Assembly: GCA_031270015.1 (NCBI GenBank)
Contig: JAISYH010000016.1
Span: forward strand, 1-63,448
DNA length: 63,448 bases
Source: Burkholderiales bacterium
Lineage (GTDB): Bacteria > Pseudomonadota > Gammaproteobacteria > Burkholderiales > Casimicrobiaceae
Reading direction: 5' to 3'
Below the pieces are notes generated by a model. It worked only from the letters and a program-made list of their open reading frames with translations. It did no database searches and was not told where the DNA came from. Position 1 is the first letter of the stretch. Each line of letters opens with the position of its first letter. Shown one piece after another: positions 1 to 63,448 of this stretch. Made by a program: the position numbers and the translations under genes.

Positions 1-140
1 ATCGGCTTCGATGGTTTATATTGCTGGAAAAAATCTTCCTCCAGACCATTAGTCACAAAATAGGCGATCTCGATAGCTTCCGGTTCAACCAATCCGGTCG
101 TTTCGGTGTCGATGATTATAGCTTCCATGTTGGCTTCCAT
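1..140 (-). CDS. DnaQ-like 3'-5' exonuclease, N-terminal part (cut by the window edge)
   Basis: The reading frame starts at an ATG at 140, preceded on the minus strand by AAGGAG at a suitable distance, and runs off the left edge. Its first residues contain AIIIDTETTGL followed by EPEAIEIAY, the ExoI motif (DxE) of DEDD-type exonucleases such as DnaQ epsilon or ExoX. These enzymes remove nucleotides from 3' ends using two metal ions. Only about 46 residues are visible, so the subfamily (proofreading subunit, RNase T or exonuclease X) cannot be decided. The same frame stays open upstream of the ATG for roughly 290 bases, but the ribosome-binding site supports the start given. Confidence 0.75.
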   Translation of the reverse strand, partial: MEANMEAIIIDTETTGLVEPEAIEIAYFVTNGLEEDFFQQYKPSKP

Positions 141-695
141 GTGTTCATCTCCTTTCTGTTTTGAACTGTTGCGTTCCATGTTCCGGCATCGCGTCGTGAA
201 TCCTGCCATCGAGCGTGCGTCCAGCGCGCTGATATTATGCGCATGCCGCCGCAAGCAGGTCAACTTCGACAAATCGCCAAACGCGACCAATTTTGAATGC
301 TGGAATCCGTCCAGACGCCGCCATACGTCGAATCGTGATCGGGATTGGACCTCCAAGAGTTTTGCGGCTTGACAGGAAGGGCACAGATCGCTACAAACGC
401 ACACTCGCTCGCGTCAGTTGTGATGGCGTTGGTTCGAGTGAACACCAAGTTGGCTCGAAGGCGGCTAGAGCGAGGTGCGATGAAGCTAAGAGAATTGATT
501 GCTCAGGGCGTCGAAAGCATAATGCCTTGGTGTGGGTCTTGGAAAGTCACTCTCTACTTAAAATGGTCGCCATGTGATGGCTTGAGGACAAAAGTTTTAG
601 GTTTGAGTGATAGTTGCCCCACGGGTGTCTCATTGCGGATTTTTATGGGATCAAAACCGAGAAGCATCCGTAACTTATTGATTTTATTTAATATA
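141..695. other. Non-coding or decayed stretch between the exonuclease and tRNA-Ser
   Basis: Several short frames overlap here on both strands, none with a recognisable domain or a convincing ribosome-binding site. The minus-strand frame upstream of the exonuclease carries a cysteine pair and a basic stretch but I cannot place it. I see no RNA gene other than the tRNA that follows. Confidence 0.4.
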
Positions 696-783
696 TGGCG
701 GAAGCGGTGAGATTCGAACTCACGAACGGTTGCCCGTTGCCGGTTTTCAAGACCGGTGCAATCGACCACTCTGCCACGCTTCC
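696..783 (-). tRNA. tRNA-Ser (anticodon UGA)
   Basis: On the minus strand the 7-bp acceptor stem GGAAGCG/CGCTTCC is followed by a discriminator G and an encoded CCA. The anticodon loop CTTGAAA gives anticodon TGA, reading UCA-type serine codons. A long variable arm and the T arm with GTTCGAATC are present, as expected for a class II tRNA. The 3' CCA lies at 696-698. Confidence 0.96.
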
Positions 784-997
784 TCTCCGGTGGCAAATCG
801 TAACATGTTTTGATGAGTAACTGATATGGCTATGCAATTTTTCGTGATCACGTAGCGATACTACTGTTTTGTTACAAGGAAAGTGTCGATTTATCGCATA
901 AGACGCTGCTGTTTAGTTTATCGATTGATAAAATATACCTCTTGTAATCGTTCGATTTTTTCCCCATTTGATAACCTTCTAGAGGAGGATTTGGTTT

Positions 998-1681
998 ATG
1001 AATAATAGAGCTTCATCATCGATCGCGGCGCAAATTCCTGAAACGCTACGTCTGGCGCAGCAAAACCGCGTTTTGCGTAATACTTACGCATTGTTGGCAT
1101 TATCGCTGATCCCGACCATAGTCGGCGCATATGTCGCGTCGGTGTTTAATTTCGAGGCTATATTTTTGGCTTATCCTATCGCCGCGCCACTGGGATTTTT
1201 TGCGCTTGCTATCGGTATGATGTTTGTGGTTACTGCTTTGCGTAACAGCGCATGGGGTATCGTTGCGCTTTTTGCTTTCACATTTGTTTTTGGTTTCATG
1301 GTAACTCCGATTCTGACTTATGCGGCGAGCTTCAGTAATGGTGGTCAATTGATTGCGTTAGCCGCAGGGATGACTGCGACGATCTTTTTTGTATTAGCGG
1401 GTATTGCTTCGACGGCCAAACGCGATTTTTCATTCATGGGTAAGTTTTTGTTTGCCGGGCTGATCACTGTGATTCTGGCAGCGATTGCCAACCTTTTCTT
1501 TCAAATTCCAGCACTATCGTTAACGATTTCCTGCGTAGCAATATTGCTTTTTTCGGGCTATATTCTCTATGACGTGAATCGAATCGTGCGCGGTGGAGAA
1601 ACCAATTACATTATGGCAACGATGTCTATTTTCATCAGCCTTTATAATCTTTTCGTCTCACTCTATTGCATATTTTGCTGA
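998..1681 (+). CDS. BI-1 / YccA family inner-membrane protein
   Basis: The 227-residue product is almost entirely hydrophobic, with about seven transmembrane segments after a short cytoplasmic N-terminus that includes the family-typical RVLRNTYALLALSL. It belongs to the Bax-inhibitor-1 family (UPF0005: YccA, YbhL). YccA is known as a substrate and modulator of the FtsH protease, and some bacterial members conduct calcium. The start has a strong GAGGAGG upstream. The gene stands alone and is followed by a clear terminator. The C-terminus (LYCIFC) is more cysteine-rich than usual. Family assignment is firm; the exact function is not. Confidence 0.88.
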   Translation: MNNRASSSIAAQIPETLRLAQQNRVLRNTYALLALSLIPTIVGAYVASVFNFEAIFLAYPIAAPLGFFALAIGMMFVVTALRNSAWGIVALFAFTFVFGFMVTPILTYAASFSNGGQLIALAAGMTATIFFVLAGIASTAKRDFSFMGKFLFAGLITVILAAIANLFFQIPALSLTISCVAILLFSGYILYDVNRIVRGGETNYIMATMSIFISLYNLFVSLYCIFC

Positions 1682-1721
1682 CGCTGACTGGAGAACGCGA
1701 ATAATCGCGGCAAACGTGAAT

Positions 1722-1752
1722 AAAAAAGCAGGACGTTTGTCCTGCTTTTTTA
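1722..1752 (+). terminator. Rho-independent terminator after the BI-1 gene
   Basis: An 8-bp perfect stem AGCAGGAC/GTCCTGCT with a GTTT loop is followed by a run of seven T. It separates the BI-1 gene from the peptidase gene. Confidence 0.9.
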
Positions 1753-1786
1753 TTTTGGATTGAGCATTCTTAGTAAAGATATTGTT

Positions 1787-3820
1787 ATGGATAACCCATT
1801 ATTGGTTTCTCATGGACTGCCGCTTTTTGCGGAGATCCAGCCGCAGCATGTCGCGTTGGCGTTGGCGCAACGTTTGGAAGAAGCGCGCGCGGTTGTCGAA
1901 AAAGCGGTCGCTGAATCCGTACCGCCGAATTGGGATAATTTGGTTGCGCCGATTACCGATGCGCTCGATCGTCTGGAACAGATGTGGGGCGCGGTATCGC
2001 ACTTGAATGCCGTCGTCAGCTCTTCCGAATTGCGCGATGCGTATAACAAAGGGTTGCCATTATTGACGGCATTCCATAGCGAGTTGACACAAGACAGCCG
2101 TTTATACCGGCGTTATCAAATATTACGAGACGGCGAAATTTATACTTCGTTACCTGAGGCGCAGCGCGTAGCGATTGATAAAACATTGCGCGATTTTCGG
2201 TTGGGTGGCGTGGCGTTACCACAACCACAACGTGACCGCTTCAAAGCGATTCAAAAAGAAAAGGCAAATATTTCCGCGACGTTCAGCGATCATCTATTGG
2301 ACGCGACGCAAGATCATTCGTTGTTGGTTACCAATGCGCGCGAGCTTGCCGGTTTGCCTGAAGATGTGATTGCCAAAGCGCGGGCGCTGGCGGAGAAAAG
2401 TGGCGAGCGAGGGTGGCGATTGACGTTACTCGCGCCTTGTTATCGTCCGGTGATGCAATACGCCGAACATCGTCCGTTGCGCGCCGCGTTACATCGCGCT
2501 TACGCGACACGCGCCTCAGAGTTGGGCGTCAATCCGCAACGTGATAATACTGTGTTGATCGACCGACTTCTAACATTGCGTGAAGAAGAAGCGCGTTTGC
2601 TCGGCTTTTCTAATTTCGGCGATTTGTCTTTGGTACCGAAAATGGCAAATGGCACGGAAGAAGTCATTACGTTTTTGCGCGACTTGGCACGGCAGGCACG
2701 ACCTTTCGCGCAGCGCGATTATGAAGAATTGTCGGCATTCGCAAAAGCGGAGCTTGATATCTCCGAATTGCAACCTTGGGATATTATGTTTGCTTCGGAG
2801 AAGCTCAAGCAACGTAATTATGCGTTTTCTGATCGGGATATTCGCGTTTATTTTCCCGAAAACAAAGTATTATCCGGTTTGTTCGGTCTGATTGAAAACT
2901 TATATTCTATTACCGTGCATGAAACGCCCACGTCGTCGTGGCATCCCGATGTTCGTTATTTCGAATTATATGAAAAAGAAAATAGTCGGCGGATCGGTTC
3001 TTTTTATCTCGATCTGTATGCCCGTGAGAAAAAGCAAGGCGGCGCGTGGATGAGCGGCGCGCTGCCGTTGCGTGTTCATAAAGATGGGCGGCAAAATCCG
3101 GTGGTGTATCTCACTTGCAATTTTTCGTCGCCTAATAGAGACAAACCGGCAATGTTCACACACGACGATGTATTGACATTGTTTCATGAATTTGGACATG
3201 GTTTGCATCACTTGCTTACCCGAGAAGCTACGCCAGGTGTATCGGGTATGGAGGGTTTTGAATGGGACGCCGTGGAATTACCGAGCCAGCTCATGGAAAA
3301 CTTTTGCTGGGAATGGTCGATCGTTGAAGCCATGAGCGCGCATGTCGATACTGGCGCACCGTTACCGCGTGCCTTGTTCGACCGTATGCTGGCGGCACGC
3401 AATTTCCAGTCAGGCATGTTTTTACTGCGGCAGATTGAGTTTGCTCTGTTCGATATGGCGATTCATATCGCCGTGCCGCAGCCTGATGTTCGCGCGGCGT
3501 TACAAGCGATTCGCCGCGAGATCGCCGTTGTGCCTTATGCTGATTACGACCGTTTTCCGAATAGCTTCGGACATATTTTTGCCGGAGGTTACGCGGCAGG
3601 ATATTATAGTTATTTATGGGCTGAGATACTGTCGTCAGATGTATACAGTTTCTTTGAAGAAACCGATCAGCCGCTTCATGTTGTTGGTCGAAAATTGCGC
3701 GACGAAATATTGTCGCGCGGTAGTGTGCGCAGCGCGCAACAATCGTTCATTGCTTTTCGCGGGCGTCCGCCAAAAATAGACGCGTTTCTAAGGCATAATG
3801 GACTTTTAGATATAAAATGA
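1787..3820 (+). CDS. prlC: Oligopeptidase A (M3 metallopeptidase)
   Basis: This cytoplasmic zinc peptidase degrades short peptides, including cleaved signal peptides. The 677-residue product carries the thermolysin-like zinc site HEFGH at residues 467-471, and downstream the M3 signature GFEWDAVELPSQ that supplies the third ligand region. Length matches oligopeptidase A (about 680). I start at the ATG at 1787, giving MDNPLLVSHG as in the family; a TTG at 1760 in the same frame is the alternative. The ribosome-binding site is weak for either. It is followed 29 bases later by the glutaredoxin-like gene and may be co-transcribed with it. Confidence 0.92.
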   Translation: MDNPLLVSHGLPLFAEIQPQHVALALAQRLEEARAVVEKAVAESVPPNWDNLVAPITDALDRLEQMWGAVSHLNAVVSSSELRDAYNKGLPLLTAFHSELTQDSRLYRRYQILRDGEIYTSLPEAQRVAIDKTLRDFRLGGVALPQPQRDRFKAIQKEKANISATFSDHLLDATQDHSLLVTNARELAGLPEDVIAKARALAEKSGERGWRLTLLAPCYRPVMQYAEHRPLRAALHRAYATRASELGVNPQRDNTVLIDRLLTLREEEARLLGFSNFGDLSLVPKMANGTEEVITFLRDLARQARPFAQRDYEELSAFAKAELDISELQPWDIMFASEKLKQRNYAFSDRDIRVYFPENKVLSGLFGLIENLYSITVHETPTSSWHPDVRYFELYEKENSRRIGSFYLDLYAREKKQGGAWMSGALPLRVHKDGRQNPVVYLTCNFSSPNRDKPAMFTHDDVLTLFHEFGHGLHHLLTREATPGVSGMEGFEWDAVELPSQLMENFCWEWSIVEAMSAHVDTGAPLPRALFDRMLAARNFQSGMFLLRQIEFALFDMAIHIAVPQPDVRAALQAIRREIAVVPYADYDRFPNSFGHIFAGGYAAGYYSYLWAEILSSDVYSFFEETDQPLHVVGRKLRDEILSRGSVRSAQQSFIAFRGRPPKIDAFLRHNGLLDIK

Positions 3821-3849
3821 TAAATGTTTCTCTCACGGAGGATTGAATC

Positions 3850-4437
3850 ATGCGAACGTTTTCTTTATTTTCCGCAACCTGTGTTGTCGTATTATTGATC
3901 GCCGCAATGGATGCCGACGCGCAAACGCTTTACCGTTATACCGATCCGAGCGGACGTGTCGTTTATACAGATCGCCCGCCGTTGCCATCCGATCAAGCCA
4001 AGGATGTACAAATGAAACAAGCCGGCGGCAATTTCATCGAGACGGATAAGATGACGGCAGCTACTCGCCAGGCGGCGGAACGATTTCCAGTTACGCTATA
4101 CGCGTTTCCTTGCGGCGAAGCCTGCGAAAGCGCGGAAGCGTTACTGCAAAAACGGGGAATTCCTTATTCTTACGTCGATATTCAAACTGCCGATGGCGAC
4201 AGCAAGCTGAAGAAACTTACGGGCAAATCCGTCGTTCCCGCGTTACAAGTCGGCACGGATTATATCTCCGGTTTCAACGAGGGTACTTGGAACACCAAAC
4301 TCAACAATGGCGGCTATGCGGAAGACGCTGGGGTGCGTACCAAGTCCATGTACACCAAACAAGCCGCGTCGCAGGTTCAAGCGAGCGCAGAGCCGACGGA
4401 CGAAAACGGCGATACTACTTTACGGAGAGCGCAATAG
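3850..4437 (+). CDS. Exported DUF4124 / glutaredoxin-like protein
   Basis: The 195-residue product begins with a signal peptide (hydrophobic core to about residue 24, ending ADA), then a DUF4124 segment (LYRYTDPSGRVVYTDRPP) common in proteobacterial envelope proteins. A thioredoxin-fold domain follows, starting near VTLYAFPCGEAC, where a CxxxC replaces the usual glutaredoxin CxxC, and including KSVVPALQVG with the cis-proline. The tail from about residue 165 is low-complexity and Gln/Glu-rich. A periplasmic thiol-disulfide role is inferred from the fold; the spacing of the two cysteines is unusual and redox activity is not assured. GGAG lies upstream of the start. Confidence 0.8.
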   Translation: MRTFSLFSATCVVVLLIAAMDADAQTLYRYTDPSGRVVYTDRPPLPSDQAKDVQMKQAGGNFIETDKMTAATRQAAERFPVTLYAFPCGEACESAEALLQKRGIPYSYVDIQTADGDSKLKKLTGKSVVPALQVGTDYISGFNEGTWNTKLNNGGYAEDAGVRTKSMYTKQAASQVQASAEPTDENGDTTLRRAQ

Positions 4438-4962
4438 TTTTCTGAGAATAGAATAATAGACGATGCGGCAATGTGTCTTCTACCTTCATGCGATTTCCGC
4501 TATTTGTTTTGAGTGGTGCTCATTGGCTTCGAGGAGAGGGGACGACGGGTTTCAATATGATCTATTGTGAAGCGCAAAGATTAGACGACGAATATTTGCG
4601 TACCGTTTCTTCATCTAAGTGATTATTCGTTGTATGTGAAAAATAATAGATACTATTGATGGTAAAGAGAAATTCCTTCAGGTGAAGTGCGAAAATCTCT
4701 TAATTAAATAATGAGACGATTCTTGGAAAGCTTGTTGATACGATAGAGGTGAGTTGCGGCGCAAGAGAAAAGGATTTTGGAAAACACAAATATAAAATCG
4801 TGAGAAATTTTGGTATTGCGCAAATCTCTATGGAGGATGAAGGGATTACCTGGATGAAAGGGAGACCTTGCCCAGATCAGGACATACCGCAATCTCAGAT
4901 AGAAGGCGCTCCTATTATAGAGATAAACTCTTAAGAAGCGCTACATGGGTACTTTTTTAGTT
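4438..4962. other. Intergenic region, convergent gene ends
   Basis: This 525-base stretch lies between convergent genes. A 61-codon plus-strand frame beginning at GTG 4749 has no good ribosome-binding site and no recognised domain, so I do not call it. No clear terminator or RNA structure is visible. Confidence 0.4.
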
Positions 4963-5625
4963 TTACGCTTCTGGTGAAGTTTCGCAAGGAATGGTGCGAA
5001 TTTGGCTTTGCCCATAATTGGCGGCGATTTGTCTGAGTCGCTCGATCTGTTCTCGATCAAGATCGTTGATGAGAAAAAAAACAGCCGAAGTTCCGCGCGG
5101 TGTGATTTGCACTTGTTCGATACCGATTTCGAGCAATTCATTCAATCGCGTTTTGGCGCCATCTTCCGAACTGAAAATGCCTAATGACAAAACAAATGAT
5201 TGCTGAATTTCTACCACAGAAATGTCAGTGACGCCGCGGCTTCTGAGGGAAGCGACCATCGTATCTGCTTCTCGTCGCGTGGCAAAGCCTTCGATATTGA
5301 CCCACCATGACGATATGTCGATCATTTTTACGTTTTCTTCAAAACGTCTTGAACCGCTCTCCAGCAAAGCGCTACGCGCGTTGATGATTTGCTCTTCCAG
5401 ATGCGGACCCCATTCGATACAGAGAGATTGATCAAACATCGATTCTTCTTGTGTAGCGAACCTGGAATTGGAAACATCATTCCGGATCAAGACGATTTTA
5501 TCGTTGGCAAGTGACGGCGGCAGTGTATTCACTTTCTTTTCGTCGCGTCCGGCCAGAAAGATCAATACGTTGGCAATGAGAAGAAAAACCAGTGCGAGGC
5601 GTAGCATACGGATTACCGATAACAA
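4963..5625 (-). CDS. SPOR-domain membrane protein
   Basis: The 220-residue protein has one N-terminal transmembrane helix (MLRLALVFLLIANVLIFLAG), a linker, and a C-terminal SPOR-like domain of about 75 residues from WWVNIEGFATRREAD to FFLINDLDREQIERL. SPOR domains bind denuded glycan strands of peptidoglycan, often at the division septum. The gene starts 5 bases after coaX and is the last of the birA-coaX-SPOR set, an arrangement usual in betaproteobacteria. No enzyme domain is present. Confidence 0.75.
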   Translation of the reverse strand: MLSVIRMLRLALVFLLIANVLIFLAGRDEKKVNTLPPSLANDKIVLIRNDVSNSRFATQEESMFDQSLCIEWGPHLEEQIINARSALLESGSRRFEENVKMIDISSWWVNIEGFATRREADTMVASLRSRGVTDISVVEIQQSFVLSLGIFSSEDGAKTRLNELLEIGIEQVQITPRGTSAVFFLINDLDREQIERLRQIAANYGQSQIRTIPCETSPEA

Positions 5626-5630
5626 ACTTA

Positions 5631-6431
5631 TTAAGATTCAGAAAAATTTTGAGCGGTATTCGCCCATTCGGGTAAAGCCAATTTCAAAACGCCCTCTAGT
5701 ACGAGATGCGCGATAATCTGTTTTGGTTCGGGTAGGTAAGGCATCAAAAAATCGGAATCGCCGCCGGTAATCACGACGGGAATTTCATGCGCTGACAATT
5801 CGTGGCTTACCGCCAGACGTTCACGCCAAGCGCGAATCATACCGACAATGGCGTCTACCGATCCGGAATAGATCGCGTCTTCCGTCGATAGCGGATATTC
5901 GTGATAACTTCCGACTGGCAAATTGAGTGTCAACGCTGAAGTATTCGTCGATAGAACATAGCGCATACTCGAAACGCCCGGCAAAATCGCGCCGCCTAAA
6001 AAAACGCCATCGGCGGTGAGCGCGTTGACGGTAATCGTTGTTCCCGACGTAACGATGAGATAAGGGAGTGGCGCGTCGGTTTGCGCGAGCTGCCGTTGCC
6101 GGATAGCGATCAGGGCTGCCCAACGATCCACGCCCAGCGCACGAGGGACATGATAATTGTTTTTCACGCCGCAGGCTTCCTGAGTGACGCTGAGCCATTC
6201 CGCTTTGATGTGCCAATGCGCGATTTGCGTTTCGATACGGGAGCGTCCCGCTTCTCCCGACACATTTGCTCCGACGACACGGTTGGGACGAGGCAGTTTT
6301 TTCCATTGCGTGATTCTTAACGCGCCGATTCTATCGTTGCTCACCGAGCCGAACGAAGTCCAACCATGCCGTTCAGCGATACCCCATTTCAATCGGGTAT
6401 TGCCTGCATCGAGAACCAAAATAGTATCCAA
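5631..6431 (-). CDS. coaX: Type III pantothenate kinase
   Basis: CoaX phosphorylates pantothenate, the first step of coenzyme A synthesis; type III enzymes need a monovalent cation and are not feedback-inhibited by CoA. The product shows the phosphate-1 motif LDAGNTRLKWG near its start, the VDRWAALIA segment, and the TSGTTITVNAL and GGAILPGVSSM motifs of the ASKHA fold. I place the start at a TTG at 6431, preceded by AAAAAGGGAAATCG, which gives the standard N-terminus; an ATG at 6524 would add 31 residues and overlap birA by about 65 bases. It is co-oriented with birA (29-base gap), another cofactor gene. Confidence 0.88.
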   Translation of the reverse strand: MDTILVLDAGNTRLKWGIAERHGWTSFGSVSNDRIGALRITQWKKLPRPNRVVGANVSGEAGRSRIETQIAHWHIKAEWLSVTQEACGVKNNYHVPRALGVDRWAALIAIRQRQLAQTDAPLPYLIVTSGTTITVNALTADGVFLGGAILPGVSSMRYVLSTNTSALTLNLPVGSYHEYPLSTEDAIYSGSVDAIVGMIRAWRERLAVSHELSAHEIPVVITGGDSDFLMPYLPEPKQIIAHLVLEGVLKLALPEWANTAQNFSES

Positions 6432-6459
6432 ACGATTTCCCTTTTTGTCAATCCGCTTT

Positions 6460-7533
6460 TCAAGGGCGACGTAATGAAATTTCTCCGACAGTATAACGTG
6501 ATTGCCCGTTCCCATGTCTTTCATTCAATACCAAGGCGCCGTCAGCATCGACACCGACGACCATGCCTTGCGCGACGGATTGTTGCCCGGGGAGCGACAA
6601 GCGTACGACGCGGCGATGATAGGCGTGCCGCATTTGCCATTCTTCAGTGAATGCAGGAAAACCTTTGTGCGCGTAGAGCGCCAAAGCTTTGACCATTTCC
6701 ATGAGAATACGCGCTAATAACAAATTCCGATCGAGAACAGAATTACCGATACCCGATAAATCCGTAACCGCTTGCGAAATATTGGCGCGCGCTTGCTTGG
6801 GAAGAGTGATATTAATTCCGACGCCGACCACCACTTGTGTTGGACCCAGCGCGTCGCCATTCAATTCGACGAGAACGCCGCCGAATTTTCGGAAATGGTG
6901 CACGAGATCATTAGGCCACTTCAACTTGATATCGGAAAAACCTTCTTGTTCGAGCGCTCTGGCGATAGCGACGCTCATTGCCAACGGTAAACCAGAGAGA
7001 AAGCCGCCGCCTTGTTCAAACCGCCAGCCCAGTGAGAACGTCAAACTGCTGCTGGGCAAGCCGAACCATGGTCGTCCGTGCCGACCTCGTCCGGCGGATT
7101 GCCATTCGGCGACCAGCGCGTGTCCATGAATCTCCTCACGCGCTAAACGCCGCATCAATTCGCTGGATGTGGAATCGACGCAATCGGTATGTTCCAAAGA
7201 AAGTCGATGAACATCGAATTCATCGCTTTTGTTTTTTGGCAGACACAACGCGACGGTTCGAATATTCGCAGACTTTTTCCCTTTTACGGGAATGGCGCCG
7301 AACGCAAGGCAAGCGCGCTCCCATGAAGAAACATCAACGGGCGTCAAAGGATGGCGTAACCGATAACCTTTGCCTGTCACATGGTCGATCGGAATGCCGT
7401 TTCGTTCGATTTCTTCGATCAAAGCGACGACGCGATAACGTGAAACGCCGAGTCGTTCGGCAAGATCTTTCCCCGAACACGGATGTGTCGCGTCAAGAAT
7501 ACGAAGCAAAGAAAAACTTTTGATCGTCAGCAC
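6460..7533 (-). CDS. birA: Biotin ligase / biotin operon repressor
   Basis: BirA makes biotinyl-AMP and transfers biotin to the carrier domain of acetyl-CoA carboxylase. This 357-residue version has an N-terminal winged helix (residues 1-65, GKDLAERLGVSRYRVVALIEEI) that would let it act as a repressor, the biotin-binding/adenylation loop SAGRGRHGRPW, KWPNDL, and a C-terminal SH3-like domain. Between the two domains lies a longer linker than in E. coli BirA (321 residues). It heads toward coaX in the same transcript. Confidence 0.93.
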   Translation of the reverse strand: MLTIKSFSLLRILDATHPCSGKDLAERLGVSRYRVVALIEEIERNGIPIDHVTGKGYRLRHPLTPVDVSSWERACLAFGAIPVKGKKSANIRTVALCLPKNKSDEFDVHRLSLEHTDCVDSTSSELMRRLAREEIHGHALVAEWQSAGRGRHGRPWFGLPSSSLTFSLGWRFEQGGGFLSGLPLAMSVAIARALEQEGFSDIKLKWPNDLVHHFRKFGGVLVELNGDALGPTQVVVGVGINITLPKQARANISQAVTDLSGIGNSVLDRNLLLARILMEMVKALALYAHKGFPAFTEEWQMRHAYHRRVVRLSLPGQQSVAQGMVVGVDADGALVLNERHGNGQSRYTVGEISLRRP

Positions 7534-7584
7534 AAATCAACGAAACGCGGCGGGCGCGTTCGGCGCGATAAACAGAACAGAAAA

Positions 7585-8568
7585 TCAAGAAAGAGAATCT
7601 TCCCACGCATCGAAATCAGCCGTTTGCTCCGACACATGCGACAAATCCGGAGGACACCATGAGGCTTCCAAATGAACGAGCAACGCGGTCGCCTGGTCGC
7701 CATCTATATCGTCTCCCAGTTTCAAATCGGCAGGCGACGCGCCGGTGATGAGATGACGGCGACGGCGGCGCAGCGTATGCGATAATTCTTCCAGCGTGGA
7801 AAAGCGCGACATGACTTCCGCGTCTTTGACACGCGCGCGCAAAACGGCGCCTTGCAGTTTTTCAAGATTGACTTCAAGGAACAGACCGATTTGCGGAACG
7901 CTGGCTTCGACGGACGTGACTTTTCGGGCAAGACGCGGCAACCAGCGATCCGTCCACAAAATTTGTTGCGTCGTCAACGCAGAAGTATTCGCCAAATCGA
8001 GCAAGAGCGTATGGATATATGTCGAATGGCAGTTGACGCGATTATCAATCGTGGAGAGTTTGTCCGTGACGTTTTCCTGCTCGCATTTGAGTATCTCGGC
8101 AAAGCGATAATAGGCGTGAATTTCTTGCCAATATTGATTGGGAAAATGCTGATAAGCAAGCGCGTGAATCAGCCGGATTTGTTTGCCGACGAATAAGGCG
8201 CGCTGCAAAAACAACGCCTTATAGCGCGTCAATTTAGGATCGCCGTCCAATAATGGTCTGAGATTCGCGGAATACAACGCCCACAGGTTTTGCCACAGAA
8301 TCACGTCTTCCGAAAAAGCGTTGACATCGCTGGCAAAAAGGCGAAACCACCGATTATGAATTCCCAGCGCCAGAACGCGCGCGATTTCCGAAATACGAAA
8401 TATTTCTTCCGGCGCCAACGATTCGGAAAGCGTGCGCCGCAATTCTTGACGCAGCAATTTGCTTGCGTCCGGCAATTCCATAGCGAACAATTGCGTCGCC
8501 CAACCTTTTTGCATCATACGATGCGAGGAAGACGTTTCCACAGAAGGAGATTGTTCCTGAGATGTCAT
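7585..8568 (-). CDS. Conserved-looking hypothetical protein
   Basis: I do not recognise this 327-residue protein. It is soluble, mostly helical by appearance, rich in Leu, Arg and aromatic residues, with no signal peptide, membrane segment or metal-binding motif that I can see. A basic patch (TLRRRRRHL) lies near residue 275 and the C-terminus is acidic. A good AAGGA precedes the ATG. It sits 18 bases after the HIT gene and 51 bases before birA on the same strand, so it is probably translated from the same mRNA. Confidence 0.6.
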   Translation of the reverse strand: MTSQEQSPSVETSSSHRMMQKGWATQLFAMELPDASKLLRQELRRTLSESLAPEEIFRISEIARVLALGIHNRWFRLFASDVNAFSEDVILWQNLWALYSANLRPLLDGDPKLTRYKALFLQRALFVGKQIRLIHALAYQHFPNQYWQEIHAYYRFAEILKCEQENVTDKLSTIDNRVNCHSTYIHTLLLDLANTSALTTQQILWTDRWLPRLARKVTSVEASVPQIGLFLEVNLEKLQGAVLRARVKDAEVMSRFSTLEELSHTLRRRRRHLITGASPADLKLGDDIDGDQATALLVHLEASWCPPDLSHVSEQTADFDAWEDSLS

Positions 8569-8586
8569 CTGCCGCGATCCTTACCG

Positions 8587-9024
8587 TTACTTCTGATTAT
8601 CCTCTTTCATCTTTGCGTTCATCGTCACTGCGAACTGGTCACCAAATTGCGCCGGAAGCCGCCGCGCTTGCGTCAGACGTTGCGCAACACCCCATATCGG
8701 TTGCGGAAAATGCGTATCGTCCGCAAAACGAGGGATCACATGCCAATGCAAATGTGGCGTCACATTTCCCAAGCTTGCGATATTGATTTTTATCGGCATA
8801 AGTATCTCGCGCAAAATCATTTCCGTCACCGATAATACATCTACACAATGATAACGTTCTTCTTTCAGTAAATCCGAAAATTCTGTAATATGTTCATTCC
8901 AGATCACGCGACAAAATCCCGTGAACGGTTCATCCGTCAAGACTACACGAAGCAGCGCGTCCCGATAAAGCAACGAGCCGCCATCATCTTCACAGTATAT
9001 GCATTGTGTAACGTTTGTAGCCAT
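8587..9024 (-). CDS. HIT-family nucleotide hydrolase
   Basis: The 145-residue protein carries the histidine-triad signature HLHWHVIPR near residue 90, and an N-terminal CIYCEDDGG segment typical of the betaproteobacterial branch. HIT proteins hydrolyse nucleoside phosphoramidates or dinucleoside polyphosphates with the middle histidine as nucleophile. The middle of the HIT motif is HxHxH as required. It is the first gene of a probable minus-strand operon with the unknown gene, birA and coaX. Confidence 0.88.
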   Translation of the reverse strand: MATNVTQCIYCEDDGGSLLYRDALLRVVLTDEPFTGFCRVIWNEHITEFSDLLKEERYHCVDVLSVTEMILREILMPIKINIASLGNVTPHLHWHVIPRFADDTHFPQPIWGVAQRLTQARRLPAQFGDQFAVTMNAKMKEDNQK

Positions 9025-9088
9025 AATGCAACACTATACCATCGCTCATGCCTTTACATAAAGGTAGCCAACATTTGCGTTTACCAAT

Positions 9089-9117
9089 AAAAAACCCCGT
9101 CATACGACAGGGTTTGA
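9089..9117 (-). terminator. Terminator of the 9135-9530 lipoprotein gene
   Basis: Read on the minus strand, AAACCCTGTC, a short ATAC-type loop and GACGGGGTTT form a ten-position stem with one mismatch, followed by TTTTTTATT. Confidence 0.8.
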
Positions 9118-9134
9118 GGGGAAAACATGGAAAA

Positions 9135-9530
9135 TCAGCATCCCATGCCGGGAGCGTTCTGCGCGAAAATATCGGAAGCTTGTTGGCACGCGGCGCCTAA
9201 CGTTTCTTTATCCGCCGTTTGCGTCCATGTTTCACGCATTTGCGCTTCTTGTTGTTTCAACATATCAGCAGTCGCGGCATTGTTTGCGTTTTTCTGCACG
9301 CATTCCTGAATCTTTGCCAAATATACCTCGCAAGGTTCTGGCAGAGCGCTGCTTGCTTGCGCGGGGACAACGGCGGCGGGGGGGGGTACAGGTTGCGCGG
9401 CAGGCGCTTCGGCAGCCGGAGCGGGAGCGGGAGGAGAGGCGGGCGGAGCTTCTTTCTTTTCACAGCCCGCAAGCAAAGTCAAAGCGGCAAACATGGCCAC
9501 CAAAAGAATAGATAAGCGAAATTTTTTCAT
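9135..9530 (-). CDS. Small proline/alanine-rich lipoprotein
   Basis: The start at 9530 has AAAGGAAAG upstream and gives a 131-residue precursor with a lipoprotein signal peptide and lipobox LLAGC, so the mature protein is anchored by Cys. A Pro/Ala-rich spacer (about residues 25-60) leads to a small C-terminal domain with four further cysteines (CEVY, ECVQ, ACQQ, GMGC) that could form two disulfides. No family is recognised. The residue after the lipid-anchored Cys is Glu, which suggests outer-membrane sorting. Confidence 0.72.
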   Translation of the reverse strand: MKKFRLSILLVAMFAALTLLAGCEKKEAPPASPPAPAPAAEAPAAQPVPPPAAVVPAQASSALPEPCEVYLAKIQECVQKNANNAATADMLKQQEAQMRETWTQTADKETLGAACQQASDIFAQNAPGMGC

Positions 9531-9704
9531 AAAACTTTCCTTTACGAGATATAGACAACAATCAGAGCACAAATAATCGCGTAATTATACGCGCCTACGC
9601 AAGAAAAAAGATACAGTTGGAAAACGTTCGATATCATTCTAGCGCGATAATCGTCAAGCAATGTGTCGCGGTTAAATTTATTTGTAGCTAAGCAACTACA
9701 ATTC

Positions 9705-11190
9705 TCATGGACGAAACTCGTTTTCATTATCATGCCGTTCAGCCGATGTATCGAAAAAGCGCATGTTTTCGCAGTGGATAAAACGCGTTTTCTTTTTCAA
9801 GCGATAACCAAGCCAGATGACAAGAAACAGTGGAATACCGATGTATGTCGCGAGCAGACTGTGCAAGTCGTTTTTCTCGTCGAAGAACCCCTGATAATTT
9901 TGCCCGAGCGCCACGATCAAACAAAGCACGAACGCGAAAATAGGACCGAACGGAGACCAGCGGGATCGATAAGGTAGCGACGAAAGATCGCGCCCTTGTT
10001 TTTCGTAACCACGCCGAAAGCGGTAATGGGAGATCGCGATCCCCAATCACGCGATGAAACCGCACATGCCTGAAGTGTTTAACAACCACAAATACACGTG
10101 CTGGCTTTCAAACGGCGAAGTCAAAAAGCACAGCATACTGACCAAGGTCGTTGCGTAAAGCGCGTTGCGCGGTACGCCGCCGTTGGAAAGGCGAGCTTTT
10201 GGCGCCTTGTTTTCGAGAACCAACGCGAAAATAATGCGCGTGGACGCGTATATCCCCGAATTACCCGCCGACAATACTGCCGTCAGAACGACGGCGTTCA
10301 TCAAACCGGCGGCAAACGCAGTCCGGCGCGTTCAAAAACCAGCGTAAACGGGCTGACGCCGATATCGGATATTTCGTTGCGCAAAAGATTGGGATCGGTG
10401 TACGGAATAATCAAGCTGATGACAAAAATCGTCAGTGCGTAAAAAAGCAAAATACGTCAAAACACCTGACGTACAGCGATTAGAATATTACGGTTCGGAT
10501 TTTCCGATTCGCCAGCGGCAATGCCGATCAATTCTGCGCCCTGAAAAGAAAAACCGACGATCATGGCAACGCCGACCATCGCGCCAATACCGCCGACAAA
10601 GGGCACGCCGCCGATCATCCAATTTTGCCAGCCGTCGATATGGTCGTCTTTTAAAATGCCGAGAATCATCAAAAGACCGACGGCGATAAAGTCAATGATG
10701 GTGACGACTTTGATCAACGCAAACCAATATTCGCTTTCTCCGAGGCCGCGTGCTGAAATATAGTTGAGCGCAAAAAGAAGCGCGAGAAACGGCGCGCTCC
10801 AGATCACGCCGTTGACTTCGGGAAACCAATATTGCATCACCAGTTGTGCCGCGACCAGATCGACGGCAACGGTGACTGTCTGGTTATACCAGTAATTCTG
10901 GTCCAACGCGAAACTGAAACCTTCTTCGACATAACGCGCCCCGTAAGTCGCGAACGATCCCGACACTGGCATGTACGCCGCCAATTCGCCGAGACTGGTC
11001 ATCAAAAAATAAACCATCAAGCCGATCAAAATATAAGACAGCAGCGCGCTGCCCGGACCCGATTGCGCGATAGTCGCGCCGGATGCGACGAAAAGCCTGT
11101 ACCGATTGCGCCGCCGATGGCGATCATCATCAGATGGCGCGCTTTCAAATCGCGTTTGAGATTAGAAGCGGAGACGGGCGATGGGTTCAT
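9705..11190 (-). pseudogene. lysP: Inactivated LysP-type amino-acid permease
   Basis: Reading the minus strand across frames recovers a lysine-permease-like protein of the APC family: ARHLMMIAIGGAIGTG, GLMVYFLMTSLGELAAY, VDLVAAQLVM, GFSFQGAELIGIAAGES, SAGNSGIYASTR. It is broken at four places. Frameshifts lie near 11080 (after GAIGTG) and near 10310 (after ERAGL). TGA stop codons stand at about 10456 and 10047, where the family has Trp (QVF-W-RILL and GFIA-W-LGIA), so both look like TGG to TGA changes. The original start is probably the ATG at 11190. Loss would remove this lysine uptake route; another permease may exist elsewhere. Confidence 0.88.
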
Positions 11191-11329
11191 ATCAGCGATG
11201 GTGTCAATGATCGGGCGGCGGGAATGGCGCAACGCGTCAAAAAGCGATGTCACGCAGACATTCTTCGTATCGCCTTTATTTTTGTAGCCGGCGTATTGAT
11301 GGTGGAAATGTGGGGATAAGCAGTCAATT

Positions 11330-12682
11330 TCATCGGGCACAAAAACGGTCGTAATTTTCTATAGCGGTTTCATTTCTTTGCTTTATCGCAAGTCGCCAAA
11401 GCGCGCAGCCTTTCTCGCGGTTAGGGATGACACCTGCCCCAATATAATACATCCTGCCTAGATTATATTGCGCGGTTGCGTTTCCCTGCTCAGCCGCTTT
11501 TTGGTACCATTCTACCGCTTTGCGCGCGTCTTTGATAACGCCGCGCCCGGCTGCGTACATCCTGCCTAGATTGTTTTGCGCGTTCGCATTTCCCTGCTTT
11601 GCTGCTTTTTGGTACCACTCTACCGCTTTAAGCGCGTCTTTGATAACGCCGCGCCCGGTTTCGTACATCCAACCTAGATTACCTTGCGCGTCCGCATCTC
11701 CCTGCTCAGCCGCCTTCTGATACCACGCTACGGCTTCGTATTCGTTTTTGGCGACGCCGCGCCCATTCGCGTACATCCTGCCTAGATTATATTGCGCGGT
11801 TGCATCTCCCTGCTCAGCCGCCTTCTGAAACCACACTGCGGCTTCGTATTCGTTTTTGGCGACGCCGCGCCCGGTTTCGTACATCCAACCTAGATTACCT
11901 TGCGCGTCCGCATCTCCCTGCTCTGCTGCTTTTTGATACCACGCTACGGCTTCGTATTCGTTTTTGGCGACGCCGCGCCCATTCGCGTACATCCTGCCTA
12001 GATTGTTTTGCGCGATTGCGTTTCCCTGCTCAGCCGCCTTCTGATACCACGCTACGGCTTCGTATTCGTTTTTGGCGACGCCGCGCCCTGTATCGTACAT
12101 CCAACCTAGATTACCTAGCGCAATCGCAGTTCCCTGCTCAGCCGCATTCTGAAACCACACTACGGCTTCGTATTCGTTTTTGGCGACGCCGCGCCCATTC
12201 GCGTACATCCAGCCCAGGTTGCTTTGCGCGTTCACATTTCCCTGCTCAGCCGCTTTCTGAAACCACACTGCGGCTTCGTATTCGTTTTTGGCGACGCCGC
12301 GCCCGGTTGCGTACATCCAGCCCAGGCTGCTTTGCGCGTTCACATTTCCCTGCTCGGCCGCCTTCTGAAACCACACTGCGGCTTCGTATTCGTTTTTGGC
12401 GACGCCGCGCCCATTCGCGTACATCCAACCTAGATTATATTGCGCGGTTGCGTTTCCCCATTTCGCTTTTTGTCGCAGTACTATCAAAAACAAAGTCTGC
12501 AAGAGAGTTTGCTCGGCGACATGTGGCGTGGAGGTTTCGTCCGACGCAGATTTGACGTTTTGAGAAAACGCAATATTGGAAACGAAAAGACTTATGGCAA
12601 CTGTAACGATCAGCGCGGCGTGAACGGAACCGAGCGTACTGATGAATCTCCTTGAGGCGTCTTCACTTGATTTTTTCCACAT
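11330..12682 (-). CDS. Sel1-repeat protein with ten near-identical repeats
   Basis: The 450-residue product begins at the ATG at 12682 (AAGGAACTGAGC upstream) with a basic N-terminus and one hydrophobic segment (residues 23-40, ending AFSQ) that is a signal peptide or anchor. From residue 76 to 435 it consists of ten uninterrupted 36-residue Sel1-like repeats of the form GNAxAQxNLGWMYANGRGVAKNEYEAAVWFQKAAEQ-type helix pairs, then a short cap. Sel1 repeats form alpha-solenoid scaffolds for protein contacts, often in the periplasm. The seven upstream repeats keep VAKNEYEA, while the last three diverge (VIKDALKA, VIKDARKA, VIPNREKG). Confidence 0.87.
   Translation of the reverse strand: MWKKSSEDASRRFISTLGSVHAALIVTVAISLFVSNIAFSQNVKSASDETSTPHVAEQTLLQTLFLIVLRQKAKWGNATAQYNLGWMYANGRGVAKNEYEAAVWFQKAAEQGNVNAQSSLGWMYATGRGVAKNEYEAAVWFQKAAEQGNVNAQSNLGWMYANGRGVAKNEYEAVVWFQNAAEQGTAIALGNLGWMYDTGRGVAKNEYEAVAWYQKAAEQGNAIAQNNLGRMYANGRGVAKNEYEAVAWYQKAAEQGDADAQGNLGWMYETGRGVAKNEYEAAVWFQKAAEQGDATAQYNLGRMYANGRGVAKNEYEAVAWYQKAAEQGDADAQGNLGWMYETGRGVIKDALKAVEWYQKAAKQGNANAQNNLGRMYAAGRGVIKDARKAVEWYQKAAEQGNATAQYNLGRMYYIGAGVIPNREKGCALWRLAIKQRNETAIENYDRFCAR
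11378..12457 (-). repeat. Tandem array of ten 108-bp units (Sel1 repeats)
   Basis: The ten protein repeats correspond to ten DNA units of exactly 108 bp. Units share long identical blocks (for example the segment encoding GRGVAKNEYEA), indicating recent expansion by slippage or unequal recombination. The long plus-strand frame through it is only a shadow. Confidence 0.9.
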
Positions 12683-12815
12683 GCTCAGTTCCTTCCATAG
12701 CGGATGAAAGATATTTCCGCGACTTGCGAGAATTACCATTACCAATAAAAACAGAATACTTCATAACGGTTAGCCAACACAAAAAAATTATCCGAACCGC
12801 CGCGAAGTATGTGAT

Positions 12816-13181
12816 TCAGCGGCGGGACAACAAAAAACGGCGTAACAGATCAAAAAGTGATGTCGCGGAAAACTGCCGAATGGTTTCGCGCCCACGATTA
12901 CCGAGTTGCAACGTTTGTGTCTCGGTGGCGCGCTTGGAGGCAACGGCGAGGCAAACGGTTCCCGGCGGCAGATCGTCTTGCGGGTCGGGTCCGGCAACAC
13001 CGGTTGCCGCAATGCCAATATCGGCTTTCAGCAACACACGAACGGCGCTTGCCATTTGCGCGGCGGCGGCTTCGCTGACGACAACGCCGACCGGGATATT
13101 CAATAAATCGTATTTGACTTCGCTGGCATAGGAAACCAGCGCGCCTCGAAAAACGCGACTGGCTCCTGGAATTTCCGTCAA
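12816..13181 (-). pseudogene. cinA: C-terminal (PncC amidase) fragment of CinA
   Basis: This 121-residue frame matches the second half of the nicotinamide-nucleotide amidase domain: PGASRVFRGALVSYASEVK, VSEAAAAQMA, IGIAATGVAGPDP, GTVCLAVAS. It lacks the domain's start, including the AESCTGG motif that holds the catalytic serine. It begins with TTG overlapping the stop of the CinA N-terminal frame (GGTTGACG). The simplest reading is an internal deletion of roughly 50-60 codons plus a frame change in a once-fused cinA, leaving this part inactive. Confidence 0.75.
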
Positions 13182-13915
13182 CCTTGCGCCGCTTGTTCCA
13201 ACAAGCAGCGCGCTTGCGCGGATTCGTGCGCTTTGGCGGTCAGCCGCACACGCACGCCCAAACGCTCATCGGCTAAAAATGCCAGCGAAGGATTGCCGGT
13301 TTGCTCCAGCACGATAAAACGGCTTGCCAGCCGCTCAGAAATCGCCGACTCGCCTTGTCCCCAACAATAAAAAGTATGGCTGAGGATGACCGCGCTTTCA
13401 TTGAACCGTTGAATGTCGGGTAGCGCGTCGAGAGTAAACATCGCGCGCATTTCCGAAGGCACGCCGGGCAAGGCGTAAATCCGTTTTTTGCCGATTGGAC
13501 AAATCAATCCGGGCGCTGTTCCCGTCAACATGTTCATGGTCGTCGCGCCTTCGGGGACGTCGGCTTGACGAGCGTTATTTTGAGAAAAAGGGCGATTCCT
13601 TGCGCGGAAAATCGCTTCGATACGCATTTGAATTTGCGCGTCACGTCGCAATCGGACGTTCATGAATTGCGCGATGGCTTCGCGCGTAATATCATCTTGC
13701 GTCGGACCAAGACCGCCGCAGGTGATCACGATATCGGAACGCGCTAGAGCGATACGAAGCGCGTCGACGATTCTTGGTAGCGTGTCGTCAACGCGCGTTT
13801 GGTAGTGACAGTCGATTCCGTGCAACGCCAGTTGTTCCGCCAGCCAAGCGGAATTGGTATCGATGACTTGCCCCAACAACAGTTCAGTGCCAATCGCAAG
13901 AATTTCGCAACGCAT
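13178..13915 (-). CDS. cinA: CinA N-terminal (MoCF / COG1058) domain protein
   Basis: The 245-residue product starts with CEILAIGTELLLGQVIDTNSAWLA and contains VITCGGLGPTQDDITREAIA and ALPGVPSEM, the signatures of the CinA competence/damage-inducible N-terminal domain, known as an ADP-ribose pyrophosphatase in pyridine-nucleotide recycling. The domain itself looks complete and could function alone, as in many bacteria. It ends abruptly at AAQG-stop where a fused CinA would continue into the amidase domain, the remains of which follow directly. Confidence 0.85.
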   Translation of the reverse strand: MRCEILAIGTELLLGQVIDTNSAWLAEQLALHGIDCHYQTRVDDTLPRIVDALRIALARSDIVITCGGLGPTQDDITREAIAQFMNVRLRRDAQIQMRIEAIFRARNRPFSQNNARQADVPEGATTMNMLTGTAPGLICPIGKKRIYALPGVPSEMRAMFTLDALPDIQRFNESAVILSHTFYCWGQGESAISERLASRFIVLEQTGNPSLAFLADERLGVRVRLTAKAHESAQARCLLEQAAQG

Positions 13916-14003
13916 GGGGTTTCAGCGCAAAAATTGATCACGGTATTGTACCCGCGAATTCAGCTTTGGATATTGGCAACGACGCCATGTCGCGCACTAT
14001 CGC

Positions 14004-14032
14004 AAAACGGTTCTCGCAAAGAGAACCGTTTG
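14004..14032 (-). terminator. Terminator of the rpsP-rplS operon
   Basis: A 10-bp perfect stem AACGGTTCTC/GAGAACCGTT with loop GCAAA lies just after rplS. On the minus strand it is followed by a short T stretch (TTTTG). Confidence 0.75.
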
Positions 14033-14052
14033 CCGTTCTGAATCACGGAAAA

Positions 14053-14538
14053 TTATTCTTTGGTTTCTACGGTTTGTGTCGTTTCCGCCGCGCTCTCCGT
14101 GACTATTTCTTTGGCAGCATTTGTCGCTTTCGCTTCTTTCCGCGTTGCGGCTTCCGTCAAAGCGGCGGCGGCTTTGTCTTTGCGCAACACCAGCTTTTCC
14201 TTGATGCGCGCGGACTTGCCGGAACGCGAGCGCAAATAGTACAGCTTGGCGCGCCGCACATCGCCACGGCGTTTCACGGTGATGTTGGCGATTAACGGAG
14301 AATAAGACTGGAATGTCCGTTCCACGCCTTCGCCGGATGAAATCTTGCGGACGATAAACGAGCTATTCAACCCGCGATTGCGTTTAGCGATGACCACGCC
14401 TTCAAACGCCTGCAAACGTTCACGATTGCCTTCTTTTACTTTCACCTGGACGACGACTGTATCGCCCGCCTGAAAATCGGGAATCTTTTTCCCGAGACGT
14501 TCTATTTCTTCGCGTTCCAATTGTTCGATCAAATTCAT
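14053..14538 (-). CDS. rplS: 50S ribosomal protein L19 with C-terminal extension
   Basis: L19 sits at the 30S-50S interface. The first 115 or so residues match the family ([101 protein letters not shown]). The protein has 161 residues, some 40 more than E. coli L19; the extra tail is Ala/Thr/Glu/Lys-rich and probably disordered. It is the last gene of the rpsP-rimM-trmD-rplS operon and has a good AAGGAGAT upstream. Confidence 0.97.
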
Positions 14539-14668
14539 TACTATCTCCTTATGGCTCTCAGCCTATGGCGAACAGCGCAGGATTTTTCCTGATGTTCACG
14601 GTTTTTACGTAGGACGACGCATGCGCCTCGTCCGCTTGTTTGCCCGCGCAGGGGCAAAATCTTTCCCG

Positions 14669-15424
14669 CTATCGTTGGCGGTAACGCGCCATCAGCCGCT
14701 TTTCTTCGTCGCTGATATTACGCGCCGCCAGTAAATCCGGTCGTCTCGCTTCAGTGCGCAACAAAGATTGCACCAACCGCCAACGGGCGATGGCTTCATG
14801 ATCGCCCGACAACAAAATGTCGGGGACGCTCATTCCATCGTATTCCGGTGGACGAGTATAATGCGGGCAATCGAGCAAACCGTCAACAAAAGAATCTTCT
14901 TTCGCCGAATCGGCGTCATGCAAAGCGCCAGGCAGATGCCTGACCAGCGCGTCGATGAGCATTAGCGCCGGTAATTCGCCGCCCGAAACCACGAAATCGC
15001 CAATAGCGATTTCTTCATCGACCTCACGCGTCAGCAAACGTTCGTCCACGCCTTCGTAACGTCCTGCCAGCATGATTAAGCCGATACCGTTCTGCGCGGC
15101 GTCGCTCAACGCTTTTACGCCGTCATGGTTCAGCGGCTTGCCCGTCGGCGACAAAAACAATACGCGGCTGTCCGCGCATTGCACCGTCTTCTGCGCGTCG
15201 CGGGCGGCGTCCAGCGCTGCTTTCAGCGGCATAGCCAACATCACCATTCCCGGACCGCCGCCGTAAGGGCGGTCATCGACGGTACGGTGCGCATCCGTCG
15301 TAAACGCGCGCGGATTCCATGTCGCCAGCGACCACAACGCCCGCGCTTTCGCCCGTCCGACCACGCCGAATTGCACAGCATGTTCGATCATTTCAGGAAA
15401 AAGAGTCACCACATCGACGCGCAT
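14669..15424 (-). CDS. trmD: tRNA (guanine-37-N1)-methyltransferase
   Basis: TrmD methylates G37 next to the anticodon and prevents +1 frameshifting. The 251-residue product starts MRVDVVTLFPEMIEHAVQFGVVGRA and has the deep trefoil knot segments VLFLSPTGKPL, LIMLAGRYEGVDERL, and EIAIGDFVVSGGELPALMLIDAL. I start at the ATG at 15424, one base after the rimM stop; an upstream in-frame start would overlap rimM. The order with rimM is universal in proteobacteria. Confidence 0.97.
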   Translation of the reverse strand: MRVDVVTLFPEMIEHAVQFGVVGRAKARALWSLATWNPRAFTTDAHRTVDDRPYGGGPGMVMLAMPLKAALDAARDAQKTVQCADSRVLFLSPTGKPLNHDGVKALSDAAQNGIGLIMLAGRYEGVDERLLTREVDEEIAIGDFVVSGGELPALMLIDALVRHLPGALHDADSAKEDSFVDGLLDCPHYTRPPEYDGMSVPDILLSGDHEAIARWRLVQSLLRTEARRPDLLAARNISDEEKRLMARYRQR

Positions 15425-15425
15425 T

Positions 15426-15950
15426 TCAGTCGTCCTGTTGCCAATCGACGCGAATACGCGCGTCGTCCAATTCCACCGCATCGATATACTTATCGACGAA
15501 CGGAATCAAAATTTCCACTGTTCCGTCCGACGGCTTGACGTGCAACACCGCTTGCGCGCCGTATTCGCGGACATCATCGATCATGCCAAGAAGCGCGCCA
15601 TCGCGGTCGATCACCCGCAAACCGATCAGATCGGCGAAATAGACTTCACCTGCCGCCAATTCGGGCAAGGCGGAACGCGCAACGACAATCAACGCGCCGC
15701 GCAATACGGCAGCCGTTTCACGGTCCGCAACGCCATCCAGTGACGCTACCAGATACTTGTCTTGCTTATGTCCCTCGATCAGATGGTAGGTTTGTTCGTT
15801 TTGCCCGTGCCGCAACGTCCATTGCGGGTAACTCAGAAGCGCTTCGACCGATGTTGTATAAACTTGAATTTTCAGCCATCCGCGTACACCATACGACGAG
15901 ACGACTTTGCCCATCACCACATGCGAACGCATCGTCGCGCTCCGTTCCAA
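15426..15950 (-). CDS. rimM: Ribosome maturation factor RimM
   Basis: RimM binds S19 and assists maturation of the 30S head. The 174-residue product has the N-terminal RimM domain (MGKVVSSYGVRGWLKIQVYT) and the PRC-barrel domain (GEVYFADLIGLRVIDRDGALLGMIDDV, with EILIPFVDKYI near the end). Length is normal. It lies between rpsP (26-base gap) and trmD. Confidence 0.96.
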   Translation of the reverse strand: MERSATMRSHVVMGKVVSSYGVRGWLKIQVYTTSVEALLSYPQWTLRHGQNEQTYHLIEGHKQDKYLVASLDGVADRETAAVLRGALIVVARSALPELAAGEVYFADLIGLRVIDRDGALLGMIDDVREYGAQAVLHVKPSDGTVEILIPFVDKYIDAVELDDARIRVDWQQDD

Positions 15951-15976
15951 AAATCAAGAAGCGGTTCTACACCGAA

Positions 15977-16309
15977 TTAAGCGCTTTCTGGTCCGGCAGC
16001 GGCTTCCGCAAGCGCGGCGGCTTTCTCTAATGCTTTCTTGGACGGTCTGGCGGATTTTTTCGGAGCGGGTTTGCCGTTCCGTTTGAGCAACATCGCGACA
16101 GTTTCCGACAATTGCGCGCCGCGTTCTTGCCAGAACGCAATCCGATCCACCGCCAAACGAATGCCTTCTTCGTTTCCGGTGGCGATGGGGTTATAAAATC
16201 CTACACGTTCGATGAAACGTCCGTCGCGGCGATTACGCGAATCGGCGACGACGACATGATAAAAAGGGCGTTTTTTGGCGCCGCCACGAGCCAGTCGAAT
16301 TACGACCAT
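15977..16309 (-). CDS. rpsP: 30S ribosomal protein S16
   Basis: The product begins [41 protein letters not shown], unmistakable for S16, which stabilises the 16S 5' domain. It has 110 residues; the last 25 or so form an Ala/Lys-rich tail beyond the conserved core (about 80). It is the first gene of the operon. Confidence 0.97.
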
Positions 16310-16346
16310 AATTTGTATGCCTCGGAGGTTATGCGAAAGGTTTTGA

Positions 16347-16352
16347 ATTATA
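16347..16352 (-). promoter_or_regulatory. Probable -10 element for the rpsP operon
   Basis: A perfect TATAAT stands on the minus strand 38 bases upstream of the rpsP start, with a CTGC before it. No good -35 sequence at 16-18 bases is visible, so this rests on the -10 alone. Confidence 0.4.
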
Positions 16353-16536
16353 GCAGGACACTTCGTGAAAAAATAGAACTACAAACACAAAGAAACGGAT
16401 TTAGGTAAGACGAAGGCATTGCAGGACGAGAAATGGGATTTTAAAGAGCGAAAAGAGAAAGGCGGTTACGTTACATGACGCATGCCGCGAAATGCTATTC
16501 AGCAACCGATGATTCTCTATTTTTCTTTCCCAAAAA

Positions 16537-16562
16537 CAAAAGCCGACTTCCGTCGGCTTTTG
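16537..16562 (-). terminator. Terminator of the H1/SWIB gene
   Basis: An 11-bp perfect stem CAAAAGCCGAC/GTCGGCTTTTG with a TTCC loop follows the gene by about 27 bases. The A/T-rich stem ends give T runs in both directions. Confidence 0.85.
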
Positions 16563-16589
16563 TGCGTTGCATGATTTGTACGCAACCAG

Positions 16590-17081
16590 TTATTTCAAAT
16601 TGTTCGAAATCAATTTGGTCATTTCAAACATTGAGACCTTGCTTTTACCGCCGAAAACGGCTTTCAGCTTTGCGTCGGCATTGATCATGCGACGATTTGC
16701 CGGGTCTTGCAGTTTGTTTTTCTTGATGTAATCCCAAACTTTTTTGGTGACTTCGGTGCGCGGCAACGCAGCCGCTCCGACGACATCAGCCAGCGCCGCC
16801 GACGGAGTCAGTGGTTTCATGAAAGCCGCGTTGGGTTTACGCTTGGTCGCTGGTTTCTTGGCGACGACTTTTTTCACAGCTTTTTTCGCCGTTTTCTTGA
16901 CGGCAACTTTTTTCACAGCTTTTTTCGCCGTTTTCTTGACGGCAACTTTCTTCACAGCTTTTTTCGCCGTTTTCTTGGCGGCGACTTTTTTCACAGCAAC
17001 TTTCTTAACCGTCTTTTTTACGGGCTTCTTGGCGGCGACTTTCTTGACAACTTTCTTAGTGGTTTTTTTGGCTTTGGCCAT
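16590..17081 (-). CDS. Histone H1-like / SWIB-domain DNA-associated protein
   Basis: The 163-residue protein has two parts. Residues 1-80 are a Lys/Ala/Val-rich tail of KKAVKKVAVKK-type repeats, like bacterial histone-H1 homologues and the C-terminal tail of eukaryotic H1. Residues 85-163 form a SWIB/MDM2 domain (MKPLTPSAALADVVGAAALPRTEVTKKVWDYIKKNKLQDP, RMINADAKLKAVFGG). SWIB domains occur in eukaryotic chromatin remodellers and also in Chlamydia and betaproteobacteria. A nucleoid-compaction or topological role is inferred from composition. AAGGAAGG stands upstream of the start. Confidence 0.85.
   Translation of the reverse strand: MAKAKKTTKKVVKKVAAKKPVKKTVKKVAVKKVAAKKTAKKAVKKVAVKKTAKKAVKKVAVKKTAKKAVKKVVAKKPATKRKPNAAFMKPLTPSAALADVVGAAALPRTEVTKKVWDYIKKNKLQDPANRRMINADAKLKAVFGGKSKVSMFEMTKLISNNLK
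16854..16970 (-). repeat. Three 39-bp tandem units in the H1-like tail
   Basis: The units encode TAKKAVKKVAVKK three times (residues 38-76, last copy slightly diverged). Identity at DNA level is high, so tail length may vary among strains. Confidence 0.8.
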
Positions 17082-17552
17082 GGTGAATCCTTCCTTTTAG
17101 TAGTAGAAACGTACGACGTTTCGATCATTCTGGAAGCAGCCCCTCCTGTCTATGGGTTTTTCCTGCTCCATCGCCGCGACTATACCGCATTTTTGGGAAA
17201 ATTGAATCACTATCACGTCGTTTTTTTATAGAGAAAACGTAAATGTTGTATGAAAGACGCACTCGTTCGCTCGTAAAACGCAGAATAAACAGCGTGTTTT
17301 TTTGAGATTTTCTCTTTTCGAGTGACGCCGATAGAAGCAAAATTTATTTTGTCTTACTCGAAAAATGTTTGATTTAGCGTATGATTCCTTCCGTTCGAGC
17401 AAAGTTTTTTATACGCCGCAACTCTGTGGAAAACGCGTTTGCGAGAGCGTTTTTGTCTAAAGAACCGTCTATAGACGGGCAGACGAGAGCATTTTATTGG
17501 AGTAAGAAAAATCAACAAAGCTTTACGGGCGTTTTTTGACGCCGACCCTCTT
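17082..17552. other. Divergent intergenic region
   Basis: This 470-base, AT-rich space separates the minus-strand H1/SWIB gene from the plus-strand transporter and should hold both promoters. I see no clear consensus pair, RNA gene or repeat. Confidence 0.35.
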
Positions 17553-18725
17553 TTGCATAAACTGATCGGTTTGACGATTTGCAATCAGCTCACGCAAAAT
17601 GCGATGCGTGTGACGTTGGTGCTGTACGCGCTCAAGGAAGGCGCTTCGGCATTGACGGTGGGTGTTTTGATGGGATGCTTCGCGTTGTTGCCGATGTTTT
17701 TTTCAGTGGCGATCGGACGGCATATCGACCGCGATCCATACATTCCATTGTTGGCGGGTTCTTGCGGTGTTTTGGCGAGTGTCGTTTTACCGTTGTTTTT
17801 GCCCTTTATGCCGGTTTTTTTTATTTCCGCGTTATTGTGCGGATTTGCGTTTTCGACATTCACTATCGCCGTACAGCATATCACTGGCGAACTCGGTGGT
17901 CCGTCGGAGCGCGCCCGTAATTACAGTTTATTATCGGTCGGCAATTCATTCTCGGTATTTGCCGGTCCGCTGCTCGCCGGTTTTGTTATCGACCATTTTG
18001 GGTTTCTCGCCATTTTCGTTCTCTTATTATTCTTTCCCGTGGTACCGATTTACGTTCTCTACAAACGGAAACTGTTGCTTCTCAAGCCACAAAGAGATTT
18101 GCCGAATCGTACCGGTGGCATTCTTACGTTATTGCAGATACGTCCGTTGCGGCATCTGTTGCTCATCAATGTGATGATTTCGGCAGGTTGGGAGATCCAC
18201 GCGATCTTGGTGCCGGTGTACGGGCATTCAATTGATTTGTCGGCGAGCCAGATCGGCGTAGTGTTGTCAGCGTTCGGCATTGCCACGTTCGTGGTGAGGC
18301 TGGTGATGCCCTTTATCATGCGCCATTTTTCGGAAACGCAAATCTTGCGCATCGCGTTGATCGCTGCCGGTGCGGCATATCTGGTTTTCCCGTTTGTCGA
18401 AAGCGCGTTTTTATTGACGGTGATTTCATTCGTGCTGGGTTTTTTCTTGGGTAGCGGGCAGCCGATGGTGTTGGCGCTTTTATATTCTAATTCGCCGCGC
18501 GGTCGTGCCGGCGAAGCCGCCGGATTGCGTCTGGCGTTTTTACAGGGCGCGTCAGTAGGGATGCCGATCGCTTTCGGAGCGTTGGGCGCGTCTATCGGGA
18601 TCTGGCCTGTACTGTGGGCGTGTTCGGCGCTTTTGTTCGCCGGACAGCGTTTGGCGAACCCATCGCTCAAACCGCCTTTGCCACCGCCGGTACGGCAACG
18701 AAATTCAACGGACAAGAACAAATAG
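17553..18725 (+). CDS. Major facilitator superfamily transporter
   Basis: The roughly 390-residue protein has about twelve transmembrane helices and the MFS loop signature after helix 2 (GRHIDRDPYIPLLAGS). Substrate is unknown; the overall look (CNQLTQNAMRVTLVLYALKEGASALTVGVLM) is of the drug-efflux-like group. The start is uncertain: TTG at 17553 is used here, but the frame is open upstream to about 17490 and a GGAGT lies near 17500, so a longer N-terminus from a rare start is possible. Confidence 0.8.
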   Translation: MHKLIGLTICNQLTQNAMRVTLVLYALKEGASALTVGVLMGCFALLPMFFSVAIGRHIDRDPYIPLLAGSCGVLASVVLPLFLPFMPVFFISALLCGFAFSTFTIAVQHITGELGGPSERARNYSLLSVGNSFSVFAGPLLAGFVIDHFGFLAIFVLLLFFPVVPIYVLYKRKLLLLKPQRDLPNRTGGILTLLQIRPLRHLLLINVMISAGWEIHAILVPVYGHSIDLSASQIGVVLSAFGIATFVVRLVMPFIMRHFSETQILRIALIAAGAAYLVFPFVESAFLLTVISFVLGFFLGSGQPMVLALLYSNSPRGRAGEAAGLRLAFLQGASVGMPIAFGALGASIGIWPVLWACSALLFAGQRLANPSLKPPLPPPVRQRNSTDKNK

Positions 18726-18797
18726 AAAAAACGTCGGCTTAGCGCGTCACTAAGCGGGCGAGGTGGTTTATCATTCAATTTTCGCGGTTTTATCGAG

Positions 18798-19700
18798 ATG
18801 GTCATGCGCTTTTTGAATTTATCGCGGGGAGTATCGGTTTTCTTGGTCGTGTTTCTGTTTTCGGCTTGCAGTTCCACCGAGAAACGTTCGGGTGGTTATT
18901 ATCAAGGCGACGGACCTGGTCCTGCCGCGCCGAATATCGACACGATCCCCGACGCTGTGCCACGCATTGAGCCTTTACATCGTTACGCCAATCGCCCTTA
19001 TACGGTATTGGGCGTTGATTATGCGCCGATGACGACGCGGCAACCTTATAAGGCGCGAGGCATGGCGTCTTGGTACGGGCAGAAATTTCACGGCAAGAAA
19101 ACAGCGAGCGGCGAAGTCTATGATATGTATCGAATGACGGCGGCGCACCCGACGTTGCCGTTGCCTTCCTACGCGCGAGTGACGCATTTAGTGAATGGCA
19201 AAAGCGTGGTCGTGCGGGTGAATGATCGCGGACCGTTTTTGTATGGACGGATCATCGACCTTTCTTACGCGGCGGCGCAAAAAATCGGCATCGCCGCGCA
19301 AGGGACGGGTGAAGTCGAAGTCGAAGCGATTGTGGCGGAAAGAGACGTTGCGATTGATGCGCCGCCGGAAACCTCCGCCGTCATCGTTTCCGCGCCGTCG
19401 CCCATTCCGCTCGCGCCGTCGCCAATGCCCGCTGCTTTGTCCGATGAACCGCTGCAAACCATCGAGGGCGGTTATATCGTGCAGCTTGGCGTATTCGTGA
19501 ATTACGCCAATGCCGAAAGTTTTTTGGGGCATATTCAAGGGGTGGTCGATACAGCGCAGTACCATTCCCGCGTGCGGCAAAGGGACGACGGTAAATACCG
19601 TGTCTTCATAGGACCTTATCAGAGTCGCGCCGAAGCGCAACAAGTTGCCGATTATCTGGGACAAACGTTCGGGCTGACGACTTATTTGGCGCCGCATTGA
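18798..19700 (+). CDS. rlpA: Septal-ring lytic transglycosylase RlpA (lipoprotein)
   Basis: RlpA cleaves stem-free (denuded) glycan strands at the septum. The 300-residue precursor has a lipoprotein signal with FSAC as lipobox, the double-psi beta-barrel (ARGMASWYGQKFHGKKTASGEVYDM, LPLPSYARVTHL, VRVNDRGPF), a Pro/Ala linker around residues 195-215, and a C-terminal SPOR domain (YIVQLGVFVNYANAESF to VFIGPYQSRAEAQ). The catalytic DRGPF motif is intact. Start ATG 18798 or 18804. Confidence 0.92.
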   Translation: MVMRFLNLSRGVSVFLVVFLFSACSSTEKRSGGYYQGDGPGPAAPNIDTIPDAVPRIEPLHRYANRPYTVLGVDYAPMTTRQPYKARGMASWYGQKFHGKKTASGEVYDMYRMTAAHPTLPLPSYARVTHLVNGKSVVVRVNDRGPFLYGRIIDLSYAAAQKIGIAAQGTGEVEVEAIVAERDVAIDAPPETSAVIVSAPSPIPLAPSPMPAALSDEPLQTIEGGYIVQLGVFVNYANAESFLGHIQGVVDTAQYHSRVRQRDDGKYRVFIGPYQSRAEAQQVADYLGQTFGLTTYLAPH

Positions 19701-19852
19701 GTCTATGCCGTGTTTTACTGTCGGGGAAGACAGACACGGACGTATGCTTTCGTTACGAAAGTTCTCTCGTATCAAGTCAACTACCGTTATAATTTCGCAA
19801 CGTTTGTTGCACGATTGCGTTGCGACTGTTTTGAATGTTCGGAGAGAAACCC

Positions 19853-21154
19853 GTGAAAGTGTCTCGTTTGTTTTGGAAGAAGCGTTTCGTTTTATTTCTT
19901 CTTTTGATGGTCGCGTCGGTCGCGCCGTATCCGGTGTGCGCGCAATTGACGATCGACATTATCGGCGGTTCGGGCGCGACGCATCCGATTTCCATCGTGC
20001 CTTTCAGCAATGAAGCGACTTATCCGCTTGGGATTTCCGGGATCGTCGGTGGCGATTTGATACGCTCGGGACGTTTTCGTCTGGTGAGCGACGACGGAAT
20101 CGTGCCGCGTCCTTATTTGCCGGAAGAAGTGAATGTCAGTGTTTTTCGCGCGCGCGGCGTGGACGCGGTGGTGGTCGGGAGTATGCGCCCATTGCCGGAC
20201 GGGCGCACCGAAGTGCGTTTCGCATTGATAGACACGGTAAAACAGGAAACGCTGGTCAATATGGCGTTTTCGGTGACGCAGGCGCAATTTCGCGCCGCCG
20301 CGCATCGAATCGCCGATATCATATATGAAAAATTGACGGGTGAGCCGGGTATTTTTTCGACGCGCATCGCTTATATCACGCAACAAGGAAAACAATATCA
20401 ACTTCAAGTCGCCGACGCCGACGGCGATAATCCGCAGACGATCGTCACTTCGAGCGCACCGCTGATTTCCCCGCGCTTTTCTCCCGACGGCAGCCGGATC
20501 GCTTATGTTTCGTTTGAGAATGAAAAGCCGGTGGTGTATGTGCAATCGTTACTCGATGGCTCGCGTAAAGCGGTTGCCAATTTTCGCGGCAGCAATAGCG
20601 CGCCCGCATGGTCGCCAGATGGCAAGATGCTCGTGGTTACGTTATCCCGTGAAGGCGGTTCGCAACTTTTCATGCTATCCGCGGAAGGCGGCGCGGCGCA
20701 ACGGTTGATGTCTTCACCGGGCGCGATCGATACCGAAGCGGCGTTCATGCCGGATGGCCAATCGATTTTATTTACGTCGGACCGTGGCGGTTCACCGCAA
20801 ATTTATCGGTTATGGGTTGCCGACGGGCGCGTTGAGCGTATTACGTTTGAAGGAACGTATAACGTGTCGCCACGTCCTTTGCCGGATGGCAAAGGGATGG
20901 TTTTTGTGCGCCGTGACTCCGGACGTTTTCAAATTGCGACGATGGATTTTCAAACGCGGCAAGTATTGACGTTGACGCAAGGTCCGATGGACGAAAGCCC
21001 GTCTATCGCGCCGACGGGTCGTTATGTGCTTTATTCGAGCACCAGTGGCGGGAGAAGTGTACTATCGGCGGTTTCTATCGACGGTACGATTCGGCAACGC
21101 ATCGGCGCGCTGACCGAACAGGTGCGTGAACCGGCGTGGGGACCGATCATTTAG
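19853..21154 (+). CDS. tolB: Tol-Pal system beta-propeller protein TolB
   Basis: TolB is the periplasmic propeller that links TolA to Pal during outer-membrane constriction. The 433-residue precursor has a signal peptide ending VCAQ, the N-terminal domain (IDIIGGSGATHPISIVPF) and WD40-like PD40 repeats (PRFSPDGSRIAYVSFE, PAWSPDGKMLVVT, FMPDGQSILFTSDRGG). I use the GTG at 19853, placed after GGAGAGAAACC; an ATG at 19835 is upstream in frame but contains that ribosome-binding site. Genes for TolQRA are not adjacent. Confidence 0.95.
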   Translation: MKVSRLFWKKRFVLFLLLMVASVAPYPVCAQLTIDIIGGSGATHPISIVPFSNEATYPLGISGIVGGDLIRSGRFRLVSDDGIVPRPYLPEEVNVSVFRARGVDAVVVGSMRPLPDGRTEVRFALIDTVKQETLVNMAFSVTQAQFRAAAHRIADIIYEKLTGEPGIFSTRIAYITQQGKQYQLQVADADGDNPQTIVTSSAPLISPRFSPDGSRIAYVSFENEKPVVYVQSLLDGSRKAVANFRGSNSAPAWSPDGKMLVVTLSREGGSQLFMLSAEGGAAQRLMSSPGAIDTEAAFMPDGQSILFTSDRGGSPQIYRLWVADGRVERITFEGTYNVSPRPLPDGKGMVFVRRDSGRFQIATMDFQTRQVLTLTQGPMDESPSIAPTGRYVLYSSTSGGRSVLSAVSIDGTIRQRIGALTEQVREPAWGPII

Positions 21155-21203
21155 TTTTTATTTTTTTATAAAACGCGCGTTACGCGCTTAACGGAGGAAA
21201 TCT

Positions 21204-21752
21204 ATGTTACGTTTATTGAAGGCGGGATTGGTTGTATTTGCAGCGTCCATGTTGGTTGCTTGTGGCTCGACACCGGACAGCGAAGAGGGCGTACCGGTGG
21301 ATGTTCGAGAAGTGACGCCAGCCGGTCAGGGCGCGGACACCTCCGGCGTGAGAGACGGTGGCGTCGAAGGTCAAAGTCTCGGCGCGGTCGATCCGCTAAA
21401 AGACCCGACGAATATCCTATCTCGGCGCGGCGTTTTCTTCGCGTTTGACAGCTATGTCATCGAAGAGGAATATCGCGGTCTTGTCGAAGCGCATGCGCGT
21501 TATCTCGCCGCCAATCCGACGGCGCGAATGGTGCTGCAAGGTCATACGGACGAGCGTGGCACGCACGAATATAATCTCGCGTTGGGACAACGCCGCGCCG
21601 ACGCGGTGAAACGCATGATGACGTTACTCGGCGCGCAAGATGCGCAGATCGAAACCGTCAGTTTTGGTAAAGAAAGACCGCGTAATCCTGAAAGCAATGA
21701 AGTCGCTTGGGCGGAAAATCGTCGCGTGGATATTCTTTACGCGGGCGAATGA
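21204..21752 (+). CDS. pal: Peptidoglycan-associated lipoprotein Pal
   Basis: Pal is an outer-membrane lipoprotein whose OmpA-like domain grips diaminopimelate of the peptidoglycan. The 182-residue precursor has lipobox LVAC and the OmpA-like domain from VFFAFDSYVI to VDILYAGE, with LQGHTDERGTHEYNLALGQRRADAV. It has a good GGAGG upstream and lies 49 bases after tolB, so the two are one operon with cpoB. Confidence 0.96.
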   Translation: MLRLLKAGLVVFAASMLVACGSTPDSEEGVPVDVREVTPAGQGADTSGVRDGGVEGQSLGAVDPLKDPTNILSRRGVFFAFDSYVIEEEYRGLVEAHARYLAANPTARMVLQGHTDERGTHEYNLALGQRRADAVKRMMTLLGAQDAQIETVSFGKERPRNPESNEVAWAENRRVDILYAGE

Positions 21753-21782
21753 TCAATCGCGCTTCTTTTCTCGGAGGAAGTC

Positions 21783-22550
21783 ATGAACCGTTTTTTGTTC
21801 TTTTTCGCGTCGTGCTTTTTGGTCGTATTTTCCAATAGCGCGCTGGCGCTGTTTGGCGACGATAAGGCGCATCAGCGTATCGACGAGTTGACCAAACAAG
21901 TAGCGCAGCTCGAAGCGCGGCTGAACGAGCAATTATCCGCTTTCGAGCAGAAATCGTCGCAAGGGGTAATCGGATTGGCGACACAGATCGATCTGATGCG
22001 TGATGATCTTGCGAAGCTACGTGGACAGGTCGAAGTGCTGACTTACGAACTCGGCGAAATTCAGAAACGGCAGCGTGATCTTTATACCGATCTCGATTCT
22101 CGTTTGCGGAGATTCGAAAGTGGCGCGCGGGCGGGACAAGAAGCGAGCATACCGCCGAGCGATAACGCGCCACGCGGCGATCCCGCCTCGGAAGAACGCG
22201 CGTACAGCGACGCGATGGAGTTATTCAAGCGTGGTAATTACAGTGGCGCGGCGGCGGCATTCGCGGCGTTTGTGGCGACTTATCCACAAAGTTCGCAAGC
22301 GTCGGCGGCGCAATATTGGGTGGGCAATGCGCGGTATGCGCAGCGCGATTTTCGCGGCACGATAGAAGCGCAAACCGAGTTGCTGCAACGCTATCCCGAT
22401 AGCCCCAAAGCGCCGGACGCGATGTTGAATCTGGCGTCGGCGCAATTAGAGTTGGGGCAACGTGACGTTGCAAATACGACGTTGCAAACGCTGATCAACC
22501 GTTATCCGAATACCGAAGCGGCGGCGAAAGCGAAACAACGTTTGCGTTGA
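21783..22550 (+). CDS. cpoB: Cell-division coordinator CpoB (YbgF)
   Basis: CpoB couples outer-membrane constriction by Tol to PBP1B at the septum. The 255-residue protein has a signal peptide ending ALA, an N-terminal coiled coil (IDELTKQVAQLEARLNEQLSAF, trimerisation), and C-terminal TPR repeats (AYSDAMELFKRGNYSGAAAAF, QYWVGNARYAQRDFRGTIEAQTELLQRYPDSPKAPDAMLNLA-type). It follows pal by 30 bases. Confidence 0.94.
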   Translation: MNRFLFFFASCFLVVFSNSALALFGDDKAHQRIDELTKQVAQLEARLNEQLSAFEQKSSQGVIGLATQIDLMRDDLAKLRGQVEVLTYELGEIQKRQRDLYTDLDSRLRRFESGARAGQEASIPPSDNAPRGDPASEERAYSDAMELFKRGNYSGAAAAFAAFVATYPQSSQASAAQYWVGNARYAQRDFRGTIEAQTELLQRYPDSPKAPDAMLNLASAQLELGQRDVANTTLQTLINRYPNTEAAAKAKQRLR

Positions 22551-22570
22551 TCGTGGAAAAACGTGTCATA

Positions 22571-22604
22571 AAACGCAGAAGCGCGGGCTTCTGCGTTTTT
22601 ATTT
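22571..22604 (+). terminator. Terminator of tolB-pal-cpoB
   Basis: An 11-bp stem AAACGCAGAAG/CTTCTGCGTTT with a CGCGGG loop is followed by T residues, directly before mutY. Confidence 0.9.
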
Positions 22605-22611
22605 GAAAACC

Positions 22612-23646
22612 ATGTCTCGATTATCTTTTGCGCAACGTATCGTCAACTGGCAACGTCTTCACGGTCGCCATCATCTGCCTTGGCAAAATACGCGCGACGC
22701 TTATCGTATTTGGCTTTCCGAAATCATGTTGCAACAGACGCAAGTCGAAACGGTGATTAATTATTATCAGCGTTTTTTGCGTAGTTTTCCGAATATTCGT
22801 ACGTTGGCAAAAGCGCCGCTTTCGCGCGTGTTGGAACATTGGTCGGGACTGGGTTATTACCGACGCGCGCATCATCTCCATGCGGCGGCGCGTGAAGTCA
22901 TGAATCGCTACGGCGGCAAATTTCCCGAAACGCAAGAAATGTTGATGGCGCTGCCCGGCATCGGGCGTTCGACGGCTGCCGCGATTGCCGTATTTGCGTT
23001 TGACCAGCGCGCCGCGATTCTCGACGGAAACGTTAAAAGAGTGCTTGCTCGGCATCGGGCAATTGAAGGCAATCCCTCACTATCGGCGATTGAAAAAACG
23101 ATGTGGGCGGTTGCCGAGACGTTGTTGCCGAAACGTAATCTATCCGAATACACGCAAGGCTTGATGGATTTAGGAGCGAGCATTTGTACGCGGCGGCAAC
23201 CTGACTGCGCGCATTGCCCGTTGCGGCGGGATTGCGTCGCGCGTCTTGAGCAACGAACGCATTTGTTGCCGACGCCCAAAACAGCGCAGCCGCTAGTCGA
23301 ACTTCGTTTTCACATCCTGATACTCAAAAGAAAACAGCGCATTTTGCTGGAAGAACGCGTGACACAAAAAATTTGGACGGGCTTGTGGAGCTTTCCCGAA
23401 TGTGCGTTGACGGACGATGTCGCGCAAGTTGTCAAACGGCGTTATGGCCTAACGGCGGCAGCGATTGAAACGTTTCCTGTTATGACGCATCGGTTGACGC
23501 ATCGGCGGTTGATCATGACGCCTGTCGAAGTTGACGTGCGGGGAAGATTGCGGACGACTGCCTCTTGCCGTTTTCTCAGCCGCGAAGAAGTATTGCGTGA
23601 CGCGATACCGACGCCGGTACGTAGCATAATTCTTGCTCGAATATAA
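22612..23646 (+). CDS. mutY: A/G-specific adenine glycosylase
   Basis: MutY removes adenine mispaired with 8-oxoguanine. The 344-residue protein has the catalytic region (SEIMLQQTQVETV), the helix-hairpin-helix with Asp (LPGIGRSTAAAI, then ILDGNVKRVLAR), the 4Fe-4S site with spacing C-x6-C-x2-C-x5-C (CTRRQPDCAHCPLRRDC), and a C-terminal NUDIX-like domain for 8-oxoG recognition (LLEERVTQKIWTGLWSFPE). I start at ATG 22612; a TTG three codons upstream is less likely. Confidence 0.95.
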   Translation: MSRLSFAQRIVNWQRLHGRHHLPWQNTRDAYRIWLSEIMLQQTQVETVINYYQRFLRSFPNIRTLAKAPLSRVLEHWSGLGYYRRAHHLHAAAREVMNRYGGKFPETQEMLMALPGIGRSTAAAIAVFAFDQRAAILDGNVKRVLARHRAIEGNPSLSAIEKTMWAVAETLLPKRNLSEYTQGLMDLGASICTRRQPDCAHCPLRRDCVARLEQRTHLLPTPKTAQPLVELRFHILILKRKQRILLEERVTQKIWTGLWSFPECALTDDVAQVVKRRYGLTAAAIETFPVMTHRLTHRRLIMTPVEVDVRGRLRTTASCRFLSREEVLRDAIPTPVRSIILARI

Positions 23647-23686
23647 ATTAAAGCGCGAACGGTTTTTCGTGCGACAATAAAATAAT

Positions 23687-24133
23687 ATGATTCTTTACGA
23701 TCTGATTTGCCGCAATGGGCATGTCTTTGAAGTCTGGCTTGCCGGAGCGGGAGCGTTTGACGCGCAAAAAGCAAGCGGGTTGTTGTGTTGCCCAATATGC
23801 GATAACCGTGAAGTCGAAAAGCGTTTGTCCGCTAAAGTTCAATCTTCAAAAACGCAACGAGAAAGACAAGAAGAAACGTGTGACGCTATGCCCGAAACTG
23901 CGCATTCGGTTGTCACGCCGTCCGGCGTGGCGATCAAACGTTTGCGTGAACTCGTGCGCGCTGTCGAAGATGTTGGCGGTCGTTTTCCCGAGGAAGCGCG
24001 CAAGATGCACTATGAGGAAATCCCGATGCGTCCGATACGCGGGCAAGCTGGACAAAGTGAAATCGAAGAGCTTGCCGAAGAAGGCGTGGAATTTGATATT
24101 CTGCCGGCTTTTCTGTTGCGTGAACTCAACTGA
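23687..24133 (+). CDS. DUF1178 family protein
   Basis: The 148-residue protein opens MILYDLICRNGHVFEVWL and has a second cysteine pair (CCPICDNREVEKRLSA), together forming a rubredoxin-like zinc knuckle, then a conserved C-terminal part (EEARKMHYEEIPMRPIRGQA, EELAEEGVEFDILP). This matches DUF1178, a proteobacterial family of unknown function. Position after mutY is the only context here. Confidence 0.88.
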   Translation: MILYDLICRNGHVFEVWLAGAGAFDAQKASGLLCCPICDNREVEKRLSAKVQSSKTQRERQEETCDAMPETAHSVVTPSGVAIKRLRELVRAVEDVGGRFPEEARKMHYEEIPMRPIRGQAGQSEIEELAEEGVEFDILPAFLLRELN

Positions 24134-24293
24134 GTCCAAAGGATGGGATTCAAAAGATTGGGGACAGAGGGAGGGCAAAAATGAGCGCCATAGAGCATAG
24201 AGATGATCGCAAAGTAGAATCACGCCAAGGTGGAACAAGAAGGAATATGCTGGTGAGAAAAATTTTTCCACAACTTTTTATACCTTTCTTTTT

Positions 24294-24310
24294 GTGATAC
24301 AATGTATCAC
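24294..24310 (+). promoter_or_regulatory. Probable autoregulatory operator of the toxin-antitoxin pair
   Basis: GTGATACAATGTATCAC is a perfect inverted repeat (7-bp arms, 3-base centre) 35 bases upstream of the antitoxin start. It overlaps TACAAT, a fair -10 element. DinJ-type antitoxins repress their own promoters at such palindromes, so operator function is inferred. Confidence 0.65.
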
Positions 24311-24344
24311 GTAATTTGTTTATTTTATTCTCGAAAGGTTAAAA

Positions 24345-24644
24345 ATGAGCACAGTCACAACACGCCAAGGGAAAAAATCCTTGAACAAGGTCGTTCATTT
24401 TCGTATTGATGGAAAAACTAAGCAGGAAGCAGAAAACGTTTTACAACTAATGGGGCTAACTGTCGCGAGTGCATCACGGTTGATGTTGATCCGTGTTGCT
24501 CAGGAACAGAAGCTGCCTTTTTCGCCGCTTGTTCCAAACAAGGAAACGGTTGAGGCGTTGACTGAAATTCGCGATGGACAATATGCGGACGCAAAAGCTT
24601 TCCCCGATGGTGAATCGCTTTTACGTGATATTGAAGAAGCGTGA
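24345..24644 (+). CDS. dinJ: RelB/DinJ-family antitoxin
   Basis: The 99-residue product has a ribbon-helix-helix N-terminal region (VVHFRIDGKTKQEAENVLQLMGLTVASASRLMLIRVAQEQKLPF) typical of DinJ, and a C-terminal toxin-wrapping tail. It should neutralise the following toxin and repress the operon. The first 15 or so residues form an extra basic tail. AAAGGTT precedes the start and the toxin gene follows by 43 bases. Confidence 0.88.
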   Translation: MSTVTTRQGKKSLNKVVHFRIDGKTKQEAENVLQLMGLTVASASRLMLIRVAQEQKLPFSPLVPNKETVEALTEIRDGQYADAKAFPDGESLLRDIEEA

Positions 24645-24687
24645 TCTTTGTTTTGTTTAGTTTTTCACAACCTCGAAAGGTTCGTGA

Positions 24688-24975
24688 ATGATTTATAGTT
24701 TGAAAAGGTTAAAAAAATTTGATAAAGATTATCGTAGAGAATTACGCAACAATCAAAAGGCAACATTCAGGGACGATTTAATAGCCGTTCTAAACGATCT
24801 GGCAGCGGGAAAACCTTTACCCAAAAGAATGTTTGATCACGCTTTATCCGGAGAATTCAAAGGGAGTCGAGAGTGCCATGTTTATCCCGATCTTCTCTTG
24901 ATTTATTGTGTTCGCGAAGATAGTGGCGAAATAGTCCTTGCTAGGCTTGGCAGCCATGCCCAATTAGGGCTGTGA
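24688..24975 (+). CDS. yafQ: YafQ/RelE-type mRNA interferase toxin
   Basis: The 95-residue protein has the YafQ pattern: FDKDYRRELRNN, LAAGKPLPKRMFDHALSGEFKGSRECHVYPDLLLIYCVREDSGEIVLARLGSHAQLG. YafQ cuts mRNA at in-frame codons in the ribosome A site, using His and Asp residues that are present here (DHALSG, ECHVYPD, GSHAQL). It looks full length and active. It is paired with the upstream DinJ-like antitoxin. Confidence 0.9.
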   Translation: MIYSLKRLKKFDKDYRRELRNNQKATFRDDLIAVLNDLAAGKPLPKRMFDHALSGEFKGSRECHVYPDLLLIYCVREDSGEIVLARLGSHAQLGL

Positions 24976-25337
24976 GAAAAAACGGCATTTGGAAGCCCAA
25001 TAAATCTCGCGCCGGGACGAGGCGCGCATGACAGATGGTGTCGCGTAGGCGAAATTGCCGGAGCAGCCGAATGGCGACACTGCCCAACGCTAACTCCACA
25101 GGCGTGAGTAGAAGTATTTCATTTTCACATTTCCACATATTTCCACTTGTTGGGTATCTGTCCTCTGTTTTTTGATGTAAAAAACAACACTTCTTAAAAA
25201 TAACCCGCCGTACACCAAAAAACTGCTGCGTAACAATGTTGTAAACAATATGATAGCTTTGTGTCCTAGAAGCTGTTTATGGTGACGTATTCAAAGCGTA
25301 TGGAGTTATGTTTTTTTGTTAGAGAAGGGAGATTGAC
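24976..25337. other. Intergenic region after the toxin gene
   Basis: This 360-base space holds no gene that I can support. The first part is GC-rich and the rest AT-rich before the next start, which has AAGGGAGA upstream. Confidence 0.35.
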
Positions 25338-27146
25338 ATGGAAAAATCAGCAGCGAACGGTAGCGTTAGGTTGGGTTCTGCATCGGCGGGCGGCTTGGAC
25401 TATGCGAAAAGCGTATTGAGGGATAGATGCCCTGGCGATTCTCGCTCATTCATGAAATTTGCCGCGTTGTTCGGCGCGGTATTCAGCAAGAAGTCGGAGC
25501 GTCATCAAAAAGCATCCTTGCTTCCATGCCGGGAAGCAAAACAGCACGAAGCAAGACACCACGAAGCAAGACATTACAAAAAAGTTGGGTTATCGGCATT
25601 CGTGGCAGCGATGTTGTGTATGGGCGTTGCCGCGCAGGCGGCGACGATCACGGTGAACAGTGCTGTTGACGCGCTCACCGATGGCGGCAACTGCACGCTG
25701 CGCGGGGCGGTAAATGCTATCAACGCCGGCAGCGATCGAAACAACTGTGTCGCCGTCGTCTCGCCCGATGCTTACGGCAGCAACGACACGATCACATTCG
25801 ACGCGGCGGTATTCGCCACGCCGACCACCATCGACGTGACCGCCAGTGGCGAAATCGTCATTACCAGAAGCCTCACCATCGAGGGATTGCTGGATGTCGA
25901 TGACGCTCCGCTGATTACGCTTGATGGCAAGAGCGCCAATCGCATCCTGAATGTCTCCAGCGCTGTCTCTGTTCTTGCTGTTTCGGGGTTGGCTTTTCAG
26001 AATGGTAGTGTGGCAGGCTACAGCGACGGCGGCGCGATTTCTGCCAATGGCAGCAGCACCACCGTCATTGTTCGCAACAGCACATTTGAGAACAATCAGG
26101 CAGCCCATTACGGCGGCGCGATTTATGCCCGCAACAACGTCAACATCAGCGCCAGCACCTTTGAAGGCAATCAGTCCATCGGCGACGGCGGCGGCGCGAT
26201 TTAAGCCTCCAACGCCGCCAATATCAGCAACAGCACATTCGAGAACAATCATGCCGCCTACGGCGGCGCGATTTATACCGTTACCGCCGATGTCAGCGAC
26301 AGTACATTCCGTGACAACCAAACGCTCATCGGCAGTGGCGGTGCGATTTATGCCAGGAGTGTCCTTAACATCAACGGCAGTGTGTTCAGTGACAACAAGT
26401 CCGCTAGCTATGGTGGCGCGATCCGCGCCGACGGGACATCTGTGGTCGCGATCAGCAACAGCACATTTTCGGGCAATCAGGCAGAAGGCGACTACGGCGG
26501 CGCGATTGCCTTCACAGGGAATACGCTTCGAGCCAGCCACTTGACACTACTCGACAATAGCGCAGCCACAAATGGCGCGGCGATCTACTATGGAGGTAGC
26601 GGCAATGGCATCATTCATAACAGCCTTGTCCTTTCCAGTGCCGCGCTTGTCGGCGCGCCGGCATTGTGCGCGGTTGGTGGCGCGGGCAGCATTGGCGGCA
26701 GCTACAACATCGAATGGGTGAATGGCGCGGACACGACAAACTGCGGCGGCTCAAACAACGTTTCCGGCGGCAGCGGCGCGATTGGCGCTATTGTCGAAAC
26801 GACGCTTGCCGACAACGGTGGACCGACGCCAACGCTGGCATTGCCGGCGGGCAGCCCGGCCATCGGCGCGGTAGATCCAAGCGGCGTGACCTCGCAGATG
26901 TTCGTCATCGATTCTTCGCAAATATGGTCGACGGGAACATGGGAGGACGCCACGCTCGATCAGCGCGGCGTCGCTCGCGCCACAACGCCAGCGGAACGTT
27001 CAATCGGCGCGTTTGAATACAAAGCGCCGCCGCCGCCGCCGGTGAATGCCGCGCCAATTCCTGTTCTGCCCGCGTCGCTCATGCTTTTGTTGGCGTTGGG
27101 ATTGGCGGGAGTCGGGTTCAGGAGGCTGAAAGTCGCCAAGAGCTGA
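25338..27146 (+). pseudogene. Secreted repeat protein (choice-of-anchor Q type, IPTL-like C-terminus) with one internal stop
   Basis: A single frame of 603 codons is interrupted once by TAA at 26202-26204, where repeated GGAIYA motifs show that a Tyr codon (TAT) is expected. The product would have a very long N-terminal region (about 100 residues, with an EARHHEARH repeat) before a signal-peptide core ending AAQA, then parallel-beta-helix-like repeats (NSTFENNQAAHYGGAIYA, DSTFRDNQTLIGSGGAIYA). Further on come the choice-of-anchor Q end (ADNGGPTPTLAL, DQRGVARAT, IGAFEYK) and a C-terminal sorting-type helix (PIPVLPASLMLLLALGLAGVG, RR-like tail). It is an adhesin-like surface protein by appearance. 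Confidence 0.8.
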
Positions 27147-27208
27147 TATTTTCGGAAAGTAATATCTTTTGTAATATCTTCTGAAAACGGCTCAACAAAA
27201 GTGGCTCA

Positions 27209-27243
27209 ACGAAAAGGCGGATGATTCCGCCTTTTCGTTTTTC
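27209..27243 (+). terminator. Terminator of the secreted repeat protein gene
   Basis: A long stem AACGAAAAGGCGG/CCGCCTTTTCGTT with an ATGATT loop ends in a T run. Confidence 0.9.
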
Positions 27244-27379
27244 GACTTTGGCGGCGTGTTTTGCCGTTCGCGCAACATATTTAGTTTTGTCTGTTTTCAA
27301 GAAAACAATAGTCAGGGGAAAGAGGACAAAATTTTGACGGTGTATTTTGTGTGATAAGAGGTTGACTCATTGCCCGATA

Positions 27380-27410
27380 AAAGAGTGGAGAAGTTTCTCC
27401 GCTCTTTTTT
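27380..27410. terminator. Bidirectional terminator between convergent genes
   Basis: A 12-position stem AAAGAGTGGAGA/TCTCCGCTCTTT (one G-T pair) with T runs on both strands. It lies downstream of the minus-strand porin gene. Confidence 0.8.
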
Positions 27411-27492
27411 ATTACTTTCTATCCGTTGGAAAACGGCGTATGGCGCGTTTTCATCGAAGGGTTATTTATTAATTACGATGATCGTTTTTCGA

Positions 27493-29841
27493 TCATTCAA
27501 ATAGATAAGCCGCTGTCAAGAAGAACCAACTGTTGTGGTAGTTCGCGGTGGTCAGATTTGCGCCGAGAACGTTATTGGACGCGGCGGGCGCGGCTCCGTC
27601 ATAAGCCCAATCTTTGCCGCGTAGCCGCTCATAGGCGTAAGTCGCGCGGAGCTTCCAGTTTTTATTCCACTGATAGCTGCCGAAAAGCTGGAACGAACTC
27701 ATCCGATATGTCGCGTCGGGCAGCGGTTGATTGGTAAACGCTTCGTTGCCGCCCGTGGTGTTGCTCATCGACCACTTCCCGAAATCGTAAACATACAAAA
27801 ATCCATAATCGTATTGGCGTTCTTCCGGCGTAAAGCGCATGCCGATGCCGACTGTGTTGTTGGCGCTCTTCAAGTCCGCCGTCCAGTTGCGCGTTTGATC
27901 AACCGCGGAGGTGGTTCTGTTATTCACCCAGCGGCTGATTTGATCGAACTCTGCCCGCGACCATGTGTAAAATCCGAAAGTGCTCAAGCCTTCCATCGGT
28001 ATCCACTGAAGATCGATTGTGTACGATGGCGACGCTGATTGTGTTCGTCCCATACAGGTTGCGTCTAAGACATAACCATCCGGCAGGATTTGGTCACTTG
28101 TGCCACCGCAATCGGGACCCTTATATTTTCTTTTGTTCCAGTCCGCCAACAGCGATACGGAAACCGTGTCCGTCGGCGTGATATTGAGCGAGCCGTATAC
28201 GCGGTCTTGTTGATAATCGGCGGCGAGGAATTGTCGCAATGATGGCAATGTATCGAATCCATCGCCCGCCGATACCGTTCCGTCGGTATAGCGCCAACGA
28301 TAAAGACGCGCGTTATCGAATAGTGAACCTGTGCGTTCAGAACGCTCGTATTTCACCCAGCCGGTAATGTATTCGTTCGCGGTTTTGTGCAGTTCGATCC
28401 CCGCCGTTTGATCTTTCGTATCGTCGCGCAAGTTCGCCGCGCTTGGCGAATAATCGGTTTTCTTGAAGTTGTAATAGCCTCGTACCGAAAACCCGGGCAT
28501 GATCGAATAACCCGCGTCTATATCAAAACGATTTTCTTTTTTAGAGTTTGCGCTGTTATAACGCAACTGCGAGGAGTTGATGGAATCGGGGTCTAAAACG
28601 TCGCTCAAATTTACCGCTGGAACGGTGTCGTTGGTGACAACATTATAAAGGTCGAGCGGCGTTTTGTTGTCGTATTCGTAATAACGATAGCGCGCTTTGA
28701 CGCTCAATTTAGGCAGCGGGCGGCTCGTCAGTGATAAATTGGCGAGTTTCGTATCAACTTTTCCATCCAATGAATTGCGCGGCAACGCCGGTGAATCCAA
28801 CGCGGGCGTATTGATCGTATAGGGTAAAAAAGATTGGTTTTGCCGACTTATCCCATAGGAGAGAACGCCGGTGATTCTGGTCGAGAGTGGCAAGTTGTAG
28901 CCGCCGGAAACCCGTAGTTGATGATAATGATTGTCGGGGAAAAACGAGCTTTGTCCGAAGCCATTCGGAAAACCTGTACCGGAGGTCCACGCCGCTGGCG
29001 CGTGGTAGGCGTTTTGCCAAGTGATGCGGTCGTCGCCCGCATCGTAATGCGAATAATAGTAACCGGCTTCAAGTTGCGCTTTGTCCGTGCTCCAGCGTAT
29101 TTTAGCGTCGATCTGATCCGTGCTGTCGTCTAATGAATATGGAAAAATCGCCGAACGCGGTGAACCGCCATGCCCAAAAACGCCACTCATCAGATAGGTT
29201 CCATCACGCTGGTCGCGGCGAAAATCGACCAGCGCTTGAATTTCGGGCGTGATGAATACGGAACCACCAAGTTTATAAGTATTTCGTTTCAACGCGACAT
29301 CGTAAGATTTCAGCGCCGCTTCGATATCGACTGACGACATGGGTGGCTGACCGGCGATGCCCGGAAAACCGCTCGGCAACGTTAAATGATTGCTGCCCAG
29401 ACCATCGTAAATAAAGCGTGTCGAATCGCTGATATTGTGCGGTATGCCTTGATAACTCGCCGTCAGACTATACGTACCTTGTTTACCCAAGCTACCGTTG
29501 AATTGCCGAGAATCAAGTCCGATATTGGTCCCCGAAAGATTCCAATAATCGGCGCTTGCCGCGTCTTTCTTCACGAAGTTGAAACCGCCGAACCAATAAA
29601 GTTTGTCTTGCGTAAGCCCCGTCCATTCGCCTACCTTGAATGAATCTTCGTTATTGATCATGATTCCCAACTCGATGTGATTTTCGTCGTATCGGCTCAT
29701 ATCTGCGCCGCGGTTCATCGGCACCCAGAAATACGGTTCCGCGAAAAGCGGCATTGCCAATATCGTTGCGATTGCCGCAACGAAAGGCATGACGAGCCAT
29801 CGCGTATTAGTATTACTTTTATCAAAACGGTTCGTTTTCAT
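27493..29841 (-). CDS. mtoB: MtrB/PioB-family outer-membrane porin for a decaheme cytochrome
   Basis: Proteins of this family form a large beta-barrel that sheathes a periplasmic decaheme cytochrome, letting electrons cross the outer membrane (MtrB in Shewanella metal reduction, PioB and MtoB in Fe(II) oxidation). The 782-residue precursor has a signal peptide ending LFAEP, the family start (IELGIMINNEDSFKVGEWTGL), alternating aromatic strand patterns throughout, and the decaheme-associated features GGFNFVKKD and NWKLRATYAYERL. Start ATG 29841 has GAAGGAAAAAACG upstream. It follows the cytochrome gene by 24 bases. The symbol is by analogy; direction of electron flow cannot be read from sequence. 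Confidence 0.87.
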   Translation of the reverse strand: MKTNRFDKSNTNTRWLVMPFVAAIATILAMPLFAEPYFWVPMNRGADMSRYDENHIELGIMINNEDSFKVGEWTGLTQDKLYWFGGFNFVKKDAASADYWNLSGTNIGLDSRQFNGSLGKQGTYSLTASYQGIPHNISDSTRFIYDGLGSNHLTLPSGFPGIAGQPPMSSVDIEAALKSYDVALKRNTYKLGGSVFITPEIQALVDFRRDQRDGTYLMSGVFGHGGSPRSAIFPYSLDDSTDQIDAKIRWSTDKAQLEAGYYYSHYDAGDDRITWQNAYHAPAAWTSGTGFPNGFGQSSFFPDNHYHQLRVSGGYNLPLSTRITGVLSYGISRQNQSFLPYTINTPALDSPALPRNSLDGKVDTKLANLSLTSRPLPKLSVKARYRYYEYDNKTPLDLYNVVTNDTVPAVNLSDVLDPDSINSSQLRYNSANSKKENRFDIDAGYSIMPGFSVRGYYNFKKTDYSPSAANLRDDTKDQTAGIELHKTANEYITGWVKYERSERTGSLFDNARLYRWRYTDGTVSAGDGFDTLPSLRQFLAADYQQDRVYGSLNITPTDTVSVSLLADWNKRKYKGPDCGGTSDQILPDGYVLDATCMGRTQSASPSYTIDLQWIPMEGLSTFGFYTWSRAEFDQISRWVNNRTTSAVDQTRNWTADLKSANNTVGIGMRFTPEERQYDYGFLYVYDFGKWSMSNTTGGNEAFTNQPLPDATYRMSSFQLFGSYQWNKNWKLRATYAYERLRGKDWAYDGAAPAASNNVLGANLTTANYHNSWFFLTAAYLFE

Positions 29842-29865
29842 CGTTTTTTCCTTCAATAATCGTCG

Positions 29866-30888
29866 TCAGCGAGTAAAGCGCCCACCTGCCGGATGATTGC
29901 TGCCGTGAATCTTCGTATGGCAATTCTGGCAGCTCATACTGAGCATCTTGTCTGCGGCGACGGCAGGCGGCAAATTGGAGCCGGAGAAAAACTGCGGCGG
30001 ATGCCCCATCGTCGGGATATGACATTGCTGGCACAACTGTGGGCGACGCGCCTTTAATAGCGGTATGTTGTTCGTGCCGTGTGGCGAGTGACAATTGACG
30101 CAACTATCGCGCACGGGCGTATGCTCCCATAAAAATGGTCCGCGTTTTTCCGCGTGGCAGGTATAGCAAGTATCGTTGATCGTGTCTTTGATCATCAGAC
30201 GGTCAGCTTCGCTGCCGTGCGGTTGGTGGCATGAAACACACGACATTTGTCCGGTACGAATCGGATGCGTCGAAATGCGCATGATTTCCGCGCGTATGTT
30301 TTTGTGGCAGGTGAAACATACGCCTGCTTGCGTCGTTTGCGTGGTGACCTGATCCTTTGTGGTGTGCATCGTGTGGCAATCGGTACACGCGACATTGGCG
30401 CGCTCATGCGCGCCGCCTTCCCAGTGCATTCGGTTGCCTCCTTGATGACAGACGAGACACTTTGCCACTTTTTCGGTGTGCGGCGTCGTTTTATTAAAAA
30501 CCGTTTCGGGTTTTTCTTCGATTGGATTTTCGATATGTTGATTCGCCTTGCCGTGGCAAGACAGACATTGATTACCATCACCCCACGGCGTGCGCGCGTC
30601 ACCCGAAACGCCATGACGTGTCGAAATCATTTTGTCGTATTGCTCTTGATGGCATGCCGCACATTGCGCGACCAACTCTTCGGTGGTCATTGGCGCATTC
30701 GCCGCTTGCGCGTCGGCTGGCGATTCGGTTTTTGAAGTGTCTGCTACCGGAGCATGGGTTGATATTTCGGCTTTCGCTGGCGCGGCGTCGGCGCTTTTTG
30801 GTTCAGCGGCAATGGCAAAGGCTGTGTTACCTAACGCCGCCACAATGACGTAAAACCTTAAAAAAGAAAGAAAAGCATGTTTTTTCAT
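29866..30888 (-). CDS. mtoA: DmsE/MtrA-family decaheme c-type cytochrome
   Basis: The 340-residue precursor has a signal peptide, an Ala/Pro/Ser-rich spacer and exactly ten CxxCH heme sites: CAACH, CLSCH, CLVCH, CTDCH, CFTCH, CVSCH, CYTCH, CVNCH, CQQCH and CQNCH. Size and heme number match MtrA, PioA and MtoA, the periplasmic wires that insert into MtrB-type porins. I start at ATG 30888; a GTG at 30903 is in frame upstream. No outer-surface cytochrome (MtrC/OmcA) or inner-membrane quinol oxidase (CymA) gene lies next to it. A perfect FNR-type box about 130 bases upstream suggests induction at low oxygen. Confidence 0.9.
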   Translation of the reverse strand: MKKHAFLSFLRFYVIVAALGNTAFAIAAEPKSADAAPAKAEISTHAPVADTSKTESPADAQAANAPMTTEELVAQCAACHQEQYDKMISTRHGVSGDARTPWGDGNQCLSCHGKANQHIENPIEEKPETVFNKTTPHTEKVAKCLVCHQGGNRMHWEGGAHERANVACTDCHTMHTTKDQVTTQTTQAGVCFTCHKNIRAEIMRISTHPIRTGQMSCVSCHQPHGSEADRLMIKDTINDTCYTCHAEKRGPFLWEHTPVRDSCVNCHSPHGTNNIPLLKARRPQLCQQCHIPTMGHPPQFFSGSNLPPAVAADKMLSMSCQNCHTKIHGSNHPAGGRFTR

Positions 30889-31015
30889 AATGATAACCTG
30901 CACATATAATTATCTGATCACTTTTTGAAGCCAATTTGTTGACAAAAATTATCAACAATATTTTCTTAAAAATCTACTTTCGTTCGGAATTTATGCAGAG
31001 ATATATCCTATAAAT

Positions 31016-31029
31016 TTGATCTATATCAA
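31016..31029 (-). promoter_or_regulatory. FNR/ANR-type binding site
   Basis: TTGATCTATATCAA is a perfect match to the TTGAT-N4-ATCAA consensus of FNR-family regulators. It lies about 128 bases upstream of the decaheme cytochrome gene in an AT-rich region. A second imperfect dyad GTTGA-N9-TCAAC lies nearer the gene at 30938-30956. Confidence 0.75.
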
Positions 31030-31314
31030 AATTATGACGAATACAATTTTTGGCGTTGTGGTTTTTATGGATGGTCAGTAAGGTGATTCGTGAATCGTAA
31101 GCCCCTTTTAGGACAGATCGGAACTAGCGTTTTCGATCATTTTGGACATGTTTCTACGAACATTGATCCATCGAGCGCGTCACCGTACGTTCGCGGGATA
31201 TTTGTCAGTTCCTCCCGTATCGCACGCGGATAAAAATCGCGCAAAATTCGGACAAAAATCCTGCGAACGTGTAAGGTTACGATACTTACCGATGGCGCTG
31301 ATTCATACGGTGAC

Positions 31315-31343
31315 TTGGCGATTGGCGGTCTTTGTTTTATAAT
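31315..31343 (+). promoter_or_regulatory. Promoter of tRNA-Lys
   Basis: TTGGCG and a perfect TATAAT are separated by 17 bases. The -10 ends 10 bases before the mature tRNA, with a GC-rich discriminator (CGCGCCCTCC) typical of stringently controlled stable-RNA promoters. Confidence 0.8.
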
Positions 31344-31353
31344 CGCGCCCTCC

Positions 31354-31429
31354 GGGTCGTTAGCTCAGTTGGTAGAGCAGCGGACTTTTAATCCGTTGGT
31401 CGCAGGTTCAAATCCTGCACGACCTACCA
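31354..31429 (+). tRNA. tRNA-Lys (anticodon UUU)
   Basis: The 76-base gene has acceptor GGGTCGT/ACGACCT (one G-T pair), anticodon loop CTTTTAA with TTT, T arm GGTTCAAATCC and an encoded CCA at 31427-31429. Its 3' end abuts the remains of an integrase gene, so it appears to have served as an integration site. Confidence 0.97.
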
Positions 31430-31432
31430 TAT

Positions 31433-31601
31433 TATTAATATAAATCAATGGCTTATATTCTTTTGAGTCATTGACTTGAATCTCCTTCTTCCTTTCCTGT
31501 AGCTTGATCGCAGCCAGTGAATGATGAATCAAACCGTGACGTGACAACGCTAAGTCATCCGGCGCGAGATGTGCATACTGGCACACTATATTTCTGAACA
31601 T
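31433..31601 (-). pseudogene. C-terminal remnant of a tyrosine recombinase (integrase)
   Basis: The minus-strand frame contains VCQYAHLAPDDLALSRHG, close to the VxRYAHLAPEHL segment that follows the last active-site histidine and contains the catalytic Tyr of phage-type integrases. Only about 55 residues remain, then the frame runs on into the tRNA. The upstream catalytic part is missing, cut where the IS481-type remnant begins. Integrases of tRNA-targeted islands often sit next to the tRNA like this. Confidence 0.65.
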
Positions 31602-31619
31602 TTCTGATTAGGTATTTAG

Positions 31620-31850
31620 TCCCGCATCCGCTGGCGCTATTCCGCCTTCCTACAGACAGCGCGTCGAGTGATTCAAGAACGCTTAAGATCGTTGGCAAAG
31701 TGTTACGGTATCAATATCAAGTCTAATCGGGTTTTCCGGCAGTTCTCCGTTGAATACAGTCCAACTCAGGTCAAGCATTCATGAATCAATGAAGCGGTCG
31801 AAAAAATAAATCGTATCATCAAAGATACGCTTACCAAGCGTTGACTAGAA
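31620..31850 (+). mobile_element. Decayed IS481-type transposase fragment
   Basis: Two pieces are recognisable on the plus strand. Around 31668-31730 the frame reads RVIQERLRSLAKCYGIN, like the N-terminal helix-turn-helix of IS481 transposases. Around 31783-31842 it reads EAVEKINRIIKDTLTKR, like the VERMNRTIKEATVKR block near the end of the DDE domain. The bulk of the catalytic domain between them is gone and stops interrupt the frames. No terminal repeats could be identified. Confidence 0.65.
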
Positions 31851-31990
31851 TTACCTAAAAAACTGTGTTTTGAAAATATTAAAAATAGCTCAGTCTAAAA
31901 AAAAGAGCTTACTTAAGGGGAAATATCAAAAGCATAAAGCATTCTTTTCTGCTATTTGAAAAACTCTTCCTATATTTTTTTAAGTTCTTG

Positions 31991-32019
31991 TTGACATTGC
32001 GTCTTTTTTAGTGCAATAT
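31991..32019 (+). promoter_or_regulatory. Possible promoter of the encapsulin/cysteine operon
   Basis: A perfect TTGACA is followed after 17 bases by CAATAT, a weak -10, about 50 bases before the first gene. The surrounding 150 bases are very AT-rich. The -35 is the main support. Confidence 0.45.
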
Positions 32020-32069
32020 TAAACATATATGATTACTATGTTTTGTTATTTTTAACAGGTTCTAACTCG

Positions 32070-32978
32070 ATGGAACTACTGGATTTGGTCGGAAATACAC
32101 CGTTGCTTGTTCTGCCCGCCGTATCGAAAAGTGTGGCGGCAAGGGATATTATGCTCTTTGCAAAAGCGGAGTTTTTTAATCCATCGGGATCGGTCAAGGA
32201 TCGCGCCGCGAAAGCGATGATTTTGGGTGGGTTACGTGAAGGGTTACTTGCAAAAGGTAAAACGATCATCGACGCGACAAGCGGCAATACCGGCATTGCT
32301 TACGCGATGATCGGCGCGGCGCTTTCTTTTCCGGTAAAAATCTATTTGCCCGCCAACGCCAGCGCCGAACGTAAAGGAATGATCCGGCATTATGGCGCGG
32401 AAATCGTCGAAACAAGTCCGTTGGAAGGTTCGGACGGCGCGTATTGGGCGGTGAAAGAAGAAATTGCGGCTCACCCCGAAAAATATTTTTATCCTGATCA
32501 ATATCATAATGACGCGAACTGGAAAGCGCATTACACGACGACCGCGCCGGAAATTTGGACGCAAAGCGAACAGAGGATTACTCATTTTATTTGCGGGATG
32601 GGCACTTCCGGTACTTTTGTCGGCGTATCCAGACGGCTCAAGGAATACAAAACCAATATTCGGACGATAGCGATTCAACCCGATTCGCCGTTTCATGGCA
32701 TCGAGGGCACGAAGCACATGGCGAGCACATTGAAGCCCGGGTTTTACGACGAAACGTTGCCGGACGAGGTGATCGAGATCAGCACGGAAGGAGCTTATGC
32801 AATGAGCCGTCGCCTGGCGCGTGAAGAAGGCATTCATGTGGGCATAAGCTCCGGCGCCAATGTGTTGGGCGCTTTGAAGTTGGCGGAAACTTTGCCGAGT
32901 GGTTCGGTGGTCATCACGATTCTATGTGATACCGGCGCTCGTTATGTGACCGATCAATTCTGGAGCGGTCATGATTAA
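32070..32978 (+). CDS. cysM: CysM-like cysteine synthase (PLP-dependent)
   Basis: The 302-residue enzyme has the PLP lysine K43 (NPSGSVKDR), the substrate loop TSGNTG at 70-75 and the phosphate loop GMGTSGT at 176-182. Overall it resembles CysM of the mycobacterial CysO pathway more than CysK, including the segment aligned with the O-phosphoserine-binding Arg220 of M. tuberculosis CysM, where this protein has a Lys (about residue 215). Such enzymes replace the leaving group of an activated serine with sulfur, here probably from the carrier protein encoded two genes downstream. Its 3' end overlaps the JAMM gene by 8 bases. Start ATG 32070 is weakly supported by AGG. Confidence 0.85.
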   Translation: MELLDLVGNTPLLVLPAVSKSVAARDIMLFAKAEFFNPSGSVKDRAAKAMILGGLREGLLAKGKTIIDATSGNTGIAYAMIGAALSFPVKIYLPANASAERKGMIRHYGAEIVETSPLEGSDGAYWAVKEEIAAHPEKYFYPDQYHNDANWKAHYTTTAPEIWTQSEQRITHFICGMGTSGTFVGVSRRLKEYKTNIRTIAIQPDSPFHGIEGTKHMASTLKPGFYDETLPDEVIEISTEGAYAMSRRLAREEGIHVGISSGANVLGALKLAETLPSGSVVITILCDTGARYVTDQFWSGHD

Positions 32979-33399
32979 ACTATATACGATATTAGTCGAG
33001 GCAATCCGGCAGGAGGGGGAGAAAACTTATCCCAACGAATGCTGCGGCTTCATACTGGGGCAAATCAAAGAAGATGGCGTGAAAGAAGCGGAAACGCTGA
33101 TTCCGATCAAAAACGCGCGAGAGGCTGAAGAGCAATATCATCGTTTTGAAATAGGACCGGAAGATTTTATAAAAGCCGATAATCAGGCGCGCAAGGAAAA
33201 TCAGGAGATCATTGGATTTTATCATTCGCATCCCGATCATCCCGCCTATCCTTCCGAATACGACAGGGAACACGCCCTGCCTTTTTATTCGTACATTATC
33301 GTCAGTGTGGATAAAGGTACGGCGTCCGCGATTACCAGTTGGGAACTCGAGGCGTCGGATCGATCACGTTTTATTGAGGAGAAAATAGTATGGCAATAA
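32971..33399 (+). CDS. mec: JAMM/MPN metalloprotease (Mec-like)
   Basis: The 142-residue protein carries a complete JAMM zinc site: Glu23 (PNECCGF), then H85-x-H87-x7-S95-x2-D98 (HSHPDHPAYPSEYD). In mycobacteria Mec releases cysteine from the CysO-cysteine adduct; in Pseudomonas QbsD trims extra residues from a ThiS-like carrier. Either or both roles fit here because the neighbouring carrier ends with residues beyond Gly-Gly. It overlaps cysM by 8 and the carrier gene by 10 bases, so the three are translationally coupled. Confidence 0.9.
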   Translation: MIKLYTILVEAIRQEGEKTYPNECCGFILGQIKEDGVKEAETLIPIKNAREAEEQYHRFEIGPEDFIKADNQARKENQEIIGFYHSHPDHPAYPSEYDREHALPFYSYIIVSVDKGTASAITSWELEASDRSRFIEEKIVWQ

Positions 33400-33677
33400 G
33401 AATTTACATTCCTACCGCTTTGCGCGGTTTTACCGATCGTAAAGGTGAAGTATTGGTGGAAGGTAATACGGTAGGCACAGCGCTTACAGCGCTAATCCAA
33501 GTATACCCCGACATCAAGCCACATCTTTATCACAACGGTGGCGTTGAGCTGCGATCATTCATCAATATTTACGTTGGGGAATCCAGTATCAAAAAACTGG
33601 ATGGTCTTGAAACCAAAGTCCCCGAAGGCGGTTCCATTATGCTGGTTCCCGCCATTGCGGGAGGAAGTATCCGTTAA
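33390..33677 (+). CDS. cysO: CysO/ThiS/MoaD-like sulfur carrier with C-terminal extension
   Basis: The 95-residue ubiquitin-fold protein resembles M. tuberculosis CysO (MAIRIYIPTALRGFTDRKGE, RSFINIYVGESSIKKLDG, EGGSIMLVPAIAGG). The carrier's C-terminal glycine is normally adenylated and turned into a thiocarboxylate. Here three residues, Ser-Ile-Arg, follow the Gly-Gly before the stop, so the protein should be made as an inactive precursor needing proteolysis, most simply by the JAMM protease next door. GAGGAG lies upstream of the start. It shares one base with the next gene. Confidence 0.9.
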   Translation: MAIRIYIPTALRGFTDRKGEVLVEGNTVGTALTALIQVYPDIKPHLYHNGGVELRSFINIYVGESSIKKLDGLETKVPEGGSIMLVPAIAGGSIR

Positions 33678-34867
33678 TGGAAAGCGTGATCAAAAACCAC
33701 GAACTGCCTGATTTAAGCAACGACGAAATCAGCCGATTTAGTCGGCATTTGCTTTTGCCGGAAGTCGGTATCGATGGGCAAAAACGCCTCAAGGCGGCAA
33801 AGGTGCTCATCGTGGGCACGGGCGGATTAGGCGCGCCTTTGGTATTGTATCTTGCTGCCGCCGGTGTGGGCACATTGGGTATCGTGGATTTTGATTCGGT
33901 GGAGGAGTCCAATCTGCAGCGGCAAGTGATCCACGGGATACGTGATGTGGGGCGTCCCAAGGTGGCGTCGGCGCGGGATCGCATCAAGAACATCAACCCG
34001 GGCTGTAACGTAATCACTTATAACACGGCGTTGACGAGCGCTAACGCGCTGGAGATATTGAAGGACTATGATGTGGTCGCGGATGGCACCGATAATTATC
34101 AAACGCGCTATCTGGTCAACGACGCCTGTGTGCTTTTGGGCATTCCCAATGTCTATGGATCGATCTTCCAGTTCGAAGGACAGGCGTCGGTATTTTACGC
34201 CAAAGAAGGTCCGTGTTATCGCTGTCTTTATCCTGAACCGCCGCCGCCCGGACTCGTGCCTTCCTGCGCCGAAGGCGGCGTGGTGGGCGTATTGCCGGGA
34301 ATCGTGGGCAGCTTGCAGGCGAATGAAGTTATCAAACTCATCGTGGGCTCTGGTACCGGTTCGCAAAATCCTTCCACGAGTCTCATTGGGCGATTACTTT
34401 TATTCGATGCGTGGGCATTGAAATTTCGCGAGCTTCAGTTGGATAAGGATGATAATTGTCCTGTGTGCGGAGAACATCCCAGCATCCACGAATTGATCGA
34501 TTATGAGCAATTCTGCGGTCTCAAGAGAACGTCGGACGAAACGCCGGTGGAAATCATCGAACCGAAAGAACTCAAGGCGCGTCTGGACGCGGGCGATTCC
34601 CTGCAAATCATCGATATTCGTGAACCGCACGAACGGGCAATCATCAAATTCCCGCAAGCAAAAACCATTCCTTTGGGGCAAATGGTTCGTCGTATCGACG
34701 AATTCAATCCGAAAGTGGATTCGGTATTCATTTGCAAGATCGGGCAACGAAGTATTTTTGCAATACGCGCTTTACAAGAGGCTGGTTATACAGGAAGGCT
34801 TCTCAATCTGCGTGACGGACTTAACGGTTGGGCCAAAGAAGTAGATCGGTCTTTTCCAATTTACTAA
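33677..34867 (+). CDS. moeB: MoeB/MoeZ-type adenylyltransferase-sulfurtransferase with rhodanese domain
   Basis: The 396-residue protein has an E1-like domain (nucleotide loop GTGGLG at 47-52, NLQRQVIH, active-site region PSCAEGGVVGVLPGIVG with C197, zinc cysteines CYRC at 180-183 and CPVC at 261-264) and a C-terminal rhodanese domain from about residue 292 with active cysteine C353 in CKIGQRS. It should adenylate the carrier and pass persulfide sulfur to it. As in MoeZ, the rhodanese domain is the entry point for sulfur, which in this operon may come from the encapsulated desulfurase. Confidence 0.92.
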   Translation: MESVIKNHELPDLSNDEISRFSRHLLLPEVGIDGQKRLKAAKVLIVGTGGLGAPLVLYLAAAGVGTLGIVDFDSVEESNLQRQVIHGIRDVGRPKVASARDRIKNINPGCNVITYNTALTSANALEILKDYDVVADGTDNYQTRYLVNDACVLLGIPNVYGSIFQFEGQASVFYAKEGPCYRCLYPEPPPPGLVPSCAEGGVVGVLPGIVGSLQANEVIKLIVGSGTGSQNPSTSLIGRLLLFDAWALKFRELQLDKDDNCPVCGEHPSIHELIDYEQFCGLKRTSDETPVEIIEPKELKARLDAGDSLQIIDIREPHERAIIKFPQAKTIPLGQMVRRIDEFNPKVDSVFICKIGQRSIFAIRALQEAGYTGRLLNLRDGLNGWAKEVDRSFPIY

Positions 34868-34893
34868 TATTAATTTTACTTAAGGAGAAAGAA

Positions 34894-35847
34894 ATGTCGG
34901 AAAAAGCATTGAAAGCATTAGGACGCGATGCCGCCTACCAACTTGCGAACGTTGCCAAAACACGTCCTCAATACGGCGCGTTGACACCCAAGTGGTTGTC
35001 GAGAGTCTTGGAGTTCAAAGGGCTTGAATCGGGCATTTATCGCGTGAACCGAGTGGTGGAAGGAGAAACGCCGCTTGATGCGTTGTGCAACCAAGACCCC
35101 AAGAAAATAGATATTCCCAAAGGCTATATTGAATACGAAACCAAGCCGCGCGAATACCGGCTTTCTTCGATCTCTACAATTGTCAATGTGGATACAAAAA
35201 TACAAGATGTGTACAGTGTTCCTTACGATCAAACGCAAGAACAAATCGCGCTTGCGGTAGAAAGTTTGAAAGAACGGCAAGAAAGCCAAATCATCAATAA
35301 CGACGATTACGGTCTTCTGAAAAACGTGGCGGACAGCCAGCGTATTCAACCTCGTTACGGTCGTCCGATACCCGATGATTTGGACGAACTGATTACCAAA
35401 GTGTGGAAAGATCCTTCTTTCTTTCTCGCGCATCCGCGCGCTATTGCGGCATTCGCGCGTGAATGCACTCGTCGCGGCGTGCCGCCGGCTACGGTGAATA
35501 TCGCGGGTGGTACGTTCATTTCCTGGCGTGGTATTCCCATTATCCCAACGGATAAACTTTTCGTGGACGGACTCAAAAGTCCGACGGCTAAAACTGGGAA
35601 AACCAATATTCTGCTTGTTCGCACGGGAGAAAGTAAACGCGGCGTAGTCGGGTTGTATCAAACGGGGCTGCCTAGTGAACAAGCGCGGGGGATTTCAGTG
35701 CGTTTTCGCGGTATCGATGATAATGGTGTCGCCTCGTATTTGCTTTCGGTTTATTGCTCCGCGGCGATTCTGGCGACGGATGCCTTGGCGGTATTGGAAG
35801 ACGTAGAAGTCGGGGATTATTATGACTATACCCAAAACCCCGTATAA
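34894..35847 (+). CDS. Family 2A encapsulin shell protein (SrpI-like)
   Basis: The 317-residue protein matches the HK97-fold shell proteins of family 2A encapsulins, with the N-terminal arm (ALGRDAAYQLANVAKTRPQYGALTP), INRVVEG-like and YSVPYDQTQEQIALAVE segments, the DYGLLKNV region, RRGVPPATVNIAGGTFISWRGIPIIPTDKL, and the long C-terminal part ending DYYDYTQNPV. Such proteins self-assemble into icosahedral capsids; the homologues in Synechococcus and Acinetobacter enclose a cysteine desulfurase, and the latter stores elemental sulfur. The start at ATG 34894 has TAAGGAG upstream. The next gene, a desulfurase, overlaps its last 26 bases. Confidence 0.9.
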   Translation: MSEKALKALGRDAAYQLANVAKTRPQYGALTPKWLSRVLEFKGLESGIYRVNRVVEGETPLDALCNQDPKKIDIPKGYIEYETKPREYRLSSISTIVNVDTKIQDVYSVPYDQTQEQIALAVESLKERQESQIINNDDYGLLKNVADSQRIQPRYGRPIPDDLDELITKVWKDPSFFLAHPRAIAAFARECTRRGVPPATVNIAGGTFISWRGIPIIPTDKLFVDGLKSPTAKTGKTNILLVRTGESKRGVVGLYQTGLPSEQARGISVRFRGIDDNGVASYLLSVYCSAAILATDALAVLEDVEVGDYYDYTQNPV

Positions 35848-37360
35848 TCCCGCCGATTACGGATTGCCTTCCGAAGCGGATCTGGCGCGTTTTGCTTCTC
35901 TCTGGTTTTCTGAGTTTGACATTGCGCAGGTCGAGGATTCCAAAGTAGTAGCGGATGAGATTGTAAGTGAAAGCGAAAGCCATTTGTCGCCGACCCTGCA
36001 ATTTGCGCGTAATACTCCGGCGTATTCTCCAAAAGTATTATCCAAAGAGCAATTGGAAATAATGCCGTATTTGACTGAATCTGCAATCGCCACGGATTTG
36101 CCCGCGAATCGCGGCGAAAATTCGAGCGCGCGATACGTCGGCGCCAAGAGCATCGACGCGATTCGTGCCGATTTTCCGATTCTTTCCGAGAAGATCAATG
36201 GTCACGATCTCGTCTGGTTGGATAACGCGGCAACGACGCAACGTCCCAAAGCGGTGATCGAGCGCCTCGTTCATTATTATGAGCACGAAAACTCGAACGT
36301 GCATCGGGGCGCGCATGAACTTGCGGCGCGATCTACCGATGCGTATGAGGGAGCGCGTGAGAAAGTCGCCCGCTTCATCGGCGCGCCGTCGGCGGATAAT
36401 ATCGTATTCGTCCGCGGAACGACCGAAGGCATCAATCTGGTTGCGCATGCTTATGTGAAGCAATTATTGAACCCCGGAGACGAGATCATTCTCACCTTGC
36501 TGGAACATCACGCCAATATTGTACCCTGGCAAATCATTGCTGGAGAAACAGGCGCGTTGATTCGTGTTGCGCCCGTCGACGCAAGTGGACAGATCGTTTT
36601 ATCGGAATACGAACGGCTCTTCAATCATCGCACTCGTTTTGTCTCGGCGCCTCAGGTATCCAATGCGTTGGGTACGATTACACCTATTGCCGAAATGATC
36701 CACATCGCCCACGCGCATGGCGCGCGCGTTCTGGTCGATGGCGCACAAGGCGTTTCCCATATACCGGTCAATGTAAGCGCGCTCGATGCGGATTTTTATG
36801 TTTTTTCGGGACACAAGATATTTGCTCCTAACGGTATTGGCGCGTTATACGGCAAAGAAGAGGTATTAGAAGCGGCAAAACCTTATCAGGGCGGCGGCAA
36901 TATGATTGCCGACGTGACGTTCGAGCGGACGCTTTATCAGAAACCGCCAGCCAAATTTGAAGCCGGAACTGGAAGCATCGCCGACGCGGTGGGATTGGGT
37001 GCCGCGCTGGATTATGTGTCGATTATCGGCATGGAACATATCGCGGCGTGGGAACACGAGCTTGTCCAATACGGAACGAAAGAACTTTCCAGAGTACAGG
37101 GATTGCGTCTTTTGGGAAACGCGACGGAAAAAGCCAGTGTGCTTTCTTTCGTGCTGGAGGGTTTCGATCTCGATAAAGTAGGAAAGTATTTAAACACGAA
37201 AGGAATCGCAGTTCGCGCAGGGCATCATTGCGCCCAGCCCATTCACCGATTTTTCGGCGTGGAAGGCTCGGTTCGTCCTTCGGTGGCTTTTTATAATACG
37301 TTTGAAGAAATCGACAAACTGGTACGCGCGCTTTTCGAGCTGACCGGAAAGAGATGGTAA
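35822..37360 (+). CDS. Encapsulin cargo: SufS-type cysteine desulfurase with N-terminal extension
   Basis: From about residue 111 the 512-residue protein is a group II (SufS/CsdA) desulfurase: IDAIRADFPILSEKINGHDLVWLDNAATTQRP, PLP lysine K332 in SGHK, active cysteine C470 in RAGHHCAQP. It converts cysteine to alanine and an enzyme persulfide. Residues 1-110 are not part of the enzyme; they are low in predicted structure, with conserved-looking islands (YNPADYGLPSEADLARFASL, FARNTPAYSPKVL) like the cargo-loading regions of family 2A desulfurases, though shorter than in Synechococcus. Overlap with the shell gene suggests coupled translation and fixed stoichiometry. Confidence 0.92.
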   Translation: MTIPKTPYNPADYGLPSEADLARFASLWFSEFDIAQVEDSKVVADEIVSESESHLSPTLQFARNTPAYSPKVLSKEQLEIMPYLTESAIATDLPANRGENSSARYVGAKSIDAIRADFPILSEKINGHDLVWLDNAATTQRPKAVIERLVHYYEHENSNVHRGAHELAARSTDAYEGAREKVARFIGAPSADNIVFVRGTTEGINLVAHAYVKQLLNPGDEIILTLLEHHANIVPWQIIAGETGALIRVAPVDASGQIVLSEYERLFNHRTRFVSAPQVSNALGTITPIAEMIHIAHAHGARVLVDGAQGVSHIPVNVSALDADFYVFSGHKIFAPNGIGALYGKEEVLEAAKPYQGGGNMIADVTFERTLYQKPPAKFEAGTGSIADAVGLGAALDYVSIIGMEHIAAWEHELVQYGTKELSRVQGLRLLGNATEKASVLSFVLEGFDLDKVGKYLNTKGIAVRAGHHCAQPIHRFFGVEGSVRPSVAFYNTFEEIDKLVRALFELTGKRW

Positions 37361-37364
37361 TGCA

Positions 37365-38312
37365 ATGGACACTCGCTTGAAATATTTGACGAATCTACTG
37401 ACAGAAAGTTATGCAAAACACGAAGAGATCATCAAAATAAATTCGATCAATCTCTTGAACCGCAAACTTATTGTCGATATCGTCGAAAAACTGCGCAGTC
37501 TGATATTTCCCGGATATTTTGGAAAGAAAAATATATCGGCAGCATCAGTAGAATATTATACGGGATATCTTCTGGAAGAATTGAGCTTTTCGTTGTCGGA
37601 ACAAATCGCGCGCGCCTTGAAGCACAGCGGCGATTACGCCGACTTGGATGATAGCGTGGTCGCCGGTAAGGCAAAGGAAATTAGCTTTCAGTTCTTATCC
37701 AAATTGCCAGAAGTTCGCGCTTATCTTGCCGACGATGTGTCCGCTTCATTCGATGGTGATCCAGCGGCATTTAGTTTAGATGAAATCATTTCTTCTTATC
37801 CGGGTATTTACGCGATTACGGTATACCGTTTGGCGCACGAGCTTTACGAGCTTGCCGTGCCTTTGATTCCGCGCGTGATGACCGAACACGCGCATAGCGT
37901 TACCGGCATCGACATCCATCCGGGCGCGGTGATCGGGCATCATTTCTTCATCGATCACGGAACGGGCATCGTGATCGGCGAGACGTCGATCATTGGCAAT
38001 TTTGTGAAAATATATCAAGGCGTGACGCTAGGCGCGCTTTCCACACGCGGTGGACAAACACTGAAACAGGTCAAACGCCATCCAACGATAGAAAATCACG
38101 TGACGATCTATTCCGGCGCCTCCATCATGGGCGGCAGTACCGTCATTGGCGAAGGCGTCGTGATTGGCAGCAACGCTTTCGTCACTAAATCGGTGCCCGA
38201 AAAGACCAAAGTCAGCGTCAAGAATCCTGAGTTGCAATTTAAACCGGCGACTTCTGGAAAAGTGGTATCTGTCGAACTGGAGCAAACCGAGTTTTGGGAT
38301 TGGATGATTTAA
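37365..38312 (+). CDS. epsC: Serine O-acetyltransferase EpsC/CysE
   Basis: The 315-residue enzyme has a long helical N-terminal domain and a left-handed beta-helix of hexapeptide repeats (GIDIHPGAVIGHHFFIDHGTGIVIGETSIIGNFVKIYQGVTLGALS), with the catalytic His in DIHPGA. It makes O-acetylserine, the acceptor for sulfur in cysteine synthesis. It lies 4 bases after the desulfurase gene, closing the operon, and is of the EpsC type usually found with family 2A encapsulins. Its presence argues that O-acetylserine rather than O-phosphoserine feeds the CysM-like enzyme. Confidence 0.92.
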   Translation: MDTRLKYLTNLLTESYAKHEEIIKINSINLLNRKLIVDIVEKLRSLIFPGYFGKKNISAASVEYYTGYLLEELSFSLSEQIARALKHSGDYADLDDSVVAGKAKEISFQFLSKLPEVRAYLADDVSASFDGDPAAFSLDEIISSYPGIYAITVYRLAHELYELAVPLIPRVMTEHAHSVTGIDIHPGAVIGHHFFIDHGTGIVIGETSIIGNFVKIYQGVTLGALSTRGGQTLKQVKRHPTIENHVTIYSGASIMGGSTVIGEGVVIGSNAFVTKSVPEKTKVSVKNPELQFKPATSGKVVSVELEQTEFWDWMI

Positions 38313-38452
38313 GGACGGCTTTATAAAGGAAAAACAGAGTTTTTCAGAATATTGTTTTTACTCGATTGTTGATATAATTATCAATTCGATAATTTCAGCG
38401 CGGTCTAGAAAATGTAATAATGGACGCATTTTGTAGCTACCGTGATTGTTGA

Positions 38453-38986
38453 ATGACGCCCGTCCAGCGCAATAATAGCATGACGCCAGGGAAAAGCGAT
38501 GGCGAGAAAAAGACAAAAGTCTATCCGACGGTTATTGCCGCGTCGATTTTTGTGTTTTTTCTTTCCATGCCTCATGTTTTCTTTATGATATATGTTCCGG
38601 CGATTCCATTACTGATATGGATGATGGTCAATTTGGCTCGCGCCATTCGTGACCCAAAAACGAGAAAAATTCGTTTGGCGCGTATAGCGATCTGGATAGT
38701 TGCTATTGGTTTTGTTTGCGGCATTCACCGTGTGATGTATGTGATAACCCGCAGTTACGCCGATGAGGTCATAGTAAAGATCGACCAATTTTCAAAAACG
38801 CATGGATATTGTCCGGAAACATTGGAAGATATGGGAATCGACCGGCAGCAATTCAAAGAAGCGCTTGGATTTGCGAGCTATTCATGCCAAGACGGAAACC
38901 CAAGTCTATATTATGCCGCCACTTTCATTATTTACGATACTTATTCTTATGATTTTGAACAAAGTATCTGGGAATATCGAGATTGA
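38453..38986 (+). CDS. Small inner-membrane protein of unknown function
   Basis: I do not recognise this 177-residue protein. It has two or three hydrophobic helices (around residues 25-65 and 80-100) and a C-terminal domain of about 75 residues with two cysteines (GYCPETLEDMGIDRQQF, YSCQDGNPSLYY), probably periplasmic. No ribosome-binding site is obvious for the first ATG; a second at 38480 is possible. It follows the encapsulin operon after 140 bases and may be unrelated to it. Confidence 0.55.
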   Translation: MTPVQRNNSMTPGKSDGEKKTKVYPTVIAASIFVFFLSMPHVFFMIYVPAIPLLIWMMVNLARAIRDPKTRKIRLARIAIWIVAIGFVCGIHRVMYVITRSYADEVIVKIDQFSKTHGYCPETLEDMGIDRQQFKEALGFASYSCQDGNPSLYYAATFIIYDTYSYDFEQSIWEYRD

Positions 38987-39016
38987 TCGTAAAATAGCGA
39001 TTGGGTTCTGGATTGA

Positions 39017-39748
39017 ATGAAAATGGAAACACATTCCTCTGGGAAAACTTCTACACCTCGTATCGTTATTTTGACCGGCGCGGGTATTTCGGCGGAATCG
39101 GGCATTCCGACATTCCGAGCCAGCGACGGCTTATGGGAACAACATCGGATCGAAGATGTCGCGACGCCGGAAGCATTTTCGCGTCGCCCGCAACTCGTTC
39201 AAACGTTTTATAACGAGCGACGGCGCAAATTATTGAGCGTCGATATCAAACCGAATCCGGCGCATATTGCGTTGGGCGCGTTGCAGCGACGATTTCCTGA
39301 AACTGTCACCATCGTCACGCAAAATATCGACAACCTACACGAACGCGGCGGCGCGTTCAACGTGCTGCACATGCACGGCGAACTTTTGAAGGTACGTTGC
39401 GTGCGTTGCGCTACTGTGATCGAATGGGCGCGTGACGTTGAAATGGGTGACCACTGTGCCGTTTGCGGGGCGGGGTTGCGCCCGCATATCGTTTGGTTTG
39501 GCGAGATGCCTTTTTATATGGACATCATCACCGATGCGTTGCGGCAAGCGGATTTATTCGTTTCTATCGGTACGTCGGGCAACATTTATCCGGCAGCGGG
39601 CTTTGTTGCCGAAGCCAAAACATACGGCGCGGCAACGCTCGAAATCAACCTCGAACCCTCAGGAAATCGGGCGTTTTTTGACGAAGGTTTGTATGGACGC
39701 GCTTCCGAAAAAGTACCAGAATGGGTCAATGGTTTTTTGCAAAATTAA
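39017..39748 (+). CDS. cobB: SIR2-family NAD-dependent protein deacylase
   Basis: The 243-residue protein has the NAD-binding [14 protein letters not shown], the [11 protein letters not shown] and catalytic His (LHMHGE), and a four-cysteine zinc site (CVRC and CAVC), then PHIVWFGE. CobB-type sirtuins remove acyl groups from lysines, for example activating acetyl-CoA synthetase. Presence of the Tyr/Arg pair of desuccinylases is not clear. The gene starts 30 bases after the small membrane protein. Confidence 0.92.
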
Positions 39749-40088
39749 ACCAGTTATTTAATTGAAGTACGATGTTATTTATAATTAGGTAAATTCTTTA
39801 TTTGATCAAGAATTACATGAAGAAACATTAAATATCTGTTTGGGTCGAAAGTGAGGACAGATCACATCCTCATGATGCATTTAACGGAACGGATCAGCGC
39901 TCATAGAAGCAAGGTTCAGAATAGAACACCTCGAACAATCCGATATTTTCAACAAATCCTGCTGCGCAATGATGTTCGAGAGCGCCCACGGCGCAATTTC
40001 TTTGACAAATCGCCGCTTTTCCCGGCAACGTTGCCCCGTTTTTGCCTCGAATCGCCTCGGACAGCGGCGATTCTGCCCGTCCCCGGGG
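39749..40088. other. Intergenic region with two palindromes
   Basis: No gene is supported. It holds a perfect 12-bp palindrome GGCAACGTTGCC at 40024-40035 and a hairpin GAATCGCC/GGCGATTC with a 9-base loop at 40049-40073, both adjoining the IS5-type remnant. They may be parts of the ancient element's end. Confidence 0.45.
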
Positions 40089-40275
40089 TCAGAAGACCTT
40101 GATCCCAGCCTCCTGGAAATAAACCAGCCGCTTCAGGTTATAGCAAGCCGCCATCATCGTCTGCAAAGTCAATGTGCGAATCGATCTCGGAGAGCGGGTC
40201 TCCCAGCGCGTCGATCTTCTGGCGGTGATGTTCGTTGGCGAACAGGTCGGTCTTGATGGCGCTACGCGGTTTCAT
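40089..40275 (-). mobile_element. Internally deleted IS5-type transposase remnant
   Basis: The minus-strand frame from ATG 40275 gives MKPRSAIKTDLFANEHHR and IDALGDPLSEIDSHIDFA, like an IS5-family transposase N-terminus. Directly joined, in another frame, is TMMAACYNLKRLVYFQEAGIKVF-stop, a typical C-terminus of the same family. The whole catalytic middle has been deleted, with the joint inside TTGACTTTGCAGACGATG. It cannot make a transposase; terminal repeats were not found with certainty. Confidence 0.75.
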
Positions 40276-40569
40276 CGGTATGGGGGCAGGCGTCAGAACG
40301 GCGTAATTTTACCAGATGGGCGGGGTTTTCGAGGCGCCCAATAGTTGAAAACGCTGGTTCCGATCTATCCTAAAAAAGGGCGGTTTCTATCCGATGGTAT
40401 GTGTGGATTTTTAGGTCGGGTGGTGGTCGAGGCGATAAGAAAGGATGGATTATGACGTTTCTGTAATTAGCGGCTTGTCAATTCGGCGGAACCTCAAATG
40501 TAGTCGTCATTGTCGAACATCCTTTGGGGCATGACTCGCGATTTTTGATGGGTAAGGTATCATGAGTCT

Positions 40570-41880
40570 ATGATAATCAACCTTTCGCTCATTTTTACGG
40601 CATTTCTGCTGGTATTGCTTAACGGTTTCTTCGTCGCCGCAGAGTTCGGACTGGTGAAGCTGCGGCAGACACGCGTCAAGGCGATTGCAAAAACGTATGG
40701 TTGGCGCGGTCGCATTTTGATGAAAGTTCACGAGCATCTTGACGCTTACCTTTCTGCTTGCCAGTTGGGGATCACGCTGGCTTCGCTGGGTTTGGGTTGG
40801 ATCGGCGAACCCGCGTTTGCGCGGCTGCTTTATCCGTTATTCGCCGCAGTGGGCATTGAAAACGCGAATGTGCTGCACGGGCTTTCGTTTTTTATCGCGT
40901 TTTTCATGATTTCTTATCTGCACATCGTCGTCGGCGAACTGGCGCCGAAATCGTTGGCAATCCGCCAATCGGAAAAGATCGGGGTGTGGACGGCGACGCC
41001 ATTGTATGTGTTTTACTGGATGATGTATCCGGCGATTTGGATTTTGAATCACAGTTCCAATTATCTTTTACGCATGATGGGATTGGATGTGAGCGCGCAG
41101 CACGACAGCGATTACGCGCCGGAGGAATTGAAAGTCATTTTACGCGGTTCGCGCATGGCGGACGGTTACACGAAAGACGAGTGGCGCGTTTTGGCGCAAG
41201 CATTGGATTTTCGCGATCTTGATGTCGGTGATTTGATGCGCCCGGCGAACGAAATGGTTGCGCTTTCGGCGAAGGACGATACCGATGTCAATATCGAGAA
41301 AATGATCGACAACCGTTTCAGCCGTTATCCTTATCTCGATGAGGCGGGGAAGGTCAAGGGCATTATCCACGTCAAAGACGTATTTCCGATTGTGAAGGAT
41401 GGTAAGCCTATTTCGTTAGATGATCTGGCGAGACCGATCGAGACGGTATCGACTCATCTGTCCGCGGCGGATCTTTTCCGCCGGTTTCAGGATGGCGCGC
41501 CGCATTTTACGGTAGTAACGACACAGCAGGGACGACCGGTCGGCTTTATCACGCTGGATAATTTATTGGGCGCATTGGTCGGTGAAATCAGCGATGAATT
41601 CCGTCAGAACAAGAACGAGTGGAAAAGACTCGACGACGGTACTTTGATGGGGAAGGGTAGCCTGACGATTTTTTCGCTGGAACGTGTTTTGGGGATAGAT
41701 ATCGAAGAAACCGGCGTTGATACGGTTGGCGGGTTGGTCATGCAGAAGTTGGGTAATGTGCCTACCGAAAGACAAAGAGTCACATTCGATCGTTTCGATG
41801 TCGAAGTGGAGAAGATGAAAGGACCGCGCATCGTGCGTGTGCGCGTTTATCCCAAGCTGGAAGCGAACGAGACGGCATAA
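40570..41880 (+). CDS. CNNM/CorC-type hemolysin-family membrane protein
   Basis: The 436-residue protein has an N-terminal DUF21/CNNM membrane domain with about four helices (LVLLNGFFVAAEFGLVKLRQTR, CQLGITLASLGLGWIGEPA), a CBS pair (about residues 205-330), and a C-terminal CorC/HlyC domain (IDIEETGVDTVGGLVMQKLGNVP). Members are linked to magnesium or cobalt export and resistance; the old hemolysin name is historical. It stands in front of msbA, 54 bases away. Confidence 0.9.
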   Translation: MIINLSLIFTAFLLVLLNGFFVAAEFGLVKLRQTRVKAIAKTYGWRGRILMKVHEHLDAYLSACQLGITLASLGLGWIGEPAFARLLYPLFAAVGIENANVLHGLSFFIAFFMISYLHIVVGELAPKSLAIRQSEKIGVWTATPLYVFYWMMYPAIWILNHSSNYLLRMMGLDVSAQHDSDYAPEELKVILRGSRMADGYTKDEWRVLAQALDFRDLDVGDLMRPANEMVALSAKDDTDVNIEKMIDNRFSRYPYLDEAGKVKGIIHVKDVFPIVKDGKPISLDDLARPIETVSTHLSAADLFRRFQDGAPHFTVVTTQQGRPVGFITLDNLLGALVGEISDEFRQNKNEWKRLDDGTLMGKGSLTIFSLERVLGIDIEETGVDTVGGLVMQKLGNVPTERQRVTFDRFDVEVEKMKGPRIVRVRVYPKLEANETA

Positions 41881-41933
41881 CGGATGAGCGCGCTTTGTTA
41901 TAATGGACTTCAACGAATTCAGCGCGTTTTTTC

Positions 41934-43703
41934 ATGAATCAACTTAATTTCGATAGCCTGCAACTGTACAAGCGTTTGCTTGGCTATCTTCGCCGCTATC
42001 TCAAAACTTTCGTCGTCTCGCTGATCGCGATGGCATTGGCGGCGGTGACGGAACCGATATTTGTATCATTGATGAAACCGTTGATCGATGAAGGTTTCGT
42101 CGGTAAGGATATGCATACGGTGGTATGGGTGATTTTGTCGATCATCGGGCTTTTTTTATTGCGTGGCGCGGCGAGCTTTGTCAACGATTATTCGACCGCG
42201 TGGCTATCCAGTCATCTGGTGCAATCTTTGCGTCAGGAATTGTTCTCGCGTTTGTTGCGGTTGCCGGTCTCCTATTATGAAAATAATTCTTCGGGACGCA
42301 TGATTTCTCGCGTCACCAACGACGTCAATCAGATCACCGAAGCGGGCTTCAACGTGATTACCGTAACGGTCAAAGATGGTGTCGTGATTATTGGGTTGCT
42401 TGGTCTTTTGTTTTATACCGATTGGCAATTGACGTTGATTTGTCTTTTGGTTTTTCCGACGGTGACGCTTTGCATCAAACTCATCAGCAGAAGGTTACGC
42501 AGGTTGTCGCGCGAAAATCAGCAGCAAGTCGGCATGTTGACGCAAGTATTGAACGAAACTATCGATTGTCATCGGGTGGTGAAAATTTATAATGGCGAAA
42601 AATACGAAAGTGATCGCTTTGGAGAAAGAACCAAAGCGCTTCGTCACAATATAGTCAAGCAGCGCGCTACATCATCTATCAATACGGTAGCGACGCAAAC
42701 GATCATCGCGTTTGCTCTGTCGGCGGTTTTGTATTTTGCGGCGATGCGCTCGTTCCACGGCGCGATTACCACCGGAGACTTTATCGCGTTTTTGACGGGA
42801 ATGCTGATGTTGTTCGCGCCGATCAAGCGCATTACCAATATTACCCAAAGCTTGCAACGCGGCTTGGCGGCGGCGGAGAGCGTTTTTGCTTTTCTCGATG
42901 AAACTGTAGAGCCGGACGATGGAAAAATAGAGCTGAAGCAAACGCAAGGCGCGTTATCGTTCGATAACGTAGTTTTTCGCTATCCAGGCGCGGAACGCAA
43001 TGCGTTAGACTATTTTTCGCTGGAGATTAAAGCGGGCGAAACGTTGGCATTGGTCGGTGTGTCTGGCAGCGGCAAGACGACATTGGTCAATATGATTCCT
43101 CGCTTTTATTTGCCTCAGGAAGGTGTGATTCGGTTGGATGGTGTTCCACTTGACGAATTTACTATGGCGAGTTTACGCGCGCAAATCGCGTTGGTTAGTC
43201 AAGAAGTCGTATTGTTTAACGATACGGTAGCGGCAAATATTGCTTATGGACATTATGGGCAAGCGTCGCATGAGGAAATCGTCGAAGCGGCGCGGGCAGC
43301 CAATGCGCTAGAATTTATCGAGCAAATGCCGGAAGGCTTTGGTACCCTGATCGGAGAAAGAGGACTCCGTTTGTCGGGAGGGCAACGTCAGCGTTTGGCG
43401 ATTGCGCGGGCGTTACTCAAGAATGTGCCGATTCTGATCCTTGACGAAGCGACCAGCGCGTTGGATACGCAGTCAGAGCGGCTAGTTCAAACGGCGTTGG
43501 AGAACCTGATGAAGAATCGCACGACTATCGTGATCGCGCATCGACTATCGACTATCGAAAACGCCAACCGCATCGCGGTGATGGAACACGGGCGACTGGT
43601 AGAACTGGGCGCGCATCACGAATTGCTGAATCGAAATGGTATTTACGCGAAACTTCATCGACTGCAATTCAATCAATCGTTATCGACAAAGGAGAAGGAA
43701 TGA
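41934..43703 (+). CDS. msbA: Lipid A export ABC transporter MsbA
   Basis: MsbA flips lipid A-core across the inner membrane. The 589-residue half-transporter has six membrane helices (residues 20-310) and an ATPase domain with Walker A GVSGSGKTT, signature LSGGQRQRLAIARAL and Walker B ILILDEATSAL, then the H-loop AHRLSTIENA. Its stop overlaps the start of the following glycosyltransferase (ATGA), so it belongs to the LPS operon. Confidence 0.95.
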   Translation: MNQLNFDSLQLYKRLLGYLRRYLKTFVVSLIAMALAAVTEPIFVSLMKPLIDEGFVGKDMHTVVWVILSIIGLFLLRGAASFVNDYSTAWLSSHLVQSLRQELFSRLLRLPVSYYENNSSGRMISRVTNDVNQITEAGFNVITVTVKDGVVIIGLLGLLFYTDWQLTLICLLVFPTVTLCIKLISRRLRRLSRENQQQVGMLTQVLNETIDCHRVVKIYNGEKYESDRFGERTKALRHNIVKQRATSSINTVATQTIIAFALSAVLYFAAMRSFHGAITTGDFIAFLTGMLMLFAPIKRITNITQSLQRGLAAAESVFAFLDETVEPDDGKIELKQTQGALSFDNVVFRYPGAERNALDYFSLEIKAGETLALVGVSGSGKTTLVNMIPRFYLPQEGVIRLDGVPLDEFTMASLRAQIALVSQEVVLFNDTVAANIAYGHYGQASHEEIVEAARAANALEFIEQMPEGFGTLIGERGLRLSGGQRQRLAIARALLKNVPILILDEATSALDTQSERLVQTALENLMKNRTTIVIAHRLSTIENANRIAVMEHGRLVELGAHHELLNRNGIYAKLHRLQFNQSLSTKEKE

Positions 43704-44638
43704 CTTCCGATGTATCGGTGGCGGTTATCATTGCCGCGCATAATGAAGAACGTTATTTACCGGAAACGCTGGACAGTTTGCGGAAACAGACATTGGGTAT
43801 GGAGAATCTAGAAATCATCTTAATCGATGATGCTTCCACCGACGCAACGTTGACCATTTTCAAAGATTTTCAAAAGGAGGCGCCTCATTGCGTCGTTGAG
43901 CACGTCGAATATCGAAATATTGGTAAAGTGCGTAATGTGGGTATCGACAAAGCGACCGCGCCTTTCCTTCTTTTTTTGGACGGTGATGATTTGCTTGCGC
44001 CGAACGCCTGTGAGCAGATGTTGGAAACATTACATTCGACGCATTGTGACATGGTGATGACACCACTGTATCGTTTCTCCGAAAAAGACGGTTCGATTGA
44101 TTTTACGAAAGCGCAAATCGGAACGGTGACGATTGAAACGAGTAAGAAAATCTGGGAGATGTTGTTGGAACATCGTAAGGTTATGGGACATCTCATTGGT
44201 CGTTTGTTTTCTCGGCATTTGTTTTCATCTCTGCGCTTTCCGCCAATGCTGTGTTATGAGGATGTTTATCTTTTCCCCGATATTTTGGAAAAAACAGAGA
44301 AAGTGGCTATTTACGATGCGCCACTTTATTTTTACCGTTTACGTCAAGGGAGTGTTTCATCGACGTTGACGAACGATAAAGCTTGCTTGATGTTTGATGT
44401 CTTGGAAAAATTCAGAACGCGGGTTTCGAGCGAAAAACAAAGAAGACTATTCGAAGCCATGTGCGTCGGACGATGCGCGATCATGTCTGATCATGTCGCT
44501 GATTTAAGCGATGAGAATCGAGAGCGTATCCGCGCGTTGATCAGCGCGATCCCCGTATGGAAATATTTGATATCTCCTACCGTGCGGACTAGTCGCAAAC
44601 GTTTATTTCTACGCCTAAAAAGAGCATTCCAAGCATAA
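43700..44638 (+). CDS. Glycosyltransferase family 2
   Basis: The 312-residue protein begins with a GT-A domain (VAVIIAAHNEERYLPETLDSLRKQT, LIDDASTDAT, then DGDD as the metal-binding motif and CYEDVYLFPDI). It should add a sugar to the LPS core or O-unit on the cytoplasmic face. The C-terminal basic stretch (RTSRKRLFLRLKRAF) could contact membrane. It overlaps msbA by 4 bases. Confidence 0.9.
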   Translation: MTSDVSVAVIIAAHNEERYLPETLDSLRKQTLGMENLEIILIDDASTDATLTIFKDFQKEAPHCVVEHVEYRNIGKVRNVGIDKATAPFLLFLDGDDLLAPNACEQMLETLHSTHCDMVMTPLYRFSEKDGSIDFTKAQIGTVTIETSKKIWEMLLEHRKVMGHLIGRLFSRHLFSSLRFPPMLCYEDVYLFPDILEKTEKVAIYDAPLYFYRLRQGSVSSTLTNDKACLMFDVLEKFRTRVSSEKQRRLFEAMCVGRCAIMSDHVADLSDENRERIRALISAIPVWKYLISPTVRTSRKRLFLRLKRAFQA

Positions 44639-44660
44639 CGAGAGGACGTGAAATCTGGCA

Positions 44661-45887
44661 ATGCGATTGGTGTCGAAATTTTCTCCTGTTCATTTGATAT
44701 ACGCCTTCGCGTTGATCACACTTTCCTTATGCGCCATTTTCCCGATGGAAGCGCGTCAGTTATTTTATTTTACATGCGGACTTGCGGCGTTGTTTTGGTT
44801 GTTCGAGCGCAAAGAAACATCGAGATGCGTTTGTGTTTTATTGATGTTGATCGTAGGATACGCGGCTTACCGTTTTTTTCACACAGTCATCGATGCCAAT
44901 ACACTTTTTCCTCTGAGTGATTCGGAACGAGTTTCCATTTCGATTGCCCAAAGATTTTTTATGGGCGCAATATTGATCGGTTATTTATTAACGCGTCGAG
45001 AGCAGATCGAGATCAAATGGTTACTTGCGGCGCTGATGGTTACGATATTGCTGATCATGATTTACGTTGGGTATATCGGCTTCGTTCTGGAACAGAACCG
45101 GGGGGATCGCGTGCAACGGGCAACAGTTTTCGCGTATGAGATCATGGCAATTTATTTGGTTTATTTAGGATTGTGGCTGGAGCGCGAAGAAAGGAATGGA
45201 TGGTTGCATTATTTTATGTTTGGCGTGATTTGTTCGGTGGTTTTATATATTGTAGTATGGACGGAAACACGGGCGGCGTTGATTTGTTTTTTTCTGGGTA
45301 GCCTATTACTTTTTTTGTTGAGTCGGCATGTGAATACATACTTGTTTCTGATTGTAGGCATGATTGTGAGCATGGTAATCGTTTCACTCTTTTTTTCTGA
45401 AACAATCAAACCGCGTTTTCTAGAAGCAAGGCAGGATATCGTCCAGTATCGGTCGGGAGAAAACAAAGAAACTTCTTTGGGAATACGTTTTGAGCTTTGG
45501 CGTTCCGCATTGATGAGCTTCAGGCAATCACCGCTTTTGGGCTCTGGCTACGAAAAACGGTCGGAAATCATCGAGCAGGCAATTTCCGAAGGCAAATTGG
45601 ATCGTTCTCTGTCGTACTATAAAACAATTAATATTCACAACGAGTTTTTGGAAGAGCTTTCATTGCGTGGTCTCGTCGGTGTTGCTTTACTGGCGGGGTT
45701 GTATGGTTATCTTTTATGGTTGGCGTTACGGCAAAACAGAAATTTACCTTTATTGGGATTGATACTTTCTTATCTATTTTTCGGTCTGACCGATGTTCTG
45801 TTTTGTAGCCGAGAGGCAACGATATTGTTTTTGGTCTTATTGGCACTCGTTCTTTCTCAACCCACCTATTCATCAAAAATGCCATGA
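44661..45887 (+). CDS. waaL: O-antigen ligase family protein (WaaL-like)
   Basis: The 408-residue protein has ten or more membrane helices and the Wzy_C/WaaL signature region (TETRAALICFFLGSLLLFLL, a large periplasmic loop with EARQDIVQYRSG, then NIHNEFLEELSLRGLVGVALL with the conserved His). WaaL joins polymer to lipid A-core in the periplasm. A Wzy polymerase cannot be excluded, but the setting among core genes favours a ligase. Confidence 0.85.
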   Translation: MRLVSKFSPVHLIYAFALITLSLCAIFPMEARQLFYFTCGLAALFWLFERKETSRCVCVLLMLIVGYAAYRFFHTVIDANTLFPLSDSERVSISIAQRFFMGAILIGYLLTRREQIEIKWLLAALMVTILLIMIYVGYIGFVLEQNRGDRVQRATVFAYEIMAIYLVYLGLWLEREERNGWLHYFMFGVICSVVLYIVVWTETRAALICFFLGSLLLFLLSRHVNTYLFLIVGMIVSMVIVSLFFSETIKPRFLEARQDIVQYRSGENKETSLGIRFELWRSALMSFRQSPLLGSGYEKRSEIIEQAISEGKLDRSLSYYKTINIHNEFLEELSLRGLVGVALLAGLYGYLLWLALRQNRNLPLLGLILSYLFFGLTDVLFCSREATILFLVLLALVLSQPTYSSKMP

Positions 45888-45978
45888 AACCGCTGCGTAT
45901 TACGCGCCTAGAATGCACAAGCTACGCTGGATGTTTATTCAGCGGGCGTCGCGAAAAATATACGCAGAAGAAATAAAG

Positions 45979-47175
45979 ATGATTGATACGCCTATGCGGT
46001 TTCTGCACATGATCAACCTTCGTAACGTCGGTGGTGTGGAGCGGATGTTCGCCGAGTTTATCGTAGCGCCGCCGCCTTTTCCGGTAGAGCATCATATCAT
46101 TGGCGAACATCCGGAAATTGCTGAAGCTCTAAAAGAAACAATATTAAGAAACGCGCGCTTCGTATCCGTGCGTCGATGGGGTGTGCCGCCCAAAAAACCA
46201 CGTTGGTTTTGGCAATGGCGATACCGACATTTGATCAAGAATATTCGTCCCGACAGAATTGTCGTATGGAATCAATTCCTTGATTTCGACTTTCCCGTCG
46301 ATTGCCCGATAATTTATTATGAACATGGCGGCGCGTGGTATCCGCAAAATCCTGAAGTGGCTTGTCGTTTTTTTTCTCAAATCGACGCGGCTGTGGCTGT
46401 ATCATACGCTGCGCAACGTATGCTGGTATTGAAGTATCAGGTTTCACAGAAAATTCATATTAAAAGAAATAGATTACTGGATTACGCAAGACCGAGTATG
46501 CCGGTATCCTCGCGTGCCGGATTCGCCAAACCGCGTTCGGTACAAATCGGCAGCGCGGGACGATTGGCGCCGGTCAAGTGTATGGGTTTAATCGTATTGG
46601 CGGTCAAGCGGCTGAGAGAGCGGGGGATCGACGCTAGCGCGACCATTGCGGGAGAGGGTAGAGAGCGTCCGATATTGGAAGCTTTAATCGCGGAATATCG
46701 ATTGCAATCGAATGTGCGGCTTATCGGTTTGCAAGAGGATATGAGTGGATTCTATCGAAATATTGATATTTATGTTTGCGCCTCGATGCGCGAGAGTTTC
46801 GGATTATCCTGCATTGAAGCAGCGGCTTGGGGCGTTCCGGTCATTACCGGCAACGTGGATGGAATGGTTGAATCGGTACAACATGGTATCACTGGTATTT
46901 GTCTTGAGCCGACCTTGGACCAGAAAACTTATCTTGAAAAGACGCACGCGACACCGGATTTCCCCTTATTGATTTATTGGCCACTATCCGATACGATTGC
47001 GCCGCCCAAAATGCTTGCGCCGGAAACCATTGCCGAGGCGATCATTGGATTACTCGATCAACCTGAACGTTATCGGGAACTCAGTCGACAGGCGCTGACG
47101 ATGGCGCAAGCGCAGGAAAGTTTTTCCGATTTGTGCGGCGATTTGTATCGTATTTTCAAAGCGCCGACGGACTGA
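45979..47175 (+). CDS. Glycosyltransferase family 4 / GT1-type
   Basis: The 398-residue protein has a GT-B fold with N-terminal INLRNVGGVERMFAEF and the C-terminal donor-binding domain (IGSAGRLAPVKCMGLIVLAVK, SMRESFGLSCIEAAAWGVPVITGNVDGM, including the E-x7-E motif). It probably extends LPS core oligosaccharide. I use ATG 45979 after AGAAG; an ATG at 45913 would add 22 residues. It converges with the deacetylase-like gene, whose end is two bases away. Confidence 0.88.
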   Translation: MIDTPMRFLHMINLRNVGGVERMFAEFIVAPPPFPVEHHIIGEHPEIAEALKETILRNARFVSVRRWGVPPKKPRWFWQWRYRHLIKNIRPDRIVVWNQFLDFDFPVDCPIIYYEHGGAWYPQNPEVACRFFSQIDAAVAVSYAAQRMLVLKYQVSQKIHIKRNRLLDYARPSMPVSSRAGFAKPRSVQIGSAGRLAPVKCMGLIVLAVKRLRERGIDASATIAGEGRERPILEALIAEYRLQSNVRLIGLQEDMSGFYRNIDIYVCASMRESFGLSCIEAAAWGVPVITGNVDGMVESVQHGITGICLEPTLDQKTYLEKTHATPDFPLLIYWPLSDTIAPPKMLAPETIAEAIIGLLDQPERYRELSRQALTMAQAQESFSDLCGDLYRIFKAPTD

Positions 47176-47176
47176 T

Positions 47177-48148
47177 TCATGCCGATGCGTCATGTTTGTA
47201 CCGCGCGTACTCGCGGAGCGTGGCGCTACGGCACCGTTGTTTGATGTCGGCGAACAAAATTTCGAGATCGCAATATAAATTTTCGATGTCCGCTTCATCA
47301 TGAAATGTTGGACTGCCGCCGGGCATCAGTTCGGATGAGTGCAACATGAACTCGAGATAATCCGTCTCAGGTTCAGCGAGACAACGCGCCGCAAGGCGTT
47401 GCATTTGCGATAAGTTGTTCCGGTTCGGGCGCAACCATGAGACGGAAGCGCGTATTTCTTTTTTACGCAACCGCGCCAGTATCTTTTTTGCGCCATTGAT
47501 AAAAGGGTGATATTTGAGTCGAGTAGTCATCGGAACTTCCAGCAATGGCGATGATGGATCGACCGAATCGATTTTGTTCAAATTCATGAAATAGGCGTGT
47601 TTGGGAAACGCGCGATAATGACTGCCACCCGTTCCGGCGGGATGCCCCAAAGTCGAACGCCAATCGACTTCGGGCGTCACCGAGCAATCAACTCGATAGC
47701 CGAATTCCGTCAATAGTTTTGCGTAACGACTGTCGAACGCCCAACGTCCGGCGCGATGACTGACGATTTCAGTCTGAAACACGGATTCGAGAAGGTGATG
47801 TGTGATCGAGAATTTTTCACGCATGACTTCGTCAGGATATTCGATCAAATACGGTTTGTATTTACGGTCATCGTCGGTGATGTTGATCAATGGCGGATTG
47901 TTCCATGCGTGAATGTGCGCGCCGATTTCTCCAGTCGCATTTGCGACGAGTCTGCGTCCAAATGCCTGGAAAACAGGATCGTTCGCCATTTCATAGTTGA
48001 CTAGGTAAACCGGCTTGAAGTCGAATCGCTCGCATAATCGTTGGAAACGATCGAGGTACATGGCGTTACGGGTTGTGGCGCGGTGTGAGTTTTTCCAGAG
48101 ATTATCGCCTTCGGTATCAATGGTAATAATAAAAAATGGTGAGTGCAT
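47177..48148 (-). CDS. Polysaccharide deacetylase-like protein (WalW type)
   Basis: The 323-residue protein has the NodB-like start FIITIDTEGDN (catalytic Asp pair region), the metal-binding HIHAW, and SHRAGRWAFDSR, then LEFMLHSSELMPGG near the C-terminus. These fit the carbohydrate esterase 4 fold as seen in WalW of LPS loci. It is the only minus-strand gene of the LPS cluster and is divergent from the GT9 gene. Confidence 0.82.
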   Translation of the reverse strand: MHSPFFIITIDTEGDNLWKNSHRATTRNAMYLDRFQRLCERFDFKPVYLVNYEMANDPVFQAFGRRLVANATGEIGAHIHAWNNPPLINITDDDRKYKPYLIEYPDEVMREKFSITHHLLESVFQTEIVSHRAGRWAFDSRYAKLLTEFGYRVDCSVTPEVDWRSTLGHPAGTGGSHYRAFPKHAYFMNLNKIDSVDPSSPLLEVPMTTRLKYHPFINGAKKILARLRKKEIRASVSWLRPNRNNLSQMQRLAARCLAEPETDYLEFMLHSSELMPGGSPTFHDEADIENLYCDLEILFADIKQRCRSATLREYARYKHDASA

Positions 48149-48199
48149 GATAGAAAGAACTTATAATAACATCTGTCGCATAGGATACACACCAAATTC

Positions 48200-49285
48200 A
48201 TGTTGTCCAAATCTATCGTTGATGCCGCTAATTCTCCAAAACGGACGTTGTTGGTCAAATTGCGTCATTACGGCGACGTGTTGCTGACCACGCCACTTAT
48301 CGACGCGCTGCATCATTACTTTCCCGACATCGTCGTCGATGTGTTGGTTTACCGGGAAACGCTCGACATGTTATGCATCAATCCACAGGTGACGCAATGC
48401 TTTACGATCGATCGGCGATGGAAAAAACAAAGTGTTCTGACGCAATTCGAGAAAGAATGGCAGCTCTTGCGAATGCTTCGCGCGCGCCGTTACGATACCT
48501 TGATTCACTTGACCGAAAGCTGGCGCGGTGTGATGTTGGCGCGTCTTCTCGGCGCGGAACGTCGTATCGCTTTTGCTTACCCGCGCCGCGATAGCTGGTG
48601 TTGGCGAACGAGTTTTACTGATTTGATTCCGTTGCCGCAACAACCGACGCACAACGTCGCTTTGCAATTATCGGTATTGACGACATGGGGCATCGCGCCA
48701 GATGTTGCGCGTTTTCCACTGCATTTATCCGTTGACAAATTGGCGGAAAAATCGCTGCTCGAAGCGTTGCGCCGTGCCGATTGGCAGGGTGAACCTTATA
48801 TTTTGGTTCACCCGGGCGCGCGCTGGTTTTTCAAGTGTTGGGAAGACGTCTCTTTTGCCAAGGTGATCGACGCTCTGACCGATCGTGGTTTATCTGTTGT
48901 CGTGACCGGCGCGCCGGACGCGAAAGAACGGGCGATGGCGGAAAATATTTTGTCGCGTGTCCGCGGCCGAAATAAAGTTTATACGCTTGTCGGCGCGCTT
49001 TCACTGACCGAGTTGGCGGCGGCGATAGGCAAAGCAAAACTATTTATTGGTGTCGATTCCGCGCCGATGCATATGGCGGCGGCGCGACAAATTCCGGGCG
49101 TCGTTTTGTTTGGACCGAGCAAAGTACACGAATGGTCGCCGTGGCAAGCGCCGATCACTGTACTGAAAGCGTCGGATTGGACGACATTACCGCATCCAGA
49201 TGAAATTGATACCAATACGCAAACCCGATATTTATCGGCGATACCAACCAGCGCGGTTATTGAAGCGGTTCTAGAGAAGCTCTGA
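48200..49285 (+). CDS. Glycosyltransferase family 9 (LPS heptosyltransferase III-like)
   Basis: The 361-residue GT-B protein has the N-terminal LLVKLRHYGDVLLTTPLIDALHHYFP and the C-terminal heptosyltransferase motif FIGVDSAPMHMAAA with VLFGPSKVHEWSPW. It resembles WaaQ (RfaQ), which adds the third heptose to the LPS inner core. The divergent promoter region with the deacetylase gene is only 51 bases. The start at 48200 lacks a strong ribosome-binding site. Confidence 0.9.
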   Translation: MLSKSIVDAANSPKRTLLVKLRHYGDVLLTTPLIDALHHYFPDIVVDVLVYRETLDMLCINPQVTQCFTIDRRWKKQSVLTQFEKEWQLLRMLRARRYDTLIHLTESWRGVMLARLLGAERRIAFAYPRRDSWCWRTSFTDLIPLPQQPTHNVALQLSVLTTWGIAPDVARFPLHLSVDKLAEKSLLEALRRADWQGEPYILVHPGARWFFKCWEDVSFAKVIDALTDRGLSVVVTGAPDAKERAMAENILSRVRGRNKVYTLVGALSLTELAAAIGKAKLFIGVDSAPMHMAAARQIPGVVLFGPSKVHEWSPWQAPITVLKASDWTTLPHPDEIDTNTQTRYLSAIPTSAVIEAVLEKL

Positions 49286-49301
49286 AGCGATCAATCTTTT
49301 T

Positions 49302-49316
49302 CATCATCACATGATG
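49302..49316. repeat. Short inverted repeat after the GT9 gene
   Basis: CATCAT-CAC-ATGATG lies within a longer imperfect dyad flanked by TTTTT and AAAAAA, 17 bases after the stop. No T run follows on the plus strand, so terminator function is doubtful. The remaining 300 bases before dksA hold no gene. Confidence 0.4.
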
Positions 49317-49618
49317 AGAAAAAAGATCGATGAGGACGATTTTAAGCATGTCATGGGGCGCGTAATGGTCGAAAAAGCGCTTTTCCCCGGTTTCGAAATG
49401 GATAACGATTTTTCACATTGAATGGCAATTACAAAAATAATCTTTAAAAAACAAAGAGTTATCTGATTTTCTCAGAAAGAAATCATGCAATTAGAGTATG
49501 TAGTGGAAACCGTATGTCACGTTATAATATTCCCCTTTGGTGGATCGGCGCGGGATGTTTTCGCTAGGTTCGTTTCCGCCAGTTTTGAAAAATAATCAGT
49601 AAAAGCAAGGACAGTACT

Positions 49619-50062
49619 ATGGAAGCTAAAGCAGCATCTGCCGCTCGAGAAATTCGTGAGTTAACTGAAGAGGATATTTTGCAAGCTCCCGAACAGGATT
49701 ACATGAACGAAGACCAGCTTACGTTTTTCAAAAAACGCTTGCTGGATTTGAGGGTTCAGCTTTTACAAAACGCGGACGATACCGGCGAACGCTTGCGTGA
49801 GACCGAGATTACGACCGATCCGTCGGATCGCGCGACGTTGGAAGAGGAATATACGCTGGAACTTCGCACGCGTGACCGTGAACACAAACTTTTGAAGAAA
49901 GTTGAAAAATCGTTGCGGCTAATAGAAGCCGGCGAATACGGTTATTGTGAGGAAACGGGGGAACCCATAGGGATTCCTCGGTTGCTTGCAAGACCGACCG
50001 CGACGCTCTCTCTTGAAGCGCAGGAGCGTCGTGAACAAGTGCAAAAGCTGTATGGTGATTGA
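49619..50062 (+). CDS. dksA: RNA polymerase-binding transcription factor DksA
   Basis: DksA enters the secondary channel of RNA polymerase and works with ppGpp. The 147-residue protein has the coiled coil with the acidic tip (ADDTGERLRETEITTDPSDRATLEEEYTLELRTRDREHKLLKKVEKSL) and the globular end (YGYCEETGEPIGIPRLLARPTATLSLEAQER). Three of the four zinc-finger cysteines are replaced, leaving one Cys, as in several alpha- and betaproteobacterial DksA proteins; the fold is presumably kept without zinc. Confidence 0.94.
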   Translation: MEAKAASAAREIRELTEEDILQAPEQDYMNEDQLTFFKKRLLDLRVQLLQNADDTGERLRETEITTDPSDRATLEEEYTLELRTRDREHKLLKKVEKSLRLIEAGEYGYCEETGEPIGIPRLLARPTATLSLEAQERREQVQKLYGD

Positions 50063-50091
50063 TAATTTATTCAATGAAAGGAAGTTGTAAA

Positions 50092-50613
50092 ATGAAAAAA
50101 AGCAAATTACAAGTGTTGGTTTTGGCGATGATAACGGCAGGTTGCGTTTCGCTCGCCAATGCTGCCGATAAAGCGGCTGCTGAACTGACGGCAACCGAAG
50201 GTAATACTGTCAAAGGCGCGGTCACATTCAATCAGAAAGGCGATAAAGTGGCGGTCGTTGCCGATGTTAGCGGTTTACCGGCGAACTCCGAGCATGGTTT
50301 TCATGTTCATGAAAAAGGTGATTGCTCCGCTCCTGACGCCACTAGCGCGGGCGGGCATTTCAATCCGGGAAATAAACCACATGGTCACGGCAGCGCGGAA
50401 CGTCATGTCGGCGATATGCCAAACCTGAAAAGTGACGCCAACGGTGTTGCCAAAGTATCGTTTGAACTCGATCTGCTGTCGTTGAAAGAAGATTCTCCGA
50501 ACAATATCATTGGTCGCGCCGTTATCGTTCACAAAAATCCAGACGATTACACCTCGCAACCGGTTGGTAATGCGGGCGCTCGTATTGCGTGTGGCGTAAT
50601 CAAAGCGCAGTAA
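50092..50613 (+). CDS. sodC: Periplasmic Cu/Zn superoxide dismutase
   Basis: The 173-residue precursor has a signal peptide ending ANA and the metal ligands of SodC (EHGFHVHEKGDCSAP, GGHFNPGNKPHGHGSAERHVGDM), with the closing RIACGVI that pairs by disulfide with the loop cysteine. It dismutates superoxide outside the cytoplasm. ATG 50092 has AAAGGAAG upstream. It is followed by sodB after 76 bases, so the window encodes both envelope and cytosolic enzymes side by side. Confidence 0.94.
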   Translation: MKKSKLQVLVLAMITAGCVSLANAADKAAAELTATEGNTVKGAVTFNQKGDKVAVVADVSGLPANSEHGFHVHEKGDCSAPDATSAGGHFNPGNKPHGHGSAERHVGDMPNLKSDANGVAKVSFELDLLSLKEDSPNNIIGRAVIVHKNPDDYTSQPVGNAGARIACGVIKAQ

Positions 50614-50689
50614 AAAAACCATAAACCTCGTTTAACTGAAATGCGGTGATGGACTATCCGTTGCCGCATTTTTCTTTAGGAGAGAGAAC

Positions 50690-51286
50690 ATGTTTACCCT
50701 TCCACCACTTCCTTTTGCGGAAAACGCGCTTGAACCGATGATCAGCGCCAATACTTTGGCGTTTCATTATGGTAAGCACCACAAAACGTATGTTGATAAT
50801 CTAAATAATTTGACTAAAGGAACGGAATTCGAGGCGATGGAATTGTCCGCGCTAATCAAGAAAGTCGCGGATCAGCCCGACAAAATTGGCATATTGAACA
50901 ACGCCGCGCAAATTTGGAACCATACTTTTTACTGGAACGGTTTAAATCCCAAAAGCGCGCGTCAACCATCGGGGAAGCTGGCTACGCTGGTCGAAGAAAG
51001 CTTTGGTAGTTTCGACGCGCTAAAAACCAAGCTGGCTGAAGCTGCGGTAGGGCAATTTGGTTCGGGCTGGGGCTGGTTAGTGCAAAATAAGGATAAAAAG
51101 TTGCAAATTGTTAAAACCAGTAATGCTGGAACGCCGTTTACGGAAGGATTGATACCATTACTTACCATTGATGTCTGGGAACATGCGTATTACTTGGATT
51201 ATCAGAATCGGCGCGCCGATTATGTGAAAGTATTGATCGAACAGTTACTCGATTGGGACTTTGCGGCAGACAACTTATCGGTTTAA
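50690..51286 (+). CDS. sodB: Iron superoxide dismutase
   Basis: The 198-residue protein has FTLPPLPFAENALEP, the first His ligand in SANTLAFHYGKHHKTYVDNLN, AAQIWNHTFYWNGL, GSGWGWLV and DVWEHAYYLDYQNRR. The Gln in AAQIWNHTFYW is characteristic of Fe-type rather than Mn-type enzymes. GGAGAG precedes the start. Confidence 0.96.
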   Translation: MFTLPPLPFAENALEPMISANTLAFHYGKHHKTYVDNLNNLTKGTEFEAMELSALIKKVADQPDKIGILNNAAQIWNHTFYWNGLNPKSARQPSGKLATLVEESFGSFDALKTKLAEAAVGQFGSGWGWLVQNKDKKLQIVKTSNAGTPFTEGLIPLLTIDVWEHAYYLDYQNRRADYVKVLIEQLLDWDFAADNLSV

Positions 51287-51317
51287 AATAATCATTCCGC
51301 CAATTTTTTGAAAAACA

Positions 51318-52493
51318 GTGACATCTCTAGTATCCATAAATAGGACGAAAGAACCTGTTAAGCGTCCTCCTCTCGAAATGGGCGGCGGCGAAACGTTGAC
51401 CGCGAAAACGGCAGAATTGTCGCGCGTTACTCCGCGCGGCTTGTCGTCGGTCGGCGGTTCGATGTCATCGGGGTTGAATGCCGTATTGGAAACCGCGGCG
51501 TTGATGCACGCGAGCGGGCAAGCAGAAGCTGCAAAGGAAGTATTGGAGCAGGCGATAGCGACTGAACCGGAAACGGCAAAAGTAGCGCTAGTCTGGTTAG
51601 CATTGCTCGATATTTACCAACAAACCGACGATAAAGAGTCGTTTGATCGCTGGGGCATGGAGTATGCTGTTCGCTTTGAGCAATCGCCGCCGGTTTGGGC
51701 GTCTCGCTGTTTGCCGAAAGAGAACAAACCATTGTTGAAAGAAGAAAGTTACTCGGTAGTTGCGTTATCTGGTGAGATCGCGTTGAGTAACATTGAGCTT
51801 TTGGAGCCTCTGATCAAGGCGCGGAAAGAAGCTTCCAATAACATGTGCCGACTAAATTTATCGAATGCGAAACTCGTTGATGAAGGTGGCGCGAAAAAAT
51901 TGGCAAAAGAACTCGCGACGGTTCGTGAACGATTTGAAAACACTTCGTTGGAACCGTGGCCTAAAACGCTGATTGCGATGTTGACCAAAAAAGCGCGAGA
52001 AAATAAAGAAAAAGAAGGTCAAGGTTATTGGATGTTGTTGCTGGAATTGCTGCAATGGCACAGGGATGAAAAAGCGTTCGACCATTATGCGGTGGAATAC
52101 GCGGTGCGTTTCGAAGTTTCGCCGCCGATATGGGCGCCAGCGAAGGCGTTGGTAAAAACGCTTCCTGAGAAAGACGAGGAGGTAATCGTTTCCTCGGCGA
52201 ACATTCCCATTCCCTCCGCGCCGAACGTTTGGGTATGGAGCGGTGTGTTGCAAGGCAGTCGTTCTCCGCAACTGGATGCTTTCAAGGATTTCGTTAATCT
52301 GCACGATACGATCGTTGTCGATATGCATGACGTATTGCGGGTTGATTTTGCGTTTGGTGGCGCACTCGCCAATCAAGTAGCGCGTGCCGAAGCGTCAAAG
52401 AAAAAAATCCGTTTCATTCGCTCTTCGCCGATGGTGTTATCACTGTTGCTGCTGGTTGGATTTCCACCGAGAGTATTTAGCCGGAAGCGGTAA
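51318..52493 (+). CDS. STAS-domain protein with TPR-like repeats
   Basis: The 391-residue soluble protein contains two similar helical blocks, one around residues 50-120 (ESFDRWGMEYAVRFEQSPPVWA) and one around 230-280 (KAFDHYAVEYAVRFEVSPPIWA), each followed by a STAS-like segment; the second (LHDTIVVDMHDVLRVDFAFGGALANQVARAEASKKKIRFIRSS) is the clearest. Similar proteins lie just before hslV in betaproteobacteria. Function is unknown. It starts with GTG and lacks a strong ribosome-binding site. The hslV gene begins 12 bases after its stop. Confidence 0.7.
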   Translation: MTSLVSINRTKEPVKRPPLEMGGGETLTAKTAELSRVTPRGLSSVGGSMSSGLNAVLETAALMHASGQAEAAKEVLEQAIATEPETAKVALVWLALLDIYQQTDDKESFDRWGMEYAVRFEQSPPVWASRCLPKENKPLLKEESYSVVALSGEIALSNIELLEPLIKARKEASNNMCRLNLSNAKLVDEGGAKKLAKELATVRERFENTSLEPWPKTLIAMLTKKARENKEKEGQGYWMLLLELLQWHRDEKAFDHYAVEYAVRFEVSPPIWAPAKALVKTLPEKDEEVIVSSANIPIPSAPNVWVWSGVLQGSRSPQLDAFKDFVNLHDTIVVDMHDVLRVDFAFGGALANQVARAEASKKKIRFIRSSPMVLSLLLLVGFPPRVFSRKR

Positions 52494-52505
52494 CGCAACA
52501 GCGCA

Positions 52506-53063
52506 ATGAATGATTTTCATGGAACGACCATAATCTCCGTTGCGCGCGGCGGGAAGGTAGCGTTGGGCGGCGATGGTCAAGTGACGATGGGTTCTATCGT
52601 CGTCAAAGCTACAGCGCGTAAAGTACGGCGTTTGCACCATGATCAAATTTTGGCGGGCTTTGCCGGAGCAACGGCGGACGCGTTTACGTTGTTCGAGCGT
52701 TTTGAGGCGAAATTGGATAAACATCAGGGGCATCTAACGCGCGCGGCGGTAGAGCTTGCCAAAGACTGGCGCTCGGATCGCATTTTGCGGCGTTTGGAGG
52801 CGATGCTGGCGGTTGCTGATGCTGCGGCGACTTTGATCATTTCCGGGAACGGGGATGTGCTCGAACCTGAAGGACGTATTCTTGCCATAGGTTCGGGTGG
52901 CGCTTATGCGCAAGCGGCGGCGCGCGCGTTGTGCGCGCATACGACGTTATCCGCTGATCAGATTGTCAAAGAAGCTTTGACGATAGCTGGTGATATTTGT
53001 ATTTATACCAACCAGAATCATGTCATTGAAACGCTAGATATTCCGCCAGAAGTCAAGGCTTGA
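52506..53063 (+). CDS. hslV: ATP-dependent protease subunit HslV (ClpQ)
   Basis: HslV is the dodecameric peptidase of the HslUV complex, with an N-terminal Thr nucleophile exposed after processing, here in [11 protein letters not shown]. The 185-residue protein shows [33 protein letters not shown], and the C-terminal [16 protein letters not shown] and AGDICIYTN. Its ATPase partner gene hslU, normally the next gene, is absent here; dsbC follows instead. HslV alone has very low activity, so hslU would have to be elsewhere. Confidence 0.95.
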
Positions 53064-53190
53064 ATATCGGCGGCAGATAGACGGCAACTTGAAAAGCAGC
53101 AATGTGTATTCCGCGCATACGGGCGCGGATTTTGATAATAGCTTATCGGCGCCGATGATTTCGGTGCGATGTGCGGTTTGGAGAAAGAAA

Positions 53191-53994
53191 ATGCAAAAGG
53201 TAAAACAGTTTTTTCCGTGCGTTCTAAGCATGATCTTAGTCGCTTTCTTGGGTGTTGCGGTGAGCGTATCGGCACAATCGCCGGAACTGATCGACGATCC
53301 AACCGGAGAGGCGGCAAAAGTCAAGGCGCTTTTGGAGCAAAAAATGCCTAACGCGCCGATTAGACACGTTACTAAAACGTCTTATTTGGGTGGGCTGTAT
53401 GAAGTGCTCGTCGGCAACGAACAGATTATTTATACCGACGCAAAAGTTAGCTACGTACTTGTCGGCGCGATTATCGATATGTCGGGGACGCCGGCGGCGA
53501 TGACCAATCTGACTGAAAACCGCTTGCGCGAATTAAAGCGTGTTGATATTTCAAAGATTCCGGTCGATTACGCATTTAAGCGCGTCAAAGGGGATGGGAA
53601 ACGGGTGTTGCATTTGTTTTCCGATATTGATTGTCCGTTTTGCGAACGTATCGAGGAAACATTGAGAAAGATCGATAACGTGACGATTTATACCTATCTT
53701 TTGCCGTTGGAGGGTTTGCACCCTGATGCGGCGCGCAAATCCGGCTTGATTTGGTGCGCCGCTGACAAAGCCAAAGCATGGAATGAGTATTACGCGACCA
53801 AAAAATTGCCGGACAACAAAGGCGATTGTGAAACGCCCATTGCCAAAATTCAAGGGCTTGCCGATAGTTTCGGAATTCACGGTACGCCAGGGCTGATTTT
53901 TGCCGATGGAACAATTGTGCCGGGCGCAATTCCCGGAGCGAAGTTGGAGGCGGAATTGGCGCGCGCTGCTGAAGCGCAGAAAGAGAAAAAATAA
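53191..53994 (+). CDS. dsbC: Thiol:disulfide isomerase DsbC
   Basis: DsbC reshuffles wrong disulfides in the periplasm. The 267-residue precursor has a signal peptide ending VSAQ, an N-terminal dimerisation domain and a thioredoxin fold with CPFC at residues 148-151 (LHLFSDIDCPFCER) and the cis-proline in GIHGTPGLIF. A second cysteine pair (WCAAD, GDCETP) is as in E. coli DsbC. I start at ATG 53191 after GGAGAAAG; longer frames upstream are unlikely. Confidence 0.93.
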   Translation: MQKVKQFFPCVLSMILVAFLGVAVSVSAQSPELIDDPTGEAAKVKALLEQKMPNAPIRHVTKTSYLGGLYEVLVGNEQIIYTDAKVSYVLVGAIIDMSGTPAAMTNLTENRLRELKRVDISKIPVDYAFKRVKGDGKRVLHLFSDIDCPFCERIEETLRKIDNVTIYTYLLPLEGLHPDAARKSGLIWCAADKAKAWNEYYATKKLPDNKGDCETPIAKIQGLADSFGIHGTPGLIFADGTIVPGAIPGAKLEAELARAAEAQKEKK

Positions 53995-54024
53995 ATATAG
54001 AGAGGCTAACGCGGAAAACAAACC

Positions 54025-54055
54025 AAAGGCGCGGCTTTGTTTTGCCGCGCCTTTT
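54025..54055 (+). terminator. Terminator after dsbC
   Basis: An 11-bp perfect stem AAAGGCGCGGC/GCCGCGCCTTT with a TTTGTTTT loop ends in TTTTT. Confidence 0.92.
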
Positions 54056-54076
54056 TGCTGACTGTGATAGCTACAG

Positions 54077-54340
54077 TTACAGTGGAGGCCAATTCGGGGA
54101 AGATTGTACCGGCGGCATCGCTCGTTCAGGGAGCGATTCGACGGGCATAGGCTGAAGCTCTTCTATCGTTCTTGCGGGCCAAATCATCTGATTAGGATTT
54201 TTCGCGCCCAACCACCACAGTTCATGCCGATTCGAGCTGCGCGGATCATCTTCAGCCAATGAGACACAACCACTGAGCGAAACAAGTAACGCCGCTAAAA
54301 CGACAGCGACCCGATAAGAAAAAAAACGTTTTGAATTCAT
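54077..54340 (-). CDS. Small lipoprotein of unknown function
   Basis: The 87-residue precursor has a basic N-terminus, a hydrophobic core and lipobox LSGC, followed by about 55 mature residues with SNRHELWWLGAKNPNQMIWPARTIEELQPMP and no known domain. GAGG lies upstream of the ATG at 54340. It converges with dsbC. Confidence 0.7.
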   Translation of the reverse strand: MNSKRFFSYRVAVVLAALLVSLSGCVSLAEDDPRSSNRHELWWLGAKNPNQMIWPARTIEELQPMPVESLPERAMPPVQSSPNWPPL

Positions 54341-54718
54341 GATCAACCTCTCATCCATTTGCTTTGAGCAAACACCCGGACTTTGCGATATTGCCGCGCA
54401 CGGCTAAATCACACATCCATAAGCCATCTTCTGAAAAAGCTTACCATCTTGCCGTCTTTCGATAAACCACGCCCGGCTTTTTCGTCCATTTTTTTGTTTT
54501 TTTATCGGGATTTCGACACAAAAAAGCACGAATCGGGCGTTATGGTATCGCCGAGAAATGGCGTATCCACGCCATTTTCCTCGTGTCGATGAAACAACGT
54601 GGCTTTTTTGCCACAGTTTCTTAAAAAAATACATTCACTTTGCTGTTTAACCAATTATTTTTTAAGAGGAAACCTGTTTTTTTATATTTTTTGTTTTTTA
54701 AAGAAAACTAAAAAAGTA

Positions 54719-54748
54719 TTGACGATATGTTCATTATCCACTTATAGT
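54719..54748 (+). promoter_or_regulatory. Promoter of the dcw (mraZ) operon
   Basis: TTGACG and TATAGT are separated by 18 bases, placing the start of transcription near 54755. The -10 overlaps the first of four MraZ boxes. The preceding 350 bases hold no gene, are T-rich and may contain further upstream elements. Confidence 0.75.
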
Positions 54749-54781
54749 GGCTAAAAGTGAGAATTTGTGGGAAATTGTGGG
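54747..54781 (+). promoter_or_regulatory. MraZ operator: four GTGRS boxes at 10-bp spacing
   Basis: GTGGC, GTGAG, GTGGG and GTGGG begin at 54747, 54757, 54767 and 54777. MraZ proteins bind arrays of TGGGN-type boxes at this spacing and repress their own operon. The array overlaps the -10 element and the start of transcription, fitting autorepression. Confidence 0.85.
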
Positions 54782-54868
54782 CGACGTTATGGTGAAGTAA
54801 CCCTGTTTCCGCGATTTTTTTAAGGTTAAAGCGAATTTTTCGCATGTCGTTAATGACTTTGGCGTGAT

Positions 54869-55357
54869 ATGAGTGATTTTCAGAAAAAGAAGACCGGAAA
54901 AACAGTGATGCCGATGTTTCGCGGCGTCAGTCAACTCACGCTCGACGAAAAGGGACGGTTGGTGATTCCCGCGCGTTATCGAGATGCTTTGTTCGGCGCG
55001 GAGAAAAAATTGGTAATCACCGCCGATCCGCATCGTTGTTTATTGATTTATTCGCAGCCGGTTTGGGAACCGATACAGAATAAGCTGATGGCGCTTTCGT
55101 CGTTCGATGAGCGCATTCGCGCATTGCAACGTCTTTTGGTGGGTTACGCGGACGACGTTACGCCCGATAACGCCGGTCGCGTGCTGTTGTCTCCGGCGCT
55201 GCGTCAATACGCTCAGTTAGATCGGCGAGCGGTATTGGTTGGGCAGGGAACGCGTTTCGAATTATGGGACGAAACATTGTGGCAATCGCAAATGACGCAG
55301 GCGATTCGTTTTTCGCACGACGATCTACCCCCGGCACTAGAACATTTTTCATTGTGA
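54869..55357 (+). CDS. mraZ: Transcriptional regulator MraZ
   Basis: MraZ has two AbrB-like SpoVT domains and controls the division/cell-wall cluster. The core from MFRGVSQLTLDEKGRLVIPARYRDAL to LWDETLWQSQM matches the family. The frame from ATG 54869 gives 162 residues, with 15 extra residues before the usual MFRG start at ATG 54915; neither has a strong ribosome-binding site, so the start may be the later one. It is the first gene of the dcw cluster. Confidence 0.93.
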   Translation: MSDFQKKKTGKTVMPMFRGVSQLTLDEKGRLVIPARYRDALFGAEKKLVITADPHRCLLIYSQPVWEPIQNKLMALSSFDERIRALQRLLVGYADDVTPDNAGRVLLSPALRQYAQLDRRAVLVGQGTRFELWDETLWQSQMTQAIRFSHDDLPPALEHFSL

Positions 55358-55411
55358 AGTATTGCGATTTGACGAATAGCGAGGAGAAGGCGGAGGAAAC
55401 GCAAAAACGTG

Positions 55412-56428
55412 ATGAGCAAAGAGCATGTCCCCGTCCTGCTGAGGGAAACGCTCTCGGCGCTCGATATCAAACGTTCTGGCGTATATATCGACGGAACGTT
55501 CGGTCGAGGTGGGCATACGCGAGCCATACTTGCGGCATTAGACGCGAACGGGCGGATTTTCGCATTCGACCGCGATCCGGCGGCGGAAGAAGCCGCACGC
55601 GCGTTGGCGCAAACCGACAAGCGTTTTTTGTTTTTCCACCAATGTTTTTCGTCGTTGGTCGAGACATTGAACGCGCGAGATATTACGGAAATCGACGGTG
55701 TTTTGCTCGATCTCGGGATTTCGTCACCGCAGATCGATGTGGCGGCGCGCGGTTTTTCTTTCCGGCAGGATGGTCCTCTCGATATGCGCATGGACCCGAC
55801 GCAAGGAGAAAACGCGGCTTCATTTTTGGCGCGCGCTACGCAACAACAAATTACGGAGGTGTTGAAACGTTATGGTGAAGAACGGTTTGCTCCATCGATT
55901 GCAAGGGCGATTATCGCTGCTCGCGAAAAACGGCCAATCGAACGTACAAGTCAACTGGCCAAGATCGTTGCCGAAAGTCTCGGCACGCGTGTACGGAAAG
56001 ATTGGCGGCAAGATCCGGCAACGCGGACTTTTCAAGCGCTCCGTATCAAAGTAAATAGGGAGTTGGACGAAGTGAAGCAAATATTACCTTCGATAGTTCC
56101 TTTGATGAAACCGGGCGCGCGTCTGGTTGTCATCAGTTTTCACTCATTGGAGGATCGACTGGTGAAGCAATTTATCGCCGCTGCGTCTCAGCCATTTGCT
56201 GGCGATACCGAGTTACGCCGTTTACCGGTACGAGAAAAACATTTACCGACTCCGTTACTGAAAAAAGTGGGCAAGGCGGTCAAGGCGGGCGCAGAAGAAA
56301 TCGCGGCGAACGCGCGCGCGCGCAGCGCAGTGTTACGGGTTGCCGAGCGGACAACGACACCATACGAAATGGCGGCGATGAGATGTATCATGAGAGCTGC
56401 GTTTTGGGAATATCAGGAAATGGCATGA
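55412..56428 (+). CDS. rsmH: 16S rRNA (cytosine-1402-N4)-methyltransferase
   Basis: RsmH (MraW) methylates C1402 in the P site of 16S rRNA using S-adenosylmethionine. The 338-residue product shows HVPVLLRETLSAL, the SAM-binding YIDGTFGRGGHTRAIL, LLDLGISSPQID and ISFHSLEDRLVKQF. GGAGG lies upstream. Its TGA stop overlaps the ftsL start (ATGA). Confidence 0.96.
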   Translation: MSKEHVPVLLRETLSALDIKRSGVYIDGTFGRGGHTRAILAALDANGRIFAFDRDPAAEEAARALAQTDKRFLFFHQCFSSLVETLNARDITEIDGVLLDLGISSPQIDVAARGFSFRQDGPLDMRMDPTQGENAASFLARATQQQITEVLKRYGEERFAPSIARAIIAAREKRPIERTSQLAKIVAESLGTRVRKDWRQDPATRTFQALRIKVNRELDEVKQILPSIVPLMKPGARLVVISFHSLEDRLVKQFIAAASQPFAGDTELRRLPVREKHLPTPLLKKVGKAVKAGAEEIAANARARSAVLRVAERTTTPYEMAAMRCIMRAAFWEYQEMA

Positions 56429-56718
56429 TGAGAACATTAATACTATTATTGTTTCTCGTATTATCGGCATTGTCGTTGGTGACGTCACGACATCAAGCGC
56501 GTATGCTTTTCGTCGAATTGGAGCGAGAGTATCAAATAACGCGGCAATATGAAGAAGAGTACGGACGTTTGCAACTTGAACAATCTACGTGGGCGATTCC
56601 GACTAGAATCGATTTGTTGGCGCGTGAGAGATTAGGAATGCAGTTGCCTGATCCGAACCGGATATGGGCAGTCAACTATCACGAAAAAGCGCAAGCGGCA
56701 ACGGAGGAAGCGCGATAA
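56425..56718 (+). CDS. ftsL: Cell-division protein FtsL
   Basis: FtsL is a bitopic division protein that forms FtsQLB and activates FtsWI. The 97-residue product has a short N-terminus, one membrane helix (LILLLFLVLSALSLVTSRH) and a periplasmic coiled coil (LEREYQITRQYEEEYGRLQLEQ), then RIDLLARERLGMQLPDPNR. It overlaps rsmH by 4 and ftsI by 1 base. Confidence 0.92.
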   Translation: MMRTLILLLFLVLSALSLVTSRHQARMLFVELEREYQITRQYEEEYGRLQLEQSTWAIPTRIDLLARERLGMQLPDPNRIWAVNYHEKAQAATEEAR

Positions 56719-58460
56719 TGATCGGTGGCGCCATCTCATCCCGTAAAAAAGAAACGCCGATGTTGATGCTACCATCGGTTCGCGCAATATTTATTTTCTC
56801 CGTACTTGGATTGCTTTATGCGCTTCTCGTTGGAAAAGCGTTTTATTTGCAATGGGGCGATAGTGATTTTCTGCAAAGTCAAGGCGCTGCGCGTTATGTG
56901 CGCGATATCGAAATTCCCGGATATCGAGGACGTATTGTCGATCGGATGGGCGAACCGTTGGCAATTTCGACGCCGGTGAAATCATTGTGGGCGTTTACCG
57001 GAAAACTGGAGATTGACGAACGACAATTGAAAGATTTGGCAGAACTATTGAATATGTCATCCAGTGTGTTACGGGATAAAATCAATGCCGCCGGAGATTT
57101 TGTTTATCTTGCACAAGGCATTTCTCCTGAAATCGCCGAGAAAGTGTTGGCGTTGCGAATCCCTGGATTGTACGATGAAAATATTTATCGCCGTTTTTAT
57201 CCAGCGGGAGAATTGACCAGCCAGATTATTGGTTTTACCGACGGGAAAGATCAGGGACAAGAAGGTATCGAGTTGGCGCGTCAAAATCTATTGAGCGGCA
57301 AGTCGGGCATCCGTCGGGTAATTATCAACCGCAAGGGACAAGCTGTCGAGGATATTGCCGCAGTCGTCGCGCCGCAACAAGGACGTGATTTGACTCTAGC
57401 GTTGGATTTACGGTTGCAATATTTGTCCCAGACGGAACTGAAAGCAGCGGTGATTAAGCACAAGGCAAAAATGGGCAGTGTCGTCGTACTTGACGCGCAA
57501 ACCGGAGAAATATTGGCACTCGCCAATTATCCGACGTATAACCCGAATAATCGTAGTCAGATTACACCATCACGCATGAAGAGTCGCGCGCTGGTCGATA
57601 CTTTTGAGCCTGGTTCGACGCTTAAACCGTTTACGGCAGCGATTGCGTTAAATCATGGAAAGGTAAAACCTAATACCGTAATGAATGTTATTGGCGGAAA
57701 AATGACTATCGGAAACTGGACGATTCATGACGCTCATCAAGAATCTAATAATTTGACAGTAGAACAAGTCGTGCAACGTTCATCAAATGTTGGTACTGCC
57801 AGAATGGCGTTGATGCTGACGCCCGGGCAAATGTGGCAAGGTTTATCGGCGGCAGGTTTCGGTGTTCCGGTAGGTACGGGTTTTCCTGCTGAAGCATCTG
57901 GTCGTTTGAAACCGGCGAAAGCTTGGAAAACTGTCGAACAAGCAACGATTTCGTACGGACATGGTGTTTCGGTCACGTTGTTGCAGTTGGCGCAGGCATA
58001 TACGATTTTTACGACCGATGGCGAGTTAAAGCCAGCTTCTTTGTATAAGTCGGAAGGTATTATTTATGGTAAACCGGTGATTGCACCGGAAACGGCGAAG
58101 ATGATGCGCGGCATACTCGAGAAATCGGTACAACCAGGTGGTACGGGGTTTCTCGCGCGGGTTCCCGATTATCGTGTCGCCGGAAAAACAGGTACTGCCC
58201 GCAAGCCTGAAAAAGGAGGGTACTCGCGTAAATACGTCAGTTCATTTGTGGGTTTCGCGCCAGTGACTTCTCCGCGTCTGATTGTCGCGGTGATGATCGA
58301 CGAACCATCAGCGGGTAAATATTACGGTTCGCATGTGGCTGCGCCGGTTTTTGCCAATATTACAGGAAAAGCATTGCGAATGCTTGGTATGCCGTCGGAT
58401 CGGAACATCGAGCAAGAAATTTTTCCGGTAGATAGTGAAGAAATTGTCGAGGAAACGTGA
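56718..58460 (+). CDS. ftsI: Septal peptidoglycan transpeptidase FtsI (PBP3)
   Basis: FtsI cross-links septal peptidoglycan together with FtsW. The 580-residue protein has one N-terminal membrane helix (IFIFSVLGLLYALLVGKAFYL), the pedestal domain (YRGRIVDRMGEPLA) and the transpeptidase domain with S300-TLK, SSN (QRSSNVGTARM) and KTGTA. ATG 56718 overlaps the ftsL stop and has GGAGG upstream. Confidence 0.96.
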   Translation: MIGGAISSRKKETPMLMLPSVRAIFIFSVLGLLYALLVGKAFYLQWGDSDFLQSQGAARYVRDIEIPGYRGRIVDRMGEPLAISTPVKSLWAFTGKLEIDERQLKDLAELLNMSSSVLRDKINAAGDFVYLAQGISPEIAEKVLALRIPGLYDENIYRRFYPAGELTSQIIGFTDGKDQGQEGIELARQNLLSGKSGIRRVIINRKGQAVEDIAAVVAPQQGRDLTLALDLRLQYLSQTELKAAVIKHKAKMGSVVVLDAQTGEILALANYPTYNPNNRSQITPSRMKSRALVDTFEPGSTLKPFTAAIALNHGKVKPNTVMNVIGGKMTIGNWTIHDAHQESNNLTVEQVVQRSSNVGTARMALMLTPGQMWQGLSAAGFGVPVGTGFPAEASGRLKPAKAWKTVEQATISYGHGVSVTLLQLAQAYTIFTTDGELKPASLYKSEGIIYGKPVIAPETAKMMRGILEKSVQPGGTGFLARVPDYRVAGKTGTARKPEKGGYSRKYVSSFVGFAPVTSPRLIVAVMIDEPSAGKYYGSHVAAPVFANITGKALRMLGMPSDRNIEQEIFPVDSEEIVEET

Positions 58461-61417
58461 TGAGTGATATTTCTACTCTTGAACGATTCACGCAATGGCT
58501 CACGGCATTGCCGAAAAGACCTGCCGACATTACGGTAGACAGCCGTCGCGTTTTTCATTCGCCATCATTGTTTGCCGCTTTGCCCGGGAAAAACTTCGAC
58601 GGACGAAATTATATCAATGAGGCGATAGACAATGGCGCGGTGGGCATTGTTTTGGAACAGCAAGGGCAGCAGACTATTTCCGCAAACGTTCCAATATTTA
58701 GTGTCAACAATCTCCGTAACCATTTGAGCGCCATCGCCGATATTGTTTATGGCAAACCTTCGGAAAGGTTGCATGTAATCGGTGTGACGGGCACCAATGG
58801 TAAAACTTCCTGCGCTTATTGGATTACGCAAGCTATGAATTATCTTGGTCGTAACGCCAATCTAATCGGTACACTTGGTTATGGCGATTGGTGTAAGCTG
58901 ATTCCGCTGTCGAATACGACACCCGACGCGGCGCGAGTGCAGGAGTTGTTGGGAGGTTTTGCGAGGCGGTCGGAGAAAGGGGATCGATCAGACGTTGTGA
59001 TGGAGGTGTCGTCAATTGGTTTGGCGGAGGAACGTGTTAACGCCGTTCGTTTCGAAACAGTGTTGTTTACAAATCTCTCACACGACCATATGGATTATCA
59101 TGGCACGATGGATGCTTATCTCGAAGCGAAGGCGCGTTTGTTCGCTTGTCCGACATTGCAAAATGCGGTCATCAATATCCGTGATCCGGCGGGTAAAAAA
59201 TTGGCGGCGATTACGGCGGGTAATGGTATTCCGACATTGCGTTACAGTATCGACGAAAAGATCAGTGCAGATATCGTTGCCCATAATATTTCTCGTTTGC
59301 CTTTTGGAACAGCATTCGATGTGATAACACCTTTTGGAAAAGCTCGTATAGAAAGCAAGGTCACGGGATCATTTAATATTGAAAATCTGTTGGGTGTGCT
59401 GGGCGTTTTATTGGCGCGTAAAGTATCATTTACTGATGCGGCGAAAATATTATCCCGTATTACGCCACCACCAGGACGGATGCAGCGGCTCGGAGAGGAA
59501 AATACGCCGCGAGTCATCGTCGATTATGCGCATACGCCGGATGCGTTACGCCATGTATTGCAAACGTTGCGTACCGATTTGAATGAAACACAGCGTCTTT
59601 ACTGTGTTTTTGGTTGCGGCGGTGATAGAGACAAGGAAAAACGCGCGCCAATGGGATATTGGGCGGGACGATTGGCAGATAAGATATTGGTGACTTCCGA
59701 TAATCCGCGTTCGGAGTCTCCTGAAGAAATCGTTAGACAAGTCGTACAAGGATTAAATGACTCCGGTAACGCGGAATGGGAAATTGAATTGAATAGAGCT
59801 GCGGCAATTGATAAAGCCATTGCGATGGCGCGATGTGGCGATATTGTGCTGATTGCCGGAAAGGGACATGAAAATTATCAAGAAATAATCGGAAAAAGAT
59901 ATTCGTTTTCTGATGTTGAGGCGGCAACTCGTTCGTTGCAGAAACACCATGCGTTGTATGCCGTAATGTGGGATCTTTTCAATATCGTACAAGATTTGAG
60001 ATGGAATTATCCGAAAAGAAATATTCGCCGCATTATTACTGATTCACGCGAAGCGCAAGTGGGCGACTTATTCTTCGCGTTGCGCGGAGAGCGATTCGAC
60101 GGACATGATTTTGTCGATGATGTATTGAAACTGGGCGCTTGTGCCGTCGTGAGTAAGGCGCAAGCATCGAGGTTTGTGGGGAGCAACGTAATCGTCGTCG
60201 ATAACCCGTTAAAAGCGTTGGGAGAGTTAGCGAGGTATTGGCGGACACGGCATGGTCACACGAAAGTGATTCTCGTAGTTGGCAGTAACGGCAAAACCAC
60301 AGTCAAAGAAATGCTGACGCATATTTTGCGGATGCAGAAAGGTGAACATTGTGTTCATGCGACCCAAGGCAATTTGAACAACGCTGTTGGTTTGCCTTTG
60401 ACACTCTTGCAACTTCGACCTATTCATGATTTTGCCGTGATCGAACTTGGCATGAACCATCGTGGTGAAACGGCGGAGCTGGCGCGTTACGCGCAACCCA
60501 ATATTGTCGTGATTAATAACGCTCAACGAGAGCATCAAGAATTCATGAACGATGTCGAGACGGTAGCGAAGGAACACGGTGACGCGTTTGCCGCGACGTG
60601 GAGAGATTTATCGATTCCGGTGCCTCTAGAAGGCGAAGGTACGACAAACGGAATCGCAGTATTGAATGCCGACGATCATTATGCGTCATTCTGGAAGAAC
60701 GAAGCGGAAAAACAGAATTTATCAATCTACACCTTTGGAGAGCATTCGGATACGGCAAAATTATCGGGACGGTTTTTTTTGCATCCGAATGGCGTCGATA
60801 TTACGGTGACCTCACGTTCCCAATCCATCGAAGATAAAAGTACGACTTTTACGTTGCCTCTGCTCGGCAAAGCGATGGCACATAACGCATTGGCAGCATT
60901 GGCAGTCGCGCGGGTATTGGCTATTCCGCTCGAGGATGCAGCATATGCGTTGTCGCAATTCAAGGCGACGAAGGGAAGGTTGTTATCATATCGGATCAAT
61001 GATCATTTCTTATTGATCGACGATACCTATAACGCTAATCCCGATTCAGTGCGAGCAGCAATCGATGTATTGAAACGACAATCGGGAAAGCGCTGGCTGG
61101 TGTTTGGCGACATGGCGGAAGTGGGCGAGAGAGGTATTGCTTTTCATAGAGAAATCGGTATGTACGCCAAAAAATCGGGTATTGATCGGCTCTATGCGAC
61201 AGGAACGTTGACTCAGAACAGTATTAAGATGTTTGGGAAACAGGGAGCGTACTACAGTAAAAATCGGGACACGCTGATTGCAAAGTTGCGAGAAGATTCA
61301 AACGAAGAAGGATCGTTAACTGTCTTGATCAAAGGATCGCGCTTCATGGAAATGGAAAAAGTCGTTGAGGCGTTGTTAAAGAACGATCAAGGTGTCGAAT
61401 CTCGGAAGACGGATTAG
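58460..61417 (+). CDS. murE-murF: Fused MurE-MurF: UDP-MurNAc-tripeptide synthetase / D-Ala-D-Ala adding ligase
   Basis: One 985-residue reading frame carries two Mur ligases. Residues 1 to about 500 are MurE, with [22 protein letters not shown]-type meso-diaminopimelate motif (DNPRSE) and GKGHENYQ. From about residue 503 ([11 protein letters not shown]) a full MurF follows, with [23 protein letters not shown] and [10 protein letters not shown]. Thus two consecutive steps of the cytoplasmic peptide stem, addition of meso-DAP and of D-Ala-D-Ala, sit on one chain. Such fusions are known in Burkholderiales. No stop or frameshift lies at the joint. Confidence 0.95.
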
Positions 61418-61427
61418 AGGAAATCTT

Positions 61428-62579
61428 ATGTTGTTATGGTTGACGGAACATATGGCGCAGGATATACGGGCTTTCAATGTCTTTGGATATATTACATTGC
61501 GAACAGTGTTCGCCACGATTACTGCGCTGATGATTTCATTCATGATCGGACCTAAAATGATTAATTGGTTAGCGCGTATGAAAATTGGACAAGCGGTACG
61601 GCATGACGGTCCGCAAACGCATTTGATCAAATCGGGAACGCCGACGATGGGTGGTGCGCTCATTCTTGTTTCGATCATGATGACCACATTGCTGTGGTGT
61701 AATCTCAATAATCGTTTTGTCTGGGCAGTATTGTTCGTAATTATGGGTTTTGGCGCAATTGGCTGGATCGATGATTACCGCAAGGTGGTTTACCGGAATC
61801 CTAAAGGATTGTCGGCAAAGGGTAAATATTTTTGGCAGTCTGCGCTTGCGGTGATCGTTGCGCTCTACCTGGCGCTGGCAATCTCGACGCCATCGGATAT
61901 TGGCGTAAAGGAATTATTGAACCGCCTATTTTATGGCGGAATTGACTGGACATTATCGGCTAATACCGATCTTATCGTCCCGTTTTTCAAAATGATTTCC
62001 TATCCGCTCGGGATCGTTGGTTTTGTCGTACTGACTTATTTTGTCATCGTCGGTACCAGTAACGCGGTCAATTTGACCGACGGTTTGGACGGATTGGCGA
62101 TCATGCCGACAGTGATGATCGCGGCAGCGTTGGGTGTGTTTGCCTATGTGATGGGCAATGCGGTTTTTGCACGTTATTTGCAATTTCCTTTTATCGCCGG
62201 AACTGGCGAGTTGACGGTAATATGCGGTGCAATCGCGGGAGCGGGATTGGGGTTTCTCTGGTTTAATGCGTATCCTGCCGATGTGTTTATGGGCGATGTC
62301 GGTGCGTTGGCATTGGGCGCTACGCTTGGAACGATCGCTGTCGCGGTGCGGCAAGAAATAGTATTGTTTATTATGGGCGGCGTTTTTGTTGTTGAAACTT
62401 TGTCGGTGATCGTTCAAGTGATTTCTTTCAAATTGACCGGAAAACGAATTTTCCGAATGGCGCCGATCCATCATCATTTTGAACTAAAAGGTTGGAAAGA
62501 AAATCAAGTGGTGGTCAGATTTTGGATTATCACGATTCTTCTGGTATTGGTCGGATTATCAACGTTGAAATTACGTTAA
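61428..62579 (+). CDS. mraY: Phospho-MurNAc-pentapeptide transferase MraY
   Basis: MraY makes lipid I at the inner membrane. The 383-residue, ten-helix protein has [18 protein letters not shown], the aspartates GWIDDYRK and [22 protein letters not shown] and [12 protein letters not shown] 61428 has GAGGAAAT upstream and follows murEF by 10 bases. Confidence 0.96.
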
Positions 62580-63448
62580 ATGAAAAGTGTCATGAAATTT
62601 GATTTGCGCAATCGTAGAGTATTGGTATTAGGTTTGGGAATCACTGGATATTCTCTCGTCCGCTATTTATTGAGACGAGGCGCGCAAGTTATGGTTGCCG
62701 ACACACGCACCGCGCCGCCATTCGCGGATCGGCTTGCTATGGAATTTCCCCAAGTAGAAGCATATTACGGTGAGTTTACAAAGTTATTGTTTGTAGGTAT
62801 CGACGGTATAGCGATTTCTCCGGGTATTGCCAAAGATCACCCTTTGATCTGTGCGGCAGTAGCCGACGGTGTGCCGCTTTTCGGAGATGTTGAACTTTTC
62901 GCGCAAGCATTACCGAAAAATCAACGAGTATTGGCGATTACCGGAAGCAATGGCAAGACGACGACGACCGAGCTGACACGGGTTTTATGCGAAGCGGCGG
63001 GGTTATCTGCAATCGCCGCTGGCAATATTGGCGAACCTGTTCTTGACGTGTTGGAATGTTTCGAGGGCGGCGCGTTTTTTCCCGATGTTTTCGTACTGGA
63101 GCTTTCCAGTTATCAATTAGAAACCACGATGTCGTTGAGTCCATCGGCAGCAGCGATACTCAATATTTCCGAAAATCATCTGGATCGTTATCCCGATATG
63201 GACGTGTATACCGCAGCGAAGGCGCGTATCTTCGATCGTGCAAAAGCACAAGTATTGAATATCGACGATGCTCGCGTGCGCGCGATGGCGATGGCGGATA
63301 AAACCGTTCATTATTTCGGCACAGAAGAGACCGATCTTCGCCCGTTTTGGTCGTTGCGGAATCATGAAGGCGCATTGTGGCTACAGTGTAACGAACGGAC
63401 ATTGATGGCTTCCGATACTCTTTCTCTGATGGGACGACATAACGCGCT
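62580..63448 (+). CDS. murD: UDP-MurNAc-L-alanine:D-glutamate ligase MurD (truncated by window edge)
   Basis: The frame starts one base after the mraY stop (a second ATG at 62592 gives the more usual MKFDLRNRRVLVLGLG) and runs off the right edge. It shows the N-terminal Rossmann fold (VLVLGLGITGYSLVRYLLRRG), the ATP loop TGSNGKTTTTEL, and ELSSYQLETT with the following SPSAAAILNISENHLDRY. MurD adds D-glutamate to UDP-MurNAc-L-Ala. About 290 of 450 residues are present. Confidence 0.95.
   Translation, partial: MKSVMKFDLRNRRVLVLGLGITGYSLVRYLLRRGAQVMVADTRTAPPFADRLAMEFPQVEAYYGEFTKLLFVGIDGIAISPGIAKDHPLICAAVADGVPLFGDVELFAQALPKNQRVLAITGSNGKTTTTELTRVLCEAAGLSAIAAGNIGEPVLDVLECFEGGAFFPDVFVLELSSYQLETTMSLSPSAAAILNISENHLDRYPDMDVYTAAKARIFDRAKAQVLNIDDARVRAMAMADKTVHYFGTEETDLRPFWSLRNHEGALWLQCNERTLMASDTLSLMGRHNA

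Follow-up and report, generated by a model that had tools for sequence, protein, structure and literature searches.

The closest described systems to the locus reported in this work are the porin-cytochrome conduits that consist of a decahaem cytochrome and an outer-membrane barrel. The Mto cluster of Sideroxydans lithotrophicus ES-1 encodes MtoA, MtoB, the tetrahaem cytochrome ImoA, and the monohaem cytochromes MtoD and PmcA, of which PmcA is an interaction partner of ImoA as well as of MtoA (PMC13390432). The other systems to be compared are MtrCAB-CymA-STC/FccA and DmsEFAB of Shewanella and PioABC of Rhodopseudomonas palustris TIE-1. The etrA (Fnr) mutant of Shewanella oneidensis has reduced transcripts of mtrCAB, hya, frd, cymA, and nap, and its rate of Fe(III) reduction is unchanged (PMC3078092). 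It has been reported by Baker et al. that MtoA and PioA form no function-specific clade and that the direction of the electrons is not inferable (PMC8805035). The same paper cites mutants of S. oneidensis that have no outer-membrane cytochromes and regain iron reduction through changes in MtrA and MtrB (PMC8805035). The genome described here appears to encode a network for anaerobic respiration that is similar to that of Shewanella and is equipped with an MtrC-less, Mto-like conduit.

The window, which is the whole stretch of 63,448 nt that was analysed, is one contig (C44) of a metagenome-assembled genome (MAG) of 1.94 Mb that consists of 59 contigs and is 95% complete, so that absences from this genome are soft. 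The features of the mtrAB locus are shown in Table 1. The first gene had been described in the initial annotation as that of a ten-haem MtrA-like cytochrome, which is borne out by the number of its haem motifs, by a score of 264 bits against the TIGR03508 profile (cut-off 192.2), and by a match of 1.4e-67 to 6r2q_A, which is chain A in the structure of the Mtr complex. The second gene follows on the same minus strand after a gap of 24 nt. Its description as an MtrB/PioB-type porin agrees with scores of 331 bits against TIGR03509 (cut-off 240) and 369 bits against PF11854. The AlphaFold2 model of this protein (pLDDT 76.9, with a poor signal region) has a predicted barrel fold and matches MtrB of the solved MtrCAB complex (6r2q_B) with an E-value of 1.5e-41 and a TMt of 0.88, which is far better than the match to any other barrel. 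The predicted barrel would sheathe MtrA. The locus holds both a decahaem cytochrome of the MtrA/DmsE family and an adjacent barrel of the MtrB/PioB type, as in the MtrAB/MtoAB porin-cytochrome conduits, and the solved homologues of both families support the initial reading of a conduit for extracellular electron transfer (EET).

Table 1. Positions in the window of the features of the mtrAB locus.
Feature	Position	Strand	Description
mtrA-like gene, decahaem c-type cytochrome, periplasmic/outer-membrane	29866..30888	minus	ATG start; 340 aa; exactly 10 CXXCH
mtrB-like gene, outer-membrane beta-barrel (predicted fold)	27493..29841	minus	782 aa; no CXXC
Hairpin in the gap that separates mtrB from the facing gene, T-runs on either strand	27382..27412	.	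Found by eye, unscored
FNR box TTGATCTATATCAA (minus-strand reading TTGATATAGATCAA)	31016-31029	minus	Starts 128 bp upstream of the mtrA ATG
Candidate -10 element CATAAA	30990..30995	minus	4/6 to consensus, by eye

No further haem protein adjoins mtrAB in the window, as had been stated for surface cytochromes. An MtrC/OmcA outer-surface decahaem cytochrome was found beside mtrAB neither in the window nor in the four congeneric loci, so these loci do not have the metal-reducing MtrCAB arrangement in which MtrC or OmcA is encoded with MtrAB. On its strand, mtrB is not followed by a third gene. The locus is similar to PioABC in its MtrAB homologues without MtrC and differs from it in that no gene for a PioC-like HiPIP comes after the pair. 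Judged from the sequence, the two genes appear to form one operon that encodes a porin-cytochrome conduit of an established type without MtrC, and the hairpin beyond mtrB is a probable two-way terminator.

The genes upstream of mtrAB (32043-38312, plus strand) point away from the pair and encode a cysteine synthase, a JAB peptidase, a MoeB-rhodanese protein, an encapsulin, a cysteine desulfurase, and a serine acetyltransferase-like protein. The encapsulin is a family 2A shell protein (473 bits, cut-off 380), and the cysteine desulfurase resembles encapsulin cargo with a score of 783 bits that is below the cut-off of 800. These genes form an apparent encapsulin sulfur-storage cluster. A gene for a surface protein with PMP repeats and a choice-of-anchor-Q domain (25452-27146, plus strand) is broken by a single in-frame stop codon, so that it is a pseudogene unless the stop comes from an error of the assembly. 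The congeners have a gene for a CBM_4_9-like secreted protein without haem directly 3' of mtrB (L147:7891-8496, L148:11133-11753, L149:11495-12127, and L150:5131-5772). This protein is possibly an accessory surface part of the conduit; the only CBM_4_9 homologue in the genome of the window is distant and unlinked to mtrAB.

The same families of decahaem cytochrome and barrel also occur in DmsEFAB of Shewanella, and TIGR03508, the cut-off of which is exceeded by MtrA, is named after the DmsE family. The pair could on these grounds be a DmsE/DmsF-like module that feeds a surface reductase of DMSO/TMAO or iodate. However, TIGR03508 models a subfamily and is not specific to DmsE, and no dmsA or dmsB gene was found in the vicinity of mtrAB, either in the window or among the congeners. 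Unlike DmsEFAB, the locus encodes no DMSO reductase, and the three PF00384 matches of the genome were each assigned by sequence reading to another enzyme, namely NapA, NuoG, and a formate dehydrogenase with selenocysteine. The DMSO-reductase module was rejected on the neighbours of mtrAB and on these molybdopterin proteins, and we consider it highly unlikely. The initial annotation had regarded a grouping with DMSO-reductase modules as an argument against its own reading, and no such grouping is seen from the gene content (the MtrA tree described below does not contain DmsE). The gene of the formate dehydrogenase (L168:1183-4233) has an in-frame TGA that is probably read as selenocysteine, in a genome of 1.9 Mb.

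The perfect FNR box that had been reported about 128 bases upstream of mtrA was recovered at that distance and is the sole perfect FNR box of the window. Under a first-order Markov model, a perfect box is expected 0.0006 times in 250 bp and 4.8 times in the genome, which has 14. Several of the 14 boxes sit within genes and look like chance occurrences. Conservation in the congeners is a stronger argument than this excess that the box before mtrA is not due to chance. The congener boxes are perfect in L148 and L149, have one mismatch in L147, and are degenerate in L150, and the distance from the box to the first haem codon is 348-366 nt in the window, L147, L148, and L149. The mtrAB genes of the congeners adjoin mnmA, which is a chromosomal site other than that of the window. 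A chance origin of the box was rejected because the same distance is kept despite the different site. The locus thus has a conserved TTGAT-N4-ATCAA at promoter distance. The control of mtrAB by FNR may not be strict, since the box is degenerate in L150. The wider relatives mostly lack the box: a perfect copy within 650 nt was found in 9 of the 105 loci scanned, a count that takes in the window twice (as WINDOW and as L188). The candidate -10 element would set the FNR box at about -40 relative to the start of transcription.

An oxygen-sensing Fnr protein is encoded in the genome (L050:4218-5042). It scores 234.8 bits against PRK11161 (cut-off 228), and its motif CNLCGMRGLC has the Cys-X2-Cys-X5-Cys spacing. 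This protein and the conserved box argue for the oxygen-responsive, FNR-type control that had been suggested for the pair. Perfect FNR boxes also precede the genes of a HyaAB-type hydrogenase and its cytochrome b (by about 116 bp) and a Wolinella-type frdCAB (by about 70 bp), and a box with one mismatch stands some 100 bp ahead of napDAGHB, a cluster that lacks napC. Two more perfect intergenic boxes (L052:867-880 and L056:4052-4065) are followed by genes with no evident respiratory link. The genome also encodes a cbb3 oxidase and nos genes, where the names nap, nos, cbb3, NuoG, and formate dehydrogenase rest on sequence reading and gene order. Two small tetrahaem cytochromes are encoded as well, and one of them adjoins a flavocytochrome-c-type FAD protein. 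The tetrahaem gene and the gene of the FAD protein at L049:3683-5673 have the form of a split FccA-like reductase.

Fnr is one of two Crp/Fnr regulators in the genome, and the second is without the Fnr cysteine spacing. DNR-type regulators recognise the same box as Fnr. The box could then be read mainly by the second protein, for example as a nitric-oxide sensor, and the expression of a real conduit would follow nitrogen oxides instead of oxygen, which would fit the nap and nos genes of the genome. However, one of the two regulators is a clear Fnr, and the box is shared by the hydrogenase and fumarate reductase genes. Control by the second regulator is for this locus rather improbable, and activation by Fnr is preferred.

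The initial annotation had stated that CymA is missing. This holds beside mtrAB and does not hold for the whole genome. The search of the genome for cymA and mtoD homologues, which it had proposed, identified one NapC/CymA-type (NapC/NirT) tetrahaem protein on another contig (C35), unlinked to mtrAB, and its gene has its own FNR-like box and is followed by the gene of a small, Mto-type monohaem cytochrome. NapC is present in 11/11 genomes of the genus, and the monohaem gene comes after napC in all nine congeneric loci that were read. The upstream DNA of the nine napC loci is unalignable apart from one conserved block, TTGATNTRGATCAG or a near copy of it, which ends in ATCAT in one locus. Many Mto-like loci have the gene of a monohaem cytochrome of the same type as that after napC upstream of their mtrA; the monohaem, NapC, and mtrA genes form a single run in L151 and L158, and the nearest outgroup loci have the monohaem and NapC genes beside mtrAB as in Mto clusters. 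The mtrAB genes were found in only five of the 11 genomes of the genus (that of the window and four of the ten congeners searched), where G003 was left out since its match is weak and to another haem protein. NapC is therefore not dedicated to MtrAB, and it must have another role in the genomes where mtrAB was not found.

The genes of an MtoAB pathway, that is, MtrAB without adjacent MtrC, a tetrahaem protein of the NapC/ImoA type, and a monohaem cytochrome, are all present, but they are split between C44 and C35. The genome thus seems to have an Mto-type pathway in two separate parts, and an FNR-like site is present at both. It is similar to the MtoAB-ImoA-PmcA/MtoD system of ES-1 in the decahaem cytochrome and barrel without MtrC and in the NapC-type tetrahaem and small monohaem cytochromes as likely partners (PMC13390432). 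It differs from that system in that the partners are unlinked from mtrAB, FNR boxes and anaerobic respiratory genes are present, no RuBisCO was found, and iron oxidation is not indicated. The likeness to the Shewanella system comprises the MtrA and MtrB homologues, the stand-alone NapC/CymA-type hub with napDAGHB, the small tetrahaem cytochromes, the flavocytochrome-c-type reductase, and the Fnr-linked hya, frd, nap, and mtr genes. Unlike in Shewanella, there is no adjacent MtrC, MtrA lies outside the cluster of S. baltica MtrA, a perfect box stands directly at mtrAB, and the monohaem partner is Mto-like.

The MtrA tree was constructed from 109 sequences that include S. baltica MtrA, taken from the PDB alignment, and do not include Shewanella DmsE/MtrD, R. 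palustris PioA, or ES-1 MtoA. The MtrA of the window and those of the four congeners form a clade (100/100), which is joined by L007, L008, and L068 (100/99). The same neighbours were obtained by MtrB identity. The MtrA of the window falls outside a cluster of 24 rows that consists of S. baltica MtrA and most MtrC-bearing loci (90/87; the deeper forks are weak). This position, the lack of an adjacent MtrC, and the Mto-style outgroup loci would suit electron uptake as in MtoAB/PioAB, where an extracellular donor such as Fe(II) would supply electrons that pass under microoxic or anoxic conditions through the monohaem cytochrome and NapC to the quinone pool. The cbb3 oxidase, nap, and nos gene products could then take the electrons, with O2, nitrate, or N2O as the acceptor. 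However, no PF00016 match was found in the 95%-complete genome, so the RuBisCO expected of a lithoautotrophic host of the MtoAB pathway was not identified. The genes that share the box (hydrogenase, fumarate reductase, and nitrate reductase) are an anaerobic, H2-fed set, and the sole congener of known source is gut-associated and not from an Fe(II)-rich site. The direction of flow was not read from the phylogeny, since its deep forks are weak and MtrAB of oxidising and of reducing function are not resolved from each other in published trees (PMC8805035). Uptake is the main rival, though an unlikely one, and the Fe(II)-oxidation role that had been drawn from the likeness to MtoAB/PioAB is not supported, given the anaerobic regulon, the failure to find RuBisCO, and a phylogeny that gives no direction. 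The preferred reading, and a somewhat probable one, is that the conduit exports electrons from respiration.

In the export model, falling oxygen would lead Fnr to activate mtrAB along with the unlinked NapC/CymA-type quinol dehydrogenase and the monohaem cytochrome. The uptake hydrogenase, the fumarate reductase, and the periplasmic nitrate reductase, which have FNR-like boxes, would be induced together with them. Electrons from H2 and formate would enter the quinone pool and pass to NapC, and the monohaem cytochrome, the small tetrahaem cytochromes, or both would carry them across the periplasm. From these carriers, the electrons would reach MtrA threaded through MtrB and then an extracellular acceptor, for which humics or Fe(III) are plausible in a termite gut. 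The absence of an adjacent outer-surface cytochrome counts against the model and leaves the final exit of the electrons unexplained. Further points against it are the unchanged Fe(III) reduction of the S. oneidensis etrA mutant and the occurrence of NapC in genomes where mtrAB was not found. We consider it fairly probable that the whole model holds, in which an Fnr-activated, MtrC-less mtrAB conduit and a NapC/monohaem hub export electrons from H2 and formate. The components are ordinary and the type of conduit is already known; the box is well supported and the surrounding anaerobic network is coherent.

The habitat evidence comes from one congener (L067), the MtrA sequence of which is identical to that of G006. 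Its accession prefix, JAITBX, falls within the range JAIRJQ-JAITXW of MAGs from termite gut metagenomes (PMC11257099), and by this range it is a termite-gut MAG. Ingested Fe(III) is near-completely reduced during gut passage in soil-feeding termites, according to a review passage in which no reducing organism is named (PMC8124324). No paper was found in the literature on EET in termite-gut Burkholderiales. We tentatively propose, as a possibility of modest weight, that this is a gut-restricted, genome-reduced genus of termite Burkholderiales in which an MtrC-less conduit under FNR control serves the respiration of H2 and formate, with humics or Fe(III) as the acceptor.

The direction of electrons through MtrC-less MtrAB is a stated open question in the literature (PMC8805035). 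The conserved FNR box that is common to mtrAB, the NapC hub, the hydrogenase, and the fumarate reductase ties this conduit to anaerobic respiration, and the congener with the JAITBX accession is a concrete candidate for Fe(III) reduction in the termite gut. If the proposal is true, the genus would be one agent of Fe(III) and humic reduction in that gut, with an Mto-type conduit that is run outward.
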